Below, piece by piece: positions 1 to 64,000 of a stretch of 64,000 bases of DNA; positions within the stretch are counted from its first letter, which is position 1; every line of letters starts with the position of its first letter. The notes beneath the pieces were generated by a model. The model made no database searches and was not told the origin of the DNA. It saw nothing but the letters and a program-made list of their open reading frames with translations. The translations under genes were made by a program, and so were the position numbers. Source of the DNA: an uncultured Clostridium sp. (GTDB lineage: Bacteria; Bacillota; Clostridia; Lachnospirales; Lachnospiraceae); NCBI GenBank assembly GCA_947178445.1, contig CAMWYJ010000001.1, positions 1-64,000 of the forward strand, written 5' to 3'.

Positions 1-145
1 ATTCCTCCTTTGATAATTCACCCTCGGCCTGCTTCTCCCGCTTTTCTTTTCGCATCTGGCTATCCAACTCATCTTCAATTTTATAATCAAATTCTTTATC
101 CAATGAAATCTCATTCAAAAGATTGTCCAGATAATTTTCATCCAT
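1..145 (-). CDS. N-terminal fragment of an unrecognised protein, cut by the window edge
   Basis: The reverse strand is open from an ATG at 145 to the window edge and begins MDENYLDNLLNEISLDKEFD. The residues visible are highly charged and rich in Glu and Lys, with no signal peptide or membrane segment. The start is supported by an AAAGAGGTG ribosome binding site about five bases upstream. Only about 48 residues can be seen, so no family is assigned. It is divergent from the small gene at 298. Confidence 0.6.
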   Translation of the reverse strand, partial: MDENYLDNLLNEISLDKEFDYKIEDELDSQMRKEKREKQAEGELSKEE

Positions 146-232
146 AAAAGCACCTCTTTAAAATATACTAATACCAAACAAACAAAAATATTGTACCATA
201 TCTTTATCATTTTAACAAGAAGATAAAAAGTA

Positions 233-261
233 TTGCATTTTACCAAATATTATAATATGAT
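233..261 (+). promoter_or_regulatory. Predicted sigma-A type promoter for the DUF6465 gene
   Basis: TTGCAT at 233-238 and TATGAT at 256-261 are separated by exactly 17 bases in an AT-rich region, about 37 bases upstream of the ATG at 298. Transcription would start near 268. It fits the consensus but is untested. Confidence 0.5.
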
Positions 262-297
262 TATATTATTCAAATATTTAAACAGGAGGGATTGCTT

Positions 298-498
298 ATG
301 AAAACAACCTTATATGTTGAATACCAGGAAAAGCAACTTACTGAAAAGGATTTAATCAAAAAGTCAAAAGCTCTTTGGACCGGAATGGGAAAAAAAGTTT
401 CTGAACTTACATCACTTAACGTATACGTTAAACCGGAAGAAAACATGGCTTATTGTGTATTTAACGAGGACATTTCTGCAGATTTTACTTTAGATTAA
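298..498 (+). CDS. Small DUF6465 family protein
   Basis: A 66-residue soluble protein beginning MKTTLYVEYQ. The motif YVKPEENMAYCVFN near the C-terminus matches my memory of the DUF6465 family, small proteins of unknown function common in Lachnospiraceae. The ATG at 298 is preferred over an in-frame TTG at 292 because AGGAGGG at 284-290 lies seven bases before it. It stands alone, with a promoter upstream and a bidirectional terminator downstream. There is no signal peptide, metal site or membrane segment. The function is unknown. Confidence 0.8.
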   Translation: MKTTLYVEYQEKQLTEKDLIKKSKALWTGMGKKVSELTSLNVYVKPEENMAYCVFNEDISADFTLD

Positions 499-534
499 AA
501 TTACATCTTATATTGGCTTAATATTACAAAATAA

Positions 535-584
535 AAAAGAGCTTTGGAGTTCGCAATTATTGCTATCCCAAAGGCTCTTTTTTT
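535..584. terminator. Bidirectional intrinsic terminator
   Basis: AAAGAGCTTTGG (left arm) and CCAAAGGCTCTTT (right arm) form a hairpin with one bulged G, flanked by an A-run on the left and a T-run on the right. It separates the convergent DUF6465 gene and the CheV-like gene and could serve both. Confidence 0.8.
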
Positions 585-599
585 ATAATTCAAACCCTA

Positions 600-1517
600 T
601 TATGTATTCGATGGATTATTGATAATCAAATTATCAATATAGGATACAAGCTGTGCAATCTCCGGCTTTGAAATCTGTGCATCCGCCCCAAGCCGTTCCC
701 CCTTACGTTTCATATCATCATTAATCAAGGATGAGAATACCATAATCGGTATATGCTTCAAACTGTCATCATTACGTATCAGGCGAATCAACCGATGCCC
801 ATCCATCTGTGGCATTTCAATATCTGTAATAATACATCTTGCACCATAATCTACACCATTATTCTTCTTAAGATTCAATAAATAATCCCATGCCTCCTGT
901 CCATTTGCAAACAAATGCAGATTAATATATCCTGATTTCGTTAAAGCATCAGAAATCAGCTTTTGTAACATTGGTGAATCTTCTGCAACTACTATTGGGA
1001 TATCATTACGTTCTCTCTCCCCTAATTGGGCAAGCTCAGACATCTTAAGACTTGTTTCCGGACAAATTTCTTCTACAATACGCTCAAAATCCAATACGAT
1101 AATCAAAGAATCCAGCTTCTTAATAATACCTGTTGCGATTCCAGCACCCGGTGCATTGACCGTTGCATCCGGCTTTACAATATCCATCCATGAAACACGA
1201 TGAATTCCGAGCACCTGTTCTACATCAAATGCAATATTCAGATTATTAAAATTTGTAATAATCAGCATATTATCCTTTTGATTTGGATTCTCTGAAAATC
1301 CTAATGCCGCAGCCAGATTAATTGCTGTAATAATCGTATCTCTAGGCATAAAAATACCTTCAATACATGGGTGTGAATTTGGCACTGGGGTAATATCAGT
1401 CATCGGCAAAATCTCACGAACCTTTGCCACATTAATTCCATAATGATTACCTGCAATCATAAACTCCAAAACTTCTAATTCATTCGTTCCACTCTCTAAT
1501 AAAATATTTGTATCCAT
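600..1517 (-). CDS. cheV: CheV-like chemotaxis coupling protein (CheW domain plus receiver)
   Basis: Residues about 12-165 form a CheW-type coupling domain (FMIAGNHYGINVAKVREI), and residues about 174-298 form a response regulator receiver. The receiver has the acidic pocket VVAEDS, the phosphorylatable Asp232 in ITDIEMPQMDG and the conserved Lys284 in SKP. This order is that of CheV, which links chemoreceptors to the CheA kinase and is thought to aid adaptation when phosphorylated. The 305-residue length is normal. AGGGGGCAAGAT precedes the ATG. It follows the lipoprotein gene by 10 bases, so the two are probably co-transcribed. No other chemotaxis gene is in the window. Confidence 0.9.
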   Translation of the reverse strand: MDTNILLESGTNELEVLEFMIAGNHYGINVAKVREILPMTDITPVPNSHPCIEGIFMPRDTIITAINLAAALGFSENPNQKDNMLIITNFNNLNIAFDVEQVLGIHRVSWMDIVKPDATVNAPGAGIATGIIKKLDSLIIVLDFERIVEEICPETSLKMSELAQLGERERNDIPIVVAEDSPMLQKLISDALTKSGYINLHLFANGQEAWDYLLNLKKNNGVDYGARCIITDIEMPQMDGHRLIRLIRNDDSLKHIPIMVFSSLINDDMKRKGERLGADAQISKPEIAQLVSYIDNLIINNPSNT

Positions 1518-1527
1518 ATCTTGCCCC

Positions 1528-2259
1528 CTATTTTATCTTAATGACATTCTCCATGTCATTATAATCAACTTTAAGCTCAATTGTATCTAATGTATCCTTT
1601 ATATTTTCTGAAATCTGGAAAATCAATACTGCCTCCTGGTCTTCATCAGGCTTCACAGATGTCTCTAATGTTCCCAGATCATCCATCAATATTGTCAACA
1701 TTGGATCCGCTGCCTTACTGCCATTACATACAATCCGGTAATCAATTGAACTGTCCAACAGAGATATATCTACTACATCCTCTGTTGTATTGGTCACGTT
1801 AAAGCGGACAACTAAAAGCTTATATCCATTAGATGCCTCTAAATATATGGATTCATCATCTCCATCTGTAGTTGGATACTGATCCATAACCTGGTAATCC
1901 TTAAATGTGATAGATGCTCCTTCAATTCCGACAATCTTTGCAATATCATGCTCCGTTCCAACCGAAACTTCCTCCACCTCTACCGGCTTCTTCTCACTGA
2001 CCCCTTTCTCGGGCTCTTCTGTTTCTTCCTCCGTTGCTGCTTCCTCCTCAGTTTCGGCAGATCCTTCCTCCGTCTTTGCTTCCTGCATACCCTCTGCAAT
2101 ACGATCCTCATAATTCAAATCATACTTTAGCAAAAGCCCCGCAGCATATTCTGCAATCATTGTGGATTGTTCCTCTGTTAAGTCTATTACATCATTACAT
2201 CCTGTCAACATGACACAACACAATATGCCAACAAGGAAACCTTTCATCTTCTTTAACAT
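1528..2259 (-). CDS. Predicted lipoprotein with acidic linker and DUF4352-like domain
   Basis: This encodes a 243-residue secreted lipoprotein: lysine-rich start, hydrophobic stretch, then the lipobox LTGC about 21 residues in, giving a lipidated Cys. An extended Glu/Thr-rich linker (about residues 65-100) is followed by a beta-rich domain with YKLLVVRFNVTN, which resembles DUF4352-type immunoglobulin-like domains (family call is inference). The ATG at 2259 is chosen over an in-frame GTG at 2277 because AGAGGGAAG lies directly before it. The gene runs 10 bases ahead of the CheV-like gene. A dispersed repeat ends about 40 bases upstream. The ligand and role are unknown. Confidence 0.75.
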   Translation of the reverse strand: MLKKMKGFLVGILCCVMLTGCNDVIDLTEEQSTMIAEYAAGLLLKYDLNYEDRIAEGMQEAKTEEGSAETEEEAATEEETEEPEKGVSEKKPVEVEEVSVGTEHDIAKIVGIEGASITFKDYQVMDQYPTTDGDDESIYLEASNGYKLLVVRFNVTNTTEDVVDISLLDSSIDYRIVCNGSKAADPMLTILMDDLGTLETSVKPDEDQEAVLIFQISENIKDTLDTIELKVDYNDMENVIKIK

Positions 2260-2301
2260 AATCTTCCCTCTATTCACTCACAATCATATATATATTCTAT
2301 A

Positions 2302-2436
2302 CATATGTCACCAATTTTCAAAGAAACTTCGTTTGTTGCAATAGTCGCCAAATGTATATACAAGTATCTACGCTTGGCTCGTTATCTGCACAAATTGATG
2401 ACCTGCCCTCTCATCAGCGCAATTCATTATATCACG
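2302..2436 (-). repeat. Dispersed intergenic repeat A, copy 1
   Basis: About 130 bases match 51231-51364 almost perfectly; within the core I see only an A/G change, a one-base indel and one more substitution. Shared landmarks are ATGTCACCAATTTTC at one end and CAAATGTATATACAAGTATC in the middle. Both copies have the same orientation and both end about 40 bases upstream of a minus-strand gene (here the lipoprotein, there hisC). A short reading frame runs through both copies but has no ribosome binding site, so I treat the unit as non-coding. A leader element, mobile promoter or MITE are all possible. Confidence 0.85.
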
Positions 2437-2450
2437 AATTATTCTCAACT

Positions 2451-3998
2451 TCAACATTTTTCACCATTGTTGTTATGTTGCTTTGCAAGCTCTAATTCAA
2501 AATAGAACACAACACCTTTATCTTTATTGTAGGCACCAAATGCTCTGCCGTGCTGTTTCATAGTCGCCGCCACAATAGACAAGCCAATACCACTTCCTCC
2601 ATATTCCCGTGTTCTGGCCTTATCCACCTTATAAAACTTAATCCATATTTTTTCCAATTCTTCTTCTGGAATTGCATTCCCTTCATTGTATACATTGATT
2701 CGCACCAAATCATCCCGCTCTTCTATTGAAATGAATACATTCCCTTCTTCATTGGCATAATGTATCGCATTTACCAGATAATTTGTATAAACTTCTTCAA
2801 TCATAAATTCATCTGCCCATACATACAAAGCTTCTTCATATGGAAAGTGAAGATACACATGATTTTGCTGTAATAAAATATCGGAAGAAGCATTGATATT
2901 TCTCATAAGCTCAATCAAATCAAAGCGTTCAAAATTCACTTTGTTTGTACCAAATTCCAGTTCATTTAGAGTGAGAAGCTTTTTGACCATAGTATTCATG
3001 CGGTCAGCCTCGTCCATAATTACCTCACAGTAAAATTCCCGGCTCTCCACATCATCTGATATATTTTCTTTAAGCCCCTCTGCATATCCCTGAATCAATG
3101 CAATTGGAGTCTTTAATTCGTGGGAAACATGTGATAAAAACTCTTTCCGCATTTCATCAATTTGGATTTTTTCTTCAATATCCTTTGTCAGCTTGGCATT
3201 TGCTGTCTTTAACTCAGAAATCGTAGCCTCTAATTCCTTTGACATAGCGTTAATACTGTTACCAAGCTCTCCGATTTCATCCTTTGATTTGCTCTCAACC
3301 TTTGTATCAAAATCAAGCTGCGCCATCCTCTTTGCAGCTACTGCCATCTCGTGAATTGGGCGCACATAGTAGCTACTGGCAAAAAACATGGCAAGACAAC
3401 CCACAATAATGGCAGCAATTCCCACATATACATATAAATGCATAGTGGCGATAACACTTTCATTAAATCGGGTTGCAGAAGACCGAAGCGCAATCAGACT
3501 TCCATCATCTAGTACACCTACTAAATCAAAAAAAGTCTCATTCATCTCCTCATCATAATTCTGATGAAATATGGAATATCCATTTCCACTATCCGAGAAA
3601 AAACTCTCTAAATCCTTCTCTCCTGTTCCATCAAGTAACTGTGCAATCGCCTGCATGCTTTCCCACATCTGACTCTCCGGATTGGTATTGCTGTAAATTT
3701 TGCTTATCCCATCTTCGTCTACATGAAGAACAAAAATGCTAATTTCACCCCTTGCAGCCAGTTTTGACAAATGTTCCTTAATCTGGATTTCATTAAGGCC
3801 TTCCGTGTTAAACACACCATTAATCTCATTATACATATTCTGCATACGATCCTGCAGTTCACCTAGAAAATATGTTTTCACAAATAATTGCGTTGTACAA
3901 ATTGAGACAAATACCGTCAATGTCATCATAATCATTAACAGCATCGTTAATTTAAAACGCAATGAATGCTTATACCGACTAATCATCTCACACTCCAT
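2451..3998 (-). CDS. Sensor histidine kinase of a two-component system
   Basis: Order of parts: a membrane helix at about residues 15-38, an extracellular sensor region of about 150 residues, a second helix at about 185-207, a HAMP linker (YYVRPIHEM to EIGELGNSINAMS), a HisKA domain with the phospho-acceptor His near 293 in HVSHELKTPIA, and a HATPase domain with N-box NYLVNAIHYA and G-box GSGIGLSIV. It should autophosphorylate and pass phosphate to the OmpR-type regulator encoded upstream at 4162-4842. The ATG at 3998 is used, though an ATG at 3986 preceded by GGAGTG is equally possible. The gap to the regulator gene is 163 bases and holds two competing hairpins. The stimulus is unknown. Confidence 0.92.
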   Translation of the reverse strand: MECEMISRYKHSLRFKLTMLLMIMMTLTVFVSICTTQLFVKTYFLGELQDRMQNMYNEINGVFNTEGLNEIQIKEHLSKLAARGEISIFVLHVDEDGISKIYSNTNPESQMWESMQAIAQLLDGTGEKDLESFFSDSGNGYSIFHQNYDEEMNETFFDLVGVLDDGSLIALRSSATRFNESVIATMHLYVYVGIAAIIVGCLAMFFASSYYVRPIHEMAVAAKRMAQLDFDTKVESKSKDEIGELGNSINAMSKELEATISELKTANAKLTKDIEEKIQIDEMRKEFLSHVSHELKTPIALIQGYAEGLKENISDDVESREFYCEVIMDEADRMNTMVKKLLTLNELEFGTNKVNFERFDLIELMRNINASSDILLQQNHVYLHFPYEEALYVWADEFMIEEVYTNYLVNAIHYANEEGNVFISIEERDDLVRINVYNEGNAIPEEELEKIWIKFYKVDKARTREYGGSGIGLSIVAATMKQHGRAFGAYNKDKGVVFYFELELAKQHNNNGEKC

Positions 3999-4046
3999 TT
4001 ATCCCTGCGAGCAACGAACCAAATGGCTGTTTGCAGACATTTGCGA

Positions 4047-4124
4047 CCACCGCAAGAGTCAAACCCCCGCCCCTTGGAGCGTTTCAAATTTGATGCTTCA
4101 CTGCTTGCGGTGGGGTTTTTGACT
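4047..4124 (-). promoter_or_regulatory. Competing hairpins in the leader between regulator and kinase genes
   Basis: CCACCGCAAG (4047-4056) pairs perfectly with CTTGCGGTGG (4104-4113). AGTCAAACCCCC (4057-4068) pairs imperfectly with GGGGTTTTTGACT (4112-4124). The arms are interleaved, so the two stems exclude each other or form a pseudoknot. The segment sits about 50 bases before the kinase start in the probable operon transcript. It could be an attenuator or partial terminator that sets the kinase-to-regulator ratio, but that is inference. Confidence 0.5.
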
Positions 4125-4161
4125 GGTATATCTTATACATTGGTATTACTCTTTTTGGCAG

Positions 4162-4842
4162 TTACTCCTCCACTTCGAACTTATATCCCATTCCCCAGAT
4201 GGTTTTGATATAATCCCCACATTCCCCCAACTTGCTCCTCAGCTTCTTTACGTGGGTATCAATCGTTCTTGCATCCCCAAAATAATCATAATTCCACACA
4301 TTATTGAGAATCTTCTCCCTTGAAAGTGCAACCCCCTGGTTCACAAAAAAATAATTAAGCAGTTCAAATTCCTTAAAGCTTAATTCCACACTTTTTCCCT
4401 TTACCTTAACAGTATGTGCAGAGATATCTAATTCAATCTCACCGGCAGTAAGCTTTTCTTCCTTGGCCGTTAATGATGTCCGCCGCAAAACAGCTTCCAC
4501 TCTTGCAACCAAAATCTTTGGGCTGAATGGTTTTGAGATATATTCATCCACACCAAGCTCAAAACCCAAAAGCTCATCTCTCTCATCTGATTTTGCAGTC
4601 AGCATGATAATCGGTATTTGTGAAAATGCACGAATCTCCTTACACACCTGCCATCCGTCCATCTTCGGCATCATTACATCAAGAATAACTAATGCAATAT
4701 CCTTATTCTCAATAAAGATATCCACTGCCTCCTCACCATTCGCTGCCTCTAATACCGTATATTCCTTTCGCACCAGAAAGTCTTTTACCAGCTTTCGCAT
4801 ACGGCTTTCGTCATCTACCACTAAAATCTTAATTTCGTTCAC
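4162..4842 (-). CDS. OmpR/PhoB family response regulator
   Basis: A 226-residue protein with a receiver domain (residues 1-120: acidic pair in VVDDES, phosphorylatable Asp55 in VILDVMMPKMDG, Lys104 in SKPFSP) and a C-terminal winged-helix DNA-binding domain (about 130-225: FKEFELLNYF, RTIDTHVKKLRSKLG, IKTIWGMGYKFE). It is the expected partner of the kinase downstream. The start is a GTG at 4842 placed after AAGGAGGCAGGCTT. The 76-base upstream region contains a TATAAT and a 9-bp inverted repeat (see 4873-4918), so autoregulation is possible. Confidence 0.93.
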   Translation of the reverse strand: MNEIKILVVDDESRMRKLVKDFLVRKEYTVLEAANGEEAVDIFIENKDIALVILDVMMPKMDGWQVCKEIRAFSQIPIIMLTAKSDERDELLGFELGVDEYISKPFSPKILVARVEAVLRRTSLTAKEEKLTAGEIELDISAHTVKVKGKSVELSFKEFELLNYFFVNQGVALSREKILNNVWNYDYFGDARTIDTHVKKLRSKLGECGDYIKTIWGMGYKFEVEE

Positions 4843-4872
4843 AAGCCTGCCTCCTTAAATTCGACCTCGACT

Positions 4873-4918
4873 GTCACATTTGTTCCATTATAGGGTATAA
4901 ATATGTTAAAAATGTGAC
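4873..4918 (-). promoter_or_regulatory. Inverted repeat GTCACATTT / AAATGTGAC around a possible -10 box
   Basis: GTCACATTT (4873-4881) and AAATGTGAC (4910-4918) are perfect reverse complements 28 bases apart, and the minus strand carries TATAAT between them. This fills nearly the entire spacer upstream of the response regulator. The arms could be operator half-sites for the regulator itself. No convincing -35 box is visible, which would be consistent with an activated promoter. Confidence 0.45.
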
Positions 4919-5467
4919 CTATTTTTCACTATCGATATTTAATTCTGCCTCTCTATCCTTTACCGCCTGTTCCCTTTGTTCCAGTTCTTCCTGCCATGCC
5001 GAATATTTGTCAGATACCTTGTGCTCCGCATTGATATATTTTGCATTCGGATTCACTGCTGCAATTACAAACATGGCAACCACCATAAATGCCATTGCGG
5101 CAATCGCAATTTTCAGTCTATTCTGAACCACTGTCATCCGTTCTAATTTGGATTCTAACAGACTGATCCTGTTTACCTTGTCATATTCCATCTTTATTGG
5201 AAGAATAATCGTTTTCAGGCTCTCTTCTTCATATCCAAATTCGGTAATCAAACGTTGCCTTAGCTCATGTAAGAAATGATAGCCAATTACTGTTTTGAAC
5301 ATATCCCGTTCAATCAGCTTTGAATAAAGTTCAAAGCATACATTTTCATCTTCTAATGGTGTATTTCCTTTTATTACCTCAATATTTTTCTTTTCTTTTA
5401 ATGCAATCTGGGCTTCCTTATAGCTTGGAAACACAAATCCATCCACAACCAATGTCTCTTGCTCCAT
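4919..5467 (-). CDS. Single-pass membrane protein with coiled-coil tail, function unknown
   Basis: A 182-residue protein beginning MEQETLVVDGF. The N-terminal 120 residues are soluble and helical, followed by one membrane helix (about 122-145, IAIAAMAFMVVAMFVIAAV) and a charged C-terminal segment (AWQEELEQREQAVKDREAEL) typical of a coiled coil. The ATG at 5467 is preferred over one at 5488 because GGGAGATAAT precedes it. It lies 76 bases upstream of the two-component system and may share a transcript with it. I do not recognise the family. Confidence 0.65.
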   Translation of the reverse strand: MEQETLVVDGFVFPSYKEAQIALKEKKNIEVIKGNTPLEDENVCFELYSKLIERDMFKTVIGYHFLHELRQRLITEFGYEEESLKTIILPIKMEYDKVNRISLLESKLERMTVVQNRLKIAIAAMAFMVVAMFVIAAVNPNAKYINAEHKVSDKYSAWQEELEQREQAVKDREAELNIDSEK

Positions 5468-5577
5468 ATTATCTCCCATCCAAATCATAATAATAACATT
5501 CTACGCTCTTTTAAAATGATAGTAAAGTAGTCATTTACATATTATGCTACAAGAAATTGAGAAGTAATTTCCTATGC

Positions 5578-5617
5578 ACAAAAAAGTGCCTGTAACCGTT
5601 TCAATTACAAGCACCTG
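5578..5617 (-). terminator. Intrinsic terminator after the tmRNA
   Basis: On the minus strand AGGTGCTTGTAA and TTACAGGCACT pair around a short loop and are followed by TTTTTTG. It begins eight bases past the tmRNA 3' end. Confidence 0.85.
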
Positions 5618-5624
5618 TCCTGAG

Positions 5625-5966
5625 TGGACCTGGCGGGAATCGAACCCGCGTCCGAAGACTCTTCCATCATGGCATCTCCCATTACAGTCGCTTTACTGAC
5701 ATTCCCTCAAACTGCCGCCAACCGACAGGCTGCAGCCCTTAGTAGCTTCATAAATCTTTTGACAAGTCAAAGCTTTCCTGCCAAAGTTCCCCACTGTTTT
5801 GATGCCTTATCCTAAGCCGTGAGTCAACTTAGGTAAGACAGCTGCCATTAGGCAGCGTACGCTAACTTATTGTCTGCGTTTATATTTATTTCCAAGTTTT
5901 TAGATGGTCCTGGTCCATCAATGGCTTCCATAATTTCTAAATCCCCGTCGAAACCAGTACAAGCCC
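5625..5966 (-). ncRNA. ssrA: tmRNA (transfer-messenger RNA)
   Basis: The 5' end GGGCTTG pairs with the 3' end CAGGTCC (two wobble pairs) to form the acceptor stem. TGGTTTCGACGGGGAT, a hallmark of tmRNA, follows the 5' end, and GGTTCGATTCC forms the T-arm near the 3' end. The discriminator A is not followed by an encoded CCA. The tag reading frame is GCA at 5875-5877 to a TAA at 5848-5850 and gives ADNKLAYAA, ending in the usual AA degron. tmRNA with SmpB frees stalled ribosomes and tags the unfinished protein for proteolysis. smpB lies 540 bases upstream on the same strand. Confidence 0.96.
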
Positions 5967-6015
5967 TGGTTTTTTGAATTTAAAAATATTTTATTATATG
6001 ATAAATTGAATCAGG

Positions 6016-6420
6016 CTATTCCTCTGAATTACCCTCAGAATCTGCCCCATTCTCTGAATCATCTTCGTCTGCATTGTCTGTATCTGCCTTACCATCCTCA
6101 GAATCTGCTGCCTCTTCAATAGCATCCATAATCTCATCCTCTGCCGATTCCTCTGATGTCTCAGAAGAAGCAGAAAAATTCGGAACATCGGATGCATGTG
6201 CTTCCTCAATATAATTACTGATAAATGCTGATAAGGTTGCATCACCGACAAACTTTGGGATACTCCTGTAAATATTGATTCCAAGCGGGACTCCGACAAT
6301 TGCCCCAATCACCAAAGCTGCAATAATACACTTAACAGCAATCTTTACCTTCCGCTGTCTTTCCAGTTTTTTTCTGTTGTACTTTTCATATTTTCTGCGT
6401 TCGACCTTTTCCTGACTCAT
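6016..6420 (-). CDS. Small single-pass membrane protein with acidic tail
   Basis: A 134-residue protein with a strongly basic N-terminal segment (VERRKYEKYNRKKLERQRK), one membrane helix at about 29-51 (CIIAALVIGAIVGVPLGINIY), and a long Glu/Asp/Ser-rich tail that probably lies outside the membrane. TGGGAGGACGAT precedes the ATG. It lies between smpB and ssrA and the spacing allows co-transcription with smpB. The charge layout could suit a membrane anchor, but no function is assigned. Confidence 0.7.
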   Translation of the reverse strand: MSQEKVERRKYEKYNRKKLERQRKVKIAVKCIIAALVIGAIVGVPLGINIYRSIPKFVGDATLSAFISNYIEEAHASDVPNFSASSETSEESAEDEIMDAIEEAADSEDGKADTDNADEDDSENGADSEGNSEE

Positions 6421-6503
6421 ATCGTCCTCCCATATATCTTTCGTCTTAAATAGATTACCACATTTCTGTGAAAAATAAAACCGAAAATTTCGTGAATTTA
6501 TGA

Positions 6504-6974
6504 TTACCTCATATTTCTTATTTTAAATTCTTTTTCAGCTTCCCGCTTCATGTCCTTTTTTGCAATATCATTTCTCTTATCATAAAGTTTTTTACCACGG
6601 GCAAGACCAATCTCCACCTTCACAAGGCTGTCTTTAAAATATACTTTAAGCGGCACAATTGTGTATCCCTTAAGCTTTGCCTGTCCCATGATCCTGTTGA
6701 TTTCATATCTGTGTAGCAAAAGCTTTCTTGGGCGGAGTGGATCCTTATTAAAAATGTTTCCCTTTTCATAAGGTGAAATATGCATCTGACGGATTATCAC
6801 CTCTCCATTCTCCACCGCAACAAAAGCCTCTTTTATACTGCAATGGCCAAGCCGCAGGGACTTCACTTCGGTTCCGTGAAGGGCAATACCCGCCTCATAC
6901 TTCTCATCAATAAAATAGTCAAAATATGCTTTTTTGTTATTTGCAATCAATCGCTCACCTTTTTGCTTTGGCAT
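6504..6974 (-). CDS. smpB: SsrA-binding protein SmpB
   Basis: At 156 residues this matches the usual SmpB length. Family signatures are [20 protein letters not shown] at the start, [38 protein letters not shown] in the middle, and the basic tail [19 protein letters not shown] that enters the mRNA channel. SmpB binds the tRNA-like part of tmRNA and brings it to stalled ribosomes. The gene follows rnr by 26 bases, and ssrA is downstream, the conserved arrangement in Firmicutes. AGAGGGATGTT precedes the start. Confidence 0.97.
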
Positions 6975-7000
6975 AACATCCCTCTTTTCCTAACATTCTT

Positions 7001-9334
7001 TCATTTGTTGGTATATCGGTCAATAATGTTTTGTTCGTTATAGGCTTCATCCTGCCTGACAATACATTCCTGTTCCTCCGTCAGATATTTTTCAGAAATA
7101 AGCGGTTCCATATCATCTGCCAGTTCAAAATCAATAATCCTAAGCAACTTGTCCACATGTACTGCCTTGACACGTACCTGTTGTCCCATCGTATAAACCC
7201 TGCCGTATTCCTTCCCAACGAAAGACATGTCATGTTCATCATAAATATAAAAGTCATCCGCTATGGTACTGATGCGGACCATTCCTTCAATCGTGTTTGC
7301 AAGCTCCACATAAAAACCATATGCAGTGACACCGGAAATAATTCCATCATATTCCTTTCCAAGCCGCTTACTCATATACTGGACTTTTTTAAGCTTCTCT
7401 ACCTCCCGTTCTGCCTCCTGGGCACGCCGTTCATTCCGGGAATTCGATTCGGCAACCACGTTTAAGATACTGCTGTAATGCTCTAACCGTCTGCCGCTTA
7501 ATCCCCCGGCAAGATTTTCCTTAATAATCCGGTGAATCTGTAAATCAGGATACCGCCTGATTGGCGAGGTAAAATGACAATAATATTTTGCAGCAAGTCC
7601 AAAATGACCGCTGCATTCTGTCGCATATTTCGCCTGCTGCATTGTTCGAAGTGTCATTCTGCTAAGAAATCCTTCCTCCGGGGTTCCCGAAATCTTTTCC
7701 AACAGCTTTTGAAACTCTTTGGGATGGATACTGTCCCCATTTGTCTTAAAATAATAACCAAAGCGCTCCATCATGGCACTTAATCGGTCTACCTTTTCTG
7801 GATCCGGCTGTCCGTGCACACGGAATTCAAATGGAATTTCCTGCCAGAAATAGTCCTCTGCAACGGTTTCATTTGCCGCCAGCATAAAGTCTTCAATAAT
7901 CTTATGTGCCGGATTTCGGTCATACGGACCAATCTCCACTGGTTCTCCGTCCTCAGTCAGGCAAATCTTTGCCTCTGGAAAATCAAAATCAATCGACCCT
8001 CTCATCTTTCTCTGCCGTCTTAATAACTCTGAAAGCTCCTTCATCTGACAGAAATATTCTATATATTCCTTATACTCTTCAAGAATTTCCCTGCCCTTTA
8101 TCTCCGTTCCGTCATTCAGGCACAGTGTAATATCTTCTAACTCTATATTGCCATCTCCATATGCTATACCATCATAGGTTTCACCCGACCGGACTGCATG
8201 GGCTTTTAAAATAGCATCGACCTGGTTATAGCTCATCCGGCGGTCTACACGAATGACCGTCTCCGCAATGCGGTGTCCTTTCACCTTGCCATGTGCATCA
8301 ATATCCATCATACAGGAAAGGGCTAACCGGTCCTCTTTTGCATTTAAAGAACAGATTCCATTGGAGAGCTTGTGCGGCAGCATTGGGATTACACGGTCCA
8401 CTAAATAGACACTTGTTCCCCGGCTAAGCGCTTCTTTGTCGAGAGGGGAATTCTCTCCCACATAATGGGTTACGTCTGCAATATGAACTCCCAGCTCATA
8501 TCCACCCTGACTACTCTTTGTAAGGGTAATTGCATCATCTAAATCTTTCGCATCTTCACCGTCAATCGTCACCGTTAACATTTCCCTTAAATCCAGTCTG
8601 CCGGCAATCTCCTTTTCTGATACCTGTTCCGGAATCTTTTCTAATTCTTCTATGACCTGCCTTGGAAATTCCGTCTGTAAGTTAAACGCCCTCACAATCG
8701 ACAAAATATCAGTACCGGGATCATTTACATGTCCTAATATCTCTATAATCTTACCTTCCGCTTTGCGTTCCTTTGTTGCAAACTGGGTAAGCTTTACCAC
8801 AACCTTATGTCCTGTAACTGCGCCCATGCTATGCTTTGCCGGAATAAAAATATCCTCTGAAAGCTTCTGGTTATCCGGAATAACAAAGCCATACTTCCTA
8901 TTCTTCTGGTAATATCCCACGATTTCATCGTTTCCATGCTCTAAAATCTTCGTAACCTGTGCTTCCTTCCGTCTTCCGGCGGGTGCATCCATAATCTTTA
9001 GCATGACCTTATCACCATGCATCGCACCAAGTGTTGCGAACTCCGGAATAAAATAATCTTCCTCCTCGTCCTCTACGGAGACAAAACCAAAGCCCTTCTG
9101 ATGCCCGCAAAACACACCAATCTTTGTCACATCCGAAAGCGACTGGTATTTCCCACGTTTTGTAAGTAAAACCTTACCTTCCTTCACAAGCTCCGCTAAA
9201 AGCTGTCTAAATTCCTCCCTGTCTTTTTGTTCCACCTGCAGCAAAAAAGCAAGCTCCTTTTGTTTTAACGGCTTATAATGCTTATTCGTAATAACATTCA
9301 ATATTCTCTTTTTTTTCTCATCATAGTCAGACAT
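7001..9334 (-). CDS. rnr: Ribonuclease R
   Basis: A 777-residue 3'-5' exoribonuclease. Parts in order: N-terminal helix-turn-helix (about 1-65), two cold-shock-like OB domains (GFGFVSVEDEEEDYFIP; KYGFVIPDNQ), the RNB catalytic domain (about 250-580) with metal-binding aspartates in DAKDLDDAI and GVHIADVTHYV, then an S1 domain with EYDGIISGVTAYGFYVEL. RNase R degrades structured RNA and, in characterised bacteria, decays the non-stop mRNAs released by tmRNA. This explains its position between secG and smpB. AGGAGAAAATT precedes the ATG. Confidence 0.97.
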   Translation of the reverse strand: MSDYDEKKKRILNVITNKHYKPLKQKELAFLLQVEQKDREEFRQLLAELVKEGKVLLTKRGKYQSLSDVTKIGVFCGHQKGFGFVSVEDEEEDYFIPEFATLGAMHGDKVMLKIMDAPAGRRKEAQVTKILEHGNDEIVGYYQKNRKYGFVIPDNQKLSEDIFIPAKHSMGAVTGHKVVVKLTQFATKERKAEGKIIEILGHVNDPGTDILSIVRAFNLQTEFPRQVIEELEKIPEQVSEKEIAGRLDLREMLTVTIDGEDAKDLDDAITLTKSSQGGYELGVHIADVTHYVGENSPLDKEALSRGTSVYLVDRVIPMLPHKLSNGICSLNAKEDRLALSCMMDIDAHGKVKGHRIAETVIRVDRRMSYNQVDAILKAHAVRSGETYDGIAYGDGNIELEDITLCLNDGTEIKGREILEEYKEYIEYFCQMKELSELLRRQRKMRGSIDFDFPEAKICLTEDGEPVEIGPYDRNPAHKIIEDFMLAANETVAEDYFWQEIPFEFRVHGQPDPEKVDRLSAMMERFGYYFKTNGDSIHPKEFQKLLEKISGTPEEGFLSRMTLRTMQQAKYATECSGHFGLAAKYYCHFTSPIRRYPDLQIHRIIKENLAGGLSGRRLEHYSSILNVVAESNSRNERRAQEAEREVEKLKKVQYMSKRLGKEYDGIISGVTAYGFYVELANTIEGMVRISTIADDFYIYDEHDMSFVGKEYGRVYTMGQQVRVKAVHVDKLLRIIDFELADDMEPLISEKYLTEEQECIVRQDEAYNEQNIIDRYTNK

Positions 9335-9426
9335 AATTTTCTCCTAACAAGAATAAAGCGGTCAAGTGTTCCGCCTGCCAAAGATAATCGCTTAAGACGC
9401 TTTTTTGGCACATTACCTTATAGCGC

Positions 9427-9456
9427 AAAAAAGCTGCTACAAAAATGCAGCAGCTT
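9427..9456 (-). terminator. Intrinsic terminator after secG
   Basis: On the minus strand AAGCTGCTGCA and GTAGCAGCTT pair with a T-rich loop and are followed by TTTTTTGCGC. It lies between secG and rnr, so rnr either has its own promoter or depends on readthrough. Confidence 0.75.
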
Positions 9457-9462
9457 CATATA

Positions 9463-9705
9463 CTAATTTAAGAATTTGGAACTAATCAAAAGTGCCAGTA
9501 TAAGGAAAAGCGCAACTCCTATCGTTGTTGCCAGAATAAGCCTTCCTTCCTTTGAGCGGCCTTTGTTCTTACTCCAGTAGGTATCACCAGCGGAACTTCC
9601 ACCTGCCAAACTCCCTAAACCATTATCTTTTGATTCCTGACACATAACAAGTATACAAATAGCTACACAAATAAATAAAAATACAATCGTAAGCACTGTC
9701 TTCAC
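9463..9705 (-). CDS. secG: Preprotein translocase subunit SecG
   Basis: An 80-residue protein with two membrane helices (about 2-22 and 56-76) joined by a Gly/Ser-rich loop, LAGGSSAGDTYWSKNKGRSK, the typical SecG loop. SecG assists SecYE in protein export across the cytoplasmic membrane. A GTG start at 9705 lies seven bases after AGGAGG; an in-frame TTG at 9708 would be too close. It heads the secG-rnr-smpB-ssrA cluster and is followed by a terminator. Confidence 0.93.
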   Translation of the reverse strand: MKTVLTIVFLFICVAICILVMCQESKDNGLGSLAGGSSAGDTYWSKNKGRSKEGRLILATTIGVALFLILALLISSKFLN

Positions 9706-9850
9706 CAAAACACCTCCTAATTACAAGACTAAGTTTTCATCAATCCATAAAACTCACTAAGCGCTATTGTAACACAGTGTTTTCACAAAAACAAGCAGAA
9801 AATCCGTTAATTTACAAATTTGCAATAACTATTCATTGAAAAATCTTATT

Positions 9851-11140
9851 TTACCGAAATGCATATTCGGATATTTTCGTAAGTTCTTCCTCAATTTTTA
9901 ATAATCTGTTATATTTTGCAGTACGATCACTTCTACATGGTGCTCCCGCCTTAATCTGTCCGCTTCCAGCCGCCACTGCCAGATCCGCAATAAAGGTATC
10001 CTCTGTTTCACCCGAACGGTGGCTTATAATTGTTTTGTATCCGGCATTTTTTGCCATTTCAATTGCATCTAACGTCTCTGTCAGGGTGCCAATCTGATTA
10101 TATTTGATTAAAATCGCATTTCCAATCCCTTCCCTTATACCGTCAGACAGGCGTGTTGTATTTGTGACAAACAGATCGTCACCCACAAGCTGTATTTTTT
10201 CACCCAGACGATAAGTCAGCAGCTTCCAACCCTTCATATCATTATCGGAAAGCCCATCCTCAATCGAAAATATAGGATACCGTCCCACCAAATCCTCGTA
10301 ATACTGTACCATCTCCTCCGCATTTCTGTAAATATCTTTTCCAGCCATCTTACTTTCTCCCGGAAAATAGTACTGCTCTGCGTTCTCATCGTAAAGCTCA
10401 GAGGCAGCAGCATCCAATGCAATCTTTATATCATGCCCAGCCCGGTATCCGGAGCGTTCCACTGCTTCCACAATCAAATCCAGCACTTCGGATGTTGTTG
10501 CAAGATCCGGTGCAAAGCCTCCTTCATCTCCCACACCGGTAGATAGTCCTTTGTCCCGTAAAACTCCTTTTAAATTGTGATAAATTTCGCATGCCATCTC
10601 CATTGCGTGCGAAAAGGTATCTGCCCCGACAGGTGCAATCATAAATTCCTGTAAATCCACTGTATTATCTGCATGCTTTCCTCCGTTCAAGATATTCATC
10701 ATCGGAATTGGCAATACTTTTGTATTTGTTCCTCCAATATATCGGTAAAGTGGTATTCCCAGGGCATTTGCGGCTGCCTTCGCACATGCTAAGGATACTC
10801 CAAGAATCGCATTTGCACCATATTTTGACTTATTTCCCGTTCCGTCTGCCTGCACCAGCAGTTTGTCAATTTTTACCTGTTCTAACACATTCATCCCAAT
10901 AATCTTATCCGCAATACGGGTATTGACATTCGTCACGGCCTGTTCCACACCATTTCCCATATGCCGCTTATCCCCATCCCGCAGCTCATGCGCTTCATAT
11001 TGTCCTGTAGATGCTCCGCTGGGTACAGCTGCACTGCCTGTAATCCCATTTTTTACGGTAATTGTCACATCCAGAGTAGGATTTCCTCTTGAATCCAATA
11101 TTTCCACTGCATGTACATCCAATATCTCGTATTCCCTCAT
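9851..11140 (-). CDS. eno: Enolase
   Basis: A 429-residue enolase converting 2-phosphoglycerate to phosphoenolpyruvate. Family landmarks include [13 protein letters not shown] at the start, [27 protein letters not shown] with the acid residue, the Mg-binding IEDGLSDND, and [17 protein letters not shown] near the end. The ATG at 11140 (MREYEILD) is chosen over one at 11206 because GGAAGGGATCATTTC precedes it and enolases start near this point. It follows gpmI, the preceding step of glycolysis, but a hairpin terminator and a spacer of 232 bases suggest its own promoter. Confidence 0.97.
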
Positions 11141-11293
11141 GAAATGATCCCTTCCTATCAAATTTCTTTTATAGCAAGTATTTCCATATCCCTGAGATTT
11201 ATACACATACAGCGAATTTCATCTGCAGATCCGGCACAACCTCATCTCATACCTTTGCATTATATATAGCAGCTGCAAAAAAGCCCCAACGTC

Positions 11294-11341
11294 AAAACAG
11301 GACATATAGTTGTAAACCTCTATATGTCCCGTTTTATTTTT
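11294..11341. terminator. Terminator hairpin between gpmI and eno
   Basis: ACAGGACATATAG (11297-11309) pairs with CTATATGTCCCGT (11320-11332), with a T-rich tract on the plus-strand side and TTTT on the minus-strand side. It should end the gpmI transcript 30 bases past its stop codon. Confidence 0.75.
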
Positions 11342-11372
11342 ATATTCAGTTATTCCTGTTTTCATCTAACAG

Positions 11373-12911
11373 TTAACGTACAATCAGGCTCTTTCCCGTC
11401 ATCTCAGCAGGCTGTGGAAGCTCCATAATCTCTAACAGGGTTGGAGCAATATCTGCAAGACATCCACCTTCTCTTAACTTCACATCTCCATAATTTACCA
11501 GAATAAATGGTACTGGATTTGTTGTATGTGCCGTATGTGGATTGCCGGTCTCATAGTCAATCATCTTCTCTGCATTTCCATGGTCAGCACAGATAAACAG
11601 TACACCATCCACCTTCCTGACAGCCTCTACGGCAGAGCCGACACAGGCATCAATTCTCTCAACCGCCTTAACTGCAGCAGGAATAACACCGGTATGTCCT
11701 ACCATGTCAGGATTTGCAAAATTGATAATGATCACATCATATTCACCACTTGTAATAGCCGCATCTAATTTCTCTCCAACCTCCGGTGCACTCATCTCCG
11801 GCTGCAGATCATAGGTTGCAACAGATGGAGATTTTACAAGCGTCCGAGCCTCATCCTTATTCGGCTCCTCAACACCGCCGTTAAAGAAAAATGTAACATG
11901 GGCATATTTCTCTGTCTCTGCAAGTCTTAACTGCTTCTTTCCCATCTTTGCAAGATATTCACCAAAGGTATTTTCAATCGACTGCTTCTTAAATGCAATC
12001 AATTTATTCGGAATCGACTCGTCATAGTCCTTAAAACATACATATGTGACAGGAAGACGTCCCATTTTTCTCTCAAATCCATCAAATTCATCATCACAGA
12101 ACGCTCTTGTAATCTCTCTTGCACGGTCCGGACGGAAATTAAAGAAGATAACGGAATCATTCTCCTTAACCGTTGCTAACGGCTTATCACCGTCTGTTAT
12201 CACGGTCGGAAGCACAAACTCGTCTGTCACTTCCTTGTCATAGGAGGCCTGCATAGCCAAAACCGGATCCTCTGCCTTCTCGCCTTCCCCATATACAAGG
12301 GCTGCATATGCTTTCTCTACACGGTCCCATCTGTTATCACGATCCATTGCATAATATCGGCCATGTAAAGATGCTACCTTTCCGACACCAATCTCATCCA
12401 TCTTTGCAACCAGCTCTGCCACATAATCCTTACCGGAAGCCGGAGGGGTATCACGTCCGTCTAAAAATGGATGGACATATACATCACTAAGTCCCTGCTT
12501 CTTACAAAGCTCTAAAATTCCATATAAATGTGTGTTATGGCTGTGAACACCACCATCGGATAAAAGACCCCATAAATGAAGGTCGGAATGATTCTTCTTA
12601 CAATTCTCAATTGCTGCTAATAATGCTTCATTCTCGAAGAAATCACCATCCTCAATCGCCTTGGTAATAGATGTCAAATCCTGATAAATAATACGTCCTG
12701 CGCCAATATTCATGTGACCTACCTCAGAATTGCCCATCTGCCCATCCGGAAGACCGACAGCAAGTCCGGAAGCATTACCTGGAACAAACGGACATTCTGC
12801 CATCAGCTTATCCATAACAGGGGTATCTGCCATCGCAATTGCATTGCCCTCTGTCTTATCATTTAAACCATAACCATCAAGTACCATTAATACAACTGGT
12901 TTCTTACTCAT
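11373..12911 (-). CDS. gpmI: 2,3-bisphosphoglycerate-independent phosphoglycerate mutase
   Basis: A 512-residue Mn-dependent mutase of the alkaline phosphatase superfamily that interconverts 3- and 2-phosphoglycerate. It has the metal site VLDGYGLND, the phospho-acceptor serine in GNSEVGHMNIGAGR, the substrate loop HPFLDGRDTPPASG and the second metal cluster FANPDMVGHTG and CADHGNAEKM. Length is typical. AAAGGAGAGTAGTT precedes the ATG. The shikimate kinase gene ends 14 bases upstream, so both are probably on one transcript. Confidence 0.97.
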   Translation of the reverse strand: MSKKPVVLMVLDGYGLNDKTEGNAIAMADTPVMDKLMAECPFVPGNASGLAVGLPDGQMGNSEVGHMNIGAGRIIYQDLTSITKAIEDGDFFENEALLAAIENCKKNHSDLHLWGLLSDGGVHSHNTHLYGILELCKKQGLSDVYVHPFLDGRDTPPASGKDYVAELVAKMDEIGVGKVASLHGRYYAMDRDNRWDRVEKAYAALVYGEGEKAEDPVLAMQASYDKEVTDEFVLPTVITDGDKPLATVKENDSVIFFNFRPDRAREITRAFCDDEFDGFERKMGRLPVTYVCFKDYDESIPNKLIAFKKQSIENTFGEYLAKMGKKQLRLAETEKYAHVTFFFNGGVEEPNKDEARTLVKSPSVATYDLQPEMSAPEVGEKLDAAITSGEYDVIIINFANPDMVGHTGVIPAAVKAVERIDACVGSAVEAVRKVDGVLFICADHGNAEKMIDYETGNPHTAHTTNPVPFILVNYGDVKLREGGCLADIAPTLLEIMELPQPAEMTGKSLIVR

Positions 12912-12925
12912 AACTACTCTCCTTT

Positions 12926-13441
12926 TTATATATTTATTATATCCTTTAAGAGATGAACCACCTCCCGGATACTCAAGTCATCTGCATCTACGGTTATCTC
13001 CGCATACTTCTCATACAAAGGTTCCCGTTCTTTCATAAGTTCCTCAAAGCTTTGTCCTTCTTTAATTGACACACCCCTTGCAGTCAAATCACCGATCCGG
13101 TCACACAATATCTCATACGACAGCTTCAAATACACAACCTGCCCAATGGAACACAAATGCTCCATCGCTTCTTTTCCATATATTGCACTGCCGCCGGTTG
13201 CTATTACTGTTTTATGATAATCAAGTGATGCATTAATCCTGTTCTCAATTTCATTAAAGCGTTCCAAACCTTCTTCATCAATAATTTCACTTAAAAGCTT
13301 TCCTGTTTTCTCCTGTATGACAAGATCTGAATCTACAAACCGGTAACCCAATGCCTTTGCAAGCACTACACCTACTGTACTTTTTCCGCAGCTTGGCATA
13401 CCAATCAATATAATATTGTCTCTTTCTTTGTTCGTTATCAT
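12926..13441 (-). CDS. aroK: Shikimate kinase (stand-alone copy)
   Basis: A 171-residue P-loop kinase: Walker A GMPSCGKSTVG, the shikimate-binding DSDLVIQEKTG, the ERFNEIE segment and the ATGGSAIYG loop. It phosphorylates shikimate in aromatic amino acid synthesis. The lid segment (LTARGVSI) keeps an Arg. A second kinase domain is fused to shikimate dehydrogenase at 53782-55170, so the two are redundant or one has another substrate. This copy is more diverged from the canonical motifs (GMPSCGKS against GFMGSGKT). AGGCAGA precedes the ATG. Confidence 0.88.
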   Translation of the reverse strand: MITNKERDNIILIGMPSCGKSTVGVVLAKALGYRFVDSDLVIQEKTGKLLSEIIDEEGLERFNEIENRINASLDYHKTVIATGGSAIYGKEAMEHLCSIGQVVYLKLSYEILCDRIGDLTARGVSIKEGQSFEELMKEREPLYEKYAEITVDADDLSIREVVHLLKDIINI

Positions 13442-13508
13442 TCTGCCTGCTCCCGTTGTTTTTCATACGAATCCCCATATAAGCATGAGCCAGTAGAAAA
13501 ACTGTCAG

Positions 13509-14006
13509 TTAAATATCATAACATTTATTCTTTGCAAACATTTTAATATGCTCCACACTTTTTTCATTTGGTTCAATGGTAACCAATTTCTTCTTACCAT
13601 TCTCCTCTAAAATCAAAGAAACCTGCTGTCCCTCCCCTGTCTTCGACACAAACGAATAGGTTTTCACAAATTTCTCTTGGGGATTAATCCGGTTTGAACC
13701 CTTTGGCACCACCATCGTAACATTTCCTAAATCAAATTGCAGGATTTCTTTCCGCCTGCTGGCATTATAAATAGCGGCGATCTCCACACTCCCATTCGTC
13801 AGTGTGTACTCATACTCCATTTTAGAATCCCCCGCAAAATGCATGAAAAGTCCAATACCTGCTGCAACCAATAAAAGACCTAAACCACCAAATAAAATGA
13901 ATGGGATTCCAAACACAATCAAAGCAACCGATATAAAAATCTTCCAAAAATAGCCGATTCCCGGCTTTGCTTTAACAGACTGCTCTACATAAGCATCATT
14001 TAACAT
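13509..14006 (-). CDS. DUF6106-like membrane protein
   Basis: A 165-residue protein beginning MLNDAYVEQSVKAKPG. One long hydrophobic stretch (about 22-56) probably makes two membrane helices, followed by a soluble beta-rich domain (YEYTLTNGSVEIAAIYNASR). The sequence resembles DUF6106 proteins of Lachnospiraceae; function is unknown. The start at 14006 is preferred to an ATG at 14057 because ACAGGAGGTATAAT precedes it and because the terminator of the upstream gene overlaps the longer version. It is followed by aroK after 67 bases. Confidence 0.72.
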   Translation of the reverse strand: MLNDAYVEQSVKAKPGIGYFWKIFISVALIVFGIPFILFGGLGLLLVAAGIGLFMHFAGDSKMEYEYTLTNGSVEIAAIYNASRRKEILQFDLGNVTMVVPKGSNRINPQEKFVKTYSFVSKTGEGQQVSLILEENGKKKLVTIEPNEKSVEHIKMFAKNKCYDI

Positions 14007-14039
14007 ATTATACCTCCTGTATTTGTATTTTATCACCTT

Positions 14040-14078
14040 AAAATAACCCGACAGCACTCCTTGCCATCGGGTTATTGT
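14040..14078 (-). terminator. Intrinsic terminator after the nfnB-like gene
   Basis: On the minus strand AATAACCCGA and TCGGGTTATT pair around a 14-base loop and run into TTTTAAGG. It begins ten bases past the stop codon. Confidence 0.8.
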
Positions 14079-14088
14079 TCATCTGGCT

Positions 14089-15477
14089 CTATTTGCTAAG
14101 ATACTCATCAATTGCCTTTGCAGCCTTCTTACCAGCACCCATTGCAAGAATAACAGTTGCCGCACCTGTTACGGTATCACCACCTGCATATACACCATCT
14201 TTACTGGTTTTCATCGTATCTTCGTCTACAATGATACCACCCCATCTCTGGGTATCCAATCCCGGTGTGGTCTGGCGAATCAACGGATTCGGACTCTGTC
14301 CGATTGCGATTACAACAGTATCCACATCAATTATATAATTTGAACCCTCTACCGGCTTTGGACTTCTTCTTCCTGACTCATCCGGCTCTCCAAGCTCCTG
14401 CTTAATAACCTCTATACCGGTTACCCATCCATCTTCACCGTGAATTTCACACGGATTATTTAAAAGCTTAAAGATAATTCCCTCTTCCTTTGCATGGTGA
14501 ACCTCTTCGGCTCTTGCAGGAAGTTCCTCCTCTGAACGGCGGTAAACAATATATACCTCTTCAGCCCCTAACCGCTTTGCAGTTCTTGCAGCATCCATTG
14601 CCACGTTACCGGCACCCACAACCGCAACCTTCTTACCAACCTTAACAGGAGTAGGTGTCTCTGGGAACTTGTAAGCCTTCATTAAATTCACACGGGTTAA
14701 GAACTCATTTGCTGAATATACACCAAGCAGATTCTCTCCCGGAATATTCAAAAATCTTGGAAGTCCTGCTCCGGAGCCTACAAATACAGCACCATATCCC
14801 TGCTCCATCAGCTCATCAATGGTAACAGAGCGGCCAACGATTACATTCGTCTCAATCTTGACACCTAATTTCTCAACAGTCTCAATTTCCTTTGCAACTA
14901 AATCCTTTGGCAGACGGAATTCCGGAATACCATAGCTTAATACACCGCCAGCCTTATGAAGTGCTTCAAACACGGTAACATCATAGCCCTTCTTGATCAA
15001 CTCGCCAGCACAGGTAATGCCTGCAGGACCACATCCTACGACCGCAACCTTCTTACCGTTCTTTTCAATGTCAACCTTAATTTCGCTGGCATTTGCCATA
15101 TGGTAATCTGCCACAAAACGCTCTAAACGCCCGATTGCAACCGGCTCACCCTTAATGCCACGTACACATTTACCTTCACACTGGTTTTCCTGCGGACATA
15201 CACGGCCGCATATTGCAGGAAGGGCATTCTCACTGGTTATAATCTCATAGGCAGCCTCAAAATCACCTTCTGCTACCTTCTCAATAAATCCAGGAATCGG
15301 TACATTAACCGGACAGCCGTCCATACATGGTTTATGCTTACAATTCAAACATCTTGCTGCTTCCTCCATTGCCATTTCCTTTGTATATCCCAAGGCAACC
15401 TCTGAAAAATTCTTATTTCTAACATTTGGCTCCTGCTCTGGCATTGCCACCTTTGTCATACTCATATTTCTTTCCAT
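14089..15477 (-). CDS. nfnB: NfnB / GltA-like NAD(P)H oxidoreductase large subunit
   Basis: A 462-residue flavoprotein. The N-terminal 120 residues carry two iron-sulfur motifs (CLNCKHKPCMDGCPVNVP and CGRVCPQENQCEGKC), followed by two nucleotide-binding folds: FAD site VAVVGCGPAGITCAGEL and NADPH site VAVVGAGNVAMDAA, and a C-terminal GVYAGGDTVTGAATVI. Databases often label this glutamate synthase small subunit. Because it directly follows a ferredoxin-NADP reductase-like subunit and no large GltB subunit is present, I favour the electron-bifurcating NADH-dependent ferredoxin:NADP oxidoreductase (Nfn). The start is backed by AAAGGAGATATACAG. Confidence 0.85.
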   Translation of the reverse strand: MERNMSMTKVAMPEQEPNVRNKNFSEVALGYTKEMAMEEAARCLNCKHKPCMDGCPVNVPIPGFIEKVAEGDFEAAYEIITSENALPAICGRVCPQENQCEGKCVRGIKGEPVAIGRLERFVADYHMANASEIKVDIEKNGKKVAVVGCGPAGITCAGELIKKGYDVTVFEALHKAGGVLSYGIPEFRLPKDLVAKEIETVEKLGVKIETNVIVGRSVTIDELMEQGYGAVFVGSGAGLPRFLNIPGENLLGVYSANEFLTRVNLMKAYKFPETPTPVKVGKKVAVVGAGNVAMDAARTAKRLGAEEVYIVYRRSEEELPARAEEVHHAKEEGIIFKLLNNPCEIHGEDGWVTGIEVIKQELGEPDESGRRSPKPVEGSNYIIDVDTVVIAIGQSPNPLIRQTTPGLDTQRWGGIIVDEDTMKTSKDGVYAGGDTVTGAATVILAMGAGKKAAKAIDEYLSK

Positions 15478-15575
15478 TCTGTATATCTCCTTTAATCAAT
15501 TTGTAACTGTTTTTCCAATGAACAGACTGCTTTTTATCAGCTATTTCAATCTGCAACCACTTCTAAAACAATTTA

Positions 15576-16394
15576 TTATGCATTTGCCAGCTTGCAGGCA
15601 TGTTCTTCTTCCTTAAACATTCCCTGACGTTTCATACATTCATCAAAATCAACTAAAAATCCATCAAAATCAGGACCATCCACGCAGGCAAACTTCGTCT
15701 CACCGCCAACGGTTACACGGCAGCCACCACACATACCTGTTCCATCAATCATAATCGGATTTAAGGATACCGCAGTTGGAATATTGAGAGGCTTTGTTAC
15801 ATTTACCACATTCTTCATCATAATCAGTGGTCCAATGGCAATCACCTCGTCAAACTTCTCACCCTTATCAATCAATTCCTGAAGCACTGTAGTAACAAAT
15901 CCCTTTGTTCCAAGACTTCCATCATCCGTTGCAATATATACATTATCACAAAATTCCTTGAACTTCTCAGCTAAAATAACAAACTCAGCAGAGCGTCCAC
16001 CAATAATAACGTCTACCTTAACACCCATTTCATGAAGCTTTCTAAGCTGTGGGTAAAGCGGAGCGGAACCCACACCACCGGCTACACCAATTACATGCTC
16101 ACATTTATGAAGAGGTGCCGGCTGTCCTAAAGGTCCTACAAAATCCTCTACATATTCACCAGCCTGCTTCTTGGAAAGAAGCTCTGTAGAATATCCTACT
16201 ACCTGGTAAATAATCGTAACCGTCTTTTTCTCTCTGTCATAATCTGCAATCGTAAGAGGTACTCTCTCACCATCCTCATCTACACGAACAATCACAAACT
16301 GCCCGGCTTCACACTTGTTTGCAACAAATGGTGCCTCAATCTCCATCAACTCAACTGCACTGTTGAGTGTCTCTTTACTAACAATTTTGTACAT
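15576..16394 (-). CDS. nfnA: NfnA / sulfide dehydrogenase-like FAD/NAD-binding subunit
   Basis: A 272-residue ferredoxin-NADP reductase fold: FAD-binding beta barrel with RVPLTIADYD, NAD-binding GVAGGVGSAPLYPQL near residue 103, and a C-terminal iron-sulfur site with Cys222, Cys225 and Cys237 (DGTGMCGGC then FACVDGP). Asp217 is suitably placed for the Asp/three-Cys [2Fe-2S] coordination described in NfnA proteins. It is paired with the nfnB-like gene 98 bases downstream. Together they would exchange electrons between NADH, reduced ferredoxin and NADPH. The PyrK subunit of dihydroorotate dehydrogenase is related, but no pyrD is nearby. Confidence 0.87.
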   Translation of the reverse strand: MYKIVSKETLNSAVELMEIEAPFVANKCEAGQFVIVRVDEDGERVPLTIADYDREKKTVTIIYQVVGYSTELLSKKQAGEYVEDFVGPLGQPAPLHKCEHVIGVAGGVGSAPLYPQLRKLHEMGVKVDVIIGGRSAEFVILAEKFKEFCDNVYIATDDGSLGTKGFVTTVLQELIDKGEKFDEVIAIGPLIMMKNVVNVTKPLNIPTAVSLNPIMIDGTGMCGGCRVTVGGETKFACVDGPDFDGFLVDFDECMKRQGMFKEEEHACKLANA

Positions 16395-16479
16395 TTTGAT
16401 ACCTCTTTCTTTCTGTTATACAATATACGCTAAATATTATAACTGTTTTATCCCAATAAGACAAGAAAAAAATAAGAAG

Positions 16480-16520
16480 CTGCCATACTAAAAACCTTGC
16501 GTTTTCCAAGTATAGCAACT
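16480..16520 (-). terminator. Intrinsic terminator after the GT39-like gene
   Basis: On the minus strand GTTGCTATACT and AGTATGGCAGC pair around a loop and are followed by a T-rich tract (TTCTTATTTTTTTC). It lies about 20 bases past the glycosyltransferase stop codon and upstream of nfnA. Confidence 0.7.
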
Positions 16521-16542
16521 CCTCTACATAAAAGCAAAGACT

Positions 16543-18114
16543 CTACTCCATATAATACACCTTTGCATACCTGCTTTTAAACAGGAAGGTTGCTCCCTTC
16601 AAATGGGTATTTTCTGCTAATATTGTGTTGATAATTTCAGCATCATCATACTTTTCATCAATATATAGAAGCATCTGATTCTTATCCTCTTTTTCCACAA
16701 GCTTCTGCAATCCTTTCGGTTTGACAAAAACATAATCCTTGCATCTCTTTAATTCCTGAGCATTACACGCTGTTCTGGATCGTACCCTGTAAACATAAAT
16801 AACAGAACAGGCCTTATATTCCTCTACGATATCAAACCGCTGCTGATCGTTTTGGTAATCATATTTGTACTTCCAGTCCGATATCCTCATCGAACTCAAT
16901 GCCATAAACAATAATATTAGTAAAATCCCTCCATTTAGCCTGCCTTTACCGGTTATATCCATAACGGTAGTTAAATCTTTAATAAGCCAAACAAAAAACA
17001 CAATAAAAATCCAGCCAACAGGCATAACATATCGATCGGTACGATAAGGTGCTATTTTAGCGATTAATATGACATATAAGACTCCTGCAGATAAAAGCAT
17101 AACCGGAACTAAATCCATTCTCTCCACCCATTTGTTCAGTCTTTTTTTGTAGATAAGCCAAAAAACGAAGCAGCAAAATCCAAATAAAATCCAGATAGAC
17201 ACCCCTCCAAATATATCCGTATTTAGAATTTCGTAATATTCCACTAAATATTTACCATAATTTTGAAATGTCTGTATTGCTGAAAAAGCCTGCTTCCCTC
17301 TTGTACTGCCACAAAATATCTGTTTTATCATCGCTGGAAAAATCAAAACACAGCTTCCACCAGCTATGAGAAATGTTAAAAAAAAACTACATATTTCCTT
17401 CCATTTTCTTTGTATCAATAAACGGATGCCAAAGAAAATGCATAGGAAAAACAGATATACCAAAAAATAGTAATGTGTCATTGTACCACCTACCGCACAT
17501 AAATAACAGCCAATATAGAACTTCCAATCCTTATCCCTATTAAAGTACATCGAAAACAATAACGATATACAGACAATAAAAAATGTCACCATTTCATACA
17601 TCCGCAAAAAAATCACCATATTCATGGCAAGCATATTCGTCCCGGCTGCAAAAGCTGTAATGAATGAAAGCCAATCTTCTTTCAATATACATTTTGCCAA
17701 TAAAAAAAGGAAAATATCTATACACACCATAAAAAAAATGTTTGGAATAATACCAAACCATTTGCTGGACTGCTCTGAAAAAACAGAGCAGATTGTGTGA
17801 ATTATTACATAGTAAAAGGGTGGATGCACATCTTTCGCCTGATTTTCCCACACCCCTTCATAATCAAAACGTTCTGCATCTTTTACAGATAAATAATCAT
17901 TATACAATGAAAAACCATGATACAATTTTCCGTTTTCTATGTTTACACCTCCCATGGTGTTATTTGCAAGTCCAAATGTCAGCCATTCATCATAATGAAA
18001 ATTTATTTTATTCATCCCTAAAAAGACTGCAAATATGATATGCAGTATAATGAATATCGTCAAAGCTGCCTTTATCTTATGATTCATTTTTTTATTTTCC
18101 TGTCTCACTTCCAT
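16543..18114 (-). CDS. Multi-pass GT-C glycosyltransferase (GT39/ArnT-like)
   Basis: A 523-residue membrane protein with about ten hydrophobic helices. The first extracellular loop has the acidic motif FHYDEWLTFGL, typical of GT-C glycosyltransferases that use lipid-linked sugars, and VHPPFYYVIIHT, as in the GT39/PMT family. The C-terminal 90 residues are soluble. It follows a GT2 polyprenyl-phosphate sugar transferase gene. The likely scheme is that the GT2 enzyme loads a sugar on undecaprenyl phosphate and this protein transfers it outside the membrane to protein or polymer. The acceptor is unknown. AGAGGAGGAG precedes the ATG. Confidence 0.82.
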   Translation of the reverse strand: MEVRQENKKMNHKIKAALTIFIILHIIFAVFLGMNKINFHYDEWLTFGLANNTMGGVNIENGKLYHGFSLYNDYLSVKDAERFDYEGVWENQAKDVHPPFYYVIIHTICSVFSEQSSKWFGIIPNIFFMVCIDIFLFLLAKCILKEDWLSFITAFAAGTNMLAMNMVIFLRMYEMVTFFIVCISLLFSMYFNRDKDWKFYIGCYLCAVGGTMTHYYFLVYLFFLCIFFGIRLLIQRKWKEICSFFLTFLIAGGSCVLIFPAMIKQIFCGSTRGKQAFSAIQTFQNYGKYLVEYYEILNTDIFGGVSIWILFGFCCFVFWLIYKKRLNKWVERMDLVPVMLLSAGVLYVILIAKIAPYRTDRYVMPVGWIFIVFFVWLIKDLTTVMDITGKGRLNGGILLILLFMALSSMRISDWKYKYDYQNDQQRFDIVEEYKACSVIYVYRVRSRTACNAQELKRCKDYVFVKPKGLQKLVEKEDKNQMLLYIDEKYDDAEIINTILAENTHLKGATFLFKSRYAKVYYME

Positions 18115-18187
18115 TCTCCTCCTCTAAAAAACACCTGCCAAACAGACAGCTTTATCACCCTTTTATAAAACAATTACCAGTATCTAA

Positions 18188-19132
18188 CTAATTCACATTC
18201 TCAATGTTATCCTGATTGCTTTCACTTATAATATAGTGCGGCCGCTTTTTTACTTCTAAGTATGCCTTTGCGATGTATTGCCCCATAAGCCCTATACAAA
18301 AAAGCTGGACACCTCCAATAAAAGTAATAATACATGCTAAAGAAGCCCAACCCTCAACAGAATCCCCAAACAACAGTTTTCTTACAATAATAAATACTAC
18401 AGCCATAAAAGAACATGCAGTCATAATAACTCCAAACCATGATGCAAGACTTAAAGGCGCCTGTGAAAAATCAATAATTCCTTCTAATGCGTATCGCATA
18501 AGCTTCCAAAAATTCCATTTTGTCTCACCTGCCACCCGCTCCTGATTCTCATATGAAAGCCAGTATGTATGAAATCCCACCCAGCCAAATATTCCCTTTG
18601 AAAATCGGTTATATTCTCCCATTTTCACAATAGCATCTACCATACTCTTTTTCATCAAACGAAAATCTCTTGCACCATCCATGATATCTGCATCCGAAAT
18701 TCTATTAATGATGCGGTAAAACCATCTGGCAAACCAACTGCGCACCACCGGTTCTCCGGCTCTGTTTTCCCGTCTGGTCGCTACACTGTCATAATCCCCT
18801 GTTAACAAAATCTCCAACATCTGAGGCAGCAATGCGGGAGGATCTTGCATATCCGCATCCATAATTGCTGTGTAATCACCTGTCACATTGCAAAAACCCG
18901 CATATATTGCCGCTTCTTTGCCGAAATTCCTTGAAAACGAAATATATTTTACCATCTTATTCCTGCCTGCAATTTTCTTTAAAATGTCCAACGTATTATC
19001 GTAAGATCCATCATTGATAAATAAAATTTCATATTCACAGGGCATACTTTCTAATACTCTGTTTATCTCCTCATAAAATATAGGTAATGCCTCCTGCTCG
19101 TTATAACAGGGAACAATAATCGATACCCTCAT
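18188..19132 (-). CDS. GT2 family polyprenyl-phosphate glycosyltransferase (GtrB/DPM1-like)
   Basis: A 314-residue enzyme with a cytoplasmic GT-A domain (IIVPCYNEQEALP at the start, the metal-binding ADMQDPP near 95) and two C-terminal membrane helices (about 226-255 and 262-290) followed by a basic tail. This is the layout of GtrB-like transferases that move glucose or a similar sugar to undecaprenyl phosphate. The GT39-like gene follows after 73 bases, supporting a two-step membrane glycosylation system. The plus-strand HTH gene diverges upstream. Confidence 0.9.
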   Translation of the reverse strand: MRVSIIVPCYNEQEALPIFYEEINRVLESMPCEYEILFINDGSYDNTLDILKKIAGRNKMVKYISFSRNFGKEAAIYAGFCNVTGDYTAIMDADMQDPPALLPQMLEILLTGDYDSVATRRENRAGEPVVRSWFARWFYRIINRISDADIMDGARDFRLMKKSMVDAIVKMGEYNRFSKGIFGWVGFHTYWLSYENQERVAGETKWNFWKLMRYALEGIIDFSQAPLSLASWFGVIMTACSFMAVVFIIVRKLLFGDSVEGWASLACIITFIGGVQLFCIGLMGQYIAKAYLEVKKRPHYIISESNQDNIENVN

Positions 19133-19315
19133 ACCAACGTACTCCTTCTTACAAACCGTAGCATCTGCACTTTATCACTTCGTAATATCGTAATAATTAT
19201 ACATCTTTTCGTATTATTTGGCAATACTTTCATTTAGTATGATAGAGATGATAATATTTAGCTTATTCTTTTTAGCTGTTTAATCACTGTATTTGACAGT
19301 AGAATGGAGAGTTTC

Positions 19316-19621
19316 ATGAATGTTTTAGAAAAAATCGTAGCTTTAAGAGAAGAACGCCATTGGACAGAATATCAGCTTGCTGAGCACTCTGGTCTCACAC
19401 AATCTACAATATCCTCATGGTATCGCAAAAATATGCTTCCTTCCATCCCATCTCTTAATAAAATATGTGATGCCTTTGGTATTACACTTTCCCAGTTCTT
19501 TTTAGAAGAGGGAGAATGTACCTTATCACTTACCAAATGCCAATTAGATTTACTACATGCTTCAGAAAAACTGGAACCTGCCCAATATGAAGCCTTGATA
19601 GAATTTATAAATTCCCTGTAA
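19316..19621 (+). CDS. XRE-type helix-turn-helix regulator
   Basis: A 101-residue protein whose first 65 residues form an XRE/Cro-type DNA-binding domain (IVALREERHWTEYQLAEHSG; QSTISSWYRKNMLPSIPSLN; KICDAFGITLSQFF). The C-terminal part is a short helical segment. The ATG at 19316 follows GGAGAGTTTC and is preferred over the ATG at 19304. It is one of the few plus-strand genes here, divergent from the glycosyltransferase pair, which it might regulate (inference from position only). Confidence 0.85.
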   Translation: MNVLEKIVALREERHWTEYQLAEHSGLTQSTISSWYRKNMLPSIPSLNKICDAFGITLSQFFLEEGECTLSLTKCQLDLLHASEKLEPAQYEALIEFINSL

Positions 19622-19662
19622 AAAAAGGAACGACAGATGTTTATTCTGACGTTCCTTTTCAT
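19622..19662. terminator. Bidirectional terminator between convergent genes
   Basis: AAAGGAACG and CGTTCCTTTT pair around a loop of about 17 bases just after the HTH stop codon, with A-run and T-run on opposite sides. It can serve both the HTH gene and the M15 peptidase gene. Confidence 0.8.
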
Positions 19663-19685
19663 TCACCTGATACAATTCTCTTTTA

Positions 19686-20972
19686 TCACGTTCCGAAATA
19701 AGAAAAATGCATATAATCCTTCCGGTCTCCCCAGTCTCCACGGTAAAATCCATATCTTCTCATAATCCGTACCATCTCACAATTATTAGGAATGGAATAT
19801 GGATCCTTTTTCGGCTTCCAATAGCTTCCTGACAATATTTTCTTCTTACCATTTACCTTATCGATCATATAATTTTCATTCGGATTAATATCAATTGCCA
19901 TACCATACATATGTTCACCGGCACGGTAACTGTAGCATCCAATATCTTTAATTACCTGCTTTTCCTTGCTCTTATAAATCTCGGCAAACATCTGCTGGAT
20001 AGATGGGGCAAGTTTTTTATTAACCGTCAGATACTTTGTTTTCGTAACTTTCTTACCTTTTTTCCCTTTCTTGTAATCCCATACCTTTATCTTAATCCGC
20101 TTCATCTGCTTTGACGCCTTATTTGCCGTCTTATAATTACTCCTTTTCTTCTTTTCAGAGCCAAATGCCCTCTTTATCCTCTGTGAATAGGACTCCCCAT
20201 CATAAGAATAATAATTCATCAAAACCGCTTTCGCCGGTGATAATGTACTTAGAACCTTCTCTCCGTTCACATTCTGGTAAGAACAGATCCGATATATATA
20301 GGTTACACCATTTTTCAACTTTGAAAAGCTTGCAGTCAACGTATTCGAATTGTTAATCGTCTTAACCAGTTCATACTTTGAAAGATCATTCATGTCTACA
20401 GCCACATAGTTACTCTTATCATCATAATCCTTCACACAGTAAATCAGATAGCCGTCCGCATTCTCAATCTTCGACCATTTAAGTTTTGCCCCTAATTTTC
20501 CATTTCTTTTCCCGTATGTGATTTGGGGACCCGCACATAAAATCTCCGTCTGCGCCATTTTCGATATGATTGTTCCATCTTTCCCACAGGCATCTACCCT
20601 GTAATAATATGTCTTTCCAACCTGCAGATTATAATCCGTATAATAATATATGATATAATAGCATTTATTTTTAGAATCATACTCATATCCTTCATAATAA
20701 TTATTGTTATAGTTGTCATCACTATCATAATCATCGTCATCACGATATCCAATTTCCCCTATCTTCTCATAGGTTCCGTTTGCAGATTCTGCACGATAAA
20801 TTTCAAAGGATGGATAAGTATTTTCACTCACCTTAATCCTCAATGTCGCATTTGGGCTTTCCTCACACTGGGCACTAACCTCAAATACACTTTTTGCTTC
20901 CGCTACGTCAAACGGAAGCATCAAGCACATAACAAATAATAAAAAAATAAATAGAAACTGTCTTTTCTTCAT
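19686..20972 (-). CDS. Secreted M15 family (VanY-like) peptidase with fibronectin-like region
   Basis: A 428-residue protein with a signal peptide (hydrophobic residues 5-25, ending near AEA). Residues about 30-250 are beta-rich and resemble two fibronectin type III-like modules, interrupted by a low-complexity Asp/Tyr/Asn stretch at about 75-100. The C-terminal 140 residues match M15 D,D-carboxypeptidase or L-Ala-D-Glu peptidase folds, with zinc ligands in HMYGMAIDINP and the final His in DYMHFSYFG. It should cleave peptidoglycan stem peptides outside the cell. The middle is Lys-rich, suiting wall binding. Confidence 0.82.
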   Translation of the reverse strand: MKKRQFLFIFLLFVMCLMLPFDVAEAKSVFEVSAQCEESPNATLRIKVSENTYPSFEIYRAESANGTYEKIGEIGYRDDDDYDSDDNYNNNYYEGYEYDSKNKCYYIIYYYTDYNLQVGKTYYYRVDACGKDGTIISKMAQTEILCAGPQITYGKRNGKLGAKLKWSKIENADGYLIYCVKDYDDKSNYVAVDMNDLSKYELVKTINNSNTLTASFSKLKNGVTYIYRICSYQNVNGEKVLSTLSPAKAVLMNYYSYDGESYSQRIKRAFGSEKKKRSNYKTANKASKQMKRIKIKVWDYKKGKKGKKVTKTKYLTVNKKLAPSIQQMFAEIYKSKEKQVIKDIGCYSYRAGEHMYGMAIDINPNENYMIDKVNGKKKILSGSYWKPKKDPYSIPNNCEMVRIMRRYGFYRGDWGDRKDYMHFSYFGT

Positions 20973-21079
20973 TGGTATCTCCCATCTTTCCCTATTCTGT
21001 TAAGCCGGTCTGGCTTAACGCTCACTGCATAAATATATTTTCTAAGTTATCCTACACTTCCGTTTACATTTACACAGAC

Positions 21080-21112
21080 AAAAGGACCGTCTATATTCAG
21101 ACGATCCTTTTC
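21080..21112 (-). terminator. Intrinsic terminator after tpiA
   Basis: AAAGGACCGTCT and AGACGATCCTTT pair with a short loop, 12 bases past the tpiA stop. The A-run on the plus strand gives the U-tract on the minus-strand transcript. Confidence 0.85.
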
Positions 21113-21123
21113 AATTGACTCTC

Positions 21124-21876
21124 TTATTTGTTATAGTTTACAATTTTACCAAAATCTGCTTTCAGAGATGCACCACCAACTAATCCACCATCAATATTCG
21201 GCTTAGCAAGTAAAGATGCTGCGTTTCCTGCATTCATAGAACCGCCATACTGGATACGGATTGCCTCAGCAGTTGCCCCGTCATATACCTCACCGATTAC
21301 CTTACGGATTGCTGCACACACTTCTTCTGCCTGGTCGTCCGTAGCAGTCTCTCCTGTACCAATTGCCCAGATTGGCTCATAAGCAATTACACAAGTCTTC
21401 GCCTGGTCAGCCGTTACATTCTGGAATGCAATCTTAATCTGCATTGCAATCCACTCAAGGTAAATTCCCTGCTTTCTCTGTGTCAAAGATTCGCCACAGC
21501 AGATGATTGGTGTAATACCATTCTCTAATGCCTTAAGTACCTTCTTATTTACGGTCTCATCTGTCTCTGCAAAATATTCACGTCTCTCTGAGTGACCAAG
21601 AACAACATATTTTACACCTGCATCGACTAACATATTCGGAGCAATTTCACCAGTATAAGCTCCGCTTTCCTCAAAATACATATTCTCTGCGCCAATATTG
21701 ATATTGGTTCCCTTTGTAGCCTCAACTGCCGGGATAATATCAATTGCCGGTACACAAAATACTACATCTACATCCTCATTCTGTACCAATGGCTTTAACT
21801 CCTCAATCAAAGCAACCGCTTCACTAGGAGTTTTGTTCATCTTCCAGTTGCCTGCAATAATTTTCTTTCTTGCCAT
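21124..21876 (-). CDS. tpiA: Triose-phosphate isomerase
   Basis: A 250-residue TIM barrel that interconverts dihydroxyacetone phosphate and glyceraldehyde 3-phosphate. Catalytic elements are the N-terminal Lys in AGNWKMNKT, His in [11 protein letters not shown] and Glu in [11 protein letters not shown], with the phosphate loop [11 protein letters not shown] and [23 protein letters not shown] precedes the ATG. It lies downstream of gap and pgk, but the 144-base spacer before it holds a repeat-like structure (21902-22026). Confidence 0.98.
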
Positions 21877-21901
21877 GTCTGTTTCTCCTTATAATATATT
21901 T

Positions 21902-22026
21902 GTTCTCACTTTGTCGATCTGCGTAGCACTCACCCTGCGCCATTGACCCTAGTTCGTTAACTTCGTCGACATAAGTTCGAACTAAATTCGCACTGCGTTT
22001 CACTTGTGCTCATTAAGTTCTCACTT
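21902..22026. repeat. Repeat C, third member: hairpin spacer between pgk and tpiA
   Basis: GAACTAAATTCGCAC (21979-21993) pairs with GTGCTCATTAAGTTC (22006-22020). The same pattern, ACTAAATTCGCA then TGCTCATTAAGT with changed but still pairing outer bases, occurs at 37252-37313 and 37353-37414. The segment is bounded by a 10-bp direct repeat, GTTCTCACTT, at 21902-21911 and 22017-22026; the second copy overlaps the pgk stop codon. This could mark an insertion or be a chance feature of a hairpin-rich spacer. Confidence 0.5.
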
Positions 22027-23220
22027 ATCATTAGCGGCAGCTACACCTGGAAGCTCCTTGCCCTCTAAAAATTCAAGGGAAGCTCCACCACCTGTTGAAA
22101 TGTGAGTCATCTTATCACCAAAACCTAACTGGTTACAAGCTGCTGCAGAGTCACCACCGCCGATAATGGTTGTAGCACCCTGAAGCTTTGCCATAGCCTC
22201 TGCTACTGCAATCGTACCTTTTGCAAAGTTTGGCATCTCAAAACATCCCATAGGTCCGTTCCAAACAACAGTCTTCGCACCTGCTATTGCATCTGCAAAT
22301 AATTTTTCAGTCTCTGGTCCAATATCAAGACCTTCCATATCTGCTGGAATCTCACCACGGCCAACCACCTTGAAGTTTGCATCATTCGAGAAGTCATCTG
22401 CTACAACGGTATCAATTGGAATTAACAGCTTAACTCCCTTCTCCTCAGCCTTCTTCTCCATTTCAAGCGCATATTCCTTGTAATCCTCCTCAAGAAGGGA
22501 ATTACCAACTTCCTCACCGTGTGCTGCCATAAATGTATATGCCATACCACCACCGATAATCAATGTATCTACTTTATCAAGTAAGTTCTCGATAACGGAA
22601 ATCTTAGAAGAAACCTTTGCACCACCAAGGATTGCAACGAATGGTCTCTCTGGATTGTTCACTGCATTCCCTAAGAAGTCGATTTCCTTCTGCATTAAAT
22701 AACCAACCACTGCAGTATCCACAAACTCTGTTACACCAACATTGGAGCAGTGTGCTCTATGTGCAGTACCAAATGCGTCATTTACGAATACATCACATAA
22801 AGAAGCCAAATCCTTAGAAAATGCCTCTCCGTTCTTTGTCTCCTCTGATCTGAAACGGGTATTCTCTAAAAGAATAACCTCTCCATCCTTCATTGCCTCA
22901 ACGGCAGCCTTTGCATTCGGACCTACAACCTCAGGATCTGCTGCAAACTTAACTTCCTGACCGAGCAGCTCAGATAAACGGGTTGCCACCGGAGCTAATG
23001 TCTTTGTCTGCTTATCTTCCTCTGTTTTAACCTTTCCTAAGTGGGAACAAAGAATAATCTTACCGCCATCTGCAATTAACTTCTTGATTGTTGGCAGTGC
23101 TGCAACCAAACGATTCTCGTCAGTAATCTTACCATCAATTAATGGAACATTAAAATCACAACGAACTAAAACCTTCTTACCCTTTACATTGATATCATCT
23201 ACTGATTTCTTATTAAGCAT
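22021..23220 (-). CDS. pgk: Phosphoglycerate kinase
   Basis: A 400-residue glycolytic enzyme that makes ATP from 1,3-bisphosphoglycerate. It has the N-terminal substrate site [11 protein letters not shown], the HLGK motif, [16 protein letters not shown], the hinge region GGAKVSSKI, and C-terminal nucleotide-binding WNGPMGCFE and GGGDSAAA. The ATG at 23220 is preferred over one at 23277 because AAAGGAGCAGAAC precedes it. It follows gap after a terminator hairpin, so expression may be partly uncoupled. Confidence 0.98.
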
Positions 23221-23283
23221 TGTTCTGCTCCTTTCATATATATATTTCCTAACCATCGTACACGTGGTACTTTCCAATGTGAC

Positions 23284-23318
23284 AAAAAGAAAGTCCGGTC
23301 CAAATAGACCGGACCTTC
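23284..23318 (-). terminator. Intrinsic terminator after gap
   Basis: AAGTCCGGTC and GACCGGACCTT form a GC-rich 10-bp stem with a six-base loop. The minus strand continues TTCTTTTTG. It lies 20 bases past the gap stop codon and upstream of pgk, so it may attenuate rather than block readthrough. Confidence 0.85.
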
Positions 23319-23338
23319 AAGGTCATAATACTCTAAAA

Positions 23339-24355
23339 TTATGCTAACTCTGAGAAGTACTTGATTGTTCTTACCATCTGAGATGTGTAAGAGTTCTCGT
23401 TATCATACCAAGAAACTACCTGTACCTCATATAAGTCATCTGTTACCTTTGAAACCATTGTCTGAGTAGCATCGAATAAAGAACCATATCTCATTCCAAC
23501 GATATCAGAAGAAACGATTTCATCCTCATTGTAACCGTATGACTCGTTAGCTGCTGCCTTCATTGCTGCATTGATACCATCAACTGTTACATCAGCACCC
23601 TTAACAACTGCTGTTAAGATTGTTGTAGAACCTGTAGGAGTAGGAACACGCTGAGCAGAACCGATTAACTTACCATTTAACTCAGGGATTACAAGACCGA
23701 TAGCCTTAGCTGCACCTGTTGAGTTAGGAACGATATTAACTGCTGCTGCACGAGATCTTCTTAAGTCACCCTTTCTCTGAGGTCCATCAAGAGTCATCTG
23801 ATCACCTGTGTATGCATGAATGGTTACCATGATACCTGACTGGATTGCTGCATACTTGTTAAGAGCATCCGCCATAGGTGCCAAACAGTTTGTTGTACAA
23901 GAAGCTGCAGAAATGATTGTATCAGAAGCTTTCAGTGTCTCATGGTTTGTGTTATAAACGATTGTAGGAAGATCGTTACCAGCCGGAGCTGAGATAACTA
24001 CCTTACGAGCACCTGCATTGATATGAGCCTGAGCCTTATCTTTGCTGCAGTAGAAACCTGAACACTCTAAAACTACGTCTACATTCAAATCACCCCATGG
24101 GCAATTGTTAGCATCTGGGAACGCGTAAATCTTGATTTCCTTACCGTCAACTGTAATAGAATCCTCACCTGCTGTTACAGTGTCAGCCTTCTCATACTTA
24201 CCCTGTGAAGAGTCATACTTTAATAAGTGTGCTAACATCTTAGGGCTTGTTAAATCGTTGATTGCCACTACTTCATACCCTTCAGCTCCGAACATTTGTC
24301 TGAATGCAAGACGTCCGATACGTCCAAATCCATTGATTGCAACTTTTACTGCCAT
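23339..24355 (-). CDS. gap: Glyceraldehyde-3-phosphate dehydrogenase
   Basis: A 338-residue NAD-dependent enzyme forming 1,3-bisphosphoglycerate. The Rossmann motif [14 protein letters not shown] is at the N-terminus, the catalytic Cys lies in [12 protein letters not shown] near residue 152, the active His in TIHAYTGDQ, and [13 protein letters not shown] is near the C-terminus. AGGAGGATTTATTC precedes the ATG. A strong promoter lies upstream and a GC-rich terminator follows, so it can be expressed alone or with pgk and tpiA. Confidence 0.98.
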
Positions 24356-24421
24356 GAATAAATCCTCCTAGTGTTTAGAATATTAATTGGGTCACCGCTT
24401 GTCCGACTGACCTATGCCAAT

Positions 24422-24450
24422 ATAATACCTTTTTTAAAGTGAAATTTCAA
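24422..24450 (-). promoter_or_regulatory. Strong predicted promoter for gap
   Basis: On the minus strand TTGAAA (24445-24450) and TATTAT (24422-24427) are separated by 17 bases, about 67 bases before the gap start. The fit is close to sigma-A consensus, as expected for a highly expressed glycolytic gene. Confidence 0.7.
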
Positions 24451-24714
24451 GTAGTAAATCTGTTTTTATTATGAATTTTACCAAATTTGTGAAATCTTTC
24501 CATTTATGCCAGTTTTTGCCTCTACCAGAAAAAGAAATAGCTGCAAGTCCTGCATCCATATATTCTCATTTGGGCATAGACGATTTACTCTACTTATGTT
24601 AGTATATGGTCTGATAAACACTCTACTATTTCACAGGTAAACGGATTCCCGTATACACTTTTTTACAGGCGAAATTCCCAATACCTGATTAACTTTGAAA
24701 GAAGGTACTTATAT
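24451..24714. other. Intergenic spacer between divergent gap and PHP phosphatase genes
   Basis: This AT-rich divergent spacer must hold the promoter of the plus-strand phosphatase gene, but I find no -35/-10 pair that stands out. No RNA gene, terminator or repeat was recognised. AGAAGG close to 24705 is the ribosome binding site of the next gene. Confidence 0.5.
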
Positions 24715-25533
24715 ATGATAGCCACAGATATGCATGTTCATTCATGCTTTTCCTCAGATTCAGAAGAAAAACCAGAATCTATTATAGAAACAGCCATTGA
24801 AAAAGGATTTTCCTATGTGTATTTTACCGATCACCACGATACGGATTTTCCGGTATCCAAAGAAGCACCGGATATGGATTTCCAATTGGATTTTCCGGCA
24901 TATATCGATTGTCTCAAAAGACTCCGTGAACAATACAGCAAAAAGATAACACTTTGCATTGGCGTGGAGCAGGGAATCTGCCCGGAGGTGGCGGACAAGG
25001 TAACCGAACTTGCCAGTCAATATGATTTTGATTTTATCATCGGATCCTCCCACCTTACAGGTCTTGTAAAGGGTGATCCCTATTACCCTGAATACTATGA
25101 GGGAATGACTTACAGGGATGCTTACCGGAAATATTTTATGTCTGAGGTAGAAAATATACGGCTTACTTCTGCCTTTGACGTGTATGGACACCTCGACTAT
25201 GCTGTGCGCTACTGCCCGGACAAGTCCTTTCCCTACCGTTTTCACGATTACCGGGATATTTTTGAAGAGCTTTTCAAACTACTGATTGAGAAGGGAAAAG
25301 GAATCGAGATCAACACTGCAGGAATCCGCAAAATCGGTTTTCCCCACCCACATATGGATGCCCTTAAGCTATACAGGGAAATGGGAGGGGAAATCATTAC
25401 CGTTGGAAGTGATGCCCATAAAAGGGAGGATATCGGGTTTGGTTTTGATATCGCACAGGAATTACTTAAAAACTGCGGATTCCGGTATTACACTGTATTT
25501 AAAAATAGAACCCCTGAGTTTCTAGAGCTTTGA
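24715..25533 (+). CDS. hisK: Histidinol-phosphatase, PHP family
   Basis: A 272-residue PHP-domain metallophosphoesterase. Metal ligands are visible as DMHVHSCFSSDS, FTDHHD, GVEQG, IIGSSHL, HLDYAVRYC and VGSDAHKREDIG, in the order of HisK/HisJ-type histidinol phosphatases. The enzyme removes phosphate from histidinol phosphate, the step after HisC, whose gene is at 50143. Other PHP phosphatases share the fold, so substrate is inferred. It is transcribed opposite to gap, and its last codons overlap a strong inverted repeat. Confidence 0.85.
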   Translation: MIATDMHVHSCFSSDSEEKPESIIETAIEKGFSYVYFTDHHDTDFPVSKEAPDMDFQLDFPAYIDCLKRLREQYSKKITLCIGVEQGICPEVADKVTELASQYDFDFIIGSSHLTGLVKGDPYYPEYYEGMTYRDAYRKYFMSEVENIRLTSAFDVYGHLDYAVRYCPDKSFPYRFHDYRDIFEELFKLLIEKGKGIEINTAGIRKIGFPHPHMDALKLYREMGGEIITVGSDAHKREDIGFGFDIAQELLKNCGFRYYTVFKNRTPEFLEL

Positions 25534-25543
25534 AACTCAGGGG
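25504..25543 (-). terminator. Terminator hairpin after the DUF348 gene, overlapping the hisK 3' end
   Basis: CCCCTGAGTTTC (25511-25522) and GAAACTCAGGGG (25532-25543) are a perfect 12-bp inverted repeat that includes the hisK stop codon. On the minus strand it runs into TTCTATTTTTAAA, so it ends the DUF348-gene transcript. On the plus strand no T-run follows. Confidence 0.65.
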
Positions 25544-25571
25544 ACCTCATCTGCTTGCAGTCTTCCTCTAT

Positions 25572-26612
25572 CTAATAATCCTTATACTCCACCGAACCAT
25601 CCGAATAAGTAATAACATAATAGCCATGACCGGAGCCGTCACAGTCATCCACCCTTTCCTTTGAAACAACCGTCTTTCCCTTTGGTTTTGACCCCTGTAC
25701 TAACACCTGGCTAACCGCTTTTTTGATAATCTCTTCCTTCACAACCTCCCGGCTTTCTTCTTTGCCATCCACATATGTGACCTTGTATGTAACTCTCTTT
25801 TCTCCATTTACTCCTTCCTGGTTAACTATACTGGTTCCCACCAGCATGCTATTAGAATAGGTCACCTCTGTCTCAAATGGAACTGGTTCATTTTCAATAA
25901 GCTCTTTGATCTCCACACGCTGTACCACCACCTTACCGCCATTTTCAAGAGCTTCTGTAAGCTTTGGAGATACACGGTCTATTTCTCCCAGTGTAATCTG
26001 CTGTTCTTCCAGCAATTCCTGTACCGTAAGAGCACGCGTCAGCAGCTTTTTGGTCATTCCGTCTGTCATGAGTGTAATTTCCATTCTATGAACAACCGAA
26101 ATCTCCATATTGTCTGTGAGATATGCTGACAAGTCATGGTTTATATAATCATTTTTCATCGGTTTAATACCAGCCTTTTCCAAGGCCATCTTCACGGTTC
26201 CTCCGGTAAGCTCCACCTCACTGTCAGCCTCTTTTGTCAAAATCTTCACTTTTGCAAAACGATTGATCACAATCTTAGCATTTTCCTCTGTAATCACCTC
26301 ATCCAACGCCGGCGATATCTCATCCTTCTCACCCACCCGGATATCTGCTTCACAAAGCAGCTGTTCCACAGTCTTGCCGGGACATGTTTCCAGTAAAGTA
26401 TTCGAATATCCGTCTGATATGGTAACCTCCAGGGTGTTCCTTCCACAACCGGTAAGCAGGATACTCCCGATAATCCCCATCCAGCACAGCAAAAGTACTT
26501 TAACCGCTTCATTTTTACCATAATGAAGCTCGCTGATGTTCGCACAGGTCATCAACCTTCGCTTCGCGACCGTTGGTGACATTATATCATATATTTTTTT
26601 AATATCATTCAT
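25572..26612 (-). CDS. Surface protein with DUF348 repeats and G5 domain
   Basis: A 346-residue protein with one N-terminal hydrophobic segment (about 38-56, ending in LLTGC, which may be a lipobox), then repeated DUF348 (ubiquitin-like) modules, recognisable by VEQLLCEADIRVGEKDEISP and VQELLEEQQITLGEIDRVSP, and a G5 domain (about 225-300, PFETEVTYSNSMLVGT). YabE/Rpf-like proteins share this plan but end in a 3D catalytic domain that is absent here. The role is probably wall attachment or adhesion. The start is uncertain; the first 35 residues are unusual. It is the last gene of the surface-modification operon. Confidence 0.75.
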   Translation of the reverse strand: MNDIKKIYDIMSPTVAKRRLMTCANISELHYGKNEAVKVLLLCWMGIIGSILLTGCGRNTLEVTISDGYSNTLLETCPGKTVEQLLCEADIRVGEKDEISPALDEVITEENAKIVINRFAKVKILTKEADSEVELTGGTVKMALEKAGIKPMKNDYINHDLSAYLTDNMEISVVHRMEITLMTDGMTKKLLTRALTVQELLEEQQITLGEIDRVSPKLTEALENGGKVVVQRVEIKELIENEPVPFETEVTYSNSMLVGTSIVNQEGVNGEKRVTYKVTYVDGKEESREVVKEEIIKKAVSQVLVQGSKPKGKTVVSKERVDDCDGSGHGYYVITYSDGSVEYKDY

Positions 26613-26637
26613 CTTCCCACATAGCCCTTTTCCTGTT

Positions 26638-28059
26638 TTATTTATCTAATAAACTTGTATCAAAAGTTCCCATCTGTACCTGCAACAAGCTTTTATCTGT
26701 ACCTGTCAGGACAGAAACTTCCATTTTCCCGGGCAAAACCTCATCCTTTGCGAGATACAAAAGATATCCCCAGTCAGAATCCTCCAAAGAAACCGTAAAC
26801 GCCTCATAAATCTTTTGATAATCACCATTTGTGAGTTTCACATAAACAGGGCTGTCTTCTGACATATATTCTTCATCCATGCTGCCTGCAATCTGCCAAT
26901 AATCTACGTTATATTCCGATTCCTTCATCTCAAGAGTTGTCTTTGTGGTAACCGTCTGTATCTCACCAGGCACATCAACCTCAAAAGCTGTAATAATGGG
27001 AGGCTCTTGTGCAAAATCATCTATATTCCGCTCCACCTTTTCGATTATTACATTTTCCGGCTCATAATTTTCCATATATTGCTCCAGATTATATGGAACT
27101 GTTTTTGAAAAATATGCGGTTTTGAAGGTATCTGCCATCAAAGGAAGCAATGTATTTCCAAAAGAATCCCGAAACATCAACAGACTGCCCTTCCCTTCTT
27201 TGTTCACCGTCTCTATCCAGGTATCCTCCACACCTTGCGTGTCCGTCATATAAGAATAGTCCTGTTCCTTCTGATACGCATAATTCCATTCTGGAAAAAC
27301 ACAAAATGGATACAACATTTTATTTAAATCTCCGTATTCGGTCTTTGTACGGATATTGGGAACGGTTTCGTAAGTATCATGCTCTAACATCAGAAAATCC
27401 ATCATTGCATTATACACCAGAACTGCCCCTTTCTGGTTCCAGTGGGAATCCCGTTTCAGATAAAGGGTTTCCTCCTGCTTCTCAAACAATTCAAACAGAT
27501 TTACATAGGAAATCTGCGATTCTAAAAGAGCCTTATCAAACAAATCCATATTTTTTGTATTACTGACTTTGTTCTTATAATAGTACGGCATATTCTCACT
27601 ATAAAGGGAGTTTTTGTTTGGTGCTACCGTAACCAGAAAAGTCGCTCCATGATTTTCCACATAGTGCTGGGTCATTGAAAGATTATGTACCGCATTCCAT
27701 ACCCCCCGCTCTGAAAGCGTCTGCTTTCCCTGATAGTCACTCAGGGTTGCTGTATAATAAAGCCAGCCATCTTTTCCGGCAATCACAGTATCCATGTTGG
27801 ACACATAAAATACCTTACTCTGTATAACCGAATCTGCCATTACCAGCATGTTCCGCAATGCAAAATGATCCTCAAAATACAGACCAAGCTGTTCCAAATA
27901 TTCTTTATTTATCGTGTCTCCTTCTATGAACGCCGGAAGCTGCACCATTTTCCTGTTTTCCGTTGTATCGTTGGTCGGGGCAACTGTCATGCCCACAAAG
28001 GGTATGAGACATATTACTATACAGGCAGCAACAAATAATATTTTTTCTGATTTTTTCAT
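26638..28059 (-). CDS. DHHW family (AlgX/AlgJ-like) protein
   Basis: A 473-residue exported protein with an N-terminal membrane anchor (about 7-27). It has the SGNH-like features of DHHW/AlgX proteins: DSHWNQKGA near residue 210 and FRDSFGNTLLPLM near 300, which would supply the catalytic His and Ser. Such proteins work with MBOAT acyltransferases to O-acetylate extracellular polysaccharide, as AlgJ/AlgX do with AlgI. The MBOAT gene ends 17 bases upstream, making the partnership very likely. The polymer is not known. Confidence 0.85.
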   Translation of the reverse strand: MKKSEKILFVAACIVICLIPFVGMTVAPTNDTTENRKMVQLPAFIEGDTINKEYLEQLGLYFEDHFALRNMLVMADSVIQSKVFYVSNMDTVIAGKDGWLYYTATLSDYQGKQTLSERGVWNAVHNLSMTQHYVENHGATFLVTVAPNKNSLYSENMPYYYKNKVSNTKNMDLFDKALLESQISYVNLFELFEKQEETLYLKRDSHWNQKGAVLVYNAMMDFLMLEHDTYETVPNIRTKTEYGDLNKMLYPFCVFPEWNYAYQKEQDYSYMTDTQGVEDTWIETVNKEGKGSLLMFRDSFGNTLLPLMADTFKTAYFSKTVPYNLEQYMENYEPENVIIEKVERNIDDFAQEPPIITAFEVDVPGEIQTVTTKTTLEMKESEYNVDYWQIAGSMDEEYMSEDSPVYVKLTNGDYQKIYEAFTVSLEDSDWGYLLYLAKDEVLPGKMEVSVLTGTDKSLLQVQMGTFDTSLLDK

Positions 28060-28076
28060 AAATAATTCACCAAGCC

Positions 28077-29495
28077 CTAGAATCTAAAATAAATAAACGG
28101 ATTGTATGTACTTCCCGAAAGCCGTACCATGCACCATACCAGCAATAAAAATGCCATGGTAAAAAGTCCTTTTTGCATCCATTTCCATTTTCCTGTAAGC
28201 AGTGCGCTATTTTCCTCCTGCTTTCTAATCCGGTTGGCAAGAAAACGGATGGGTGCCATTCCAATCACAGCTGCCAAAAACATAACAATAAAATATGGTG
28301 TCATTTGCTGACAGACAAGAGCAATTGCTGCCGGACTGTTAAAAAAGCCTGTAAACATCTGCCCGATGTAGGAAAACCCATCGATCACTGTATCTGCACG
28401 AAACATGACAAAGCCCACGCAGACCACCACCATCGTGTATACATGATTCAGCCATTTTGGCAGCTTTTTGACAAATGGAACATACTCCTCAAGCAGCAAA
28501 AACAGACCGTGGTAAATTCCCCAGAGTACAAAAGTCCAGTTTGCACCATGCCATAATCCTGTCAGTAAAAAAACACACATCCGGTTCATGGCAGAGCGGA
28601 ATTTTCCTTTCCGGTTGCCCCCCAGCGGAATATATACATATTCCTTAAACCAACCGGATAATGAAATGTGCCACCGTTTCCAGAACTCCTGTATGCTGGC
28701 TGCCCCATAAGGATATTGGAAGTTCTCACGGAATTCAAACCCGAACATCCTTCCAAGACCGATTGCCATATCACTATATCCACTGAAATCATAGTAAATC
28801 TGCATCAGATAGGCAATTGCCCCAATCCATGCCCCTAATACATTAACCGTATCAATCTGCGCCGCAAATATGGCATCTGCCACACTGCCCATGGTATTGG
28901 CAATCAAAACTTTTTTTGCCAGACCACAGATAAACCGCCTGAGACCAAATGCAGCATTTTCAATATTCATGCTTCGCTCATCCAATGCTTTACTGATATC
29001 TGTATAACGGACAATAGGACCTGCAATCAGTTGTGGAAAAAAAGATATATAGAGCAACAACTTCGGAAAACTTTTTTGAACCTCGACTTTTCCCCGGTAC
29101 ACATCCACCACATACGATACCACCTGAAATGTGAAAAAAGAAATTCCAATCGGCAGGTCAATTTGGGGACAGGAAATATTTAAATGAAAAAGCCCATTCA
29201 TACTGTCCACAAAAAACATTGCATATTTAAAAACACCTAACATTGCAAAATTCACAATCAAGGTAATGACTAAAAGCAGCTTTTTCTTTTTTCCTGCAAT
29301 GCCTCTTGCCATAAAATAATTAAATAGTGCTGAAAATATCATCAGACTCACAAAAACAGGCTCACCATATGCATAGAACAATAAACTGGCAGCAATGAGG
29401 AGCCCATTTCTTAATTTGATGGACGGTAAGATACAATATAGTAGAAATGTAATTGGCAAAAATACACACACAAACTCTAATGAAGAAAATATCAT
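28077..29495 (-). CDS. MBOAT family O-acyltransferase (AlgI/DltB-like)
   Basis: A 472-residue integral membrane protein with about ten helices. It has MBOAT signatures: FPQLIAGPIVRY, YYDFSGYSDMAIGLGRMFGF, FWKRWHISLSGWFKEYVYIP and the catalytic His in FLLTGLWHGANWTFVLWG. These enzymes pass acyl groups across the membrane to polysaccharide or teichoic acid. The ATG at 29495 overlaps the stop of the previous gene (ATGA), so translation is coupled and the longer alternative from 29558 is rejected. The DHHW partner follows directly. Confidence 0.92.
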   Translation of the reverse strand: MIFSSLEFVCVFLPITFLLYCILPSIKLRNGLLIAASLLFYAYGEPVFVSLMIFSALFNYFMARGIAGKKKKLLLVITLIVNFAMLGVFKYAMFFVDSMNGLFHLNISCPQIDLPIGISFFTFQVVSYVVDVYRGKVEVQKSFPKLLLYISFFPQLIAGPIVRYTDISKALDERSMNIENAAFGLRRFICGLAKKVLIANTMGSVADAIFAAQIDTVNVLGAWIGAIAYLMQIYYDFSGYSDMAIGLGRMFGFEFRENFQYPYGAASIQEFWKRWHISLSGWFKEYVYIPLGGNRKGKFRSAMNRMCVFLLTGLWHGANWTFVLWGIYHGLFLLLEEYVPFVKKLPKWLNHVYTMVVVCVGFVMFRADTVIDGFSYIGQMFTGFFNSPAAIALVCQQMTPYFIVMFLAAVIGMAPIRFLANRIRKQEENSALLTGKWKWMQKGLFTMAFLLLVWCMVRLSGSTYNPFIYFRF

Positions 29496-30403
29496 TTCCA
29501 GGTTACCTTTCCGTCTTTTATTGTCAAAGTACAATTCCATTTTGTCGTAACATTGCATGGATGCGTTTCTTTCATATAGGTACTGACATTGTTTATTTCC
29601 ATATCCGGATCACAGATGTACCATTTATATTTCTTTCCTGATGCATTATACTTTACTAAAGTCCATCCATGAGGTGTGTTGCCGCCGTGAAGGCTTGTAA
29701 CACTTCCCACTGCTACCTTGCTGTCATAACCAAGTACCCTGGCTATATAGGCAAAACAGGACGCATAGCGGTGACAGTTGCCTTTCTTGCTCTTAAACAT
29801 CTCCTTAGAAATCTTACTCATATCTTTTGCCTTCGGATTCAAAGCACGGGAGGTCTTACTGCCATAAACACGCTGGTATTTATAATTCTTCCATAAATAA
29901 TTATAGCATTTCTTCAGCTTTGTCTCCTTGGAATCTGAAGACTTCGTATGTGCTCTTACAAATTTTACAGCATACTGCACCGTCTTATCTGTAACCTTAA
30001 CTCCCGTTTTGTCCACATAATAATATCCTGTTTTCTTACTGCCCACAATCTGATTCGTCAAAAGATTTCCTTTTTTGCTGTAGTAAGTCTTCGTTTTTCC
30101 ATTATAGGCAATCTTAATAAATCCGGTTCCCTTATATACCGTTCCTACCCCATTTTTATTAAAATAATATATCTTACTGTTTTTTGTGCATGGTTTTACG
30201 ATTTTGTACTCATTATCAGCAGAAACAGCAGCCACATAAACATCCTTTACTGCCACACCATCCTTCCTACAGATAACAACATTGTCTGTTTTGGTAATCT
30301 GCCTCGTCTCCGCAGCATGAACCGTTCCACTGATTACAAAGCAAAAAAATAAAACCGCTGCCATCCATGTAATGAAATATTTCTCTTGTCTAATGGTTCT
30401 CAT
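29492..30403 (-). CDS. Secreted transglutaminase-like domain protein
   Basis: A 303-residue protein with a signal peptide ending near VHAAE. Residues 35-135 contain Tyr/Gly-rich repeats like cell-wall-binding modules (KIYYFNKNGVGTVYKG, KTYYSKKGNLLTNQ, YYYVDKTGVKV). The C-terminal half has a transglutaminase-like fold with Cys in KKGNCHRYASCF, His in PHGWTLV and Asp in YICDPDME. Such domains act as proteases or cross-linkers. Here it probably binds the cell surface. AGGAGGCAGATTTTT precedes the ATG, and the gene overlaps the MBOAT start. Confidence 0.83.
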   Translation of the reverse strand: MRTIRQEKYFITWMAAVLFFCFVISGTVHAAETRQITKTDNVVICRKDGVAVKDVYVAAVSADNEYKIVKPCTKNSKIYYFNKNGVGTVYKGTGFIKIAYNGKTKTYYSKKGNLLTNQIVGSKKTGYYYVDKTGVKVTDKTVQYAVKFVRAHTKSSDSKETKLKKCYNYLWKNYKYQRVYGSKTSRALNPKAKDMSKISKEMFKSKKGNCHRYASCFAYIARVLGYDSKVAVGSVTSLHGGNTPHGWTLVKYNASGKKYKWYICDPDMEINNVSTYMKETHPCNVTTKWNCTLTIKDGKVTWK

Positions 30404-30620
30404 AAAAATCTGCCTCCTAATATTAAATCTCGGTTAAGTTCCGACATTCGTAAAATTCACTGTCTCGATGCCCGTCACTCCCGCATGAATAATCACTTTA
30501 TGTATATCACCGCTGTGGTTTCTAAATTGTCATCCCAACATCTACCCTTCACCGCTGATCAGCAGCGTTCCAGATTTACTAATCCTAACATAATCATTCT
30601 AATTTGTCCATGCCATCTTC

Positions 30621-30795
30621 TTACTTTATTGTTTCCGTAATTTTACTGCCCTTTACAGTCTTTCCATTGGCAGTAAATACCTTGTACTCGGTCTTCATCC
30701 TATCGTTACCACTCTTCAATACCTTTATTTTCATAACTTCTACTGTCTTTGCCTTTTGCAGGAAATATCGGCATACTTATATGGAACTTTCGCCT
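30621..30795 (-). pseudogene. Possible decayed gene remnant in the spacer after acyP
   Basis: The whole 392-base gap 30404-30795 lacks a convincing gene. On the minus strand, immediately after acyP, KVPYKYADISCK in one frame appears to continue after AAAA as KAKTVEVMKIKVLKSGND and ends with KGSKITETIK at a TAA (30621-30623). A 37-residue frame from an ATG at 30734 has no ribosome binding site. This may be a frame-shifted remnant or chance. The rest of the gap shows only a 10-bp palindrome (GCTGATCAGC) near 30556. Confidence 0.25.
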
Positions 30796-31065
30796 TCAAT
30801 CCATAAAAAAACCATATCCACATGCATCCACCTCCATATCACTGCTCTCAATCTTCTCGATATGGATAAATCTTCCCTCCTCCACTCTGCCTAAAAATTC
30901 CCTTACCAGTTCCTCTTCTCCCTGCACCTCTAATTCCACCCTGCCGTCTGGCAGATTTTTTGCATATCCGGTAAGCCCAAAGGTCTGTGCAATATAATAG
31001 GCACGGTAACGAAAGCCCACTCCCTGTACCCTGCCGCTGACATAATAATGTTTTCTGATTACCAC
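30796..31065 (-). CDS. acyP: Acylphosphatase
   Basis: An 89-residue enzyme that hydrolyses acyl phosphates. The active-site loop GRVQGVGFRYRAYYIA contains the catalytic Arg, and GYAKNLPDGRVELEVQG contains the catalytic Asn. Length and fold are typical. The start is a GTG at 31065, nine bases after GGAGGG; the nearby ATG is out of frame. It follows the HAD phosphatase gene by 22 bases. Confidence 0.93.
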   Translation of the reverse strand: MVIRKHYYVSGRVQGVGFRYRAYYIAQTFGLTGYAKNLPDGRVELEVQGEEELVREFLGRVEEGRFIHIEKIESSDMEVDACGYGFFMD

Positions 31066-31087
31066 TGCTTCATTCCCTCCATTCTCT

Positions 31088-31897
31088 TTACCGGAAATAC
31101 TTCTCGATTACCTCTAGCAGGCCATCCTCATCATTTGTCCGTCTGGTAACCAGATCGGCTGCCTCCTTCACCGCTTCCTGCGCATTTGCCATGGCAATTC
31201 CGACTCCCGCATATTTTATCATGGACATATCATTATATCCGTCGCCACATGCGACTGTATCCTCACGGTCCACACCGCTTTTTTGGAATAAATGCTCAAG
31301 TGATGCCGCCTTATCTACCCCTAACGGCATACATTCTATAAAAAATGGCTCCGAACGGTAAATACTAAGCACTCCTTTGTACATATCCGCCAATTCCTGT
31401 TCCAGAAAATGGGCTTCTTCCACGCTGGCAGTGAACAGACATTTATTCACATCAAAATTAACATAATGCTTAAAATCATCAACCTGTTTCAGTTTCATAA
31501 AATTAAGCTTTGCCTCAAACTCCATATACTCATCAATTCTGGTTCCGGTAACGACACAGTCTTTCTCATAGGTCACTAATCCCATATTATGGGCAATCGC
31601 ATAATCATATAAGGAATCAATACACTCTCTCGGAAATTTCTGCTGATACACTATTTCTCCGGTTTTTACATCCGTAATACGTGCCCCATTAAAACAAAGT
31701 ACATAACCGCCATATTCTGAAAGCTTCAGTGCATCCGCAATCCATTTCACCCCATGGGTTGGTCTGCCGGAAGCAATAATGATCTTTGCACCATTTTGCT
31801 GGATATCAAGCAATGCGTCAAGCATGGTATCTGTAATCTCTTTTTTGCTATTGGTAAGTGTTCCGTCAATATCTAAAATCAATACTCTTTTCTTCAT
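31088..31897 (-). CDS. Cof-type HAD superfamily sugar phosphatase
   Basis: A 269-residue HAD hydrolase. Motif I is LILDIDGTLTNSKKE, motif II IIIASGRPT, the Lys lies in GVDKAASLEHLF, and motif IV is ACGDGYNDMSMI, with the large alpha/beta cap between motifs II and III that marks Cof-type (type IIB) enzymes. These usually act on sugar phosphates or other small phosphates. The ATG at 31897 is preferred over an upstream one at 31972 that overlaps coaBC. It sits 19 bases after coaBC. Confidence 0.9.
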   Translation of the reverse strand: MKKRVLILDIDGTLTNSKKEITDTMLDALLDIQQNGAKIIIASGRPTHGVKWIADALKLSEYGGYVLCFNGARITDVKTGEIVYQQKFPRECIDSLYDYAIAHNMGLVTYEKDCVVTGTRIDEYMEFEAKLNFMKLKQVDDFKHYVNFDVNKCLFTASVEEAHFLEQELADMYKGVLSIYRSEPFFIECMPLGVDKAASLEHLFQKSGVDREDTVACGDGYNDMSMIKYAGVGIAMANAQEAVKEAADLVTRRTNDEDGLLEVIEKYFR

Positions 31898-31916
31898 ATC
31901 CTTGATACCTTTCTGT

Positions 31917-33116
31917 CTAAGCCTCTTTATACATGGCAAGCATTTCATCCAAAATGGCTTTTGCCACCTCATCCTTGGTCATAAGTGGCAGCTTCCTTTG
32001 TTCGTCTTTCTTAACCAGGGTTACTACATTGGTATCAGTTCCAAACCCAGCACCCGTTACTTTTAAATTATTTGCCACGATCATATCTACATTCTTAGAT
32101 ATAAGCTTTTCTGTCGCATTTTCAATCAAATCCTTCGTCTCCATGGCAAAGCCGCAGATGACCTGTCCCTTTCTTCTATGCTCTCCTACATACTTTAAAA
32201 TATCTGTCGTTCTTATTAGGGAAATGGACATATCAGACTCTTTTTTCTTGATTTTCTCATCTGCCACATGCTCCGGGGTGTAATCGGCAACCGCCGCTGA
32301 TTTGATAATAAAATCTGACTCTTCCATATGCTCCTTTACCGCCTCATACATATCAGCAGCACTTACCACCTCGATCACTTTCATAAATGGCGGCTTGGAA
32401 ACCGAGGTTTTTCCTGTAATCAATGTAACCTGTGCTCCGCGTTCCATAGCACATCTTGCAATGGCATAACCCATTTTGCCAGTGGAATGGTTTGAGATAA
32501 ATCGTACCGGATCAATGGCCTCACAGGTTGGTCCCGCCGTCACAAGCACCTTTTTCCCCGTCAGGTCCTTCTCATGGTGAAGCTCCTTTTTAATATATTC
32601 CAAAAGTACCTCCTCTGACGGCAGCTTTCCTGCTCCCGTGTCCCCGCAGGCAAGATAACCAGTTGCAGGCGATATAATTTCATATCCGTAAGCTTCTAAC
32701 TTCTTTATGTTATCCTGTACAATCGGATTTTCAAACATATTCGTATTCATTGCAGGAGCGATAAGCTTTGGTGCCCTGCATGCCATAATCGTAGTTGTCA
32801 GCATATCATCTGCAATTCCGTTAGCGATTTTCCCAATCACATTGGCAGATGCCGGCGCCACCATAAATAAATCTGCCCTTTTTGCCAGTGCTACATGCTC
32901 TACATTAAATTCAAAATTCCGGTCAAAGGTATCCACCAGACATTTATTTCCCGTCAATGTTTCAAAGGTGATCGGATTGATAAAATTGGTGGCATTTTGC
33001 GTCATGACCACATTTACGTCGGCATGTAATTTTACCAGCATGCTTGCTAAATTCGCAATTTTATAAGCAGCTATGGAGCCGGTAACTCCAAGCACAACTG
33101 TCTTTCCCTGTAACAT
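31917..33116 (-). CDS. coaBC: Bifunctional CoaBC (phosphopantothenoylcysteine synthetase/decarboxylase)
   Basis: A 399-residue enzyme of CoA synthesis. The N-terminal flavoprotein decarboxylase half (about 1-185) has GSIAAYKIANLASML, the active His in NVEHVALAKRAD, PAMNTNM and the flexible lid ACGDTGAGKLPS. The C-terminal synthetase half has TAGPTCEAIDPVRFISNHST and the KIKKKE loop. It joins cysteine to 4'-phosphopantothenate and decarboxylates the product. It lies downstream of the pantothenate genes, a sensible pathway order. Confidence 0.96.
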   Translation of the reverse strand: MLQGKTVVLGVTGSIAAYKIANLASMLVKLHADVNVVMTQNATNFINPITFETLTGNKCLVDTFDRNFEFNVEHVALAKRADLFMVAPASANVIGKIANGIADDMLTTTIMACRAPKLIAPAMNTNMFENPIVQDNIKKLEAYGYEIISPATGYLACGDTGAGKLPSEEVLLEYIKKELHHEKDLTGKKVLVTAGPTCEAIDPVRFISNHSTGKMGYAIARCAMERGAQVTLITGKTSVSKPPFMKVIEVVSAADMYEAVKEHMEESDFIIKSAAVADYTPEHVADEKIKKKESDMSISLIRTTDILKYVGEHRRKGQVICGFAMETKDLIENATEKLISKNVDMIVANNLKVTGAGFGTDTNVVTLVKKDEQRKLPLMTKDEVAKAILDEMLAMYKEA

Positions 33117-33167
33117 ATTTTTCTCCTTCTCTGATACAACGAATACAAAGTTTGTTTACATATTTCA

Positions 33168-34001
33168 TTAAAATCCCACCATATTCAGCAGGTAAATCAC
33201 CATTCCTAATACCACAAAAACCAACACCGACATAATGAATGCTGCCGGACTGCTAAAAGATCCTTTCACGGAAGTGATAACCTCCTTGTCCGCAATAAAG
33301 ACAAAATAAACCACACATACTATAATAAGGATTCCTGCGATGATCTGCAAAACGCTCATCCGGTCTGCAATTAAATCCACATACAAAGAGGGCTCCACCT
33401 TAATCCCCTCTTCTGCAAAGGCAGTCACAATGGATGACAATTCCCCTCTCACTTTATAATCCATCTCACGGACAATTCCCTTCTCCTTTAAGGAAACCAT
33501 CTGCACAGAATCGCCTGCAAACTGCTTGTCCCATTTTTTTGATGCACGGATTGGAACAACATGTTCCCCATCTGGCGAAAACATCAGGTAAAAATGCTCC
33601 GTTCCCGCTGGAATCAGATTGATCGTATGCTTTAATTCACAAAATTCCGGCGATATGTAAGATATCTCCCCTTCATATATGTCACCCTTTGTTAAATTCG
33701 TGAAAGCCTCATCCATAGAATGGGTATTGGCTAAGAAAAGTCCCTTTACACCTGACAGCAGGCACCATAGAGTCAAAGAACCAAATATCAACACAATACA
33801 TGCAATCGAAGCCTTTTCCTTAAAACCCTTTTTTTCAGGCTCTGGCATACTGCTCACATAGGTCTGTTCTTCAAACTGATCCATAAAACCATCATTTTGC
33901 GATTTTTCATATTCTCCAAATTCATCCCTGACATCATCCTGATTCCCCTGCTCCTGATTTAAATTTCTGTTCAACGTTTCATCTGATTGTTTTAACTGCA
34001 T
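33168..34001 (-). CDS. Membrane protein of unknown function
   Basis: A 277-residue protein with an acidic, Gln-rich cytoplasmic N-terminus, one membrane helix at about 65-88, a soluble domain of about 115 residues (IYEGEISYISPEFCELKH; IPAGTEHFYLMFSPDGEHVVP), then two more helices near the C-terminus. The ATG at 34001 follows GGAGGAAAAGAAA and is chosen over one at 34028. It lies between panD and coaBC. I do not recognise the family, and nothing ties it to CoA synthesis except position. Confidence 0.7.
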   Translation of the reverse strand: MQLKQSDETLNRNLNQEQGNQDDVRDEFGEYEKSQNDGFMDQFEEQTYVSSMPEPEKKGFKEKASIACIVLIFGSLTLWCLLSGVKGLFLANTHSMDEAFTNLTKGDIYEGEISYISPEFCELKHTINLIPAGTEHFYLMFSPDGEHVVPIRASKKWDKQFAGDSVQMVSLKEKGIVREMDYKVRGELSSIVTAFAEEGIKVEPSLYVDLIADRMSVLQIIAGILIIVCVVYFVFIADKEVITSVKGSFSSPAAFIMSVLVFVVLGMVIYLLNMVGF

Positions 34002-34034
34002 TTTCTTTTCCTCCTCATTCTTATACATTTCAAT

Positions 34035-34095
34035 TAGGTAATTGTGAAACTCAATTTTCTCTTTCTTTCGTTATACAACTTATACAATCCAGCTC
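34035..34095 (-). mobile_element. Truncated MITE-like element B, copy 3
   Basis: TAGGTAATTGTGAAACTC followed by TTTCTTTCGTTATACAACTT and ATACAATCCA matches the reverse complement of the right end of the copy at 43482-43691 over about 60 bases. It is thus one arm of the element in opposite orientation. The other arm is missing or too degraded to see; the panD 3' end begins at 34111. Confidence 0.6.
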
Positions 34096-34110
34096 CATCA
34101 TTATACACTT

Positions 34111-34503
34111 TCAAAATCCTGGACTCAATTGCCCATACTTCTCATACCGGGAAACCTGACAAATCTGATTTGCATCGTCCACAAACACCACATACGGTTT
34201 ATGCTCTTTTGCCTCCTCTGTGGTCATCTGGGCATAGGACATAATAATCACATGATCCCCTACCGCCACCTGACGGGCTGCGGCACCATTCAAACAGATC
34301 ATTCCGCTGTGCGGTTCGCCTGCTATGGTATAGGTCTCAAAGCGGTTCCCGTTTTCCACATCCACAATCTGTACATACTCATATTCCAGAATCCCAGCGG
34401 CCTCCATCAGCACAGGATCAACCGTGATACTCCCCACATAGTTAAGCTCCGCCTGTTTTACCACTGCCCGGTGAATTTTTCCCTTCAACATATTCACAAA
34501 CAT
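34111..34503 (-). CDS. panD: Aspartate 1-decarboxylase
   Basis: A 130-residue pyruvoyl enzyme that makes beta-alanine for pantothenate. The self-cleavage site Gly-Ser is visible in [11 protein letters not shown], with Tyr in [13 protein letters not shown] and the NGAAAR loop. Length matches. AGTAGGAGGG lies nine bases before the ATG and overlaps the stop codon of the preceding small membrane protein gene, so the two are translationally close. A tandem duplication lies just upstream. Confidence 0.96.
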
Positions 34504-34517
34504 ATTCTTTTTCCCTC

Positions 34518-34862
34518 CTACTTATACCCTAAAACAAAGTGAAGTGCAATCACGAACAAACTCAACAGCCATAATCCATCTGATTGATAATATTCTTTCA
34601 AAAATTCCTTAAAAGCTGCCCATTTTTTCCATCTTCCAAATATCGCCAGGCATGACATAAACGGTAATAGCAGTAATGCCAAAAAACGGATAACCCAATC
34701 CTCATAAACGAATACGAAGATATAGACTGCTCCCAGATAACATACCCAGTATACTATTTTTTTGATAATTTCCGGAATATCTTCCTTCTTCCACTCCCAC
34801 AGCCGATATCCAACTAAAACAGCAATTATAATAATGGTATATTTAAATTCATCAAAATCCAT
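34518..34862 (-). CDS. Small membrane protein between panC and panD (intact copy)
   Basis: A 114-residue protein with about three or four hydrophobic helices ([68 protein letters not shown]). The sequence is very similar to the broken copy at 34948-35300, including [28 protein letters not shown] precedes the ATG. Its stop TAG forms part of the panD ribosome binding site. Family and function are unknown. Confidence 0.7.
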
Positions 34863-34872
34863 AGAATATCTC

Positions 34873-34944
34873 CTACATAATAATCCGGTTATCGATCAGT
34901 CTTGTGGTTCCGATATATACTGCAATCGCAATCAATACCGCACC
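34873..34944 (-). pseudogene. Duplicated 3' end of panC
   Basis: This reads GAVLIAIAVYIGTTRLIDNR IIM and stop, matching the panC C-terminus (GAVLIAIAVYIGNTRLIDNR ILM) but without the rest of the gene. It is joined to the stop codon and GGAGGG of the upstream small membrane gene copy, so it marks the joint of a tandem duplication. Confidence 0.85.
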
Positions 34945-34947
34945 CTC

Positions 34948-35300
34948 CTACTTATAACTTCCAGCAAAATAAAGTAAAATCACGAGCAGGCTAAACAGCC
35001 ATAATCCATCTGATTTATAGTATTCTTTCAAAAAGTTCTTATCAGCTGTCCAATACCACCCTCTTCCAAATATGAGCTCGACTGATGCATACCAAAACAT
35101 CAGTAGTATTAGCACTAATAACAAGATCCTCATGTGAGAAACGAATGCTAACATTACGAAGCTATAGACTGCTCCCAGATAACATACCAGTATACTATTT
35201 TTTTGATAATTTCCGGAATATCTTCCTTCTTCTTCTCCCACAGCCAGTATATGCCTAAAACAGCAATGAATGCAACGATTATTTTAGTTTTATTATCCAT
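34948..35300 (-). pseudogene. Frame-shifted duplicate of the small membrane protein gene
   Basis: From an ATG at 35300 the frame reads MDNKTKIIVAFIAVLGIYWL and [15 protein letters not shown] like the intact copy. Then one G is missing near 35190 (ATACTGGTATG against ATACTGGGTATG in the intact gene) and the match continues in another frame as CYLGAVYSFVML to YYKSDGLWLFSLLVILLYF. The C-terminal half is open from 35241 but lacks a suitable start. The copy is therefore likely inactive unless rescued by frameshifting. Confidence 0.8.
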
Positions 35301-35310
35301 AAAATATCCC

Positions 35311-36153
35311 CTACATGAGAATCCGGTTATCGATCAGTCTTGTATTTCCGATATATACTGCAATCGCAATCAATACTGCACCTTCAATTTTATCAATCGG
35401 CTGAATATTGTCAAAGCTTACAACCTCTACATAATCAATTTTCGCCAGCGGGCAGGTTTCTAACTTATTTATGATGATTTCCTTTACCTTTTCGGCATCT
35501 TTCTCGCCCACCTCAATCGCCTGAATTGCCTCCTCCAAGGATGCATTTAAAATAACTGCCTGTTTTCGTTCCTCCTCTGACAAATATGTATTTCTCGAAC
35601 TCTTGGCCAATCCGTCTTCCTCCCGGATGATAGGACAGCCGATAATCTCAATATCAAAATCAAGGTCAATCACCATACGGCGGATAATTGCAAGCTGCTG
35701 TGCATCCTTTTGCCCAAAATAAGCTCGGTCTGCCGGAATGATATGAAACAATTTTGCTACAACCGTCTGCACTCCTTTAAAATGCACCGGGCGGCTGGCA
35801 CCGCAAAGCTTCTCCGGCAACACGGTCATATCCACAAAACCATGAAAATCTGGTCCGTACATTTCCTCCACTTCTGGATGAAAAATGAGATCCACTCCGC
35901 CATCCTCACAAATTTTAGAATCTCTCTCCAAATCTCTGGGATAAGTCTCTAAGTCCTCATTTGGTCCGAACTGCATCGGATTTACAAAAATGCTGACAAC
36001 CACCTTGTCATTGTCTTTTCTTGCCCGGTCAATCAGACTTTTATGCCCCTCATGCAAATATCCCATAGTTGGTACCAGCCCAACCGATAACCCCTGTTTC
36101 TTCCATTCCTTTACCTGCTGTCTTGTCTCTTTAATCGAACCTGAAATTTTCAT
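35311..36153 (-). CDS. panC: Pantothenate synthetase (pantoate-beta-alanine ligase)
   Basis: A 280-residue ligase that joins pantoate and beta-alanine with ATP. It has the HIGH-type motif PTMGYLHEGHKSLIDRA, FVNPMQFGPNED, YFGQKDAQQLAIIRRM and the KMSKS-like loop LAKSSRNTYLS. The ATG at 36153 follows AGGAGATATGTACT and is preferred over a start at 36174. Upstream, a MITE-like element separates it from panB; downstream, its last 24 codons are duplicated. Confidence 0.96.
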   Translation of the reverse strand: MKISGSIKETRQQVKEWKKQGLSVGLVPTMGYLHEGHKSLIDRARKDNDKVVVSIFVNPMQFGPNEDLETYPRDLERDSKICEDGGVDLIFHPEVEEMYGPDFHGFVDMTVLPEKLCGASRPVHFKGVQTVVAKLFHIIPADRAYFGQKDAQQLAIIRRMVIDLDFDIEIIGCPIIREEDGLAKSSRNTYLSEEERKQAVILNASLEEAIQAIEVGEKDAEKVKEIIINKLETCPLAKIDYVEVVSFDNIQPIDKIEGAVLIAIAVYIGNTRLIDNRILM

Positions 36154-36184
36154 AGTACATATCTCCTGTCTCAAATTTATTTTT

Positions 36185-36395
36185 TAGGTAATTGCGAAAC
36201 TCTCTATTTCCAAAACCTAGTTGTATAATATAGACAATATCGCAAGCAGGGTACTTTGGAGCCGTCGGTACTTAGGTGCCGTGTTTTGGCACCTTATGTA
36301 CCGTTACGAGCGACAAGTAGCGCAAGCGTGCCCTGCGGTGATTTGTCTATATTGTACAACGGGCATATTGAAAAACAGAGTTTCGCAATTACCTA
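36185..36395 (+). mobile_element. MITE-like element B, copy 1 (between panB and panC)
   Basis: The element is bounded by a perfect inverted repeat: TTAGGTAATTGCGAAACTCT (36184-36203) and AGAGTTTCGCAATTACCTAA (36377-36396). A second inverted repeat lies inside (GTTGTATAATATAGACAAT at 36220-36238; ATTTGTCTATATTGTACAAC at 36341-36360), and a central hairpin spans 36267-36302. ATTTATTTTT flanks both ends, as expected of a target site duplication. There is no coding capacity, so any movement would need a transposase elsewhere. It lies inside the pantothenate gene series and would fold in the mRNA. Confidence 0.8.
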
Positions 36396-36406
36396 ATTTA
36401 TTTTTT

Positions 36407-37234
36407 CTAATACAGCTTCTCTAACACATCATCACTGATTGTATATTCATGCTCTTTTGCCGGAAAGCTTCCCGCCTTTACCTCGCGGTCATACTCTGCA
36501 AATGCATTTTTCATGATTTCACCAATATTCTCAAACCGCTTTACAAATTTTGGAGTAAAATCTGAGAACATCCCCAGCATATCCTGATATACCAAAACCT
36601 GTCCATCGCATATATTCCCTGCACCAATGCCAATGGTTGGAATAGACAGTTCTTTTGTCACCAGCTCTGCCAGCTTTGCCGGCACACACTCTAACACCAC
36701 CGCAAATGCTCCGGCAGCCTCAACTGCTTTTGCATCTGAAAGCAGTTTTTTCGCTGCTGCCTCCGTCTTCCCCTGCACCTTGAAGCCTCCAAAGGCATTA
36801 ATCGACTGTGGTGTCAACCCTAAATGTGCGCATACCGGAATTCCTGCAGCCGTAATCGCCTCAATCTGTGGGCATATCTCGATTCCGCCCTCCAGCTTTA
36901 CTGCACCGGCACGTCCCTCCTTCATCAGCCGTCCCGCATTTACCACTGCATCATACACCGAAGTCTGATAGCTCATAAACGGCATATCTATCACAACCAA
37001 TGCATCTTTTGCTCCTCTTGCCACAGCGGCTCCATGATGAATCATATCTTCCATCGTTACAGAAATGGTATCCTCATAACCAAGCATCGTATTCCCGAGA
37101 GAATCCCCTACCAAAATCATATTGACTCCTGCTTCATCAATCAACTTTGCAGTAGAATAATCATATGCCGTGAGCATGGAAATCTTTTCTCCCTTTTCTT
37201 TTTGTTCTTTTGCTGTTAAAACCGTATTTTTCAT
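36407..37234 (-). CDS. panB: 3-methyl-2-oxobutanoate hydroxymethyltransferase
   Basis: A 275-residue TIM-barrel enzyme that makes ketopantoate from ketoisovalerate and methylene-tetrahydrofolate. Signatures are [19 protein letters not shown], the metal site [43 protein letters not shown] and [19 protein letters not shown] precedes the ATG. It lies between the panG-like gene and panC, with structured repeats in both flanking spacers. Confidence 0.97.
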
Positions 37235-37251
37235 CTTAACCTCCTATATTG

Positions 37252-37313
37252 AACACTTAATGAGCAGCCTTGCTGCGAATTTAGTGTGAAAATACACTTG
37301 CACACTTTGCGAG
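37252..37313 (-). repeat. Repeat C, copy 1 (between panG-like gene and panB)
   Basis: A 62-base unit repeated at 37353-37414 with three differences. It forms a hairpin: ACACTTAAT with ATTTAGTGT around GCAGC-CTT-GCTGC. Two of the changes are the two sides of one base pair (C-G here, T-A in copy 2), so pairing is kept. It sits just ahead of the panB ribosome binding site on the transcript. Confidence 0.75.
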
Positions 37314-37352
37314 GTCTCCTCGAGCTTAGTGGGCATAGTGCTTCCTCTTTCA

Positions 37353-37414
37353 AACACTTAATGAGCAGTTTTACTGCGAATTTAGTGTGAAAATACACTT
37401 GCACACTTTGCGAG
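37353..37414 (-). repeat. Repeat C, copy 2
   Basis: The second 62-base unit, in direct orientation with copy 1 and 39 bases from it. Its apical stem reads GCAGT-TTT-ACTGC, a compensated version of copy 1. The shared tail ends TTGCACACTTTGCGAG. A related hairpin lies between pgk and tpiA. Confidence 0.75.
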
Positions 37415-37426
37415 TAACCAGGCTCC

Positions 37427-38299
37427 TTAGCCGCTTTGTAAAAGATTGTTGATATCATCATAATTCTGTTCTGGATTCTTTTTCTTCGCAATCTCAACAA
37501 GCTTCTTCCCGCAGATACAATAAAGTTTTTTTTGTTCCTCTGACATCACTGATAAATGTGTTTTTATGGTTTCCGTATCTGCCCGTTCAACCGGACCTGT
37601 TAATGCTTCCACACTTCCTTTTTCAATCACGTGCCGCACATTATCCTTTACTAAAATCTGGCTAAAATCCCGTGCTTCCTCCTCCGAAAATCCACAGTCC
37701 CTTAGCAATTCATAACCGGTCTCTAACACGGCAACTACATGATTGCTTAAAATACTTGCTGCTGCATGATATTTAGACTTTACCGATTTATCAATTGGCA
37801 ATACTGCATTGCCAAGAGCTTTTAAAACCCTCTGCCATGCCACAACCGCTTTTTCATGTCCTTCTAACGTGAAGCTCGCCTGATGAAGTTGTCTGTATAC
37901 GGAATCTTTATCGCTGAATGCGAACATAGGATGTATGGAAACCGGATATGCACCGTATTCCCCAATACCTGAAAAAACATCGGATGATAAGGAGCCACTT
38001 AAATGACAAATAATCCTGCCATGTATCTTTTCTTTATCAAGTGCATTCCAAACATCCTTTACCGCTCCGTCCGGAGTCGATATGATAATGGTATCACTTG
38101 CCACAATCACCTCTTTCACACTTTGAAACAAATGCGAATCTGTAAACTGTGCTGCCCATCTGGCATCCTCTTTCATTAAACTATAATAGCCGGTAACTTC
38201 CAAAGCTTCTGTCTGCCCACTTTGCTGCATTTGATATGTGGAAAAATATTTTCCAAGACTACAGCCTGCTTTACCAGCACCTATAAAACCTACCTTCAT
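37427..38299 (-). CDS. panG: PanG-like ketopantoate reductase (Rossmann-like plus DUF2520)
   Basis: A 290-residue NAD(P)-binding protein. The N-terminal Rossmann fold has GFIGAGKAGCSLGKYF and IISTPDGAVKDVW; the C-terminal half (about 130-290) is helical and matches DUF2520, with HPMFAFSD and KSKYHAAASILSNHVVA. PanG, described in Francisella as an alternative ketopantoate reductase, has this architecture. Position directly before panB supports that role, and no panE is visible here. The start at 38299 follows AAGGGGGGAACAGC. A short-chain F420-like reductase is the alternative reading. Confidence 0.78.
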   Translation of the reverse strand: MKVGFIGAGKAGCSLGKYFSTYQMQQSGQTEALEVTGYYSLMKEDARWAAQFTDSHLFQSVKEVIVASDTIIISTPDGAVKDVWNALDKEKIHGRIICHLSGSLSSDVFSGIGEYGAYPVSIHPMFAFSDKDSVYRQLHQASFTLEGHEKAVVAWQRVLKALGNAVLPIDKSVKSKYHAAASILSNHVVAVLETGYELLRDCGFSEEEARDFSQILVKDNVRHVIEKGSVEALTGPVERADTETIKTHLSVMSEEQKKLYCICGKKLVEIAKKKNPEQNYDDINNLLQSG

Positions 38300-38518
38300 G
38301 CTGTTCCCCCCTTGTTCATACTTCCATAGAAATACTCTGGCTGTATCGTTAAATATCCTGCCGCAGGCAGCATGACATCTAACTCTTCCGGCATCTGCCA
38401 AAATCAGGCAAACCTGATTTTTGCCCATTGCCATCACATGAATCAAGTGGCAGCACTTACCATTCGATGCAGTTTCTTCCGAATACCGCTCAACAGTAAT
38501 GTATCATTTTCTCACCGA

Positions 38519-39358
38519 TTATTCAAGGTTTTTTTTAGTACGTTTCTTTTTTTCTTCCTGCTTTCTCTTAAATGCCATAACCGCCTGTTTGGAATCCACC
38601 CGTTCATCTTTTAAAGAGTATTTTAAAGCATTCATTACCGCAATCCCTGCAGCAGCTCCTGCTGTAAGTATGATATAGCTAAGTGCAAGTGCCACGGGTC
38701 GTTCAAACACTTCAATATAACTCGTTGTCGTAAATGCAATCAAAAAGCCTGGTAAAAAATGAAGCAATGTATCACAAAGCAGTGCAATCAAAATGCCTCT
38801 TACCGGCATCTTCTGCTCCACAAAATATACCAGGGAAATCATGACCGCTGCAAGGATAACGATAAACAGTATTCTTTCATAGCATGACAAAAAAAGCTCT
38901 GCCGTTGATGTATTTATCTCTACATCATTTTTTGTAAGACATGCAAAAACGGTGGAAATACTCCGGTATCCTACCAAAGCTATCGACTCTGCCATAGCAT
39001 AACCCAAGGCCAGCATGAAAGCCTTAGCAAAGGACATCTGTTTTTTGAATACGAGCACCAAAACAAGCAGCTCTGGTATCAGGGCAAACACCGCACCTGC
39101 AAACGCAACGCAAAATAAATACAAAATATAATGCACATTCATAAAAATCATAAGACTGCTGTGATTAAACAAATACTGCAGTCCATGCTCTTTTACCCCC
39201 CACTGCATTGCAAAATATATCACCACACCCAGACCAAAAGAGATTAAAATCCCCTTTTGCTCCATCGGATTTTTTTTCCATACAATTCCCAATATCACAA
39301 GTGGTAAAACGATACTAATCACCGCTGTCAACACCAACGCAATCATATCTGCTGTCAT
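38519..39358 (-). CDS. YhfC family membrane protein
   Basis: A 279-residue protein with about eight membrane helices and a basic, Lys-rich C-terminus. The order of helices and the motifs ALGYAMAESIALVGYRSIST and LLCDTLLHFLPGFLIA fit the YhfC family (distantly related to CPBP intramembrane proteases), whose function is not settled. AAAGGATGGAAAAAA precedes the ATG at 39358. It follows the zinc-binding lipoprotein gene by 43 bases, so a link to metal uptake is possible. Confidence 0.75.
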   Translation of the reverse strand: MTADMIALVLTAVISIVLPLVILGIVWKKNPMEQKGILISFGLGVVIYFAMQWGVKEHGLQYLFNHSSLMIFMNVHYILYLFCVAFAGAVFALIPELLVLVLVFKKQMSFAKAFMLALGYAMAESIALVGYRSISTVFACLTKNDVEINTSTAELFLSCYERILFIVILAAVMISLVYFVEQKMPVRGILIALLCDTLLHFLPGFLIAFTTTSYIEVFERPVALALSYIILTAGAAAGIAVMNALKYSLKDERVDSKQAVMAFKRKQEEKKKRTKKNLE

Positions 39359-39401
39359 TTTTTTCCATCCTTTGCACACTTTATTCCTACGGGTTTTCGG
39401 A

Positions 39402-40367
39402 CTATTTGAGGGCTTTTTTCAAAGCTTCAAGATTTTGCTCCATAAGCCCAATATAATCCAAACCCTCCGCTTCCAGCTCTGCGCTCCGTCCCTCAATTGG
39501 ATTTAGAACATCCGTCCTTGCACCCACCTCATCTGCAATCGTCTCTGCAACCTTCGGACTCACAAGTTCCTCAAAGAAAATCACCTGTATATCATTTTCT
39601 CTGCAAAAATCAATAATCTCCTTCATTCTTGCCGTATCCGGTTCGGAATCAGCAGTCAGTCCTTCTACCGCCTCCTGGATCAGCCCATACTCCTCGCAAA
39701 GATATCCAAATGCCTCATGCGCTACTACAATCGTATTCTTCGATAATCCGGCCAATTCCTTCTCGTACCGGTCTGCCAACGCACGAAGCTTTGTTTTATA
39801 ATCATCAAAGTTACTGTTATAATAGTCTGCATTTTCTGCATCCGCCTCACACAATGCATCCTTTATCACCTCCGCCTCGCAAATGGCATTTTCAATGCTC
39901 AGCCAGGTATGTGGATCCATGCGTTCGTCTGCATTTCTTTCCCCACTGTGCGCCTCCTCCCCCTCATGGGAGTGTTCTGTCTCTAACAAATCTACATTTT
40001 GGGCAGCCTCCACGATCACTAAATCCTTATTGCTGACCGATTCCAACGTCTTATCCACAAAATGCTCCATTCCAGCACCGTTATAGATAAATACATCCGC
40101 TTCCTCCATTAATTGCATATCTCCGGTGGATAGTTCAAAGTCATGGGGCTCCATTCCCGCAGGAACCAGATTTATGATTTCTGCCTTATCCCCCGCAATC
40201 TCTTCAGTAAAATTCTGTATGGGATAAATGGTCGTAACGATTTTTAATGTCGCTTCGCTTGTAAAGTGCCGGTTATTTGCCTGCACTCCACAGCCGGACA
40301 GCATAAAAAGACTTGCACACAGCATTCCAAAAAAGCTGCATTCCACTCTTTTTTTCCATTCTTTCAT
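39402..40367 (-). CDS. Zinc/manganese ABC transporter substrate-binding lipoprotein (ZnuA-like)
   Basis: A 321-residue lipoprotein with lipobox LSGC. It has the cluster A-I metal-binding fold: His ligands in AGMEPHDFELS, MDPHTWLS and VVAHEAFGYLCEEYG, and an acidic ligand probably near the C-terminus in VLNPIEG. A His/Glu-rich loop (ETEHSHEGEEAHSGE) lies before the second ligand, typical of zinc rather than manganese binders. No ATPase or permease gene is adjacent, so the partner transporter must be elsewhere. A YhfC membrane protein follows. AACGGAGAAATGAT precedes the ATG. Confidence 0.88.
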   Translation of the reverse strand: MKEWKKRVECSFFGMLCASLFMLSGCGVQANNRHFTSEATLKIVTTIYPIQNFTEEIAGDKAEIINLVPAGMEPHDFELSTGDMQLMEEADVFIYNGAGMEHFVDKTLESVSNKDLVIVEAAQNVDLLETEHSHEGEEAHSGERNADERMDPHTWLSIENAICEAEVIKDALCEADAENADYYNSNFDDYKTKLRALADRYEKELAGLSKNTIVVAHEAFGYLCEEYGLIQEAVEGLTADSEPDTARMKEIIDFCRENDIQVIFFEELVSPKVAETIADEVGARTDVLNPIEGRSAELEAEGLDYIGLMEQNLEALKKALK

Positions 40368-40385
40368 ATCATTTCTCCGTTATCA

Positions 40386-40607
40386 TTAATGATGGTAGTT
40401 TGCCATTTTTTTCGAATAATCATCCGCAATTCTCTTGTATTTCATATAATCCTTTTCCTTAATGGTTCCATCTGCCTCATAGGCATCCAAAACTGCATGA
40501 AGTTTTTTCAGGGCATCATGTGCCAGATCCTTATAATTATTCTCCAAATTAATACGCAAATCATTCAGCAATCCGTCTAATTCAATTCGAATACTTCTCT
40601 TCAGCAT
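40386..40607 (-). CDS. Small helical protein of unknown function
   Basis: A 73-residue soluble, helix-rich protein (IRIELDGLLNDLRINLENNY; DALKKLHAVLDAYEADGTI) ending in ANYHH. The ATG at 40607 follows GAGGAGTGGAACT; longer versions from 40715 would overlap the divergent subtilase gene. It lies 18 bases before the ZnuA-like gene and has a good promoter. It has only two terminal His residues, too few to call a metal sensor. Confidence 0.65.
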   Translation of the reverse strand: MLKRSIRIELDGLLNDLRINLENNYKDLAHDALKKLHAVLDAYEADGTIKEKDYMKYKRIADDYSKKMANYHH

Positions 40608-40640
40608 AGTTCCACTCCTCACACTTTTACATATACTATT

Positions 40641-40669
40641 ACTATAACCGCTTACTGCAAATTTGTAAA
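40641..40669 (-). promoter_or_regulatory. Predicted promoter for the small helical protein and ZnuA-like operon
   Basis: On the minus strand TTTACA (40664-40669) and TATAGT (40641-40646) are 17 bases apart, about 35 bases before the start codon at 40607. No zinc-uptake (Zur) operator was recognised by eye. Confidence 0.6.
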
Positions 40670-40687
40670 GAACGGAGGTAATTTCCC

Positions 40688-41602
40688 ATGTCTGCCCCTG
40701 CCAAAATTCCTGCACAATTTTTCAACGCAATTCCCTTTCACAGACAGGGGATCACTGGTAAAAATATCACGGTTGCCGTTATGGATTCCGGCATTTCTCC
40801 CCATCCGGATATTCACCCTTCAAGAATACTGGCATTTGAAGATTTTGTAGAAGTATCCCCCCATGCTTCCAACAGCCGTTTTTCACGATATGACCATCCG
40901 CTGCGGCAAACACCTTCTGCTGCCTTCTATGATGACTTTTCTCATGGCACACATGTAGCCGGGATTATTGCGTCAGACAAAATCGGCATTGCACCTGAAT
41001 GTAACCTGGTTTCCTTAAAAGTTCTTGACCATCACGGAAATGGTTCTTCCGGACAATTTGTGGAAGCCTTAAAATGGCTGCTTCTCCATCAGAATATTTA
41101 CAATATCCGGATATTAAATATTTCCATCGGCGGCAGCCAGGCCCATTTAAAGGATGAAAACGCTCCTTTAAACTTATGGGTAAACAAATTATGGGAAAAC
41201 GGTATCACAGTCTGCTGCTCTGCAGGAAATAATGGTCCTTCGCCGGATTCCATTACTGCGCCGGGCAACTGTAAAAAAGTTATCACGGTCGGCTCCAGTG
41301 ACGGAAAGCGATATTCCTCTGCCGGTCCTCTTCTTCCCTATATCACCAAACCGGAACTGGTAGCTCCCGGCACACATGTCTTAAGCTTAAAACCCGGCGG
41401 CGGCTATCATATCAAAAGCGGAACCTCTATGTCCGTACCGTTTATCAGTGGTGCCTGTGCCCTTCTTTTACAGCTTTATCCGCATCTTACAAATGATCAG
41501 ATTAAAATCCGGCTTATGGAGGCTGCCCGTACTGTTCCCTATCTTCCCTACAATATGCAGGGAGCCGGTGTATTATCTCTCCAAAAGCTCCTATATCATT
41601 AA
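40688..41602 (+). CDS. S8 family serine protease (intracellular-type subtilisin)
   Basis: A 304-residue subtilase with the catalytic triad Asp (VAVMDSGISPHPD), His (HGTHVAGIIAS) and Ser (SGTSMSVPFISG), plus the oxyanion Asn in CSAGNNGPSPDS. There is no signal peptide and no long propeptide; only about 20 residues precede the catalytic domain, as in intracellular subtilisins. It is divergent from the small helical protein gene, and its stop overlaps that of the helicase remnant on the other strand. GAACGGAGGTAATTTCCC precedes the ATG. Confidence 0.93.
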   Translation: MSAPAKIPAQFFNAIPFHRQGITGKNITVAVMDSGISPHPDIHPSRILAFEDFVEVSPHASNSRFSRYDHPLRQTPSAAFYDDFSHGTHVAGIIASDKIGIAPECNLVSLKVLDHHGNGSSGQFVEALKWLLLHQNIYNIRILNISIGGSQAHLKDENAPLNLWVNKLWENGITVCCSAGNNGPSPDSITAPGNCKKVITVGSSDGKRYSSAGPLLPYITKPELVAPGTHVLSLKPGGGYHIKSGTSMSVPFISGACALLLQLYPHLTNDQIKIRLMEAARTVPYLPYNMQGAGVLSLQKLLYH

Positions 41603-43451
41603 TTGACCAAACTGTCACTCATAATCTCCTGGAGGAAACGGGACGGCTCTAACTCCTTATTGTAATATTCCTTTACCTCATAAATATGCAAATGCTCTCT
41701 CGCCCTTGTCATGGCAACATAAAACATACGCCGTTCTTCCTCTATTTCCTCCGGTTTTACCGCCTTTTTATACGGTGCCATTCCCTCGTTTGCCTCCAGC
41801 ATAAATACGGCATCAAATTCTAACCCTTTTGCACTGTGCATAGTAGTCACTGCCACACCTTGCCGTTTTTTTTTCGCCAGCTTTATATGTCTTTCAAATT
41901 CCTCCCGGTACTGCTCCATTCCATCAAACCATTCGCGAAAAGTTTTATACTGCTTCGCCATTTCTTCAAGCTCATCTAACGGTCCAAATAAATCCTCTAC
42001 ATTCAGATGACGGTATGCCGCATACTCCCCCAGATACTCATCATAACCGATTGCCTTCCGTATAAAATGCACTGCCGCATAAGGCTTAAGCCCCTTTAAA
42101 ATTTTCAATTCATATTCCATCTGGTTAATATGATCAACCGCCCATTCTTTTCCAGCAAATGCTTCACGAAGCCCTTCAAAGCTTATGACCGGTTCCGTTA
42201 AAAGCTCCCTTGTAAGATACCGGTTCGGTTTATTGATAATGCGTAGAAACAGGGCTCTGTCCCGAACTCCCATGGCGGCTTGCACATAATCCAATATATT
42301 TTTCACAGTGAAATGATCATACACACAGGGCATCTTATCCTGAAGCTTGAAGGGCACATTATATTCCATCAAACGGTTTACAATCCCCTTGCCTGCACAT
42401 TTGTCCGGACAATCACTGCCATCTCTTCATATTCCACGCCACGTTCATGATATTCCATAATTTGCTTTAGCACATGGGCATTCTCTTCTGCTAATGTCTT
42501 CATATGATGAATATGAACCGGCTCCTCATAGTCCCTGGCACTGACGATATTCTTGTCAAATCTCGTCCGGTTATTTGAAATCAGCCGGACTGCACCCTCT
42601 GTAATATTTCTGCTGCAACGGTAATTTACATCTAAAAAAGTGGTTACCGCATCTTTATAATCATCTTTAAAATGCAGCATGATCTCTGGTCTGGCTCCCC
42701 GAAATCCATATATACTCTGGTCATCATCTCCCACAATAAAAAGATTATTTTCCGGTAACGCAAGCATTTTTGTGATCTCATACTGAATTTTATTGATATC
42801 CTGAAATTCATCAACAAGGATATACCGATACCGTTTTTGAAGTTTTCGCAAAATATCCTTCCGTTCCTTTAAAAGCTCATAGCAATATACCATCATATCG
42901 TCAAAATCCAACTTGCCCATTGATGCCACAGCCTGCTCATACTCCCGGTAAACCTCCCGGAACACTTCCTCCCCAAGACATCCCGAATAGAAATGCTCTA
43001 AGGAAATCATATCCCCCTTCATGGTTCCTATTTCCTGTATAACCGACTGTATAAGCTCATCCTCATCCCCGCATTCAAGCTCCTTTTTACGAATGATACC
43101 TTTAAGCAGATTATATTTCTCTTCCTCCTTCAAAATATTTGATGCCTTATATCCATAAGCGGCCTTTAAAATATAAAAAAATACCGAATGAAACGTTCCA
43201 AAGGTACAGCCACACACCTTCCCTTTCATTAAATTCCAAAACCGCTCCTCCATCTCCTTCGCACTGGCCCTTGTAAAGGTTATCACAAGAATCTGATAAG
43301 GATTGACATGAGCGTTTTCAATCAGATATTTAATTCTGTATACCATAGCAGTGGTTTTTCCAGCCCCGGGTCCTGCTAACGCAATCATAGGACCGTTTAC
43401 ATGCCGGATTGCCTTCTGCTGTCCTTCATTAAAGCGGTGCATCTTCGTCAC
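41599..43451 (-). pseudogene. UvrD/PcrA-like superfamily 1 helicase, interrupted by a frameshift
   Basis: Two adjacent frames make one helicase of about 617 residues. The upstream part (42378-43451) has motif I AGPGAGKTTAM, ITFTRASAKEMEERF, motif II LVDEFQDIN, motif III VGDDDQSIYGFRGA and NYRCSRN, and stops just after VRTNVQARGL. The downstream part (41599 to about 42385) continues IVNRLMEYNVPF and carries motif V TTMHSAKGLEFDAVF and motif VI FYVAMTRAREHLHIYE. One base is missing in a G-run near 42386; a fifth G would restore the frame. It is either a real mutation or a sequencing error. Neither half alone should be an active helicase. Confidence 0.85.
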
Positions 43452-43481
43452 TCTGCTATCCTTTCATATATCTGTAAATAG

Positions 43482-43691
43482 TAGGTGATTGCAAAACTCT
43501 TTTAACTTTATATTATAGTTGTGCAACATATACTATTCCATAAGCAGGTACTTTGGAGCCGTTGGTGCTTACATGCCGTACTTTGGCATGTTATGCACCA
43601 CTACGAGCGACAAGTAGCGCAAGCGTGCCAGCGTTGGATTGTATATGTTGTACAACGAAAGAAACAAAAAATTGCGTTTCGCAAACGCCTA
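43482..43691 (+). mobile_element. MITE-like element B, copy 2 (upstream of the helicase remnant)
   Basis: A 210-base unit beginning TAGGTGATTGCAAAACTC and ending TTTCGCAAACGCCTA. ATCTGTAAATAG occurs directly on both sides (43470-43481 and 43692-43703), a 12-bp target site duplication. The central hairpin (43564-43599) has arms GGTGC/GCACC and CATGCC/GGCATG, where copy 1 has GGTAC/GTACC and GGTGCC/GGCACC. The downstream block TACGAGCGACAAGTAGCGCA is identical in both copies. It has no coding capacity. Confidence 0.85.
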
Positions 43692-43705
43692 ATCTGTAAA
43701 TAGGT

Positions 43706-43742
43706 AAAAACATAGTGGAGTGTCAAATCAGGCACTCCACCA
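43706..43742 (-). terminator. Intrinsic terminator after gltX
   Basis: GTGGAGTG and CACTCCAC pair around a short loop; the minus strand continues with ATG and TTTTT. It lies 29 bases past the gltX stop codon, immediately beside the MITE-like copy 2. Confidence 0.8.
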
Positions 43743-43770
43743 TATATCTCCTGTATATAATTTGTATCAT

Positions 43771-45231
43771 TTAATTTGCCGCTTCCAATTTCTGAATACC
43801 GATTTCTATACGGCGAAGCGACTCTTCCTTACCAAGAATATCCAAAAGCTCAAAAGCTCCCCCCGGTGTCATCTGTTTGCCGGAGACAGCAGTACGAACC
43901 GGCCACAGACCAGTACCATTCTTAATTTCCTTACCGGCAATATACTCCATTAAGGTATCATGAAGGGTGTCAAAGCTCCAGTCTTCTACATTCTTTAATA
44001 CCTCATACTCCTCACGAAGAATTTCTAAGGAATTCTCGCTATTCGTCTTCATCTTCTTATGGGTATACATTGCCACATCATAATCCGGCAGTTCCTCAAA
44101 GAAATCAATATGCTCCTTAATATCCGGAAAAATTTCAATTCTTGTCTTTACAAGCTCCAAGATTGCATCTAACTTCACATCTCTTGTAATCACTTCTTTG
44201 ACATATGGCATTGCCATTTCCTTAAAACGGTCAAAATCCATAGCCTTAATATATTCACCATTCATCCATTTGAGCTTTACCATGTCAAAAACAGCCGGTG
44301 ATTTTGATATATGATGATAATCAAATGCTTTGACAAGCTCCTCTAAACTAAAAATTTCCCGATTCTCCTCCGGACTCCATCCAAGCAGTGCTACAAAGTT
44401 CACAATCGTCTCTGTCAAAAAGCCCTGCTCTAACAAATCCTCATAAGAAGAATGTCCGGAACGCTTTGAAAGCTTCTGATGCTCCTCATTCGTAATAGTC
44501 GGACAATGAATATAGACCGGAACCTCCCACCCAAATGCCTGGTATAAACGGTTATACTTTGGAGAGGATGACAGATACTCCTGTCCTCTTACTACATGGG
44601 TAATCCCCATCAGATGATCATCCACAACATTTGCAAAATTATAGGTCGGATACCCATCTGACTTAATCAAAATCATATCATCGAGTTCCGAATTCGGCAC
44701 AGTGATCGTTCCATAAAGCTCATCTACAAAGCTTGTCTCACCTTCCTCTGGCACATTCTGCCTGATAACATACGGGATACCGGACGAAAGTTTATCAGCA
44801 ATCTCTTCCTTACTTAAATTAAGACAGTGCTTGTCATACTTGCGGACAGATTTACCGTCTACAACCTCTTCCTTCAAATTGTCTAAACGTTCCTTATCAC
44901 AGAAACAATAATATGCTTCTCCCTTTTCTACCAGCTGCTTTGCATATTCCATATAAATGCCCTGTGCCTGGCGTTCGCTTTGGACATACGGACCAACGCC
45001 GCCATCCCGATCCGGTCCCTCGTCATGAGTCAATCCGGTTCCTTCCAGCGTCCGGTAAATAATATCCACAGCACCTTCAAGATAACGCTCTTGGTCTGTA
45101 TCTTCAATTCTTAATATAAAATCTCCATTTTCATGTTTTGCCACCAAATACGCATAAAGCGCTGTACGCAGGTTTCCCACATGCATTCTGCCTGTAGGAC
45201 TTGGCGCAAACCTGGTTCTAATCTTGCCCAT
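43771..45231 (-). CDS. gltX: Glutamate-tRNA ligase
   Basis: A 486-residue class I aminoacyl-tRNA synthetase. The HIGH-type motif is [17 protein letters not shown] and the KMSKS-type loop is KLSKRSGH. The Glu-binding [10 protein letters not shown] and ATP-binding [14 protein letters not shown] are present. Length and order match bacterial GltX. Many bacteria without GlnRS use such an enzyme to charge tRNA-Gln as well; that cannot be decided here. AGAAAGGATGAATAA precedes the ATG. Confidence 0.97.
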
Positions 45232-45288
45232 TTATTCATCCTTTCTCTGACAATTCGGATATTGCCCTTAACTGCCAATCGCCAATAC

Positions 45289-45792
45289 CTAATTCTTTCC
45301 ACAGCACTGCTTATACTTTCTGCCACTCCCACATGGACATGGATCATTTCTTCCCACCTTCGGTGGCTTTACAACTGTCTTTGATGACTTTTGCTGCTTA
45401 TAAAGCTCTTTTCTCCGATCCTCTGATATCAGATCGTTCCACTCCTCTAATGTATATAACCACTCAGCTTCACAGCCTACCATATTCATATAAAGCTTCT
45501 CCAAATCAAAATCCAAAGAAACCTCTGTATTTTCATCCATTTCCTCAATATTATTCGGAGTTTTAAGACTCTCGTCAATACCATCTAAGAAACCTGTCAT
45601 TAACTGAATGGTTGTGTCATATTTTTCCGCAAGCTCCTTTACGGTTCCAGTAACAACCTCATCCGGATTCGAAAGCAGCTTCTTATAAATTCCCTGCTCT
45701 ACTCCGAAATAATTAAGCCAGAACTGCTTGCCCTGTGGTGTTCTGTCATCCAGACTATACGCATAATCACGCCATTCTTTTAATAAACCCAT
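45289..45792 (-). CDS. SEC-C motif protein
   Basis: A 167-residue soluble protein with a helical N-terminal region and a C-terminal SEC-C zinc motif, [20 protein letters not shown], as found at the end of SecA and many stand-alone proteins. The motif probably binds zinc through three Cys and one further ligand, and may contact the ribosome or other proteins. The ATG at 45792 follows AAAGGATGGTATAAAAAG. It lies 57 bases upstream of gltX and is probably co-transcribed. Confidence 0.85.
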
Positions 45793-45924
45793 CTTTTTAT
45801 ACCATCCTTTTACTGTAATGTGCACTGCCATATAAGACACGATATGCTAAATTATAGCAAAATGCATTTATTTTTTCAAGTATGTATAAACCTCTGCAAA
45901 ACGGGCATACTGACACTATCATTT

Positions 45925-45967
45925 AAAACAAAAAATACCACACCGACAGATGTGATATTCTTTGTTT
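45925..45967 (-). terminator. Intrinsic terminator of the TetR-receiver-rarA operon
   Basis: On the minus strand AAACAAAGAATATCACA pairs with TGTGGTATTTTTTGTTT around a short loop, giving a stem whose right arm is T-rich. It lies about 90 bases past the small membrane protein gene. Confidence 0.7.
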
Positions 45968-46025
45968 CAATGATATGAATTCTCTGGTATCAGGGAATGA
46001 AATAATACTTTATCCTCCCCTATTT

Positions 46026-46049
46026 ACGGAGTCAGCTTGCTGGCTCCGT
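46026..46049. terminator. Hairpin just after the small membrane protein gene
   Basis: ACGGAGTCAGC and GCTGGCTCCGT form an 11-bp stem with a two-base loop, ten bases past the stop at 46060. It lacks a T-run on the minus strand, so it may stabilise the mRNA end or pause polymerase. Confidence 0.4.
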
Positions 46050-46059
46050 TCCCCTTTTA

Positions 46060-46314
46060 TCAGGAATCTTCATCCGCATCTGCCTTTACTTGACTTAACA
46101 GCTCCATATCTTCCCTGGAGATTACCTCTGACTCACCGTTTATAAGTTTCGTAAACCACATAAACACCCATAGCACCACCGGAACAACAAAAGTTAAGAA
46201 TAACATTCCAAAAAAATATTTACTTCCGATTATTGCACATATCAAGGTTCCTATCACCAATGCAACAATTACCATTACAGTAAGCATCGCAACAATCCGT
46301 CTCACTTTTTTCAT
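46060..46314 (-). CDS. Small two-helix membrane protein
   Basis: An 84-residue protein with a basic N-terminus (MKKVRRIVA), two membrane helices (about 9-30 and 34-56) and an acidic cytoplasmic tail (VISREDMELLSQVKADADED). The ATG at 46314 follows AGGAGAACGGTG. It is the last gene after rarA, 76 bases downstream. No family was recognised. Confidence 0.7.
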   Translation of the reverse strand: MKKVRRIVAMLTVMVIVALVIGTLICAIIGSKYFFGMLFLTFVVPVVLWVFMWFTKLINGESEVISREDMELLSQVKADADEDS

Positions 46315-46390
46315 CACCGTTCTCCTAAGCATGTCTATCTTTCATGTTTCAATTATACTTACTTTCATCTTTGATTCATATAACAGTACA

Positions 46391-47713
46391 CTACTCATAC
46401 TCACCGTATAGCCCGATAAGCCGTTCCCGTACCTTTTTTTCGTATCCATTGTCTGTCGGATGATAAAAGCTTACGTCTTTTATCTCATCCGGTAAATATT
46501 GCTGCCTGACAAAATTTTCTGGAAAATCATGCGGATACTTATAACCAACATGTCCAAGAGCCTGCGAACCTTTATAATGCGCATCCCGTAAATGAGGAGG
46601 TACTGCCCCTGTCCGCATTTTCTTTACGGTATCCATCGCTTCCGAAATCGCATTCACTACTGCATTTGACTTTGGCGCCCCAGCTACATAAATGGCAGCA
46701 TTCGCTAAAACAATCTGTGCCTCCGGCATACCGATACGCTCCACTGCCTGCGCACAGGCCACTGCCACCTGAATTGCCTGCGGATCAGCGATTCCCACAT
46801 CCTCACAGGCACAAATCATAATCCTTCTGGCAATGAAAGTTACACTTTCCCCCGCTTCTAACATTTTTGCAAGATAATAAACTGCCGCATTGGGATCGGA
46901 TCCTCGCATACTCTTGATAAATGCAGAAATCGTATCATAATGATTATCACCATCCTTATCATAGCGTACTGCACGTCGCTGAATACACTCCTCTGCCACA
47001 GAAAGCGTGATATGTATCCTGCCATCCTCTGATGGCTTCGTGGTTAAAATTCCCAGTTCCACTGCATTCAATGCACTTCTGGCATCCCCTTCGCTCCTAT
47101 CTGCAAGAAAGTCTGCTGCATCCTCATCAATTTCTCCATGATAAGCACCCATACCCTTTTGGGTATCATATACCGCTCTTTGAATCAGCTCCTTGATATC
47201 ATCCTTTGCTAACGGCTCTAAACGGAAGATATGAGATCTTGAAATCAAAGCCCCATTTACCTCAAAATACGGATTCTCCGTTGTGGCACCAATCAAAATA
47301 ATCGTTCCATCCTCCACAAATGGCAAAAGATAATCCTGCTGCGCTTTATTAAATCGATGTATCTCATCTACAAACAAAATGGTTCGCTTTTGATACATTC
47401 CATAATTATGCTTTGCTTCCTCAACAACCTGTTCCATATCCTTCTTACCGGATGTGGTGGCATTTAAAGACTTAAAAATAGAGCTGGTTGTATTTGCAAT
47501 TACCATGGCAAGGGTTGTCTTACCGGTTCCCGGCGGACCATAAAAGATGATGGAGCTTACTTTATCTGCCTCTATTGCCCGGTATAGCAGCTTATCTTTC
47601 CCCAAAATATGCTTTTGACCAACAACCTCATCTAAAGTTGTTGGCCGTAACCGTTTCGCTAAAGGGGATTCTTTTTCCATATTTGTTTCTCTCATATAGT
47701 CAAATAAATCCAT
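46391..47713 (-). CDS. rarA: Replication-associated recombination protein RarA (MgsA)
   Basis: A 440-residue AAA+ ATPase related to clamp loaders and RuvB. Walker A is FYGPPGTGKTTLA, Walker B FVDEIHRFNKAQQD, sensor 1 LIGATTENPYFEVN, and the C-terminal oligomerisation region has YYLAKMLEAGESVTFIARR and YLPDEIKD. RarA acts at stalled replication forks. It follows the receiver-domain gene by 12 bases. GAGGAGTTACAGG precedes the ATG. Confidence 0.95.
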   Translation of the reverse strand: MDLFDYMRETNMEKESPLAKRLRPTTLDEVVGQKHILGKDKLLYRAIEADKVSSIIFYGPPGTGKTTLAMVIANTTSSIFKSLNATTSGKKDMEQVVEEAKHNYGMYQKRTILFVDEIHRFNKAQQDYLLPFVEDGTIILIGATTENPYFEVNGALISRSHIFRLEPLAKDDIKELIQRAVYDTQKGMGAYHGEIDEDAADFLADRSEGDARSALNAVELGILTTKPSEDGRIHITLSVAEECIQRRAVRYDKDGDNHYDTISAFIKSMRGSDPNAAVYYLAKMLEAGESVTFIARRIMICACEDVGIADPQAIQVAVACAQAVERIGMPEAQIVLANAAIYVAGAPKSNAVVNAISEAMDTVKKMRTGAVPPHLRDAHYKGSQALGHVGYKYPHDFPENFVRQQYLPDEIKDVSFYHPTDNGYEKKVRERLIGLYGEYE

Positions 47714-47725
47714 CCTGTAACTCCT

Positions 47726-48133
47726 CTATGCATTTGCCAATCTGGAAAATCCTAATTTCTCCATCAGTTTTTCAAACTTTTCAATAATGATCGGTTTACA
47801 GATGTATGCTTCATAGTCGTTACAAACCTGAATATTATCTAAAACAACCTCATCTAATGCGCTGACCATGATGACCTTTGAACGTTCTTTTGTATATATA
47901 CCGTATTTCGTCTCTGCTTCCCTAATTGCCTCTAATGTTTTGTACCCATCTAACTTTTTCATCATAATATCAAGACAGATCAAATCAAATATCTGTCTCT
48001 CTTCCATGGCTCTTATTGCCTCATCTACTGCGGACATACCGTTGTCAACAGCCACAACCTCTCCATAAAGAGAAAGAACCTTCTCTAAAAATCTCCTGTT
48101 TGCAAAATCATCATCTGCAATTAAAATCCTCAT
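47726..48133 (-). CDS. Stand-alone response regulator receiver protein
   Basis: A 135-residue single-domain receiver with the acidic pair in ADDDF, phosphorylatable Asp55 in LDIMMKKLDG, Ser/Thr in VSALDE and Lys113 in ICKP. There is no output domain, so it works by protein contact like CheY or Spo0F. TTTGGAGGTTTAAT precedes the ATG. It sits between a TetR-type gene and rarA; no kinase gene is adjacent. Confidence 0.9.
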   Translation of the reverse strand: MRILIADDDFANRRFLEKVLSLYGEVVAVDNGMSAVDEAIRAMEERQIFDLICLDIMMKKLDGYKTLEAIREAETKYGIYTKERSKVIMVSALDEVVLDNIQVCNDYEAYICKPIIIEKFEKLMEKLGFSRLANA

Positions 48134-48182
48134 ATTAAACCTCCAAACACTTTCAACGCATTCCTCTGACTACAAAACCTTG

Positions 48183-48782
48183 TTACAAACCTCTATCTTT
48201 TCTTAACATATCTGCAAGCTTATCCATCATGGGCTTTGTAACCTCATGATGTGTCTTACTTTCATATTGTATTCGTCGGTTTAACAAATCCCGGCTCAGG
48301 CTTCCCATAAAAATATCCGAAAGCTCTTCGGGCGAAAAGGTATCAATAATCTCACCTTCTTCAATAGCAGCCTTAAACTGCCTTCGGACAAAATCTGTAC
48401 GCATCCAAATACAGTTTGCAATCAACTCTCTCGTATTCACATTATGTAAAAATTCTTCATAATTCAGTACGATTGCACCTAATTCCTGATAACCGTCATA
48501 ATATGTACCAATGGTCCTTAAAAATTCAATAACCTTATCAAGGTGGGAGATTTCCTTCGCTTCAATAGTAGCAAGTAATCCCCTGTCAAATTTTGTAAAA
48601 GTATCTATAACCTCCACCAGCACCTCATCAATACCACCAAAATAACGATAAAGCAACGATTCTGACATATTCTCCTTCATTGCTAATGTCTTTGTCGTAA
48701 GAGATGTCAGCCCTGCCTCGCTTATAATTTCAATTGCAGAAGCAATAATCCTGTCTTTTCTGCTTACAAAGCTATTTGTCAT
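48183..48782 (-). CDS. TetR family transcriptional regulator
   Basis: A 200-residue repressor-type protein. The N-terminal HTH reads DRIIASAIEIISEAG, TTKTLAMKENMSESLLYRYF; the C-terminal helical part is the ligand and dimer region. The ATG at 48782 follows GGGGGAATACAT. A palindrome (48796-48817) lies between its promoter and start codon, so it probably represses itself and, by readthrough, the receiver and rarA genes. The effector is unknown; related regulators often sense acyl chains or drugs. Confidence 0.9.
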   Translation of the reverse strand: MTNSFVSRKDRIIASAIEIISEAGLTSLTTKTLAMKENMSESLLYRYFGGIDEVLVEVIDTFTKFDRGLLATIEAKEISHLDKVIEFLRTIGTYYDGYQELGAIVLNYEEFLHNVNTRELIANCIWMRTDFVRRQFKAAIEEGEIIDTFSPEELSDIFMGSLSRDLLNRRIQYESKTHHEVTKPMMDKLADMLRKDRGL

Positions 48783-48795
48783 ATGTATTCCCCCT

Positions 48796-48817
48796 GTGAG
48801 TGAATGCTCATTCACAC
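48796..48817. promoter_or_regulatory. Palindromic operator for the TetR-type regulator
   Basis: The sequence GTGAGTGAATGCTCATTCACAC is centred on TGAATG-CT-CATTCA. It lies at the expected transcription start, between the -10 box and the ribosome binding site of the TetR-type gene, a classical autorepression layout. Confidence 0.75.
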
Positions 48818-48824
48818 TAGTGAT

Positions 48825-48853
48825 ATTGTATGTTATCCACACATTTTTGTCAA
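48825..48853 (-). promoter_or_regulatory. Predicted promoter of the TetR-receiver-rarA operon
   Basis: On the minus strand TTGACA (48848-48853) and TACAAT (48825-48830) are 17 bases apart; the -35 box is a perfect consensus. The operator follows immediately. Confidence 0.8.
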
Positions 48854-48887
48854 CTAAGGAATTTTTATATTCTATTGTCAAAAAAAT

Positions 48888-49832
48888 TTAATTCTGTTGA
48901 TAAATATACATTTGTTCATACTCCCTGTCATAATAGTAAATATGATCCGATAACAGATCAATCAATCCCACCGCACTTTTGTTTGCCTCCATGACCAGTT
49001 CTTCCAAAAATTCCGGCTCTGTCTCTGCATTTTCCGGTACCAACATAACCTCATGTACGCTAGATGGCAATACAAAAATATTACAGTCCTGTACCTTTGC
49101 AAAATTCCGGATTACATTATCATACAATATACAGGTTGCCCCGTTAATCCCATACTCATTTGTAAGAACATACATATTGACTCCATTCTCCATCTGTTCA
49201 AGCTCCCTTATAATGTCTTCCGGCATAACTCCCATATCCTGTCCCCGGATACTTTCCGTCACTACCTTTACCAATGACTCCATTTTCCAAGGAAATTCCC
49301 GCATTGTGTTAAACAATGCCAAACGATACAATTCCTCCAAATCCACCCGCCATAATTCAAATTCCGCTTTTGAAACCAAGGAACTTGCAATTCCTAAGGA
49401 ATCCTTGCTTACCATGTAACGGAAGGTGATCGCTAAATCCAAATACCTTCGGTTTGGACAAAGCTTTAACATTTCTTTATTCTTTTCATAATTCACAAGA
49501 CGTAACACAATCTTATCCTTCACATTGTTAAAATCCGTAATATCTATCACGTCTATTTCATTCTCGTCACAAACCCTCTGATACCGTAATACAATTTCCT
49601 CCATGATAACTGCAATCGGCTTTCCCAACTGATAACTTTCAAAATATGGATTAAGATAAATATTCGGACTGACCGGTTCTGCTTCCTTCCGGATTACCAG
49701 TCCGTCTAATACAATACCGTTATTCTTTACAATCTTATGAATATGTATATCGTACTTTTGCCCTTCATCACCTTCTTCTAAAACCTCCTTTAAATGTTCT
49801 TTCATATATTCTAAAAATTCTTCGTAATTCAT
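48888..49832 (-). CDS. DUF5688 family protein
   Basis: A 314-residue soluble protein beginning MNYEEFLEYMKEHL. Features such as PNIYLNPYFESYQLG, FRYMVSKDSLGIASSLVSKA and LYDNVIRNFAKVQDCNIFVLPSSVHEVML match my memory of DUF5688, a family frequent in Lachnospiraceae with unknown role. AAAAGGAGAATAGA precedes the ATG at 49832, so the longer frame to 50090 is rejected; that extension overlaps a MITE-like copy. No signal peptide is seen. Confidence 0.82.
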   Translation of the reverse strand: MNYEEFLEYMKEHLKEVLEEGDEGQKYDIHIHKIVKNNGIVLDGLVIRKEAEPVSPNIYLNPYFESYQLGKPIAVIMEEIVLRYQRVCDENEIDVIDITDFNNVKDKIVLRLVNYEKNKEMLKLCPNRRYLDLAITFRYMVSKDSLGIASSLVSKAEFELWRVDLEELYRLALFNTMREFPWKMESLVKVVTESIRGQDMGVMPEDIIRELEQMENGVNMYVLTNEYGINGATCILYDNVIRNFAKVQDCNIFVLPSSVHEVMLVPENAETEPEFLEELVMEANKSAVGLIDLLSDHIYYYDREYEQMYIYQQN

Positions 49833-49860
49833 TCTATTCTCCTTTTGTCTGTGTTTGCAA

Positions 49861-49947
49861 TATGCATTTACAAAACTCATTTTCGAAATATACGTTGTAC
49901 AATATGGACAACAAAGTTTTGAAAACAGGGAGTTTCGCAATTGTCTA
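49861..49947 (+). mobile_element. MITE-like element B, copy 4 (internally deleted)
   Basis: An 87-base unit with left arm TATGCATTTACAAAACTC and CGTTGTACAATATGGACAAC, and right arm GGGAGTTTCGCAATTGTCTA. It corresponds to both ends of copies 1 and 2 with the central hairpin missing. Imperfect direct repeats GTGTTTGCAA (49851-49860) and GTATTTGTAA (49948-49957) flank it, so it is an older insertion. It fills part of the 310-base spacer between the DUF5688 gene and hisC; the rest of that spacer holds the hisC terminator. Confidence 0.65.
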
Positions 49948-50051
49948 GTATTTGTAATGGAAAAATGTGTTGATTTCACAAAAATAGTAAATTCAGAAAA
50001 CTTATATATAATATAAAATATTGAGAATATGATACGATTTGTATCCCAGAT

Positions 50052-50103
50052 AAAAAAAGCTTTATCTGAATATGAGTATAAGAATATCATATCCGATAAA
50101 GCC
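50052..50103 (-). terminator. Intrinsic terminator after hisC
   Basis: On the minus strand GCTTTATCGGATATGA pairs with TCATATTCAGATAAAGC around an AT-rich loop and is followed by TTTTTTT. It begins about 40 bases past the stop codon. Confidence 0.85.
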
Positions 50104-50142
50104 TTTCACGTCAACTCCCCTATCTCGAGTCTTTGTCTCGTA

Positions 50143-51189
50143 TTAGGTTATCTGTTTCAAAAAAGCAGCAAATGCTTTCATCTCTTCATCTGTTCCAATT
50201 GTAATCCGCAAATAATTATCAATCCTTGGTTTATCAAAATACCGAACAAATATTTTTGCTTCCTTTGCTTTTTCAAAAATCTCCTTTGCAGGTACACTTT
50301 TATGCGTTGCAAACACAAAATTAGCCGATGATTCCGGAAACGTAAACCCAAGCTTTGTAAGCTCTTTTTCAAACCACTGTCTTGTTGCCACCACCCGTTT
50401 CACCGTATTCTCAAAATAATCATGATCCTTAATGCTCTCCACACCGAGCACAATAGATGGATAATTCATGGTATAAGAATTATAGCTGTACTTTACATCA
50501 TTTAATGCCTTGATTAAATCCGCATTTCCCATTGCATATCCAATCCGCAGACCAGCCATGGAACGCGATTTGGAGAAGGTACGCACGACCAAAAGATTCT
50601 CATACATATCAAGCAGGGAAACTGCAGACTCGCCTCCAAAATCAATATACGCCTCATCTATAATCACAATTACGTCCTGATTATGGTTCAAAATATCTTT
50701 TATAAATTCAAGTCCCTCGGCAAGTCCTGTCGGGGCATTCGGATTTGGAAAAATCACACCACCGTTTGCTTCATAATAATCCCTTGCATTTAATCGGAAA
50801 GATGCATCCACTTCCTTTGTCTCATAAGGAATCTTGAACAAATCTGCCCATACATCATAAAAGCTATATGTTATATCCGGGAAAAAAACCGGCTTTTCAC
50901 TATTAAAAAAAGTCAGGAAAGACATCGCAAGCACATCATCTGAACCAACTCCAACAAATACCTGATCATCTTTTAATCCATGATACTCTGCAATCGCCTT
51001 AACCAGCTCACACGCTGCCGGATCCGGATAAAACCTCAGCCGTTCAAGCTCTGCCTTTGCCTTTAATACCCTTGGGGATGGCGGATAGGGATTTTCATTT
51101 GTATTCAGCTTAATAATATCCTTTTCCTGTGGCTGCTCACCCGGAGTATATGGAACTACTTTTCTAATATTTTTTTCCCATTCTTTCAT
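50143..51189 (-). CDS. hisC: Histidinol-phosphate aminotransferase
   Basis: A 348-residue PLP-dependent class II aminotransferase. It has KLNTNENPYPPSP at the start, PNPNAPTGLAEG, VIIDEAYIDFGGESAV with the cofactor Asp, and the PLP Lys in VRTFSKSRSMAGLRIGYAMG. It converts imidazole acetol phosphate to histidinol phosphate, the step before the PHP phosphatase at 24715. Repeat A lies about 40 bases upstream. The other his genes are not in the window. AGAGGAAAAAGCG precedes the ATG. Confidence 0.95.
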   Translation of the reverse strand: MKEWEKNIRKVVPYTPGEQPQEKDIIKLNTNENPYPPSPRVLKAKAELERLRFYPDPAACELVKAIAEYHGLKDDQVFVGVGSDDVLAMSFLTFFNSEKPVFFPDITYSFYDVWADLFKIPYETKEVDASFRLNARDYYEANGGVIFPNPNAPTGLAEGLEFIKDILNHNQDVIVIIDEAYIDFGGESAVSLLDMYENLLVVRTFSKSRSMAGLRIGYAMGNADLIKALNDVKYSYNSYTMNYPSIVLGVESIKDHDYFENTVKRVVATRQWFEKELTKLGFTFPESSANFVFATHKSVPAKEIFEKAKEAKIFVRYFDKPRIDNYLRITIGTDEEMKAFAAFLKQIT

Positions 51190-51230
51190 CGCTTTTTCCT
51201 CTGTCTTTTCTTATGGTATATTCATTCTAT

Positions 51231-51364
51231 CATATGTCACCAATTTTCGAAGAAACTTCGTTTGTTGCAATAGTCGCCAAATGTATATACAAGTATCTAC
51301 GCTTGGCTCGTTATCTGCACAAATTGATGACCTGCCCTTCATCAGCACAATTCATTCTATCATA
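51231..51364 (-). repeat. Dispersed intergenic repeat A, copy 2
   Basis: This is nearly identical to 2302-2436 and in the same orientation, again about 40 bases upstream of a minus-strand start codon (hisC). The boundary sequence TTCATTCTATCATATGTCAC recurs at the far end of the unit as TTCATTCTATCATATATGTC, which then becomes the first arm of a perfect palindrome (51357-51407). Most of the 378-base spacer 51190-51567 is thus repeat, palindrome and the LysR promoter. Confidence 0.85.
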
Positions 51365-51407
51365 TATGTCACCAATTTTCAAAGAAAATTGGTGACATAT
51401 ATGATAG
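51357..51407. repeat. Perfect 24-bp inverted repeat
   Basis: From CTATCATATATGTCACC... with three central A's to ...GGTGACATATATGATAG the two arms are exact reverse complements of 24 bases. The arm is an almost exact copy of the end motif of repeat A. It lies between divergent hisC and the LysR-type gene, so it could be a hairpin end of the repeat, a bidirectional terminator-like barrier or a transposase recognition structure. Confidence 0.85.
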
Positions 51408-51474
51408 AAGTTATCCGGCTAGCAGCCTTCCCTGTCCGGTTAAGATCAAGAAAAACAACCAGCTAAATCCGGGT

Positions 51475-51502
51475 TTGCGTTTCTTCATTTATCTGATATA
51501 AT
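51475..51502 (+). promoter_or_regulatory. Predicted promoter of the LysR-type gene
   Basis: TTGCGT (51475-51480) and a perfect TATAAT (51497-51502) are 16 bases apart, about 65 bases before the ATG at 51568. Confidence 0.6.
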
Positions 51503-51567
51503 ACAGAGTAATCATTCGTATTTTATTTATAACATATTTTTATAGATGTACAAGGGAGTACGGTATC

Positions 51568-52581
51568 ATGGAACAAAATCTAAACTACTATAAAATATTT
51601 TTTGAAGTCGCAAAAGCCGGCAACATCAGCAAAGCCGCTGAGCTTTTGTACATCAGCCAGCCGGCTGTATCAAAGTCAATCACAAAGTTAGAACAGTCCC
51701 TTGGGCATACACTCTTCATCCGCAGCAAACGGGGGGTGAAGCTCACAGAGGAGGGTGAAACCCTGTTTTCCCATTTAAAGCTGGCATTTGATGCAATTCA
51801 CACAGCAGAGCAGACCTTAAAACGTGTCTCCAAACTGGGACTTGGGCAATTACGGATTGGTGTATCCACTTCCCTGTGTAAACACATTCTGCTTCCGTAC
51901 CTGCAGGATTATATTGAAGAGAATCCGCATGTGAAGGTCTCCATTGAATGCAATCCAACCTTCCAGACACTCCAGCTGCTTAAACAGGATAAGATTGACA
52001 TCGGACTGATCTGTGATACGCCTTTGGAAAAAGGATATCATTTTACGTCACTTCGTTCCATCCACGATATTTTTGTGACAACACAGACTTATTTAGACAA
52101 CCTGAATCTGCGGGAGCTGGATACCACTGACTCCCCGGCTCTTCCTGATATTCCAAATATGACCGGACTCTTATTCTTTACAGATAATGCCATGGAAACC
52201 GGACAGGGAAACACTATGACCACAAAAGAAATTTTAGAAAAATCCAACCTTATGCTGTTAGATAAAGAAAATATATCCCGTATCTTCATCGATGAATATA
52301 TGGCAGGCAGCCACATCGAACCCGGGCACATACTAGAAATCAATAATATGGATCTGCTGATTGACTTTGCCTCCATCGGAATGGGGGTTGCCTGCGTTGT
52401 CCGTGAATTTGTGAATTCGTATCTGCAGGATGGCCAGGTAATTGAACTGCCAATGGAGATTCCTATTCCCAAGCGGACAATCGGTTTTGTCTATCCGGAA
52501 CATGGTATGAATCTGACTGCCCGGAAATTTCTTGATTCCTGCTTTGCAAATAATACTGCAGCGGCACCCAGTCAAACATGA
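51568..52581 (+). CDS. LysR family transcriptional regulator
   Basis: A 337-residue regulator with the N-terminal winged HTH (YKIFFEVAKAGNISKAAELL, ISQPAVSKSITKLEQSLGHTLF, VKLTEEGETLFSHL) and a C-terminal periplasmic-binding-protein-like effector domain (about 90-320). It is divergent from hisC, the usual placement of a LysR regulator and its target, so it may control hisC or act on repeat A (inference). The effector is unknown. GGGAGTACGGTATC precedes the ATG. Confidence 0.94.
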   Translation: MEQNLNYYKIFFEVAKAGNISKAAELLYISQPAVSKSITKLEQSLGHTLFIRSKRGVKLTEEGETLFSHLKLAFDAIHTAEQTLKRVSKLGLGQLRIGVSTSLCKHILLPYLQDYIEENPHVKVSIECNPTFQTLQLLKQDKIDIGLICDTPLEKGYHFTSLRSIHDIFVTTQTYLDNLNLRELDTTDSPALPDIPNMTGLLFFTDNAMETGQGNTMTTKEILEKSNLMLLDKENISRIFIDEYMAGSHIEPGHILEINNMDLLIDFASIGMGVACVVREFVNSYLQDGQVIELPMEIPIPKRTIGFVYPEHGMNLTARKFLDSCFANNTAAAPSQT

Positions 52582-52617
52582 GTTTGGAGGACGATAGTCC
52601 AGAAAACGAATGTTTGA
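52572..52617. other. Structured tail after the LysR-type gene
   Basis: TCAAACAT (52572-52579) pairs with ATGTTTGA (52610-52617), enclosing a smaller hairpin GGAC-GATA-GTCC. GCACGAAGTGC follows nearby. The stem includes the stop codon region. No T-run follows, so it is not a standard terminator; function unknown. Confidence 0.35.
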
Positions 52618-52670
52618 AGCGGTTGTAGGAGCACGAAGTGCGGGCAAGTGCGTATTATTATGAAGATATA

Positions 52671-53771
52671 TTATAGTACAATCAGCGATTTTTCGGAATG
52701 GGAAAGCTTATCAAAACCTCCCTTTTTCACCACTACCAAATCCTCTATTCTGACTCCAAACCTCCCAGGCAGATAAATTCCCGGTTCTATGGTGATTACC
52801 ATGTTTTCTTTTGCCGTCACAGTACACTTAGGTGAAAATCTTGGTTCCTCATGAATATCCAGTCCAACACCATGGCCCAATCCATGACCAAAATACTCTC
52901 CATATCCCTGTTCCCTGATATAATCTCTTGCCAGGGAATCAATATCATTACAGGCCACTCCCTCTTTCACCCGTTCCATGGCACGCAAATTGGCATCGAG
53001 TACAATCTGGTATACCTTCTTCATTTCCTCTGTTGGGTTCCCCACTGCAACCGTTCTTGTCATATCCGAACAATATCCCTGATATACACAACCAAAATCC
53101 ATAGTGACAAATTCTCTAAGCCCGATCTTTTTATCTGTTACCTTTGCATGCGGCATAGAAGAATTGGTACCGCTGGCTACAATCGTATCAAAGCTTAAAG
53201 CCGATGCCCCCTGTCTTTTCATAAAAAATTCTAATTCCAGCGCAATATCCGCCTCTGCCACCCCTGGCTTTATATATCCTAACACATGGGAAAATGCCGC
53301 ATCTCCAATCGCTTCTGCCTTAGCAATCTTTGATATCTCCGCTTCATCCTTTACCATGCGGCTTTTGTTTATCTGCTCACTGCACACCTGAAATTTCATA
53401 TCGCCGCAGGTTTCACAAAGCTTTAGATAACGTGTAAGCTCCATACTGCCTTCAATGGCAATGTCAGCAGGCTTATCCTCCTCACCAACACCCATTTTAT
53501 AAAGCAGCTCCTTTAAGGTTTTGCTATATCCCTGTTCGGACATTCTGACTAACAAAATATCCGGACATTCCTTTTCTACCTGTTCATAGTACCGGGAATC
53601 GGTAATCAAATACAATGCCGCAACCTGTTTTTTTAACAGCATCACAAACATTGCCTCTCCACCGGTAAAACCGGTATAATAATACAGGTTCGACGGACTG
53701 TCAATAATGACAGCCTCTGCCCCTTTGTTCTTTAATTCCTGCTGTAATCTCCTTCTTCTATCTGCAAACAT
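52671..53771 (-). CDS. Xaa-Pro aminopeptidase (M24 family)
   Basis: A 366-residue metallopeptidase with a creatinase-like N-terminal domain (about 1-130) and a C-terminal pita-bread fold. Metal ligands are Asp in MDFGCVYQGYCSDMTRT, His in YFGHGLGHGVGLDIHEEPR, Glu in ITIEPGIYLPG and Glu in GVRIEDLVVV. It removes N-terminal residues before proline. Located 10 bases downstream of the aroE-aroK fusion, so on the same transcript. AAGGTAGGAAAAAGAAA precedes the ATG. Confidence 0.93.
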   Translation of the reverse strand: MFADRRRRLQQELKNKGAEAVIIDSPSNLYYYTGFTGGEAMFVMLLKKQVAALYLITDSRYYEQVEKECPDILLVRMSEQGYSKTLKELLYKMGVGEEDKPADIAIEGSMELTRYLKLCETCGDMKFQVCSEQINKSRMVKDEAEISKIAKAEAIGDAAFSHVLGYIKPGVAEADIALELEFFMKRQGASALSFDTIVASGTNSSMPHAKVTDKKIGLREFVTMDFGCVYQGYCSDMTRTVAVGNPTEEMKKVYQIVLDANLRAMERVKEGVACNDIDSLARDYIREQGYGEYFGHGLGHGVGLDIHEEPRFSPKCTVTAKENMVITIEPGIYLPGRFGVRIEDLVVVKKGGFDKLSHSEKSLIVL

Positions 53772-53781
53772 TTTCTTTTTC

Positions 53782-55170
53782 CTACCTTGACGAATATTCC
53801 TTTATTATCATACTACATATTTCTTCAGTATCGGTTGAGTTTGTATCGATCCTTACATCTGCTGCTGCCTCATAAAGCGGCATTCTCTCTTTCATCAGGC
53901 TGCAGATTTTTTCATATGGGTTATCGCACTGTAACAGTGGACGGCTCTTATTCCCCTTCACCCGGTCAAAGATCACCTGATTTGCTGCCGTTAAATGATA
54001 CACCTTTCCAATCTCTTTTAATAACCTTGCATTTTCTGTGCGAAGCGGCATTCCACCCCCAGTGGAAAATACTGTATTTTCTGCCGTATCCCGAAAATGC
54101 TCTAAAACCTCTGTTTCTAACCTCCGAAATGCATCCTCGCCATCCTCTGCAAAAATCTGTGAAATAGACTTCCCTGCCTGCTTTTCAATATAGGCATCCG
54201 TATCTAAAAAGTCCATACGAAGCTTCCCTGCAAGTGCCTTACCAAAGGTAGTTTTCCCACTTCCCATAAATCCAATCAGTACAATATTATCCTTTGGATA
54301 TACCCGGCGTTTTAATTCCACATAAATGTCATCAATAACCTCCTGTGGAACCGTTATATTATGCCATAACTCATATGCAATGACACCCTGGTATAAAAGC
54401 ATTTTAAGCGCATTATATGCTTTTCCTCCCGCCGCTGTTACCAGCTTCATAAATTTTGTGTCAGCCGGATTATAGATTAAATCAACACCTGCCTTTACTT
54501 TTTTATAAAATGCCATATCATCAATTACCACATCTTCTGTATTGGGAGACAGACCGATAGAGGTTGCCTGAAAAGCAATGAACGTCTCCTCTTTTATATT
54601 GTAATAATCTGCCAATGCCATAGGAATAACGAGAGTCGATCCACCATTCATACTCTCTGCGATGCTTTCTGCCTTTTCCACTGTGCGGTTTAACAGATAC
54701 ACTTTTTTTGCGCCTTCAAGCAGGCACATATAGACAACCGCCTTTGCGGCTCCCCCAGCGCCAAGAATGACCACAGTTTCACCGGCAAGTGCAATACCAT
54801 CTTCTGTAATCTGTCTGCGGAGCCCTAACATATCTGTGTTATATCCTTTGTAACCAGTCAGTGACTCCCCATCTCTTTCAATCCGGACCAGGGTATTCAC
54901 CGCCCCAATCTGCCTTGCTGCTTCATCCACCTTTACAAGGCTTTCTATCACCTGGTTTTTATGGGGAACTGTCACATTCATTCCAAGTATATTCAGCTCA
55001 TATGCACCTCTTACGGCTGCATCAAGCCCTAAGGCTTCCACTTTAAAGGGAACATAAACGGACTTAATTCCCATCCTCTCGCTTATCCCATTATGAATCA
55101 CCGGCGAAAGGGTATGCTCCACCGGGTTACCGATCAGTCCAATTAATCTTGTGTTACCATCAATGTTCAT
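53782..55170 (-). CDS. Fused shikimate dehydrogenase and shikimate kinase (AroE-AroK)
   Basis: A 462-residue fusion. Residues 1 to about 285 are AroE: GNPVEHTLSPVIHNG (shikimate site), GMNVTVPHKNQV (catalytic Lys), NTDMLGL, NADP loop GAGGAAKAVVYM and the C-terminal YQGVIAYELW. Residues about 294-462 are AroK: Walker A GFMGSGKTTFGK, LDTDAYIEKQAGKSI, RRLETEVLEHF and FSTGGGMPLR. It would carry two successive steps, dehydroshikimate to shikimate to shikimate 3-phosphate. A separate shikimate kinase gene is at 12926. Both active sites look intact. Confidence 0.93.
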   Translation of the reverse strand: MNIDGNTRLIGLIGNPVEHTLSPVIHNGISERMGIKSVYVPFKVEALGLDAAVRGAYELNILGMNVTVPHKNQVIESLVKVDEAARQIGAVNTLVRIERDGESLTGYKGYNTDMLGLRRQITEDGIALAGETVVILGAGGAAKAVVYMCLLEGAKKVYLLNRTVEKAESIAESMNGGSTLVIPMALADYYNIKEETFIAFQATSIGLSPNTEDVVIDDMAFYKKVKAGVDLIYNPADTKFMKLVTAAGGKAYNALKMLLYQGVIAYELWHNITVPQEVIDDIYVELKRRVYPKDNIVLIGFMGSGKTTFGKALAGKLRMDFLDTDAYIEKQAGKSISQIFAEDGEDAFRRLETEVLEHFRDTAENTVFSTGGGMPLRTENARLLKEIGKVYHLTAANQVIFDRVKGNKSRPLLQCDNPYEKICSLMKERMPLYEAAADVRIDTNSTDTEEICSMIIKEYSSR

Positions 55171-55196
55171 TGTTGTATCCTTTCTTACTTCATTGC

Positions 55197-55724
55197 TTAT
55201 TCTACATCCGAATCAAACATATTTTTCTTAAGTCCTCTTGTTTTCCGATACTTCCATTTTATAAACCGTTCAGGAATCCGTTTTAATATAATTTGAATCT
55301 CTTCTTTCGGATTAATCGGATCCAATAAAATACTAAATAACCCAGCCCGCCTTGCTCCCCACACATCCGTAAAAATCTGGTCTCCAACAAATAACGTATT
55401 GTCCTTGTCTGTTCCAATTACATCCATCGCCCTCTCATATCCCTTCTTTAGAGGCTTTCCCGCTTTGTAGATATAGCTCACCTGCAATGGTTCATTAAAG
55501 GTCGACACCCGCTCCTCATCATTATTCGATAAAAGGCATATCCGATACCCAATCTCCTTCAAAGATTTGATAAAGGCAATTGCGTTCTCATCTGCCGGCG
55601 CATCATGGGGTACTAATGTATTATCAATGTCAAAAATAACACCCCGGTATCCCTGTTCGTAATATTTTTGAAACGGTATATCTTCTTTTTTGTCATAATA
55701 CCGGTCTGGGTATAGGTCATGCAT
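55197..55724 (-). CDS. YqeG family HAD IIIA-type phosphatase
   Basis: A 175-residue HAD hydrolase without a cap domain: motif I VIFDIDNTLVPHDAP, motif II CLLSNNDEERV, Lys in KAGKPLKKGYERAM, and motif IV FVGDQIFTDVWGARRAG. This is the YqeG/phosphatidylglycerophosphatase-like family, common in Firmicutes. The ATG at 55724 follows GGAGAGAAGAAAA; starts at 55739 or 55751 are possible. It lies 26 bases upstream of the aroE-aroK fusion. Confidence 0.87.
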   Translation of the reverse strand: MHDLYPDRYYDKKEDIPFQKYYEQGYRGVIFDIDNTLVPHDAPADENAIAFIKSLKEIGYRICLLSNNDEERVSTFNEPLQVSYIYKAGKPLKKGYERAMDVIGTDKDNTLFVGDQIFTDVWGARRAGLFSILLDPINPKEEIQIILKRIPERFIKWKYRKTRGLKKNMFDSDVE

Positions 55725-55836
55725 TTTTCTTCTCTCCATTTTCCGAAACATACTGATATATTGTCCTGTCAGGTGATTTTGTTATCTATTCTGTCATTGA
55801 ATCAACGATATCACAAAAATATGGAAAGTTCAATCA

Positions 55837-55869
55837 TAAAAACGGTGCAGGCACAAGTCCTACACCGTC
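55837..55869 (-). terminator. Intrinsic terminator after the DUF5057 gene
   Basis: ACGGTGCAGG and CCTACACCGT pair around a short loop; the minus strand continues TTTTTATGATT. It lies about 65 bases past the stop codon of the giant surface protein. Confidence 0.85.
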
Positions 55870-55934
55870 TTATCATTTTAATGAAATATGAAACAAACTA
55901 TATTATCTTATTCATACCTGATTTAAAAAATGTT

Positions 55935-58900
55935 TTACACAAGTTCATGCTTCTTATCCGGTATCTTTACAACAACTCTGTTCTCCGTTCCATCCTTCAT
56001 TGTCAATTCAAATAATTTTGGAATCAGGTTAATCTTCAACCTCTGGTACGCAGTCCTGCCAGCAGAATCTGTCGCTTTGATTACAATATAGGTAAAATTA
56101 CCATAAGGCTCAAAGTATTCCTGCTTAAGCTGCAGGTTCTTAAGTCCGCTGACTACTTCACCATCTTCATCAACCTCTAACCGCAGTTTTGCCAAAGCAC
56201 CGGATTTTAACGAGCCACTTGAAGATGTACCGGCAGTATTATAGGATGTAATCAGCACATCCTTATCTTTATTATAGTTGTTGCTGTAATTACGTTTTCC
56301 GTCTTTATCTAACGCACCATAATCTAAATCATAATATACCAATACTTCTGCAAGATCAACCTTCTTATCCACTTTGACCTTGAAGTCAAACTCCGGAATT
56401 TCCGTCTTTTCGTTTACATTGTAATAATATTCACCTGCCTCATTAATAAACAGGTTGCCATCCTTCTTATCAGATGTAATCTCTTTTCCGTCTGTATCCT
56501 TCTCATGCAAGGTAATCCTCGGCTTTGATCCGGAATTCCGGACACTGTTTACAATTACATTGATAAACAACCGCCGCTCATCATTATTATCACGCTTTGG
56601 TCCCGTTACAACACTATGTCCGGCACCGCAGTAGAACACATTTCCACAACTATATAAATAGTAACTGTCCATACCGTCATGTGGAGAAGCTGCATAGTAA
56701 GATGCACCAAGCTTCGTGGTACCGTAACCTGCTGATAAGGTATACCATACGGAAACATCCTCATCCTCTAAGTCTAGCGCAAGTGTCTGGGAATGTGTCT
56801 TTGCAATTCGAAGCTCGGAACTGATCTTAAACGGATATACGCAAACAATACCTTCATTCACCTTCGATGCGCCGTTTGGTCCATAATTATCTGTCTTAAT
56901 CTCATATCCCATATCCCATGTAATTGCATTCTGATAAATGTATTCCACATATTTATATGGCGTAGTGAAATTCTGACCGGTATTATAAAACATATATGGA
57001 TCGGTCAGACCAACCGGTGAATTATAACCGAGTTTCGTCCACTGACCCTTAACATTACCATATGCACCATCATCCCAGGAACCATCATAAAAACGATTAT
57101 TCCATGCAACATAGTCATCGGATAATGCACGCTCTGTAAAGAAATAGACTTTGTCATCCTTTGTCGTAAACTTCCGGTACTGAAGAGAACCACTCCCAAC
57201 AGTATTCGAACCTTTACCGACAATCTGTGGAATCTCAAAGCTTACAATTCCCTCCGCATTCGTAGAACGGGTATAGGTAGCCGCATTGTAAATAACTGTA
57301 ACAGTATTTCCTGCCAGATACTTCGCTTCATACCCTTCCGGTGGTACTACCTTAAACGTAACTGTCATCTTCTTTGTTGTATCGGTAATCTCTGCGCCTT
57401 CTGAAGTCTGTACAATCGAACCATCTCCACCGGCAGAATCAGTGGTTTGGACCGTATACTGTTTATCCGTATTTTTCAAAGTGATGCTTGTGGTAACAGC
57501 CTTTGTGGTTTTAGCAGCCTCTGTAATCTCTTTGCCTCTTGGAACCGTGATGGTTACATGACCATCCTTATCCGTTGTACCGGTTGCTACCTGCTGATAT
57601 TCAGTCTGCCATGGTGAGGTTTGAACTCCTTTTTCAATGGTAACAGATTTCGAAGAAAGCGCTGTATAATTGGTTACACCGTTAGCAGTCTCTTCTGCCC
57701 TCAAAGTAAGCGAAACCGTGAAATTTTCTAAATCATTTGACAGATTACTATCTGTAAATGTCTCATGCGAATTCCAAGCAGTAAATCCGTATAGAAAATC
57801 AACATTATACTCATACGCTTTATTTTGGGTGCCCGGTAAAGTAAATTCCTTTTCCTTAATTCCATTATCCGTCTGAATTTTAATCTTGTACTTAATATCT
57901 GCATACTGACTCTTTGCTGACGTATACTCAAAGGACGGTACACGAACCTGTGCCGTTCCTTCACTTGCTCCGGCTGTTCCGCTGCTACCGGAGCCTTCTT
58001 TTGTTCCGGTTACATGATACCGATCCATACCAAAAATCTCACGAAGCTCAGAACTGATATTCATTGCTCCTGCCTTTTCATACTTTGTGGTGCTGTCATG
58101 GGTATTCAACATACTTCCACCTTTTTCCACATAATCGGCAATCATCTGACAGGCATCGGCATTCATATCCTCACCACCGAAGTCCTCAGCAAAACCAAGA
58201 ACAATCATATCATAATTCATTGCCAGCCACTTATCTGCTGTATAGGAAAGTCTTCGGTATCTCCGATAATCCTCTTTTGCCTGTAATACATCATCATATA
58301 AGTCAATATATGTATTATAAAGGGTCCGATATTTACTTAAATCAGCATTATAATTTGGACTATTTTTATCAACCCCATAATAGTACCATACCTTATAATA
58401 TTCCCCGTCTTCCGCAAACTGTTTGTACTTATCAGAGCCGGCTACGCCATTTCCATGCATGGAAATCAACTGTTCTTTCAATGCCTCCTCGGCAACTTCC
58501 AAATCCGGATTTGCCAAAGCGCTCTCGTAGGCATCATATGCCTCTTCCATCGCATCCTTATATGCCGCAATCTCCTCATCCGTACTCTTCTGTACCTGGG
58601 CAACGATATCCTCAAACTCATCCGCATAGACAATGTCAATATCCGGATCATAATCATCCGCTATGTCATCCGCAAAATTGGATTCCCAATCCTCATCTCC
58701 TCTGGTAGAATCATACTTTACAATACCAAACTTATGCTCATGCTTTCCTAAGGTAACACCATTGGCTACGCTTCTCGTTCCAATCGTATCCTTTCCTACA
58801 GTACCATTGTTAATAATGTTATATTCTGCACGGTACATATTTAACTGACATTCCGTACAAAGATATAAAGAATGTCCGTCATTCATAGGAGTCTGCAGAC

Positions 58901-61682
58901 TGGTGTTATTCTTAATTGCAGCATTCATAGAGGTCTTAATACTGTCTGGTCTTGGCATAATCTGAAGAATCTCAATCTTCTTCTTCTCCACATCCTCCTT
59001 ACGCTCATAATATGCATATCCGGATGACGAAGAAACCAGCTTGCTGTCCTGCTCTGTTGCCACAATCTTCCAGCTTATGATTCCATAATAGTCCGGATCC
59101 ATCTGTGAGTAGCTTAATTTTACCGTATCCGGTATGATTGCTCCGGAATCATTCGTCTCCTCCGAATATGTATATTCAACCGTCTGGGCACATTCACCCT
59201 CACCTTCAATACTTCCCTCTTTAAATACACCATTACCATCTACATCAATATACAAAGAAATCTTAAACTTATTACTTGAATTCGGATCGGATGATTTCGC
59301 ATATACCTTGAAATCACAACCATTCTTCTCAAAGTTATTATAAGTCTTTTTATTTCCTTCAATATAATTCGTTGGTGCGCTTACCACTGTTAACGTTGGA
59401 CGGATTTCTCCGGCAGTCACCACTGCATTAATCAGGTTATTGATCTCTTTCGTAAATACAGTCACATCATCACCTAATGTATTACCATATTTTCGGTCTG
59501 CATTGCTAACCTTTTCTATATTATCGACTGCATTTAATTTCCATGCAACACTACTGGTATCCTTTTGTGCATATATTTTATCCAATGCCTTATACATCCA
59601 TGAATCCGGGTCGATATCAACCAGGGCAAGCTGCGCCAAACGTCCATTCTTTTCTAATGTTTCCTTGGACTTTTCAAATGCAGCTGCAACTTTATTTTCA
59701 ACAATGATTGGCATTCCGGCATTGACATACGCTACCAATTCCTCATATTTGATATTGGTAATATCGTTACCGTTAAGCTCTACTAACGTAGACATTGCCT
59801 TACCATTTGAAAATACCTGACCATATGCATAATCTGTTGACTGTCCCGGTGTGTTTGCAACCTTAGTATTCATGGTCGTGTTATAGGTTCCTGCCACAAG
59901 CAATGGAATAAGCTGCCCGGTATGCGTAAACATTTCAAAGTTTGTCAATACTTTCTTAACCTGTTCATTATAGCTATAACTAAGATATCCCATCTTGTAA
60001 GCATTGCTTATCAAAGCACTGGTGTCACCGCCGATATAAACCAAATCATATGTCTCTAAAACAACATTCTTCGAAGAAATAAACTCATCCGTAGACATCT
60101 GGTCGATCTGAATCTGATTCATCTTAAGACCGGTAGCGTAGGCAATCTTTGCTTTGGATAAAGTAAAGTTATAATAATCCACACCATTTTCAACTTCATC
60201 AGAGGTCACTCCGGAAAGCACTTCGGACGGACTGGTGTAATAATTACCTTTTACACCATAGCTATACTGCATTCCCTCGCCATTTTTTCTGCCCTCCGCA
60301 AGCTTTGTATCAATCGGATAACACGGCTGCAGCTCCAATACACGGTATACCTTACCATTTGCGCCTTTGCTGCCACTTCCCCGATAATCTCCTGCGTTAA
60401 TAATATCTGCAATATTCTTTGCTGCAGTTACACTATTTTCACCTGCACTATTTAATGAATCAAAAAATCCATATGTAGATGCAAGTACATGCGCATATTT
60501 TGAAACACCTTTATTGGTAACCAATAACTCCAACAGCTTCAGATAATTATTTGCGCTGCTGTCAATTACCACATCACTTCCACCGGAACCTGCCCGGTAA
60601 TCGTAAAAGATGTACTGGCTCGTTTCCGATAATGTTTTGAGCTTCATATATACATCTTCCGTTATCGCTGTACTGGAATTTTCGGTACCGATTACACTGT
60701 TTTCAATCAAAATGAAATCATACTTATGATCCAATACCGTTGTTGTAATTTCACCTGCAGATTTCACATCATATGTCAGGCTTTTCGGTTTCTCATTACC
60801 ATAATATGCTGTACTGATTAATGTTTTCTCATCCATGGACAGCATCTTCTGATACATGGAATCCGTTGCGTTTGCATCATTTGTAATAACCAAAACCTCG
60901 CCAGTAAAGCTCGCATCATTTGTATTATACTTCAAATAATAAGAACCTTTGCTTGTATTACGGCTAAAGAAGTCCGTTGCCGTAGCATCCTGCTGCCAGC
61001 CAAAAGTACGGAAACGAATATGGTTATTCGCAATCACACTATACAAATTATAAAAAGTCTTATTAGAGCTTCCTCCACCTGAATTACTCTTTGTTACATA
61101 ATCAATGATGACCGGCTTATCATCACCTAATGCATATGTATGCAGGTAGTTGTAAAATTCCTCGCTCATATTATTATTGCCATTATATGCTGTATAACTC
61201 GGACTGCTGACATAGATTAAATCCGCCGAATCCAAAATCTCCTGTAATGTAGATGTCTCTCCGGTAATCGCAGATGTCATCGTATTCGTCATGGCTGTAT
61301 TTGCGGAAACCTTGATAACATCTACCTTTATCATATCCTCCGCCATAACTCCCTTTGGACTGGTTTCGCTATTTGCATCCATTACACATTTCTTAAAATA
61401 ACCAGCATTGACATAGTTGCTTAACTTTGATGCGGATGCGCCACTTGGTATAACCTCAACAATATTAAAACTGGTACCATCCTTTGAATTCTGGATTGCC
61501 AAATCAATATTGCTGACATAATCTGCTCCAATCGAAGCACCCAGTCTGTTTAACTCGCTATTTTCTACTTTTTTCTCCCTTGTACCATTGCCTGATATCG
61601 CAATTGAATAAGAAATAATAGAAGCCGCTGCGAGTACAACTGCCAAAACCGATATAAATGTAAGTATTTTTTTCTTTGACAT
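55935..61682 (-). CDS. Giant DUF5057 surface protein next to prepilin genes
   Basis: A 1915-residue exported protein with an N-terminal membrane anchor (about 6-28, TFISVLAVVLAAASIISYSI). The first half has several Rossmann-like or GATase-like segments (IVEVIPSGASASK, LIYVSSPSYT, DLVYIGGDTSALI); a ThuA-like segment at about 1150-1200 reads MIVLGFAEDFGGEDM with ADYVEKGGSMLNTHDS. A Cys pair (LCTECQ) lies near 944, a helical Glu/Ala-rich stretch near 1040-1080, and Ig-like beta modules fill the C-terminal third. The pattern matches DUF5057. It follows two prepilin-like genes by 32 bases, so it may be a pilus-associated adhesin or tip protein. Function is unknown. Confidence 0.85.
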   Translation of the reverse strand: MSKKKILTFISVLAVVLAAASIISYSIAISGNGTREKKVENSELNRLGASIGADYVSNIDLAIQNSKDGTSFNIVEVIPSGASASKLSNYVNAGYFKKCVMDANSETSPKGVMAEDMIKVDVIKVSANTAMTNTMTSAITGETSTLQEILDSADLIYVSSPSYTAYNGNNNMSEEFYNYLHTYALGDDKPVIIDYVTKSNSGGGSSNKTFYNLYSVIANNHIRFRTFGWQQDATATDFFSRNTSKGSYYLKYNTNDASFTGEVLVITNDANATDSMYQKMLSMDEKTLISTAYYGNEKPKSLTYDVKSAGEITTTVLDHKYDFILIENSVIGTENSSTAITEDVYMKLKTLSETSQYIFYDYRAGSGGSDVVIDSSANNYLKLLELLVTNKGVSKYAHVLASTYGFFDSLNSAGENSVTAAKNIADIINAGDYRGSGSKGANGKVYRVLELQPCYPIDTKLAEGRKNGEGMQYSYGVKGNYYTSPSEVLSGVTSDEVENGVDYYNFTLSKAKIAYATGLKMNQIQIDQMSTDEFISSKNVVLETYDLVYIGGDTSALISNAYKMGYLSYSYNEQVKKVLTNFEMFTHTGQLIPLLVAGTYNTTMNTKVANTPGQSTDYAYGQVFSNGKAMSTLVELNGNDITNIKYEELVAYVNAGMPIIVENKVAAAFEKSKETLEKNGRLAQLALVDIDPDSWMYKALDKIYAQKDTSSVAWKLNAVDNIEKVSNADRKYGNTLGDDVTVFTKEINNLINAVVTAGEIRPTLTVVSAPTNYIEGNKKTYNNFEKNGCDFKVYAKSSDPNSSNKFKISLYIDVDGNGVFKEGSIEGEGECAQTVEYTYSEETNDSGAIIPDTVKLSYSQMDPDYYGIISWKIVATEQDSKLVSSSSGYAYYERKEDVEKKKIEILQIMPRPDSIKTSMNAAIKNNTSLQTPMNDGHSLYLCTECQLNMYRAEYNIINNGTVGKDTIGTRSVANGVTLGKHEHKFGIVKYDSTRGDEDWESNFADDIADDYDPDIDIVYADEFEDIVAQVQKSTDEEIAAYKDAMEEAYDAYESALANPDLEVAEEALKEQLISMHGNGVAGSDKYKQFAEDGEYYKVWYYYGVDKNSPNYNADLSKYRTLYNTYIDLYDDVLQAKEDYRRYRRLSYTADKWLAMNYDMIVLGFAEDFGGEDMNADACQMIADYVEKGGSMLNTHDSTTKYEKAGAMNISSELREIFGMDRYHVTGTKEGSGSSGTAGASEGTAQVRVPSFEYTSAKSQYADIKYKIKIQTDNGIKEKEFTLPGTQNKAYEYNVDFLYGFTAWNSHETFTDSNLSNDLENFTVSLTLRAEETANGVTNYTALSSKSVTIEKGVQTSPWQTEYQQVATGTTDKDGHVTITVPRGKEITEAAKTTKAVTTSITLKNTDKQYTVQTTDSAGGDGSIVQTSEGAEITDTTKKMTVTFKVVPPEGYEAKYLAGNTVTVIYNAATYTRSTNAEGIVSFEIPQIVGKGSNTVGSGSLQYRKFTTKDDKVYFFTERALSDDYVAWNNRFYDGSWDDGAYGNVKGQWTKLGYNSPVGLTDPYMFYNTGQNFTTPYKYVEYIYQNAITWDMGYEIKTDNYGPNGASKVNEGIVCVYPFKISSELRIAKTHSQTLALDLEDEDVSVWYTLSAGYGTTKLGASYYAASPHDGMDSYYLYSCGNVFYCGAGHSVVTGPKRDNNDERRLFINVIVNSVRNSGSKPRITLHEKDTDGKEITSDKKDGNLFINEAGEYYYNVNEKTEIPEFDFKVKVDKKVDLAEVLVYYDLDYGALDKDGKRNYSNNYNKDKDVLITSYNTAGTSSSGSLKSGALAKLRLEVDEDGEVVSGLKNLQLKQEYFEPYGNFTYIVIKATDSAGRTAYQRLKINLIPKLFELTMKDGTENRVVVKIPDKKHELV

Positions 61683-61714
61683 TTCTCTTCTTCCTTTCTT
61701 CTTATTATTTCTGT

Positions 61715-62656
61715 TTATGGTGTAGGGATGCCAGTGCCATCCTCTTTAAACAGCTTCTGTGGGCTAACCGTTAACACGTTGGAATTTCTGAATTTTACAG
61801 TCTGTACCACATTATACTTATATTTGCCAACTTCAGATACAAAATTAAATATCAACGCATTGCCATCTGCATCTGCGGACATATAAAAATCCTGTAAATG
61901 TTTCGTCAAAAGTCCTTCATCACCTGTCATAGTACATTTTGCCCGTGCTTTGAGAAACCGATTCAACTCCGCACTTTTGTCTTCATTTTCCGGTGATCGG
62001 TACATATACAAACTAAACGTACCATCACCATTTCCCAACAGACGATATATCGCATAGTTTAAATACCTGTCTCCACCAGGCTGTGTCGTATAATACTCCA
62101 CATATATATCCCCTGGTATAATATAATAATTCGTACCACCCTGCTGCAATACCCGGAAAGAACGCTTATTACCAGACTCAATGTCCCCGCTAAGCGGATA
62201 ATATGTTCCCTTTGCTTTCCCAGCCAGCTGATAGGTATCCATATTTACTATCGCCCGCCGCTCATCCGTTGCAGAAGCAGATTTACAATACTCACCGTAA
62301 TAATCCGGAACTAAATCATATGAGAAACCCGCTCCTAAATCCGTTGTCAACGATGCAGTACTCCGGGTATCCTCTCGCTTATCTTTCGAAATAGAAGACT
62401 CATTTTCCAGTTCAAACGCACTATACGCCCAGGGACTAACACTCACATAAGTTGCCGTCACCAGTGTATCCTCCAGATTCAACATCACCATTGAAGCCTC
62501 CGTCTGAACCTCCAGATTATTCCGGGTTTTTTTGTTCGCCATCGTTGTCGTACTCATAAACTGAACCACCATCAGCATGACAATTGACAAAAGTGCCATA
62601 CTGATCAAAAGTTCAATTAAGGAAAACCCTTGATTCTTATTCATTTGCCTGCTCAC
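61715..62656 (-). CDS. Prepilin-type protein (PilW-like minor pilin)
   Basis: A 313-residue protein with a class III signal: short basic leader ending NKNQG, then FSLIELLISMALLSIVML with Glu at mature position 5. The rest is a large beta-rich domain. Such pilins are cleaved and methylated by a prepilin peptidase (not in the window) and start or cap type IV-like pili. The start is probably the GTG at 62656 after GGGGGTGA; an ATG at 62644 is the alternative. It lies 11 bases downstream of the next prepilin gene. Confidence 0.87.
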   Translation of the reverse strand: MSRQMNKNQGFSLIELLISMALLSIVMLMVVQFMSTTTMANKKTRNNLEVQTEASMVMLNLEDTLVTATYVSVSPWAYSAFELENESSISKDKREDTRSTASLTTDLGAGFSYDLVPDYYGEYCKSASATDERRAIVNMDTYQLAGKAKGTYYPLSGDIESGNKRSFRVLQQGGTNYYIIPGDIYVEYYTTQPGGDRYLNYAIYRLLGNGDGTFSLYMYRSPENEDKSAELNRFLKARAKCTMTGDEGLLTKHLQDFYMSADADGNALIFNFVSEVGKYKYNVVQTVKFRNSNVLTVSPQKLFKEDGTGIPTP

Positions 62657-62667
62657 AGACTCACCCC

Positions 62668-63228
62668 CTATTTTACCTTATGACTGCCTGTTGCAGCATC
62701 CAGATGAACAGTTGCAATGGTTAATCCATTATATATGAATTTATAATCTCCAGCTCCATAACGAACCGAACCATTTGCCTTATTAAATTCAATGATCATG
62801 TATGATGACTGATCCACACCAGACACCGGACATAACTGAGCACTATCAGAAGGTGTATAGTCAATCGTAACAAGCTCTGTCAGGGTAACCTCTGCTGTAT
62901 CTGCTTCTTTTTCGGTAAAGGAAACACCGTCCTCTGTTCCTAAAATAACAGAAAAAGTATTCTTTTTTGCAGTTGTACCATCTGCATATGTCACTGCCCC
63001 TGCAGTATTCTGTCGAATCAACAGACACAACTTTTCATCCTTTGCTTCCGACACAGCTTTTGTCTTTACCAAAAGACTTGCTATCTGGTCATTTAAATTC
63101 TGTACTGCTGTATTGCATTTTGCCTGCTTGATAACACCTAATGTAACAAATGACATACCAGACAAAATAGCCATAATTGCAATGACAATAATAACTTCAA
63201 CTAAAGTGTATCCCTTGTTTTGTTTCAT
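62668..63228 (-). CDS. Prepilin-type protein (type IV pilin or pseudopilin)
   Basis: A 186-residue pilin-like protein: leader MKQNKG, then YTLVEVIIVIAIMAILSGMS with Glu at mature position 5, followed by a helix (KCNTAVQNLNDQIASLL) and a beta-rich C-terminal domain of about 120 residues. The ATG at 63228 is preferred over the longer frame from 63261, which would overlap the upstream gene. It lies 11 bases after the upstream partial gene and shares an operon with the PilW-like and DUF5057 genes. Confidence 0.88.
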   Translation of the reverse strand: MKQNKGYTLVEVIIVIAIMAILSGMSFVTLGVIKQAKCNTAVQNLNDQIASLLVKTKAVSEAKDEKLCLLIRQNTAGAVTYADGTTAKKNTFSVILGTEDGVSFTEKEADTAEVTLTELVTIDYTPSDSAQLCPVSGVDQSSYMIIEFNKANGSVRYGAGDYKFIYNGLTIATVHLDAATGSHKVK

Positions 63229-63239
63229 ACCATCACCGC

Positions 63240-64000
63240 CTAATCTACATTCTTCTTCCAATTCTGGAAAGAAAGAATATCTTCAAACTGTACTGTTGCG
63301 ATGGATCTCATAGAAACTGCCTGGGTATCCGTTGCTTCCGAAGCTGGCACATACTGTGACTGATATTGCCTGAATATGTCACATACATAACCAAAATTCT
63401 TTGATCCGGTCTTATCCTGTGAATTATCACACTCTCGTAAGATTGTCTTTATAATCTCTTCATTCGCCCGGAAGTCCATCTCTGTCTTACCGGCAATCTT
63501 ATCAAAGTTATTCACGATAATCTTACTGCCCGAAACAATCAAGCCTTCAAATTCAGTTACATCGGATTTAAAGGTAATATCTCCCTTTGCAATAACCAAT
63601 CCCTTTACTTTTCCATTATTAAAGCTTCTGTCATAATGATAGGTTCTTCCGTTAATTTCATAATCTCTTGCGCCAATTACAATATCATCTTCTGAAGTCC
63701 ATACACCATATCCACATTCCAAAGAACAATACTGGTTTTTTATCTTAGAAAAATCAAAATAATGATTGATTGGTGTAATAATATCCTCTGTCAGGTTATG
63801 TGCATCTGTTACATCATCACCACTTGCACTTTTATTTGTCAAAAGCCACTTTGCCTCTTTGTATTGTTGCTGGAGCTTTGCTGTTACAGAACCTGCAAGC
63901 TGACTGGCAGTCACACCATCTGATGCAACTCCGCTTTGCCCATTCCCTGCATCACTGATTGCTGCATTAATATTCGCAGCAGCGCGCTTTAATGGTTCAA
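63240..64000 (-). CDS. C-terminal part of a pilus-locus protein, cut by the window edge
   Basis: The frame is open from the window edge to a TAG at 63240, about 253 residues. Visible segments include LKRAAANINAAI at the edge, a helical part, and a beta-rich region KGLVIAKGDITFKSDVTEFE and GLIVSGSKIIVNN that looks like a parallel beta helix or bactofilin-like repeat. It ends FEDILSFQNWKKNVD. PilX-like proteins in pilus loci have a prepilin start that would lie beyond the edge. The family is not certain. Confidence 0.7.
   Translation of the reverse strand, partial: EPLKRAAANINAAISDAGNGQSGVASDGVTASQLAGSVTAKLQQQYKEAKWLLTNKSASGDDVTDAHNLTEDIITPINHYFDFSKIKNQYCSLECGYGVWTSEDDIVIGARDYEINGRTYHYDRSFNNGKVKGLVIAKGDITFKSDVTEFEGLIVSGSKIIVNNFDKIAGKTEMDFRANEEIIKTILRECDNSQDKTGSKNFGYVCDIFRQYQSQYVPASEATDTQAVSMRSIATVQFEDILSFQNWKKNVD

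What the first reader, a model, noticed from the sequence alone, without database searches (positions are those of the whole stretch)
43482..43691. Second copy with a 12-bp target duplication and compensatory changes in the central hairpin
ATCTGTAAATAG flanks the unit on both sides. The central stem changes from GGTAC/GTACC and GGTGCC/GGCACC in copy 1 to GGTGC/GCACC and CATGCC/GGCATG here, so pairing is preserved while sequence drifts. The block CGAGCGACAAGTAGCGCAAG stays identical. That is the signature of a selected RNA or DNA structure rather than dead repeat.
Basis: partly seen in the sequence, partly recalled or inferred. Interest (0 to 1): 0.8.

Follow-up and report, generated by a model that had tools for sequence, protein, structure and literature searches.

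The report
Mobile hairpin targeting ribosome-binding sites
This hairpin is one of dozens of copies of a small mobile DNA element that tends to land a fixed distance in front of the ribosome-binding sequence of genes and carries a conserved folded core, and full-length relatives that encode a likely transposase were found in related bacteria.

Summary
43482-43691 is a 210-bp element flanked by an exact 12-bp duplication, and both central stems differ from copy 1 with pairing kept. The genome has 63 core-block matches; 60 elements were delimited, of which 35 show a flanking duplication against 6 of 1181 mismatched-flank controls.

Two things go further. First, 40 of 60 have a Shine-Dalgarno motif 13-18 nt outside one end, against 4.5% of random points. 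Full-length insertion sequences of about 1.75 kb with the same TAGG...GCGAAAC ends and a divergent IS1182-like transposase sit at the same place, left end towards the motif. So this looks like a MITE of an insertion sequence that targets the spot just 5' of ribosome-binding sites. Second, the core is a structured RNA or single strand: 32 of 37 pairs change on both sides over 42 cross-genus copies. It is in 99 of 299 family genomes, none of 236 sampled outside, and unmatched in Rfam.

Mobilisation in trans is inferred; this assembly shows no transposase match. What the core does is unknown; I favour a role in gene leaders, with low confidence.

The parts
43470..43481 (.). left target duplication ATCTGTAAATAG of copy 2
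43482..43691 (+). copy 2, the element of the finding (210 bp), antisense to both neighbouring genes
43482..43499 (+). left terminal inverted repeat, like the right end of the insertion sequence
43528..43654 (+). structured core as matched by covariance model R1 (121.3 bits)
43604..43623 (+). conserved block CGAGCGACAAGTAGCGCAAG with the GNRA hairpin
43674..43691 (-). right terminal inverted repeat, read inwards TAGGCGTTTGCGAAACGC, like the left end of the insertion sequence
43692..43703 (.). right target duplication of copy 2
43458..43465 (-). Shine-Dalgarno-like GAAAGGAT of the UvrD-domain gene 42378-43451
36185..36395 (+). copy 1 (211 bp), between a panB-like and a panC-like gene, duplication of 10-12 bp (exact ATTTATTTTT at 36175-36184 and 36396-36405)
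36163..36169 (-). Shine-Dalgarno-like ACAGGAG of the panC-like gene
49861..49947 (.). coreless 87-bp copy with both ends, upstream of a Shine-Dalgarno-like AAAAGGAG
34035..34090 (-). truncated copy, one end only, beside the Shine-Dalgarno-like site of gene 33168-34028

Best explanation
The unit is a MITE: a non-autonomous relative of a 1.75-kb insertion sequence with a divergent IS1182-like transposase. Shown: shared ends, 10-13-bp target duplications (12 bp exact in three full-length copies), and a landing place at which one duplication and about 5 nt separate the element from a Shine-Dalgarno motif, which stays intact. Inferred: that this placement is chosen by the transposase, and that such a transposase moves the MITE in trans. 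In place of a transposase gene the MITE carries a core conserved as a fold across the family (shown). I think the core most likely works as RNA in or near gene leaders, making a 200-nt insertion there harmless or useful; that last step is inferred, at about one in three.
For: Ends, duplications and copy number. Motif placement: 40 of 60 own and 24 of 32 other elements at offset 13-18, against 407 of 9130 random and 95 of 2542 AT-rich points; motif offset sd 2.4 against 3.3 for the start codon, n = 99; 15 of 30 elements with at least 60 bp of space lie 24-38 nt from a start, 2.9 expected, 0 of 200000 simulations; two elements in tandem at one site with TATAAAACTTTT three times in L062; elements with other cores in front of the homologous gene in G010 and G014. 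Full-length IS: L313, L314, L326 (12-bp exact), L330 (11-bp exact), L329 (10 bp, one mismatch); 40 of 53 IS left-end flanks with motif 6/8 or better at offset 11-21 and 10 more with a weaker motif at 14-18. Core; + strand folds better in 56 of 60; G.U over A.C 18:4 columns, p 0.004.
Against: No transposase match in G000, G009 or G025, the three core-rich genomes of the genus sample, while G002 and G008, with intact transposases, have no core match. IS and core co-occur only weakly: 21 of 47 against 78 of 252, p 0.09. No duplication found for 25 of 60 MITEs, nor for full-length L331 and L341. In cores of other genera taken without regard to ends, a good motif lies outward in 13 of 45 against 3 of 45 control, so the placement does not go with the core as such. 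No expression data; the transposase model is unusable (pLDDT 42).
Confidence: 0.66

Rival explanations
1. Survivorship, not targeting: elements insert widely in intergenic DNA, and those in 5' leaders next to an intact ribosome-binding site are kept because they do least harm or help expression.
For: Only natural, already filtered insertions were seen. The core is antisense to tandem neighbours in 29 against 9 own and 20 against 5 other-genus cases, which suggests some selection on placement.
Against: The offset is too narrow: 31 of 49 scored own sites at 15-17 nt, also where space upstream is large. The full-length IS shows the same offset, with its left end towards the motif in 7 of 8 copies of 1745-1811 bp. 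The same site was hit twice in L062.
Confidence: 0.2
2. The core is a DNA device: the + strand folds as single-stranded DNA or a cruciform and helps transposition or replication of the element.
For: The + strand also folds well with DNA parameters, z -5.6; the core sits inside the ends; no promoter was identified for it.
Against: Eight IS loci with full-length copies carry no core match at E 0.01, and coreless copies exist, though these may be later deletions. A cruciform exposes both strands alike and would not give the G.U over A.C skew.
Confidence: 0.2
3. Palindrome correction: template switching between the arms keeps them complementary, so the compensatory changes need no selection.
For: Outer stems have free sequence and good pairing (80-86% of cells) and no G.U skew. 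The mechanism is recalled, not from a call.
Against: Core helices pair in 94-100% of cells, with conserved unpaired bases and a GNRA-type loop between them in most copies, and correction would remove the G.U pairs that are in excess in the inner domain.
Confidence: 0.12

Closest known systems
TnGBS, ISLre2 and part of the ISKra4 group (Mutator-like DDE transposases; PMC3942029, passages)
   Same: DDE elements that insert at a fixed distance, 15-17 bp, and in fixed orientation from a gene-expression signal, there the -35 box of sigma-A promoters
   Different: Here the signal is the Shine-Dalgarno sequence, and the transposase is IS1182-like with DUF772, not Mutator-like
IS1182 family, for example IS1272 (PMC5678879, passages)
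   Same: Best NCBIfam match of the transposase (64-78 bits)
   Different: Far below the family cut-off of 270 bits; IS1272 is reported to replace target inverted repeats without target duplications, here 11-12-bp duplications
Pneumococcal BOX elements (PMC3049150, passages)
   Same: Many-copy, modular, folded intergenic repeats that can lie in leaders
   Different: Other modules as described there; no Shine-Dalgarno placement in the passages seen; sequences were not compared
Prokaryotic MITEs in general (PMC10969869, passages)
   Same: Short, inverted ends, target duplications, stable fold, no coding sequence
   Different: That text has no occurrence of 'ribosome binding' or 'Shine-Dalgarno'; the conserved branched core shared between genera is additional

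Membership tests
MITE | short, non-coding, with terminal inverted repeats | tested here: met
   60 elements of 204-345 bp with paired ends
MITE | target-site duplication | tested here: met
   35 of 60 against 6 of 1181 controls; 25 of 60 without a clear one
MITE | ends shared with an autonomous element | tested here: met
   IS ends TAGGCGTTTGCGAAACGCC and TAGGTAATTGCGAAACTC
MITE | moved in trans by that element's transposase | not testable with these tools
   needs an assay; no transposase match in this assembly
IS1182 family (transposase) | NCBIfam NF033551 score at or above 270 bits | tested here: not met
   64.4-77.9 bits in 3 of 3 proteins, E 9e-18 to 7e-22
IS1182 family (transposase) | DDE transposase domains | tested here: inconclusive
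   DUF772 over cut-off in 3 of 3; DDE_Tnp_1 over cut-off in 1 of 3; structure model unusable
Promoter-targeting TnGBS/ISLre2 type | Mutator-like transposase | tested here: not met
   Pfam and NCBIfam name IS1182/IS5-like families only
Promoter-targeting TnGBS/ISLre2 type | insertion 15-17 bp upstream of a -35 box | not tested
   promoters were not scored at the insertion sites; the Shine-Dalgarno signal was
known Rfam RNA | match at the gathering score | tested here: not met
   window scan, element alone at E up to 10 and 20 cross-genus loci at E up to 1
BOX element | boxA-boxB-boxC sequence modules | not tested
   no BOX sequence was compared; judged by passages only

The most novel reading that the evidence does not exclude
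A transposition system directed to Shine-Dalgarno sequences, whose small derivatives spread a family-wide, strand-specific structured RNA into gene leaders, where that RNA acts on expression or on the element's own survival.
Probability: 0.35. Interest if true: 0.88.

Novelty: new variant of a known kind. Interest (0 to 1): 0.76.

Why it matters
Fixed-distance targeting by bacterial DDE elements is reported for sigma-A promoters (PMC3942029, passages). A fixed landing place beside ribosome-binding sites would be a further target class, one that can put cargo into the leader of many genes while leaving the ribosome site intact. The core would be a structured RNA without an Rfam entry, present in about a third of the family genomes sampled. 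Both claims can be tested directly in a harmless laboratory host.

Tried and rejected
Transposase by family: PF01609 in the own genome gave 5 matches, none with these ends. Pairs of ends in the fetched own-genome loci: none longer than 346 bp with a convincing duplication; lone and truncated ends were read by eye. Rfam at relaxed thresholds: at the element or core only weak matches such as AfaR (E 0.5), mir-31 (E 1.1) and mir-306 (E 0.53), taken as chance. A generic search for other ends and duplications round 45 cross-genus cores found none of 7 bp or more, but the rule was too strict, as it missed the plain TAGG case L219. End type does not explain MITE orientation: IS-left-like ends do not mainly face the motif. 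Transposase structure: mean pLDDT 42, not used. Solved structures: one match at E 0.18, not a relative. Phage collection: no match; plasmids: 6 records, 3 above 60% identity.

Choices behind the counts. Automatic ends were found for 32 of 86 cores in other loci, not for 54. Of 60 own elements 10 were left out of the space test: 4 with no facing start codon and 6 with no ORF of 80 aa on one side; 20 more had less than 60 bp of space. ORFs and starts were called mechanically. A4 holds 42 of the 64 matches; duplicates, long-insert and weaker ones were left out. Of 53 IS left-end flanks 13 miss the strict rule: 10 have a weaker motif at 14-18, including one tandem IS copy (L276); one has it at 28 (L301); L326 is an internal false start and L340 abuts another IS end. 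The core search scored at most 11 candidates per genome and 14.

Full report
What is there. The unit 43482-43691 is exactly bounded by two copies of ATCTGTAAATAG. Its ends, read inwards, are TAGGTGATTGCAAAACTC and TAGGCGTTTGCGAAACGC. The terminal pattern TAGGTAATTGCGAAACTC has 171 matches with up to 3 mismatches in the assembly, and the core block has 63. Sixty elements with both ends were delimited: 37 of 204-212 bp, one of 245, 11 of 262-266, 6 of 286-295 and 5 of 331-345; the 286-bp case and one 290-bp case are tandem pairs with a 65-bp copy. The longer classes carry hairpin modules of about 55 bp, 82 bp or both at hairpin tips. Sixteen of 17 matches of the 55-bp module lie in elements I had seen; the one on contig C37 was not examined. 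Coreless copies exist too.

In the window. Copy 1 lies between a panB-like and a panC-like gene, copy 2 between a glutamyl/glutaminyl-tRNA synthetase gene and a UvrD-domain gene, both antisense to their neighbours. Two further remnants, at 34035 and 49861-49947, also adjoin Shine-Dalgarno-like sites.

Target duplication. 35 of 60 elements have a flanking duplication scoring 7 or more, 20 of them perfect, against 6 of 1181 pairs of mismatched flanks. In other loci 32 of 86 cores were delimited with ends and duplication by an automatic rule.

Where it lands. In 56 of 60 own elements one flank matches AAAGGAGG better than the other; of the 49 with 6 or more matching bases, 31 have the motif starting 15-17 nt outside the element. 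With a fixed rule 40 of 60 own and 24 of 32 other elements have it at offset 13-18, against 407 of 9130 random points and 95 of 2542 AT-rich points of the own loci. Over 145 sites, which were oriented towards the better motif where both flanks were known, G peaks at positions 20 and 21 from the end (66% and 63%); in 99 sites with a start codon the motif offset (sd 2.4) is tighter than the start-codon offset (sd 3.3). Of 30 elements with at least 60 bp of prior intergenic space and a facing start, 15 lie 24-38 nt from it, 2.9 expected. In L062 two elements sit in tandem with three copies of TATAAAACTTTT. In front of the homologue of the UvrD-domain gene, G010 (L344) and G014 (L357) carry elements with other cores and other duplications, and G007 (L358) what looks like a remnant; in the other 12 of 15 relatives printed none was seen by eye, among them the nearest, G017. 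I read these as independent hits; an old shared insertion that drifted is less simple but not excluded.

The autonomous element. Contig breaks in G220 led to a left end TAGGCGTTTGCGAAACGCCACAAGCCGCATAAATACGGC, followed in L274 by a promoter-like stretch and the start of a transposase frame. A pattern from that end is in 47 of 299 family genomes with up to 3 mismatches. Eight copies span 1745-1811 bp. Exact duplications were found for L313, L314 and L326 (12 bp) and L330 (11 bp, same genus); L329 (same genus) has 10 bp with one mismatch; the flanks of L340 read as a 14-bp repeat by eye, outside the script's range; L331 and L341 show none. L340 is on plasmid pCY360 of Butyrivibrio proteoclasticus and L341 on a plasmid of Roseburia sp. 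831b. In 7 of the 8 a motif of 6/8 or better lies outside the left end, and in none outside the right end; the eighth, L340, abuts another IS end. Of 53 distinct left-end flanks 40 meet the rule and 10 have a weaker motif at 14-18. The transposase has DUF772 in 3 of 3 proteins, DDE_Tnp_1 over its cut-off in 1 of 3, and IS1182 at 64-78 bits against a cut-off of 270. No core match lies in eight IS loci searched.

The core. Cross-genus copies keep the architecture while the outer stem sequence is free. 32 of 37 pairs change on both sides; 89% of cells pair against 68% in shuffles and at most 51% in slid structures. Helix 4 pairs in 98% and the two-pair hairpin in 100% of cells; its loop reads GNRA in most copies. 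In the own genome the + strand folds better in 56 of 60 elements. Counting columns whose commonest pair is Watson-Crick, G.U variants occur in 18 and A.C in 4 of the inner domain (p 0.004), 10 and 5 in the terminal repeats (p 0.30), 5 and 1 in the cross-genus core (p 0.22) and 17 and 15 in the cross-genus outer stems (p 0.86). This favours one strand folding, as RNA or single-stranded DNA. Copies share descent, so the counts are not independent.

Distribution. Core matches at E 1e-5 are in 99 of 299 family genomes, 98 of 298 genera, and at E 1e-6 in 7 of 245 genomes of a class sample: 7 of the 9 family members and, as the listing shows, none of the 236 others. Named matches are mostly Lachnospiraceae, Clostridium or Eubacterium assemblies, several with doubtful labels such as Bacteroidales. 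In the genus sample the distribution is patchy: 7 of 60 relatives at 2 mismatches.

Reading. MITE and IS share ends, duplication length and target, so movement in trans is the simplest account. Against it stand the lack of a transposase match in three core-rich genomes and weak co-occurrence, 21 of 47 against 78 of 252; loss of the IS, or its absence from a 90% complete assembly, would explain the first. Placement goes with the TAGG-ended elements: in 45 cross-genus cores taken regardless of ends a good motif is outward in 13, control 3. The orientation of the core against tandem neighbours (29:9 and 20:5) is unexplained; avoidance of the stronger fold in the transcript is a guess.

Literature. 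Ten searches, on MITEs in Lachnospiraceae, BOX-like repeats, insertion near ribosome-binding sites, IS1182 targets, TnGBS, Butyrivibrio repeats and structured RNAs, listed no paper that I recognised as describing either part. Only listings were seen, plus passages of four papers. The library holds open papers only and ISfinder was not at hand, so the IS may already have a name.

Noticed in passing
window 52548-52660: Clostridiales-1 RNA (Rfam RF01699), 51.8 bits; no link to the element was seen.
   Followed up: no
window 5622-5966: tmRNA gene, tag peptide ADNKLAYAA.
   Followed up: no
window 34035-34090 and 49861-49947: Two more, decayed copies in the window: one truncated, one coreless, both beside Shine-Dalgarno-like sites.
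   Followed up: partly
window 34111-37234: panB-, panC- and panD-like genes, with one MITE between panB and panC and a remnant downstream of panD.
   Followed up: no
L243 1712-3891; L262; L228; L240; L236: Clustered or inverted pairs of cores within about 0.1-1 kb in other genera, without recognised TAGG ends: perhaps other vehicles for the same core.
   Followed up: partly
L132 near 7750; L207 near 1000: Hairpins replace GGA in the conserved TTTGGAGCC strand, so modules can enter the core itself.
   Followed up: no
L023, L063, L066, L099: Variant ends with ATGAGC in place of AATTGC, on both sides in L023: perhaps a second end type.
   Followed up: no
L237 1733-1835: A ZMP/ZTP riboswitch lies about 100 nt beyond a core on the same strand.
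   Followed up: no
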